Shown one piece after another: positions 1 through 11,757 of a stretch of DNA of 11,757 bases. Below the pieces are notes generated by a model. It had not been told where the DNA came from. It did no database searches and was given only the letters and a program-made list of their open reading frames with translations. Positions within the stretch are counted from its first letter, which is position 1. Each line of letters begins with the position of its first letter. Both the position numbers and the translations under genes were made by a program. Source of the DNA: Anaerolineae bacterium (GTDB lineage: Bacteria; Chloroflexota; Anaerolineae; B4-G1); the NCBI GenBank assembly GCA_016783285.1, contig JADHWW010000067.1, forward strand, positions 1 to 11,757. Direction: 5' to 3'.

Positions 1-190
1 GTGCAGTCTGGTCACTCATTCCTCGCAGGGTGTTCCCGCCGGATTGTTCCAATCCGCCTTCGCTTTGCTCGATGGTCTGCTCCAGCGACCCTGTCAGCAC
101 CGACCAGGCTTCACTCTCGACCGCAGCGCCCAACATCGGGTAGATGCCCGCCGCTTCACACCGCTGAACCGAGGCCTCTTCTGCCTCAGG
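1..190 (-). CDS. Transposase continuation in shifted frame, truncated by window edge
   Basis: The frame one base forward of the upstream helix-turn-helix ORF is open for all 63 codons from 190 to 2 and runs off the window. It starts PEAEEASVQRCEAAG and continues IYPMLGAAVESEAW. No stop is met, and the composition (many Glu and Ala, few rare residues) looks like real protein. I infer it is the next part of the same transposase, joined either by a programmed +1 shift at CCC-TGA or in a frame broken by a one-base indel in the T5C5 run. The catalytic region is not visible, so function rests on the neighbour alone. Confidence 0.4.
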
Positions 191-617
191 GGGAAAAATC
201 CTGCTCCGGCTCTATCGCCGAAGCAGGTTCCGCTTCTCGCTGCTTGCCCGGATGACCAGGCCTGGGAACCGGTAGACCCAACTGACGACGGAGCACAGTC
301 ACGTAATTGGGATTCAGTTCCACGCCGAATTCGGCCTCGATCTCGTCCACCAATTGGCTGGCGCGTACGTCGGGGTCCTCTTCACAGCGCTCGCGCACCA
401 CGTCTCGTACTTCGGCGGTGGCTTTGTATGGATGACCGTGGCGGTGATCGATCGACGCTTCGTCGCCCCGCTCGCACCACTCGCGGTACAGACGCTGAAT
501 GCCCGACTGGGAATAGTTCAAACCGGATCGTTCGTTGGCTTCTTGCCAAGGTACACCGCCGTTCATCAATTTCATTGCTCGACGCTTGCGCTCTAACAAT
601 TCTTCCCGCTGGCTCAT
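186..617 (-). CDS. IS transposase, N-terminal helix-turn-helix segment (frame 1)
   Basis: The product is a 143-residue basic/acidic protein that reads like the DNA-binding N-terminus of an insertion-sequence transposase. The first ~65 residues form a helix-turn-helix of the type found in IS630-like and related transposases (residues run RRAMKLMNGG, then ERSGLNYSQSGIQRLYREW). A second winged-helix-like part follows (RASQLVDEIEAEF, VTVLRRQLGL), which would contact the terminal inverted repeat. I chose the ATG at 617-615; a GTG one codon upstream is also possible, and a G-rich stretch resembling a ribosome binding site (GGGGGGTGAG) lies just before. The frame ends at TGA 188-186 after a proline- and acid-rich linker, with no DDE catalytic domain. 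The protein appears to continue in another frame down to the window edge. The exact IS family is uncertain. Confidence 0.6.
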   Translation of the reverse strand: MSQREELLERKRRAMKLMNGGVPWQEANERSGLNYSQSGIQRLYREWCERGDEASIDHRHGHPYKATAEVRDVVRERCEEDPDVRASQLVDEIEAEFGVELNPNYVTVLRRQLGLPVPRPGHPGKQREAEPASAIEPEQDFSP

Positions 618-704
618 CACTCACCCCCCCAGATTTCAGGATTAGCTTTATTATCTCACAACGGGGTGGGTTTAGCAAGCCTAGATATGGAATTTATGCC
701 TGGT

Positions 705-1734
705 ATGACGGACTCCCTGAGTTACTAACTGGCTACTGGAATCCAACGAACCCTGGACCCGCTACCGCACGCTACTAGACCTGCTCGGCCAGCCCGAGGA
801 CGACTCCGAGGTGCAGGCCGCCCGCGCCGAGATGCTGGCCCACCCACAGGTTCGGGAGATGATCGCCGAGGCTGCCACCTGGCCCGGCTATGCCCTCAAG
901 CGGCACAACGACGCCAAGCACCCCCTCTACAAGTTCAGCACACTGGCCGATTTCGGCGTGCGGGCCGACGATCCCGGCCCTGCCCTGAGCCCTTCGACTT
1001 CGCTCAGGATAAACGTAGTCGAAGGGATGGCCGCCGGCATCAAAGCCGTGATGGCCCACCAGTCACCGGAGGGGGCTTTCCAGATTCTGGTGAACATTCC
1101 CAGGGCGTTCGGTGGGACGGGCGAGGACACGTGGACGTGGATGCTGTGCGACGCGCCGACGCTGCTCTACGCCCTGCTGGGCCTCGGGATGGGAGAGGAT
1201 GAGCGCGTGCAGCGGGCGGTGGAGCACCTGGTTGGCCTGGTGGACGACAACGGCTGGCGCTGCGTCGCCGCGCCGGAGTTGGGCAAGAAATTCAAGGGGC
1301 CGGGCCGCAGAGCTGACCCCTGCCCCATCGTCAACGTCTACGCGCTCAAGGCACTATCGCGAGTGCCGGAATTGCTGGATAGCCCCGTCACGCGCACCGG
1401 CGCCGAGATGCTCCTATGGCACTGGGAACACCAGGCCGAGCGCAAGATTTACATGTTTGGCATCGGCACGACCTTCCGTCGGCTCAAGTACCCCTTCGTC
1501 TGGTACGACGTCCTGCACGTGGTGGATGTGTTCAGCCGCTTCCCCTTCGTCCACGCCGATCCCAGGTTCCAGGAAATGGTGGAGACGATCACTGCGCAGG
1601 CCGACGAGACCGGACGCTACACCGCCGGCTCAATGTACCGCGCCTGGAAGGGCTGGTCATTCGCCGACAAGAAGAACCCGTCGCCATGGCTCACCTTCCT
1701 GGTGTCGCGGGTGCAGCGGCGGATAGGCTCTTGA
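705..1734 (+). CDS. Conserved protein of unknown function, possibly alpha/alpha-toroid (terpenoid-cyclase-like); frameshifted near start
   Basis: From 721 to the TGA at 1732-1734 the frame encodes about 337 residues of a soluble, Trp-rich protein. Its N-terminus (VTNWLLESNEPWTRYRTLLD, then LLGQPEDD) and segments such as WPGYALKRHND and AHQSPEGAFQ resemble a family seen in Chloroflexota and other environmental genomes. The repeated QxxxG-like and helix-pair pattern suggests an alpha/alpha-toroid fold like squalene-hopene cyclase or prenyltransferase, but the catalytic DxDD motif is not evident. There is no ATG or GTG in frame before GTG 811, yet clear protein similarity style extends back to 721, directly after an in-frame TGA (718-720). 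The ATG at 705 (or 687 or 696) is one base out of frame, giving M-T-D-S-L before the break. The simplest reading is a one-base insertion near 720. A palindromic repeat at 983-1026 adds roughly 14 residues in frame. Function unknown. Confidence 0.5.
983..1026 (+). repeat. Interleaved palindromic repeat inserted in frame
   Basis: Two inverted repeats interlock: CCTGAGC (984-990) pairs with GCTCAGG (1002-1008), and CCCTTCGACT (990-999) pairs with AGTCGAAGGG (1017-1026). The order A-B-A'-B' means both stems could only form together as a pseudoknot-like structure. The element encodes an atypical LSPSTSLRINVVEG stretch within the host protein. Very similar CTTCGACT-CGCTCAGG elements are familiar from many environmental bacterial genomes. 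Confidence 0.75.
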
Positions 1735-1822
1735 AGCGATTCACCCTTCCCAATATTTGTACTCGCCAGCCGAAACTCTACGGGGGCTTGTCCCATAGGC
1801 GTAACGCTCCCCAAAAGCCAGA

Positions 1823-1851
1823 TTGTGCTCGATGTCAAACAGCGGTATAAT
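1823..1851 (+). promoter_or_regulatory. Sigma-70-type promoter for the polysaccharide operon
   Basis: A perfect -10 hexamer TATAAT lies at 1846-1851, 17 bases after TTGTGC at 1823-1828 (a weak -35, 3 of 6 consensus bases). Predicted transcription would start near 1858, giving a leader of about 25 bases that holds the AAGGAG ribosome binding site (1871-1876) of the first gene at 1883. Confidence 0.55.
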
Positions 1852-1882
1852 CCCTCCCAACCTCGTGCACAAGGAGTGAGCA

Positions 1883-2824
1883 ATGCGTATTCTCGTCACC
1901 GGTGGGGCCGGCTTTATCGGCTCCCACCTCTGCGACCGGTTACTGGCCGACGGCTACCAGGTCATCGCCATGGACAACTTGAGCACCGGCAGCGTGGACA
2001 ACATCGCGCACCTGGCCGGCCACGAACGCTTCCATTTCGTCAAGCACGACGTGACCAACTATATCTTTGTCGAAGGCGACCTCGACGCGGTGCTACACCT
2101 GGCCAGCCTGGCCAGCCCGGTGGACTATCTCAACTATCCCATCCCGACGCTCAAGGTGGGCGCGTTGGGCACGCACAAGACGCTGGGCCTGGCGATGGCA
2201 AAAGGGGCCCGTTTCCTGCTGGCCTCCACCTCCGAGGTCTATGGCGACCCGCTGGTGCATCCTCAGCCCGAGGACTATTGGGGCAACGTCAATCCCATTG
2301 GCCCGCGCGGCGTCTACGACGAGAGCAAACGCTTCGCCGAGGCGCTTACGATGGCCTACCATCGCTACCACGGCGTGGATACACGCATCGCTCGTATTTT
2401 CAATACGTATGGACCATCTATGCGTCTCGACGACGGGCGCGTGGTGCCCAACTTTATCTGCCAGGCACTGCGCGGCGAACCCCTCACCGTCTACGACGAC
2501 GGCTCCCGCACCCGCTCCTTCTGCTACGTTGACGACCTGGTGGAAGGGATGGTGCGTCTGTTCAACTCCGGCGAGACCGATCCGGTCAACCTGGGCAACC
2601 CAGACGAGATGACCATCCTGGACTTTGCCCACCAGGTGCTAGAGTTGACCGGCAGTGGTTCGCCCATCACCTTTGTCACACCCACCGACGAGCGCACCGC
2701 CGATGACCCCAAGGTGCGCTGCCCCGACATCGGCAAGGCGCGGCGCGTGCTGGGGTGGGAGCCGCGGGTGTCGCTGGAAGAAGGGCTGCGGCAGACGATC
2801 GAGTATTTCCGGGGGCGCGTGTGA
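1883..2824 (+). CDS. NAD-dependent UDP-glucuronate decarboxylase-like SDR enzyme (UDP-xylose synthase type)
   Basis: This 313-residue protein is an extended short-chain dehydrogenase of the sugar-nucleotide epimerase/dehydratase class. The Rossmann glycine motif GGAGFIGSH is at residues 7-15, the catalytic Ser/Thr-Glu stretch STSEVYG at 115-121, and the catalytic Tyr145 and Lys149 in [10 protein letters not shown]. The STSE plus PRxxYDExKR combination, the RIFNTYGP segment and the C-terminal GWEP motif are typical of UDP-glucuronate decarboxylases, which oxidise UDP-glucuronate with NAD+ and decarboxylate it to UDP-xylose in the cytoplasm. A UDP-glucose 4-epimerase or dTDP-glucose dehydratase is less likely. 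Length matches the family (about 310-320). AAGGAG ends 6 bases before the ATG. It opens the operon and overlaps the next gene by four bases (GTGA). It probably supplies a pentose donor for the downstream glycosyltransferase, or for enzymes encoded elsewhere. Confidence 0.87.
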
Positions 2825-4326
2825 GAGACATTACATCACATCATGCACTGGCCTGGAACGGCCCGCTGATCACGCTCCTGGCGCTGGCGCTGGCCCTCAC
2901 CGCCGGGCTGTTGCTCATCCGGCTCACGCCGCTGGACGGGGTGTTCCTCGTCGTGCTGGTCGTCGGCGGCGTGGCGACGCTGATCGAGCCGCTGGCCGGG
3001 CTGGCCCTGGCGCTCTTCCTCGGCCCCCTGCGGGCCTACCTGAGCGCCGAGGTGCCGCAGGTGCCAGCCCAGATCGGTCAGGTTTTCGTCGCGCTGACGC
3101 TGGTGGTCTGGCTGGCGCGGGGCCTGGCCCGCCGGGAAATCCGCATCCCCCACCCGCTAGGCAACCACGAGGGCAATCACAAGGGATTGCCCCTACTGTT
3201 GCCGCTGCTCATCTTTCTCGGCGCGGCGCTCGTGTCGCTGTGGGACGCGGTCGAACTGCCCGCTTACGGCGTGCCAGAGTTCATCAAGTGGGTGCAGATA
3301 CTGCTCCTGTTCCTGTTCGTCAGCGACCATCTCACACCCCGGCGACTGCCCTGGCTGCTGGGCACGCTGCTCGTGACCGGGCTCTTCCAGGCCGGTGTGG
3401 GTATCTGGCAGTTCGGGCTGCGCGGCGCGGGGCCGGAGCACTTTGGCATCCTCGGCGGCCGCTTCTACCGCGCCTACGGCACCTTTGAGCAGCCCAATCC
3501 GTATGCGGGGTACATTGGGATGACGTTATCGCTGGTAATCGGAGTAGCAATGGAAATACTATGGAGAGGGGGAGACAGGGAGAGGGGGAAAGACTCCCTG
3601 TCTCCTTGTCTCCCTGTCTCCTTGTCTCCCCCTCTCGTCAGCATCGCACTGGGAGCGGCGTTGCTAATGTCCTGGAGCCGGGGGGCGTGGATGGGCTTTG
3701 GGGCGGCAGTGCTGGTGATGGCCATCGCGCTGCCGCGCAAGACGCGCTGGGGGCTGTTGCTGGTGGCCGTGCTCGTCGTCGCGGGACTTGGCCTGCACGC
3801 GACCGGCCTGCTGCCGACATCTGTCACAGCCCGCCTGACCGACTTTAGTCAGGACGTGCAATTTGAGGACGTGCGCGGGGTGGGCATCAGCGACGTCAAC
3901 TATGCCGTCATTGAGCGGTTGGCCCACTGGCAGGCGGCGCTGGAGATGACACGCTACAACCTGTACACCGGCGTCGGCTTTGGCTGCTACGAGCCGGCCT
4001 ACCGCGAGTTCGCGCTCATCAACTGGCCCATTGCGCTGGGGCATGCCCACAACTATTACCTCAACATCGTCGCCGAGACTGGCCTCATCGGCCTGGCCGC
4101 CTACCTGTTCCTGTGGGGTGCAGTCTTTTGGCAGACCTGGAGAGTCACCCGCCGCGCCGAGGGTCTCTGGCGTGGGGTCGCCATCGGGCTGCTAGGCACC
4201 TGGACCCACCTCAGCGTCCATCACTTGCTCGACAACCTGTATGTCAACAACGTTCACCTGTTCGTCGGCGTCCTGCTGGGTTTGCTGGCTTTTGTTATGC
4301 AGAGAACGCGGATAGCAGGACAGTAA
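2821..4326 (+). CDS. O-antigen ligase/polymerase family membrane protein (Wzy_C-like)
   Basis: A polytopic inner-membrane protein of 501 residues with roughly ten or more hydrophobic helices. Family hallmarks are [14 protein letters not shown] near residues 218-231, SWSRGAW at 284-290, and a large extracytoplasmic loop that ends in [17 protein letters not shown] from residue 408. These proteins polymerise or ligate lipid-linked glycans on the outer face of the membrane. I chose GTG 2821, not an upstream ATG at 2755, because it gives the GTGA overlap with the preceding stop and avoids 22 residues read through the previous gene. The protein carries two foreign-looking inserts: a palindrome around residues 117-125 (GNHKGLP) and a repeat-derived segment at 248-272, rich in Arg/Gly and then Ser/Pro/Leu, between two membrane helices. 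Substrate cannot be deduced. Confidence 0.83.
3171..3196 (+). repeat. Small palindrome in the ligase gene
   Basis: GGGCAATC (3171-3178) and GATTGCCC (3185-3192) form a perfect 8-bp stem with loop ACAAGG, followed by CTAC. It is read in frame as EGNHKGLPL. The ending, GCCCCTAC, is the complement of GTAGGGGC and matches the ends of the palindromes at 4955 and 8299. Confidence 0.7.
3564..3636 (+). repeat. Octamer tandem repeat flanked by 14-bp inverted repeat
   Basis: The right half is five tandem 8-mers from 3593 to 3632, alternating TCTCCCTG and TCTCCTTG forms. GAGAGGGGGAGACA (3564-3577) is the exact reverse complement of 3623-3636, so the whole 73-bp block could fold into a long imperfect hairpin. 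It is read in frame by the O-antigen ligase gene and lies between two membrane helices. Confidence 0.85.
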
Positions 4327-4339
4327 CGGATAGGAGGAT

Positions 4340-4831
4340 ATGATCGCTAGACTTGCCACCCTCGTTCGCGCCAATCAGAAGGAATTGATCCGCTTTCTCA
4401 AGTTCTCTGCTGTCGGCACGTTGGGTGCTGTGATTGACTTTGGCCTGCTCAACCTGCTAGTGCAACTGGCCGGCTTTCCCGAGGATATCGCCAAAGCCTG
4501 CTCATTCACTGCCGCAGTCATCAGCAACTTTGTGTGGAACCGGTTGTGGGTTTACCCGGAGACGCGAGGAGAGCCGCTGCGTAAACAGTTTGTCCAGTTC
4601 GCCGTCGTCAATGTGGCCGGGCTGATTATCAACATGACAATCTTCAAAGTGTCCTTTTGGCTCCTGGGTGAAGGGGGACTGCTGGCTGGCCCCGCCGGTG
4701 GGTTGGCCCTCGCCATCGGAATGTCCCACTTTGTCCTGGCTCTCAACGGTGCAAATGCGATCGCTACCGGCGTGGTATTGTTCTGGAACTTTATCGTCAA
4801 CCGGTTCTGGACCTTTCGCCACATCCGTTGA
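4340..4831 (+). CDS. GtrA family membrane protein
   Basis: A 163-residue protein with four predicted membrane helices, at about residues 20-43, 50-65, 85-109 and 120-155, the usual size and topology of GtrA proteins. The family's twice-occurring NF..NR signature is present: NFVWNRLWV at 63-71 and NFIVNRFWTF at 150-159. The N-terminal helix begins with the expected RFLKFSAVGTLG. GtrA proteins are thought to move polyprenyl-phosphate-linked sugars across the cytoplasmic membrane for cell-surface glycan decoration. The ATG at 4340 follows AGGAGG (4332-4337) with an unusually short gap of two bases. The gene starts 13 bases after the ligase stop, so the two are almost certainly cotranscribed. Confidence 0.85.
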   Translation: MIARLATLVRANQKELIRFLKFSAVGTLGAVIDFGLLNLLVQLAGFPEDIAKACSFTAAVISNFVWNRLWVYPETRGEPLRKQFVQFAVVNVAGLIINMTIFKVSFWLLGEGGLLAGPAGGLALAIGMSHFVLALNGANAIATGVVLFWNFIVNRFWTFRHIR

Positions 4832-4861
4832 ATCCGTTACTGTCCTGAAATCCGAGTTCCA

Positions 4862-6085
4862 ATGCGAATAGGCATAGACTACACGTCAGCGGCCCGCCAG
4901 CGTGCCGGCATCGGCCGCTACACTCGCGAACTGGTGGCTGCGCTCCTGGCGTTCGTAGGGCAAGATGGCATCTTGCCCCACAAATACGTCCTCTTCGCCG
5001 CCACCGGCGGGTTGCCTCGCGCCCACTGGCAGCGCGAGATAGACCGTCTGCACGCCATTCGCAATTCGCAATTCGCCATTCGCAACTTTCCTCTCAGCGA
5101 CGAGTGGCTGGCCCGCCTCTGGCACCGCGCCCGCCTGCCCATCCCGGTCGAGGCCATCACCGGCCCCCTCGACATCTTTTACTCCCCCGACTTTGTGCTC
5201 CCGCCCACCCGCCGCCGCACGCGCACCCTGCTCACCGTCCACGACCTCTCGTTCTTGCACTACCCGGAGGCGTTCGTGCCAAAGTTGCGCCGCTATCTGG
5301 AGCGCGTCGTGCCCCGCTCCATCGCCCGCGCCGACCTGGTGCTGGCCGACTCGGAGGCCACCCAGGCCGACATCATCTCACTGCTCGGCGTCTCCCCCGA
5401 CAAAGTGCAGGTGCTCTACAGCGGCGTGCATCCCCGCTTCCGGCCCCAACCCGAACCGGGCGAAGCCGAGCGTATCCGCGCCCGCTACGGCCTGGATCAG
5501 CGGCCCTACGTCTTCAGCGTCGGCACCGTGCAGCCGCGCAAGAACTATGTGCGCCTCATCCACGCCTTCAACCAATTAACCACCCAACTAACCAACCAAC
5601 CAACTAACCACCCAACCAACCAACCAACCAACCAACTAACTAACCACCCACCCACCCAACTCCTCATCGCCGGCGGCCGGGGCTGGCTCTACCAGGACAT
5701 CTTCGCCGAGGCGGAGAAATACAGCGACCGCGTGCGCATCCTGGGATTTGTGGACGAGGCCGACCTGCCGGCGCTGTACCGCCACGCGGCCCTCTTTGCC
5801 TTCCCGTCGCTGTACGAGGGCTTTGGGCTGCCGGTGCTGGAGGCGATGGCCTGCGGCATCCCCGTCGTCTGCTCGGATGTTTCCTCGCTCCCGGAGGTCG
5901 CGGGCGACGCGGCGCTGCTGGTGGACCCGCTCGACACCGGTGCGCTGGCCCAGGCGATGGCCCGCGTACTGGAGGACGCCGATCTGTGCCGGGGGATGAT
6001 CGCCAGAGGGCTTGCTCAAGCAACCCGGTTCACCTGGGAGCAGGCCGCCCGCCAACTCCTGGGTACATTTGAGGGTAATACGTAA
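4862..6085 (+). CDS. Glycosyltransferase family 4 (GT-B fold)
   Basis: A 407-residue cytoplasmic or membrane-associated GT-B enzyme that transfers a sugar from a nucleotide donor with retention. The N-terminal acceptor domain begins with [21 protein letters not shown]. The linker has [11 protein letters not shown] at 125-135, and the donor domain starts with [11 protein letters not shown] at 218-228. The E-x7-E catalytic pair is Glu319 and Glu327 in [15 protein letters not shown], followed by [16 protein letters not shown]. The start has no good ribosome binding site, but MRIGIDYTS is the expected family N-terminus, and the gene begins 30 bases after the GtrA stop. Three repeat-derived inserts are present: VGQDGILPH at 32-40, a heptamer tract at about 65-75, and a Thr/Asn/Gln/Pro-rich tract at 237-266. 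Without them the length would be near 360, the family norm. The stop codon lies inside a fourth repeat. Confidence 0.87.
4955..4981 (+). repeat. 27-bp palindrome forming nine codons of the glycosyltransferase
   Basis: GGGCAAGATG (4958-4967) and CATCTTGCCC (4969-4978) are perfect 10-bp inverted repeats around a single central G. With flanking GTA and CAC the element is 27 bp and coincides with nine whole codons, VGQDGILPH. Its GTAGGGC...GCCCCAC ends resemble those of the repeat at 8299-8351. Confidence 0.8.
5054..5081 (+). repeat. Heptamer tandem repeat GC(C/A)ATTC x4 inside the glycosyltransferase
   Basis: Four head-to-tail 7-mers: GCCATTC, GCAATTC, GCAATTC, GCCATTC, then a decayed GCAACTT. 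They encode [11 protein letters not shown]. This is the same unit as the longer tract at 6141-6196. Confidence 0.85.
5570..5659 (+). repeat. CCAA-type tandem repeat, 90 bp, inside the glycosyltransferase
   Basis: A C/A-rich tract built from AACC, AACT and ACCC tetramers, partly organised in 12-base blocks, with almost no G. It encodes residues 237-266, a Thr-Asn-Gln-Pro-rich stretch ([20 protein letters not shown] and on). It falls where GT4 proteins normally have a short loop between the first strand-helix unit of the donor domain and the LLIAGG strand. Confidence 0.9.
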
Positions 6086-6102
6086 TGCGTAATGCGTAAT
6101 CT
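6075..6102 (+). repeat. Heptamer repeat GTAAT(G/A)C x4 carrying the glycosyltransferase stop codon
   Basis: GTAATAC, GTAATGC, GTAATGC and GTAATCT follow each other without gaps. The TAA at 6083-6085 that ends the glycosyltransferase is part of the second unit. The remaining units fill most of the short gap to the next gene. Confidence 0.85.
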
Positions 6103-6127
6103 GCGGCCCAATTGGGAGGATTGACCC

Positions 6128-6808
6128 ATGCCAGTCGTTCGCCATTCGCCGTTCGCCATTCGCCATTCGCCGTTCGCCATTCGCCATTCGCCATTCGCAA
6201 TCTGCCTCCTGGGCCTCGTCCTCGCCATCGTCGGCTACTTTGCCCCCTGGGTACCTCACGAGACCGCAGCCCTCACCGTAACCGGCTCCGAGTTGGCCGA
6301 GTTCGCCAAGTTTTTCCCCCAGGTGCAGGGCGGTGTGGCGCCCGTGACCCGCGAACTGTTCCTCACACCACTGGTCGCCGCCGCCATCCTGCTCAGCCTC
6401 CTGACAAACAAACTAACCAACAAACCAACCAACAAACTAACCAACAAATCCCCAATCCTCGCCGCCGCCCTGCTGGCCCTCGCCGCCCTGCCCCCCTACC
6501 AATACCTGCTCGACCCGGGATACCGAGGCCAACTGATCCTGGCTGCCATTGGGCTGATCCTCGTCCTGCTGACCCCCCTGGCCCGCCGGCTCCCGCGCCG
6601 CGCCCAGGGTGCCCTGGTCGCACTCCTGGCGCTCGCCGGCGCTCTTCCCGCGCTGTGGCAGTTCGTCCTGCTGCGCCCGCTCGTCGTCGCGCTGTACGAT
6701 ATACCTCTCGGCCTGGGCTGGGGACTGATCGCTTGTGTGGCCGGTTTCGCGCTGCTTCTGGCCTGCGGTGTCCTGGTTGCCGCCAGCCCCGACCGTTCGG
6801 AGAAGTAA
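6128..6808 (+). CDS. Small multi-spanning membrane protein of unknown function
   Basis: A 226-residue hydrophobic protein, last in the polysaccharide operon. I see about five membrane segments: roughly 24-42 (LLGLVLAIVGYFAPW), 76-92, 109-122, 132-150 and a long hydrophobic C-terminal part from 157 to 218. The family is not recognised, and no catalytic motif is visible. GGGAGGA at 6114-6120 sits 7 bases before ATG 6128, which makes this start convincing. Consequently residues 3-24 come almost entirely from a DNA heptamer repeat and show the seven-residue period RHSPFAI three times. A second repeat gives TNKLTNKPTNKLTNKS at 93-108 in a loop between membrane helices. It may be a polysaccharide export or membrane accessory protein, judged by position only. 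Confidence 0.65.
   Translation: MPVVRHSPFAIRHSPFAIRHSPFAICLLGLVLAIVGYFAPWVPHETAALTVTGSELAEFAKFFPQVQGGVAPVTRELFLTPLVAAAILLSLLTNKLTNKPTNKLTNKSPILAAALLALAALPPYQYLLDPGYRGQLILAAIGLILVLLTPLARRLPRRAQGALVALLALAGALPALWQFVLLRPLVVALYDIPLGLGWGLIACVAGFALLLACGVLVAASPDRSEK
6141..6196 (+). repeat. Heptamer tandem repeat GCC(A/G)TTC x8 at the start of a gene
   Basis: Eight perfect-register 7-mers (A, G, A, A, G, A, A, A at the variable fourth base), preceded by GTCGTTC and followed by GCAATCT. Because 7 is not a multiple of 3, all three reading phases of the unit are used, giving the protein period RHSPFAI. The tract begins 13 bases after the start of the ATG. Confidence 0.92.
6404..6451 (+). repeat. 12-base tandem repeat x4 in the membrane protein gene
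   Basis: Four 12-mers in codon register, each reading ACA/ACC AAC AAA then CTA, CCA, CTA or TCC. They encode TNKL TNKP TNKL TNKS. The sequence is close in style to the CCAA-type tract at 5570-5659. Confidence 0.9.
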
Positions 6809-6831
6809 TACGAGCACACCGCCCGTATGAA

Positions 6832-6864
6832 GAAACCAGGTTTTTTTCCGAAAAACCTGGTTTC
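6832..6864 (+). repeat. Perfect 14-bp hairpin after the operon
   Basis: GAAACCAGGTTTTT (6832-6845) pairs fully with AAAAACCTGGTTTC (6851-6864) around loop TTCCG. There is no T-run directly after it, so it is more likely a palindromic repeat or RNA 3'-end stabiliser than a terminator. Confidence 0.7.
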
Positions 6865-6883
6865 CCCGGTGGGGCATAAAAGC

Positions 6884-6914
6884 ACCGGGGCGGCACAAAG
6901 CCGCCCCGGTTTTT
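6884..6914 (+). terminator. Rho-independent terminator, probably bidirectional
   Basis: CCGGGGCGGC (6885-6894) and GCCGCCCCGG (6900-6909) form a 10-bp GC-only stem with loop ACAAA, followed by TTTTT (6910-6914). It ends the plus-strand polysaccharide operon. On the minus strand the same stem is followed by TGCTTTT, so it could also stop the converging 444-residue gene. Confidence 0.88.
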
Positions 6915-6946
6915 CGTAACGATCCTCCATGATGCAAGGATAGGCT

Positions 6947-8281
6947 CTATGCCTCCTCCAGCGAATCCAGGAACTCGCGCACCTCTGGGATGCCCAGCAG
7001 TTTAGCCTTGAAGAACTCGTTGACCAACTCCTCTGTCTTGGCCCGTGATTGCGCAATCAGCGCATCCCAGTCATCAGCGCTCAGGTCCACCCGGCCGGTG
7101 ATGTCGTCCCGCAGCCGGATCAGCGCCATCACAATCTCTGTCTCCAACGGCCCCTCGCAGACCTCGATCACGTTGCGGATCAGCGCGTCGGTCTGCTGCA
7201 CCAACGTCTCGCGGTCAATCGTCGAATCGGGCTGGGCCGCGTCGTCCATCGTGTCCAGCAGCGACCAGACCTGGTAGAGGAGTGCGGCGGGCTCGTCGAA
7301 CAGTTCGCGAATCAGCGCGGCGGCTTGGTGGCAGCCGGTCAGCCGGAAGATGTTGTACATGCGCTTGGCCGCCTTGCCATAGTTGATGTGCTCGTGGGTG
7401 TACTTGTAGACCTCGCCGGTGAGTTGCTGCACGTACTCGTCCAGCGCCTGGGGCGAGATATGCTGGGTCAGTTTGGAGAACAGCGGCACCGACTCCGCCT
7501 CCAGGTAGACCTCTTGAAAGTAGGGGTCAATGAAGCCGTCCAGAGGCGTGATCGAGCCGTCAGGAGCCTCCCAGGTCACATCGAGCATGTTGCTGGCGTT
7601 GACGACGCGCCCTCTCTCCGCCTCGGCGATGACCCAGTCCATCTTGCACCAGCCGGGGTCCAGGCAACCGTACTCCCACTCCACCTCCCACGGCTCGCCC
7701 GAGGCACGCAATACCTGCATCTTGCCCGCTTGCACCTCGTCGGGGAGCCAGGAGACAGGGGAGCCGGTCTTGATGGGCTCACCATCCTTGACCACGTCAG
7801 TCTGCCAGGTACCGAACTTTATCTCGATCAACTGATAGTTGGGGCCCTCGAACTTTTTCAGCGCCTTGTCGCGCATCAGGTCGGCCAGGATGTGGGTCGC
7901 TTCCTCCCGCGTCTCCGCCTTGATGTTGACGCGCTCAAAGTAGTCGCAGTCGCCGGGGTAGAGTTGGATCACGCCCTGGGCCGCGCTGCCGGCCAGGCTG
8001 ACGGCAGTCTCGACGTTGGGCAGATCGGGCAACTGGACCACGTCGGCGATGCGGCGGTAACGATCGAGCGTGGCTTTGTCAAAGTCGAGCAGCGTGATCT
8101 CGTGACCATAGATGCCAGCCTCCGCGTCCATTTCCCACTCCATCGTGCCGGACGCGGCCATCGCCGTCAGCCAATGGGCCACATCGGTCTCGTCCACCTC
8201 GACGCCCAGCGCTTTGGCAGTCTCGATGATCTGTTCCACTTCTTGTTGGGCATCTACCTGTGTCCTTTCCTCGTCTGTCAT
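6947..8281 (-). CDS. Unknown 444-residue protein with nucleotidyltransferase-like signature
   Basis: An acidic, soluble protein with no signal peptide or membrane helix. I do not recognise an established family. After an N-terminal helical part, residues 93-119 read AVSLAGSAAQGVIQLYP followed by GDCDYFERVN: this is a GS pair (98-99), eleven residues, then Asp111-x-Asp113, the arrangement used for metal and nucleotide binding in the polymerase-beta nucleotidyltransferase fold. A hydrophobic-Asp-hydrophobic strand, CKMDWVIAE with Asp215, could give the third carboxylate. The C-terminal ~180 residues are predicted helical (YGKAAKRMYNIFRLTG, LLYQVWSLLDTMDD). GGAGGTG lies 4 bases before the ATG. 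It follows the phosphoesterase gene in the same direction after 77 bases, so cotranscription is possible. No repeat tracts invade it. The enzyme assignment is an inference from motif spacing. Confidence 0.72.
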   Translation of the reverse strand: MTDEERTQVDAQQEVEQIIETAKALGVEVDETDVAHWLTAMAASGTMEWEMDAEAGIYGHEITLLDFDKATLDRYRRIADVVQLPDLPNVETAVSLAGSAAQGVIQLYPGDCDYFERVNIKAETREEATHILADLMRDKALKKFEGPNYQLIEIKFGTWQTDVVKDGEPIKTGSPVSWLPDEVQAGKMQVLRASGEPWEVEWEYGCLDPGWCKMDWVIAEAERGRVVNASNMLDVTWEAPDGSITPLDGFIDPYFQEVYLEAESVPLFSKLTQHISPQALDEYVQQLTGEVYKYTHEHINYGKAAKRMYNIFRLTGCHQAAALIRELFDEPAALLYQVWSLLDTMDDAAQPDSTIDRETLVQQTDALIRNVIEVCEGPLETEIVMALIRLRDDITGRVDLSADDWDALIAQSRAKTEELVNEFFKAKLLGIPEVREFLDSLEEA

Positions 8282-8298
8282 TTTTCACCTCCGTATGT

Positions 8299-8351
8299 GT
8301 AGGACAGGCTTTCTAGCCTGTTCAGACGGCAGACTGGAAAGTCTGCCCCAC
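8299..8351 (-). repeat. Double-hairpin palindromic element between two minus-strand genes
   Basis: Two stems follow each other: ACAGGCT/AGCCTGT (8304-8310 with 8315-8321, loop TTCT) and GGCAGACT/AGTCTGCC (8328-8335 with 8340-8347, loop GGAA). The element runs from GTAGG to CCCCAC, like the single palindrome at 4955-4981. It fills most of the gap between the phosphoesterase and the 444-residue gene and has no T-run typical of a terminator. Confidence 0.75.
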
Positions 8352-8358
8352 TTGTGTG

Positions 8359-8940
8359 TCACTGAGCCAGCAGGGGGACGATTTCCACTTCTGGCCTCCC
8401 CTCTCCCAATCGCATCCGCGCCACCGTCGGCTGTTCCTTCAGCGTGGGGCAGACTGCGCCGGGGTTGACCAGCAACGTGCGCCCCACCCGTTCGACGTGC
8501 ACCCGGTGCGAGTGACCAAAGACGATGACGTCCGCCTCGGGATAGAGTCGGAGCAGGCGGCGGGTAATGCAACGGTTGAAAACGTCAGTATCCACCAATC
8601 CCAGATACCGAATGATCAAATCCCGGACCTTGAGCCAAAAGCCAAACAAGCCGGGCCGGTGGCCGTGGGTGAGCACGATACGCCGCCCGCCCAGCCCTAG
8701 TTCAACCACCGCCGGCAGGGTCGCGCCGCCGTCGGAGAACTCGTGGAGGTGGACATTGCCCCGCACGGCGTGCACCGGCGCGAGAGAGCGCAGCGGTTCC
8801 AGTGCCGCCGGGTCGTCCACGTCGCCAGCGTGCAGGATCACGTCCACTCCGGCCAGCGCGTCGAGCACTGCATCGGGCAGATGCTTCATACGGTGAGGGA
8901 TGTGGGTATCGGATAAAAGGCCGATGTTGATGGTAGGCAT
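8359..8940 (-). CDS. YfcE/MJ0936-family metallophosphoesterase
   Basis: A 193-residue cytoplasmic calcineurin-like phosphoesterase with a two-metal site. Visible ligands are Asp11 and His13 (LLSDTHIP), Asp40 (HAGDVDD), Asn62 (RGNVH), His92 (THGH) and His143/His145 (FGHSHR), the full set for this fold. Members hydrolyse phosphodiesters in vitro; the natural substrate is often unknown. It is about 25 residues longer than typical because of an extra amphipathic segment at 97-130 (LFGFWLKVRDLIIRYLG). I chose ATG 8940, not the upstream GTG at 8958, because a good promoter predicts transcription starting between them, close to the ATG. There is no ribosome binding site, so the mRNA may be nearly leaderless. 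It lies upstream of, and may be cotranscribed with, the 444-residue gene. Confidence 0.87.
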   Translation of the reverse strand: MPTINIGLLSDTHIPHRMKHLPDAVLDALAGVDVILHAGDVDDPAALEPLRSLAPVHAVRGNVHLHEFSDGGATLPAVVELGLGGRRIVLTHGHRPGLFGFWLKVRDLIIRYLGLVDTDVFNRCITRRLLRLYPEADVIVFGHSHRVHVERVGRTLLVNPGAVCPTLKEQPTVARMRLGEGRPEVEIVPLLAQ

Positions 8941-8948
8941 CTGGTCGT

Positions 8949-8977
8949 AGTTTAGCACAGTTACCAGGTCTGGGCAA
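8949..8977 (-). promoter_or_regulatory. Promoter of the phosphoesterase gene
   Basis: On the minus strand TTGCCC (8977-8972) is followed after 17 bases by TAAACT (8954-8949), with an extended -10 TG at the correct place. Transcription would begin about 2-3 bases before ATG 8940, implying a nearly leaderless message. Confidence 0.5.
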
Positions 8978-8991
8978 CCTTCTTACTCTGT

Positions 8992-9020
8992 TTGACTAAC
9001 CAACCTGCCCATGCTACAAT
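8992..9020 (+). promoter_or_regulatory. Promoter of the split small ORF
   Basis: TTGACT (8992-8997, 5 of 6) and TACAAT (9015-9020, 5 of 6) are separated by exactly 17 bases, and TG sits at the extended -10 position. It is back-to-back with the minus-strand promoter, the two -35 boxes being 14 bases apart. Confidence 0.65.
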
Positions 9021-9054
9021 CTCCAGCGAAATCCGAGGGCCGGAGGAGTAACCC

Positions 9055-9234
9055 ATGGAAGAGCGTGATTTGAAAACCGTGCTGAACAATTATCGCTACG
9101 GCGTGCAAAAAGTCATCCCGGCTTATCTCACGGGTAAAATGACCGATGAGGAAGCCTGTGTTGACGAGTTGGCGTTAGTACTGCACAGCCGCGATGAACT
9201 GGAATGGGGCTTTGCCGTTTCGCCCCGCCTGTGA
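9055..9234 (+). CDS. Small protein of unknown function, 5' half of a TGA-interrupted ORF
   Basis: A 59-residue acidic helical protein beginning MEERDLKTVLNNYRYGVQK and ending AVSPRL. GGAGGAG (9042-9048) is 6 bases before the ATG, and a strong promoter lies just upstream, so it should be expressed. The family is not recognised. The TGA at 9232-9234 is followed in the same frame by another 81 open codons to 9477, which suggests that the original protein had about 140 residues and that this is its N-terminal half. The interruption could be a C-to-T change of CGA (Arg), or a GGA or TGG codon altered, but the ancestral codon cannot be told from this sequence alone. Confidence 0.6.
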   Translation: MEERDLKTVLNNYRYGVQKVIPAYLTGKMTDEEACVDELALVLHSRDELEWGFAVSPRL

Positions 9235-9252
9235 CAAAAGTATGGGACACAG

Positions 9253-9477
9253 GTGGACGAATTGGACCGCTTGCTATTGGTAATGAAAAAGACAATTTTG
9301 GAACGTATGCCCAACTATGTCGCTTTCCGCCACCAGTTTCCGCGCCCCCGTAGCCACTGGTGGTACTACTTTGATGAAATCGTCCCTCTGCCAGCCCGTC
9401 CGTCCACCAGATTTGAATGTCTCACCAGGCCAAAGGGCTACTGGATGCCCGTGATGCCGTTGCAGGCGACAGCATAA
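9253..9477 (+). pseudogene. 3' half of the TGA-interrupted ORF
   Basis: This segment is in the same frame as the 59-residue ORF and begins six codons after its stop. From GTG 9253 it would give a 74-residue protein with DELDRLLLVMKKTILERMPN, then an aromatic stretch SHWWYYFDEIVPLP and RPKGYWMPVMP. The intact-looking composition over 81 codons argues that it was recently part of one gene. There is no strong ribosome binding site for the GTG (GGGA about 7 bases upstream is weak), so independent translation is doubtful. Function unknown. Confidence 0.5.
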
Positions 9478-9480
9478 CAA

Positions 9481-9511
9481 TTTGTTCATTGTTCATTGTC
9501 TCATTGTCCAT
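9481..9511. repeat. Degenerate heptamer repeat (ATTGTTC-like) at the convergent gene ends
   Basis: TTTGTTC, ATTGTTC, ATTGTCTC and ATTGTCC follow each other, 7 bases each except one of 8. The tract lies between the split ORF and the transporter gene, and supplies the transporter's TGA stop (minus strand, 9503-9501). Confidence 0.75.
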
Positions 9512-10808
9512 TTTCCCCCCCCCGGGGTTCGCACAATCGCATGCTGAATACAAACGCCAGCCCCTCGCAGGCCAGCGCCAGCGCGAACAGCCCCTCGAAC
9601 CCAAACCGGTCCACCACCAATCCTCCCACGCCCGTCGCCAGGAGCGTGAGGCCCAGCACTGTGTTGGCAAAGCCCAGGTAGACCGGGCGCTCGACCGGTG
9701 GGGCGATCTCTAGCAGCAGATTGCTGCCACTGATTATGCCCGCCGGCCGGAGCGCACCCTCGAGCGCGAAAACCGGTAGTATGAGATACGGCAGCCACAG
9801 TCCGTCCAGCCCGGTGCCGGGAACGAGCACACTCAGCCCCAACACGAGTACCATCACACCCGCCTTGCCCGCCGCGATCAGGCGTAGTACCAGCCGGTTG
9901 CCGTGACGGTCGCTCAACCGGCCCCACAGCAGGTTGGTCGTCAGCGCCGTCGCCTGCGTTGTGATCAGGTAGACGCCGATCATCTCCACGCCCGCGCCCA
10001 ACACCTCTTTGGCGAAAATAACGTAAAAGGGAAGCGCAATCTCCCCGAACATCAGCGCCGCACGGGCGACGAGATAACGGCGGAACGAGACATCCCGGTT
10101 GACCAGGCTCCAGCCCCGCCGCACTTGCTCCCCCAGCCGGACGCGCTCCTCCACCATCTCCCCCTCCGGCTCTGGGATCAGCGCAAACGCGGTCAGCGCC
10201 AGAGCGATCACACCGGTGGCCACGGTCAACAGGAGAGCATACCCGCACGGAAACGGGAGATCCAACCCCCCGTTCAACGCCTGGTTCACCACCCACCCCG
10301 CTGCGATGGCCAGCAACCCGCCGAGGAGTTGTCGCCAGGCAAATAAACTCCCCCGCCGCGTCGCCGGGATCGTCTTGGCGATCACGTCAAAGAAAGGGAT
10401 GCCTGCCAGTCCGGCGGCCAGTTGCGCCAGCGGGTAGAGGGTGAAGAAAGCAACCAGCAACGCGCCCCGGTCGCTTACGAACCAGGTCAGAGCGGTCAGC
10501 GTGGCCCAGCAGACGAGGCGCACCGCACCTGTCACGATGTAAAAAGGCAACTTGTGCGGGCGGCGTTGCAGATAGCCAGAGACGAACATCTGGGGCAGGA
10601 ACCAGCCCGCGCTGGCCAAAGGCGACACCAGTCCGACCAGGAATCCCGACGTGGTGAGTTCACTGACGAACCAGGTGAGTACCAGCGCCGGGTCAACCAG
10701 GGCCAGGCTGAACCGAAAGAGAGCGCCGTTCAGCACAGTCAGAATGAAACTGCGGCGCACGTGCTCGTGGCTTATTGGGGATGTTTTTGTCGAACCTGTA
10801 TGGGCCAT
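9501..10808 (-). CDS. Major facilitator superfamily (MFS) transporter
   Basis: A 435-residue inner-membrane transporter with about twelve hydrophobic helices in two halves, separated by a charged cytoplasmic loop around residues 212-246 (IPEPEGEMVEERVRLGEQVR). The MFS loop motif occurs in the second half as GRLSDRHGNR at 296-305, the expected place between helices 8 and 9. In the first half the equivalent loop is degenerate (SGYLQRRPHK at 77-86). Substrate is not predictable; drug or metabolite efflux is a generic possibility. ATG 10808 has no clear ribosome binding site, but a plausible promoter lies 20 bases upstream, giving a short leader. The C-terminus runs into a G9 homopolymer on the coding strand (9523-9515) and a heptamer repeat, so the last residues (RGGENGQ) look repeat-derived. 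Confidence 0.85.
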   Translation of the reverse strand: MAHTGSTKTSPISHEHVRRSFILTVLNGALFRFSLALVDPALVLTWFVSELTTSGFLVGLVSPLASAGWFLPQMFVSGYLQRRPHKLPFYIVTGAVRLVCWATLTALTWFVSDRGALLVAFFTLYPLAQLAAGLAGIPFFDVIAKTIPATRRGSLFAWRQLLGGLLAIAAGWVVNQALNGGLDLPFPCGYALLLTVATGVIALALTAFALIPEPEGEMVEERVRLGEQVRRGWSLVNRDVSFRRYLVARAALMFGEIALPFYVIFAKEVLGAGVEMIGVYLITTQATALTTNLLWGRLSDRHGNRLVLRLIAAGKAGVMVLVLGLSVLVPGTGLDGLWLPYLILPVFALEGALRPAGIISGSNLLLEIAPPVERPVYLGFANTVLGLTLLATGVGGLVVDRFGFEGLFALALACEGLAFVFSMRLCEPRGGENGQ

Positions 10809-10827
10809 TGATGAACAGTGTGGTCGT

Positions 10828-10856
10828 ATTGTACCCCGTCAACCCATAATCCGCAA
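10828..10856 (-). promoter_or_regulatory. Probable promoter of the MFS transporter
   Basis: On the minus strand TACAAT (10833-10828, 5 of 6) lies 17 bases after TTGCGG (10856-10851, 3 of 6). The predicted leader to ATG 10808 is about 13 bases. The -35 box falls in a heptamer repeat. Confidence 0.4.
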
Positions 10857-10882
10857 TCCGCCATTCCCCACTCGCAACCCGC
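10848..10882. repeat. Degenerate heptamer repeat between divergent promoters
   Basis: Five consecutive 7-mers, AATCCGC, AATCCGC, CATTCCC, CACTCGC and AACCCGC, related to the GCCATTC family at 5054 and 6141. They occupy the space between the divergent -10 boxes of the MFS gene and the small gene at 10949. Confidence 0.65.
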
Positions 10883-10884
10883 AG

Positions 10885-10913
10885 TTGACAGAAACCGCTA
10901 CTTCATGTATAGT
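10885..10913 (+). promoter_or_regulatory. Strong sigma-70-type promoter for the antitoxin-like/HNH pair
   Basis: A perfect TTGACA (10885-10890) and TATAGT (10908-10913, 5 of 6) are separated by 17 bases. The predicted start near 10920 leaves a leader of about 29 bases that contains GGGAGG (10939-10944). Confidence 0.75.
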
Positions 10914-10948
10914 AGTGCTGTGGGTGATTTCAACAGAAGGGAGGAACG

Positions 10949-11326
10949 ATGACAGTCGAGTTGACGCTTCAGGTACCAAACCGGGTGGCCCGGCGGCTAG
11001 AGCCGATTCGCGACCGCCTGCCTGCGCTGTTGTCACAGATTGCGGAGGCCCGGCCGCCTTTTTCCTTTCCGCCGGTTATGACTCGCCCGGTGAACATTCC
11101 ACTTGCTTACGCAGAGGTGATCGAGTTTCTGGTCAGTGGTCCACCGCCTCGAGAGATTACAGCCTTCAAAGTCTCTGAAAAAGCCCAAGCGCGCTTGCGC
11201 AAGTTGCTGGACAAGAATCGTGAGAGCCTGTTGACCAGCGCCGAACAGGCCGAACTGGATTTGTACGAGCAAATCGAGCACGTGATGATTTTGCTCAAGG
11301 CGCGGGCGCACGCCTCGACTGCGTAA
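10949..11326 (+). CDS. Small antitoxin-like protein of unknown function
   Basis: A 125-residue protein with a short N-terminal strand-helix (MTVELTLQVPNRVARRLEPI) that resembles the start of some DNA-binding antitoxins. A proline-rich middle follows (PPFSFPPVM to GPPPREI), then a helical C-terminus with RLRKLLDKNRESLLTSAEQA and DLYEQIEHVMILLKARA. The LLxKNxExxLTxxE plus LLKA combination recurs, to my knowledge, in small cyanobacterial and chloroflexal proteins next to HNH nucleases. GGGAGG lies 4 bases before the ATG, and a near-consensus promoter is present. The HNH gene follows after 18 bases, so the two are a likely operon. A toxin-antitoxin or nuclease-regulator role is an inference from that pairing. 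Confidence 0.72.
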   Translation: MTVELTLQVPNRVARRLEPIRDRLPALLSQIAEARPPFSFPPVMTRPVNIPLAYAEVIEFLVSGPPPREITAFKVSEKAQARLRKLLDKNRESLLTSAEQAELDLYEQIEHVMILLKARAHASTA

Positions 11327-11344
11327 CTCGTTTCCCTGTACAAA

Positions 11345-11757
11345 ATGAGCCCTGGCACAATCCCCGCTGCTCTGCGTAGGTTTGTCACCGAGCGCGCCGG
11401 TGGTCGCTGTGAATACTGCCTCGTCCATCAGGATGTCTCACCTTTCACCCACGAAGTGGATCACCTCGTCGCTCGCAAACACGGTGGCCCGACGGTATCC
11501 GAAAACCTGGCGCTGGCCTGTTTGCTCTGTAACCGCCGCAAAGGGTCCGACTTGACGTCCATCGATCTGGTCAGCGGTGAGATTGTGACTCTGTTCAATC
11601 CCCGTGTTCAGTCCTGGAGCGACCATTTCTCTTTGGAAGGCGCTCGTATAGTCGGCCTGACACCGGCCGGGCGGGCCACCGTGTTTCTGCTGGCGTTGAA
11701 CGCGCCTGTCCGACTCGTCGAGCGTCAGACGTTAATTGAGCGAGGTCTCTACCCGTA
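11345..11757 (+). CDS. HNH endonuclease (last codon cut by window edge)
   Basis: The visible 137 codons encode a compact HNH nuclease. A zinc knuckle is formed by Cys22 and Cys25 (GRCEYC) with Cys59 and Cys62 (LACLLCN). The catalytic His is in [12 protein letters not shown] (Asp39, His40), and the conserved Asn residues are Asn54 (SENLALAC) and Asn63 (CNRRKG). The C-terminal part, including [12 protein letters not shown] and a final [12 protein letters not shown], is typical of a family of about 137-residue HNH proteins. The sequence therefore almost certainly ends here, the last two bases TA being the start of a TAA or TAG stop. There is no clear ribosome binding site; translation is probably coupled to the preceding gene, whose stop is 18 bases upstream. 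It cuts or nicks DNA or RNA; the target is unknown. Confidence 0.85.

What the first reader, a model, noticed from the sequence alone, without database searches (positions are those of the whole stretch)
6128..6203. A protein N-terminus made from a DNA heptamer array
With a good ribosome binding site at 6114-6120, the ATG at 6128 starts a protein whose residues 3-24 are the translation of GCC(A/G)TTC x8, giving RHSPFAI three times and then the first membrane helix. Because 7 and 3 share no factor, any gain or loss of one unit shifts the frame: the gene could be switched on and off by slippage (phase variation) in an operon for surface glycans.
Basis: partly seen in the sequence, partly recalled or inferred. 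Interest (0 to 1): 0.7.

Follow-up and report, generated by a model that had tools for sequence, protein, structure and literature searches.

The report
Repeat-coded tail of a membrane protein
A membrane protein of a probable Chloroflexota bacterium begins with a floppy tail written by a 7-base DNA repeat; a close relative writes the same tail with a different 7-base repeat and keeps the reading frame, so this looks more like tolerated repeat DNA inside a gene than an on/off switch.

Summary
In detail: nine units, eight TTCGCC[A/G] and one TTCGCAA (6138-6200), follow the ATG at 6128 and encode RHSPFAI three times (residues 5-25), up to the first predicted helix. Start and ribosome site are conserved in the closest relative with DNA (L036/L044, Chloroflexi MAG), but its tail is written by another heptamer, TTCGGGA. 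Across 121 homologues the pre-helix tails show 7-residue periodicity (lag-7 identity 0.32; other lags 0.02-0.075), as heptamer-coded tails would. Close homologues differ by exactly 7 residues (three units), so array length changes. No clear out-of-frame allele was seen: in samples of three related genomes, 9 arrays had coding sequence in one frame on both sides (SelB and UvrD among them); the 5 with different frames lay at gene junctions on inspection. Best reading: a tolerated, frame-filtered tandem array in a disordered N-terminus. On/off phase variation is unsupported but not excluded: no reads were available, and protein comparisons favour in-frame alleles. The ribosome site is also the 3' end (LRPNWED-stop) of an otherwise lost upstream gene. 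New variant of a known kind; closest mechanistic precedent: the N-terminal heptads of E. coli K1 NeuO.

The parts
6128..6808 (+). Gene for a 226-aa membrane protein; family found in Chloroflexota, no Pfam domain
   Evidence: ORF; no Pfam match at E <= 0.01; 282 homologues; helical model, mean pLDDT 79.9
6138..6200 (+). Heptamer array, eight TTCGCC[A/G] units plus TTCGCAA; with the bases just before and after it encodes RHSPFAI x3 (residues 5-25)
6101..6124 (+). CTGCGGCCCAATTGGGAGGATTGA = LRPNWED-stop: relic 3' end of a lost upstream gene; contains the ribosome site GGGAGGA (6114-6120)
   Evidence: relatives L045, L046, L049, L055, L057 have a reading frame ending ELRPDWED, ERRPDWED, ELKPDWEG, ELKPDWEGR, ELRPDMEG just before this gene; same relic in L044
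6075..6100 (+). Second heptamer array (GTAATGC); supplies the stop codon of the glycosyltransferase. The relative is 8 bases shorter here (one unit plus one base) and its glycosyltransferase ends differently
6404..6448 (+). 12-base/4-base repeat in the same gene, encodes TNKLTNKPTNKLTNKS between two predicted helices
   Evidence: homologues vary here in 4-, 8- or 16-residue steps
5053..5085 (+). Heptamer array (TTCGCAA/TTCGCCA) in the glycosyltransferase gene; the relative has GGAGATT units nearby instead
5569..5660 (+). Tetramer array in the glycosyltransferase gene; the aligned relative lacks 66 bases here, frame kept

Best explanation
The array belongs to a class of short tandem arrays, often heptamers, scattered in genomes of this Chloroflexota group. 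It sits between the start codon and the first membrane helix, a place where the protein tolerates different tails. Because 7 and 3 share no factor, an array free of stops reads as one cyclic heptapeptide in all three frames, so it can be captured as coding sequence in any phase, provided that the total length keeps the downstream frame. Arrays change length by slippage or unequal recombination and can be replaced by another heptamer family; selection removes lengths that break the frame, so surviving alleles step by 7 residues. The tail has no sequence-specific role and at most a generic one (a flexible, mildly basic start). Shown: the array, its coding, the conserved start site, a different heptamer at the same site in the relative, 7-residue steps, frame kept in arrays inside genes of relatives. 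Inferred: the mutational process, purifying selection on frame, the lack of a specific role, and that the window's own genome is rich in such arrays (no genome held).
For: Same start and ribosome site but a different heptamer in L044. Tail periodicity in 121 proteins: lag 7 232 of 725 pairs (0.320), other lags 2-12 0.020-0.075; in 34 thinned tails 56 of 268 (0.209), reached by 0 of 2000 shuffles. 36 of 121 tails have three or more lag-7 identities, 2.3 expected from shuffles. Tails can be missing: length 0 as cut in 10 of 121 (some may be partial proteins). Residues 1-10 and 11-20 have mean pLDDT 58 and 48, first helix 22-37. Exact 7-residue tail steps: window/P0001 (216 of 219 identical), window/P0002 (189 of 219), P0002/P0004 (202 of 212), P0003/P0006 (186 of 208). 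Genome samples: 29 real lag-7 arrays (17 G001, 4 G002, 8 G005), 2 at contig edges set aside; of 27, 14 have coding flanks on one strand, 9 in the same frame, each within one stop-free span of 295-1517 codons, and 5 in different frames, all at gene junctions. SelB and UvrD are among the 9.
Against: Protein comparisons are biased towards in-frame alleles: gene callers drop or re-start frame-shifted ones. P0027 matches P0028 at 195 of 198 but lacks its first 13 residues and starts at an internal Met: an out-of-frame allele or a start-call choice. The 13 arrays with coding on one side (8) or neither (5) were not resolved gene by gene, and the judgement 'junction' for the 5 was made by eye. Two of the 9 lie 33 bases apart in one stop-free span. 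Heptamers do not dominate everywhere: in G005 lag 12 (11) and lag 8 (10) exceed lag 7 (8). Exact triplets of TTCGGGA and TTCGCCA are absent from G001, so its tail's unit is not a frequent family there. The glycosyltransferase-end array differs by 8 bases, not a multiple of 3, as expected where the frame matters little. The frequency of heptad tails in this one family could hint at a function.
Confidence: 0.72

Rival explanations
1. Phase variation as in NeuO: gain or loss of single heptamers switches the membrane protein on and off and tunes tail length.
For: Same anatomy as neuO, where heptamers begin two bases after the start codon and multiples of three units read through (window). Tail length differs between close homologues. 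One shifted frame stops early, at 6279. P0027 lacks the tail of P0028.
Against: The four single-gap tail differences measured are all 7 residues. 9 arrays inside genes of relatives are in frame, two in SelB and UvrD, which would be unlikely switch genes (inference). The other shifted frame stays open to 6877. The array is imperfect, 5 mismatches in 56 at lag 7, which should slow slippage (general knowledge).
Confidence: 0.14
2. The tail is selected: a basic, flexible heptad tail helps insertion, dosage or binding, and heptamer arrays are kept as a cheap way to make it.
For: Heptad-periodic tails are common in the family. Heptamer arrays are enriched at this gene's 5' end: 5 of 47 loci have one within -105..+21 of the helix start, each with a different unit, against 6 arrays in the other 150,946 bases (Fisher p 2.4e-5).
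Against: Heptapeptides differ (RHSPFAI, RDSGFAI, ADCRLQI, GDWRLEI), 10 of 121 have no tail as cut, at least one of the 5 arrays (L064) lies upstream of the coding start, and the enrichment may hold for gene junctions in general, which was not tested.
Confidence: 0.1
3. Translation really starts downstream and the array is untranslated leader.
For: Arrays also occur just upstream of start codons (second array 6075-6100; L197).
Against: The next in-frame start codon is TTG at 6293, residue 56, beyond the first helix and the conserved PW..H...ALTVTG block; the ribosome site points to 6128 and is conserved in L044.
Confidence: 0.03

Closest known systems
NeuO polysialic acid O-acetyltransferase of E. 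coli K1 (AAGACTC heptamers, poly-psi domain; passages of PMC3046976 seen)
   Same: Heptanucleotide array inside the 5' coding region close after the start codon; three units give one heptapeptide; length varies; heptads are not a prerequisite for activity there, and some homologues lack the tail here.
   Different: NeuO switches by gain or loss of single units, other copy numbers giving truncated protein; here only steps of three units were seen, the array is imperfect, the protein is a membrane protein of unknown function, and a relative uses a different heptamer.
TAACTGA heptamer repeats of marine Beggiatoaceae, some Cyanobacteria and Bacteroidetes (abstract and passages of PMC4679880 seen)
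   Same: Short heptamer arrays scattered in a genome, often close to start codons; no mechanism of spread evident.
   Different: One unit, which gives stops in forward orientation, mostly upstream of start codons in the main genome; here several units, some stop-free and inside genes.
Cyanobacterial short tandemly repeated repetitive (STRR) sequences (recalled; only a search listing seen)
   Same: Several heptamer families scattered in one genome (recalled).
   Different: Recalled as mainly intergenic; here read as protein.
Rickettsia palindromic elements inside genes (recalled; only a search listing seen)
   Same: Repeat DNA tolerated in frame at permissive places of proteins (recalled).
   Different: Longer palindromic elements, not tandem heptamers (recalled).

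Membership tests
NeuO-type heptamer phase variation | Heptamer array within the first codons of the coding region | tested here: met
NeuO-type heptamer phase variation | Assembled allele has a unit number that keeps the main frame | tested here: met
   nine units, open frame 6128-6808
NeuO-type heptamer phase variation | Alleles with unit numbers not divisible by three exist (off state) | tested here: inconclusive
   none recognised among the 120 listed homologues (of 282); P0027 ambiguous; protein data biased against them
NeuO-type heptamer phase variation | Frame shift truncates the protein | tested here: inconclusive
   one shifted frame stops at 6279, the other at 6877
NeuO-type heptamer phase variation | Reversible switching in a population | not testable with these tools
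   no reads
Genome-wide short tandem heptamer arrays (STRR-like) | Heptamer families that recur within one genome | tested here: met
   in a relative, not the window's genome: 15 classified G001 arrays fall in 6 clusters; with G002, G005 and the window 28 arrays make 11 clusters against a mean of 21.7 (minimum 15) in 300 random sets
Genome-wide short tandem heptamer arrays (STRR-like) | Mainly intergenic (recalled) | tested here: inconclusive
   of 27 arrays in relatives 9 lie inside genes in frame, 5 at gene junctions, 13 were not resolved
Genome-wide short tandem heptamer arrays (STRR-like) | Many arrays in the window's own genome | not testable with these tools
   no whole genome held; the window itself has several tandem arrays

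The most novel reading that the evidence does not exclude
These Chloroflexota carry an active process that writes and rewrites heptamer arrays at permissive coding sites, replacing one heptamer family by another at the same codon positions, and so creates new frame-independent heptapeptide tails and loops across the proteome: a steady source of new protein sequence.
Probability: 0.2. Interest if true: 0.65.

Novelty: new variant of a known kind. Interest (0 to 1): 0.42.

Why it matters
In the papers seen here, heptamer arrays in bacteria are discussed as switches (NeuO) or as repeats upstream of genes (TAACTGA). Here one orthologous N-terminus is written by different heptamers in two related genomes with frame kept, and the protein family suggests the same for more lineages. 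That gives a natural series for asking how such arrays arise, spread and become protein, and it warns against calling phase variation from a coding heptamer array alone.

Tried and rejected
Tried without gain: no whole genome for the window; viral contigs gave no relative of the protein (27 stretches matched a pattern, none confirmed); the plasmid search gave 41 records, none covering 80% of the query, the listed rows being short matches mostly under glycosyltransferase genes; no PDB fold match at E <= 0.001, best 0.049 (claudin), treated as no result; exact triplets are rare in the 48 genomes of the order (TTCGCCA 9 of 48, GCAGATT 4 of 48, TTCGGGA 2 of 48; none of the three in G001); the start region folds no better than shuffles (z 1.10, 176 of 200 shuffles fold at least as well), so no leader structure was found. 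The greedy-ORF classification of arrays was dropped because ORFs covered 94% of the sample; a codon-model test replaced it. Lag 21 fits the array best (2 mismatches in 42; lag 7 5 in 56, lag 14 4 in 49), which agrees with a three-unit duplication but is weak evidence.

Considered and rejected: a downstream start (next in-frame start is residue 56).

Literature: searches; in that library no paper holds both 'heptanucleotide' and 'chloroflex'. Of papers, only the passages shown were seen; the rest are search listings.

Full report
What is there. The ATG at 6128 follows GGGAGGA at 6114-6120. Eight TTCGCC[A/G] units and one TTCGCAA unit fill 6138-6200; TTCGCCR occurs 18 times in the window against 4.8 expected, 0 of 200 shuffles. 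They encode RHSPFAI at residues 5-11, 12-18 and 19-25. All three forward frames of the array give a cyclic form of nearly the same heptapeptide without a stop.

The protein. It has no Pfam match at E <= 0.01 but 282 homologues at E <= 0.001, of which the best 120 were listed and used; the organism names given there are Chloroflexi/Chloroflexota or Anaerolineae, apart from one sediment metagenome. Upstream in the window lie an NAD-dependent epimerase, an O-antigen-ligase-like protein, a GtrA-like protein and a group-1 glycosyltransferase. The model (27 rows, mean pLDDT 79.9) gives residues 1-10 and 11-20 mean pLDDT 58 and 48 and the first helix at 22-37, so the array reaches about four residues into the helix. 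No solved fold matches at E <= 0.001.

Relatives. One scan of genome contigs gave 9 loci; searches found the family in 32 of 48 genomes of the order (E <= 0.001) and 46 of 396 genomes drawn from the class (E <= 1e-30). L036/L044, a Chloroflexi MAG, shares the gene order; its five matching blocks are 74-91% identical. The ribosome site and ATG are the same, but the coding array is TTCGGGG TTCGGGA TTCGGGA TTCGCAA. A glycosyltransferase loop shows a similar exchange, TTCGCAA units in the window and GGAGATT units in L036, and a tetramer array in that gene is 66 bases longer in the window; the frame is kept (full-length tblastn match of a relative's glycosyltransferase to L036). In L049 the tail appears to be written by AAATCTC units, if translation starts at a GTG before them.

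Family-wide tails. Tails before the first helix were cut from 121 proteins (120 hits plus the window); 97 have ten or more residues. Identity at lag 7 is 232 of 725 pairs (0.320), at other lags from 2 to 12 0.020-0.075. After thinning to 34 tails it is 56 of 268 (0.209); 0 of 2000 shuffles reach it (maximum 0.123). Tail lengths peak at 11 (34 proteins), 14 (27) and 18 (9), with 4 at 25 and 10 at 0. 36 of 121 have three or more lag-7 identities against 2.3 expected. That these tails come from heptamer DNA is seen directly in the window and L044 and is inferred for proteins whose DNA was not seen.

Length steps. Of 16 pairs compared: window/P0001, window/P0002, P0002/P0004 and P0003/P0006 differ by one 7-residue block in the tail; P0010/P0014 and P0014/P0017 (8 residues) and P0014/P0015 and P0010/P0017 (16) differ in the loop, 99-100% identical elsewhere; P0002/P0003 and P0004/P0005 differ by 4 in the loop; P0028/P0030, P0044/P0059 and P0044/P0050 have no gap; window/P0008 has five gaps, one of 5 residues in the tail, and was not interpreted; P0014/P0063 differ by 26 residues outside the repeats; P0027 lacks the first 13 residues of P0028. 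So arrays vary in length; the steps that could be read keep frame, with the stated bias against seeing others.

Genome samples. In 690,990 bases of G001 there are 17 lag-7 arrays, 9 at lag 8, 3 at lag 12, 1 at lag 10 and none at the other lags from 4 to 13; all 17 were already in the first 40 contigs, and the last 20 added none. G002: 6 at lag 7, of which 2 are fully masked contigs, so 4. G005: 8 at lag 7, 10 at lag 8, 11 at lag 12. One Markov control of the first 497 kb of G001 gave none at any lag. Besides the 2 masked contigs, 2 G001 arrays at contig edges were set aside. Of the other 27, 14 have coding sequence on both sides on one strand: 9 in the same frame, each within one stop-free span of 295-1517 codons, and 5 in different frames, each at a junction of two genes on inspection. 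The other 13 have coding on one side (8) or neither (5) by this test and were not resolved, though several of them also lie within long stop-free spans. Same-frame cases include SelB and UvrD; at junctions, a CcmB gene and a 688-aa protein carry arrays at or near the N-terminus. Units recur: 28 arrays (27 plus the window's) make 11 clusters against a random mean of 21.7.

The start region. In 47 loci of the family, 5 have a heptamer array within -105..+21 of the helix start, each with a different unit, against 6 elsewhere in 150,946 bases (Fisher p 2.4e-5). Whether gene junctions in general are as rich was not tested, and at least one of the five (L064) lies before the coding start.

The ribosome site is a relic. 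6101-6124 reads LRPNWED-stop. In L045, L046, L049, L055 and L057 a reading frame ending in ELRPDWED or a close variant stands directly before this gene; in L045 it holds a small gene that appears to begin MYPIYSTNGEW. tblastn of five of the frames (L045, L049, L053, L055, L057) showed no copy of that gene in the window or L036: the strong matches were to the glycosyltransferase region, the others weak. Window and L044 keep only its end, next to the GTAATGC array that supplies the glycosyltransferase stop in the window. A deletion with one end in or near that array is the simplest reading (inference).

How it works. Best supported: a tolerated, stop-free tandem array captured as a disordered N-terminal tail and filtered for frame. 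Confidence in the best explanation was lowered slightly (0.74 to 0.72) and the phase-variation rival raised (0.13 to 0.14) on checking, because 13 of 27 arrays are unresolved and the tail unit is not a frequent family in G001. Novelty: new variant of a known kind.

Noticed in passing
window 6101-6124: Fossil 3' end (LRPNWED-stop) of a gene that stands before this gene in several relatives; it now holds the ribosome site.
   Followed up: yes
window 3563-3636: 8- and 16-base repeats inside the O-antigen-ligase-like gene.
   Followed up: no
window 9482-9512: Another heptamer array (TTGTTCA type).
   Followed up: no
window 6884-6910: Strong terminator-like hairpin after the gene, found on both strands.
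   Followed up: no
L109 3336-5402 (-): A 688-aa frame of G001 begins MKSRLTFDVSRFT, a heptamer-coded N-terminus just before a hydrophobic stretch: a second case of the same architecture.
   Followed up: partly
L112 2074-5367 (+): UvrD-type helicase of G001 with an intein-splicing domain match (residues 559-635) and a heptamer array near residue 826, inside the UvrD_C match.
   Followed up: partly
L001-L034: The exact string TTCGCCATTCGCCATTCGC occurs in 34 stretches of viral contigs.
   Followed up: no
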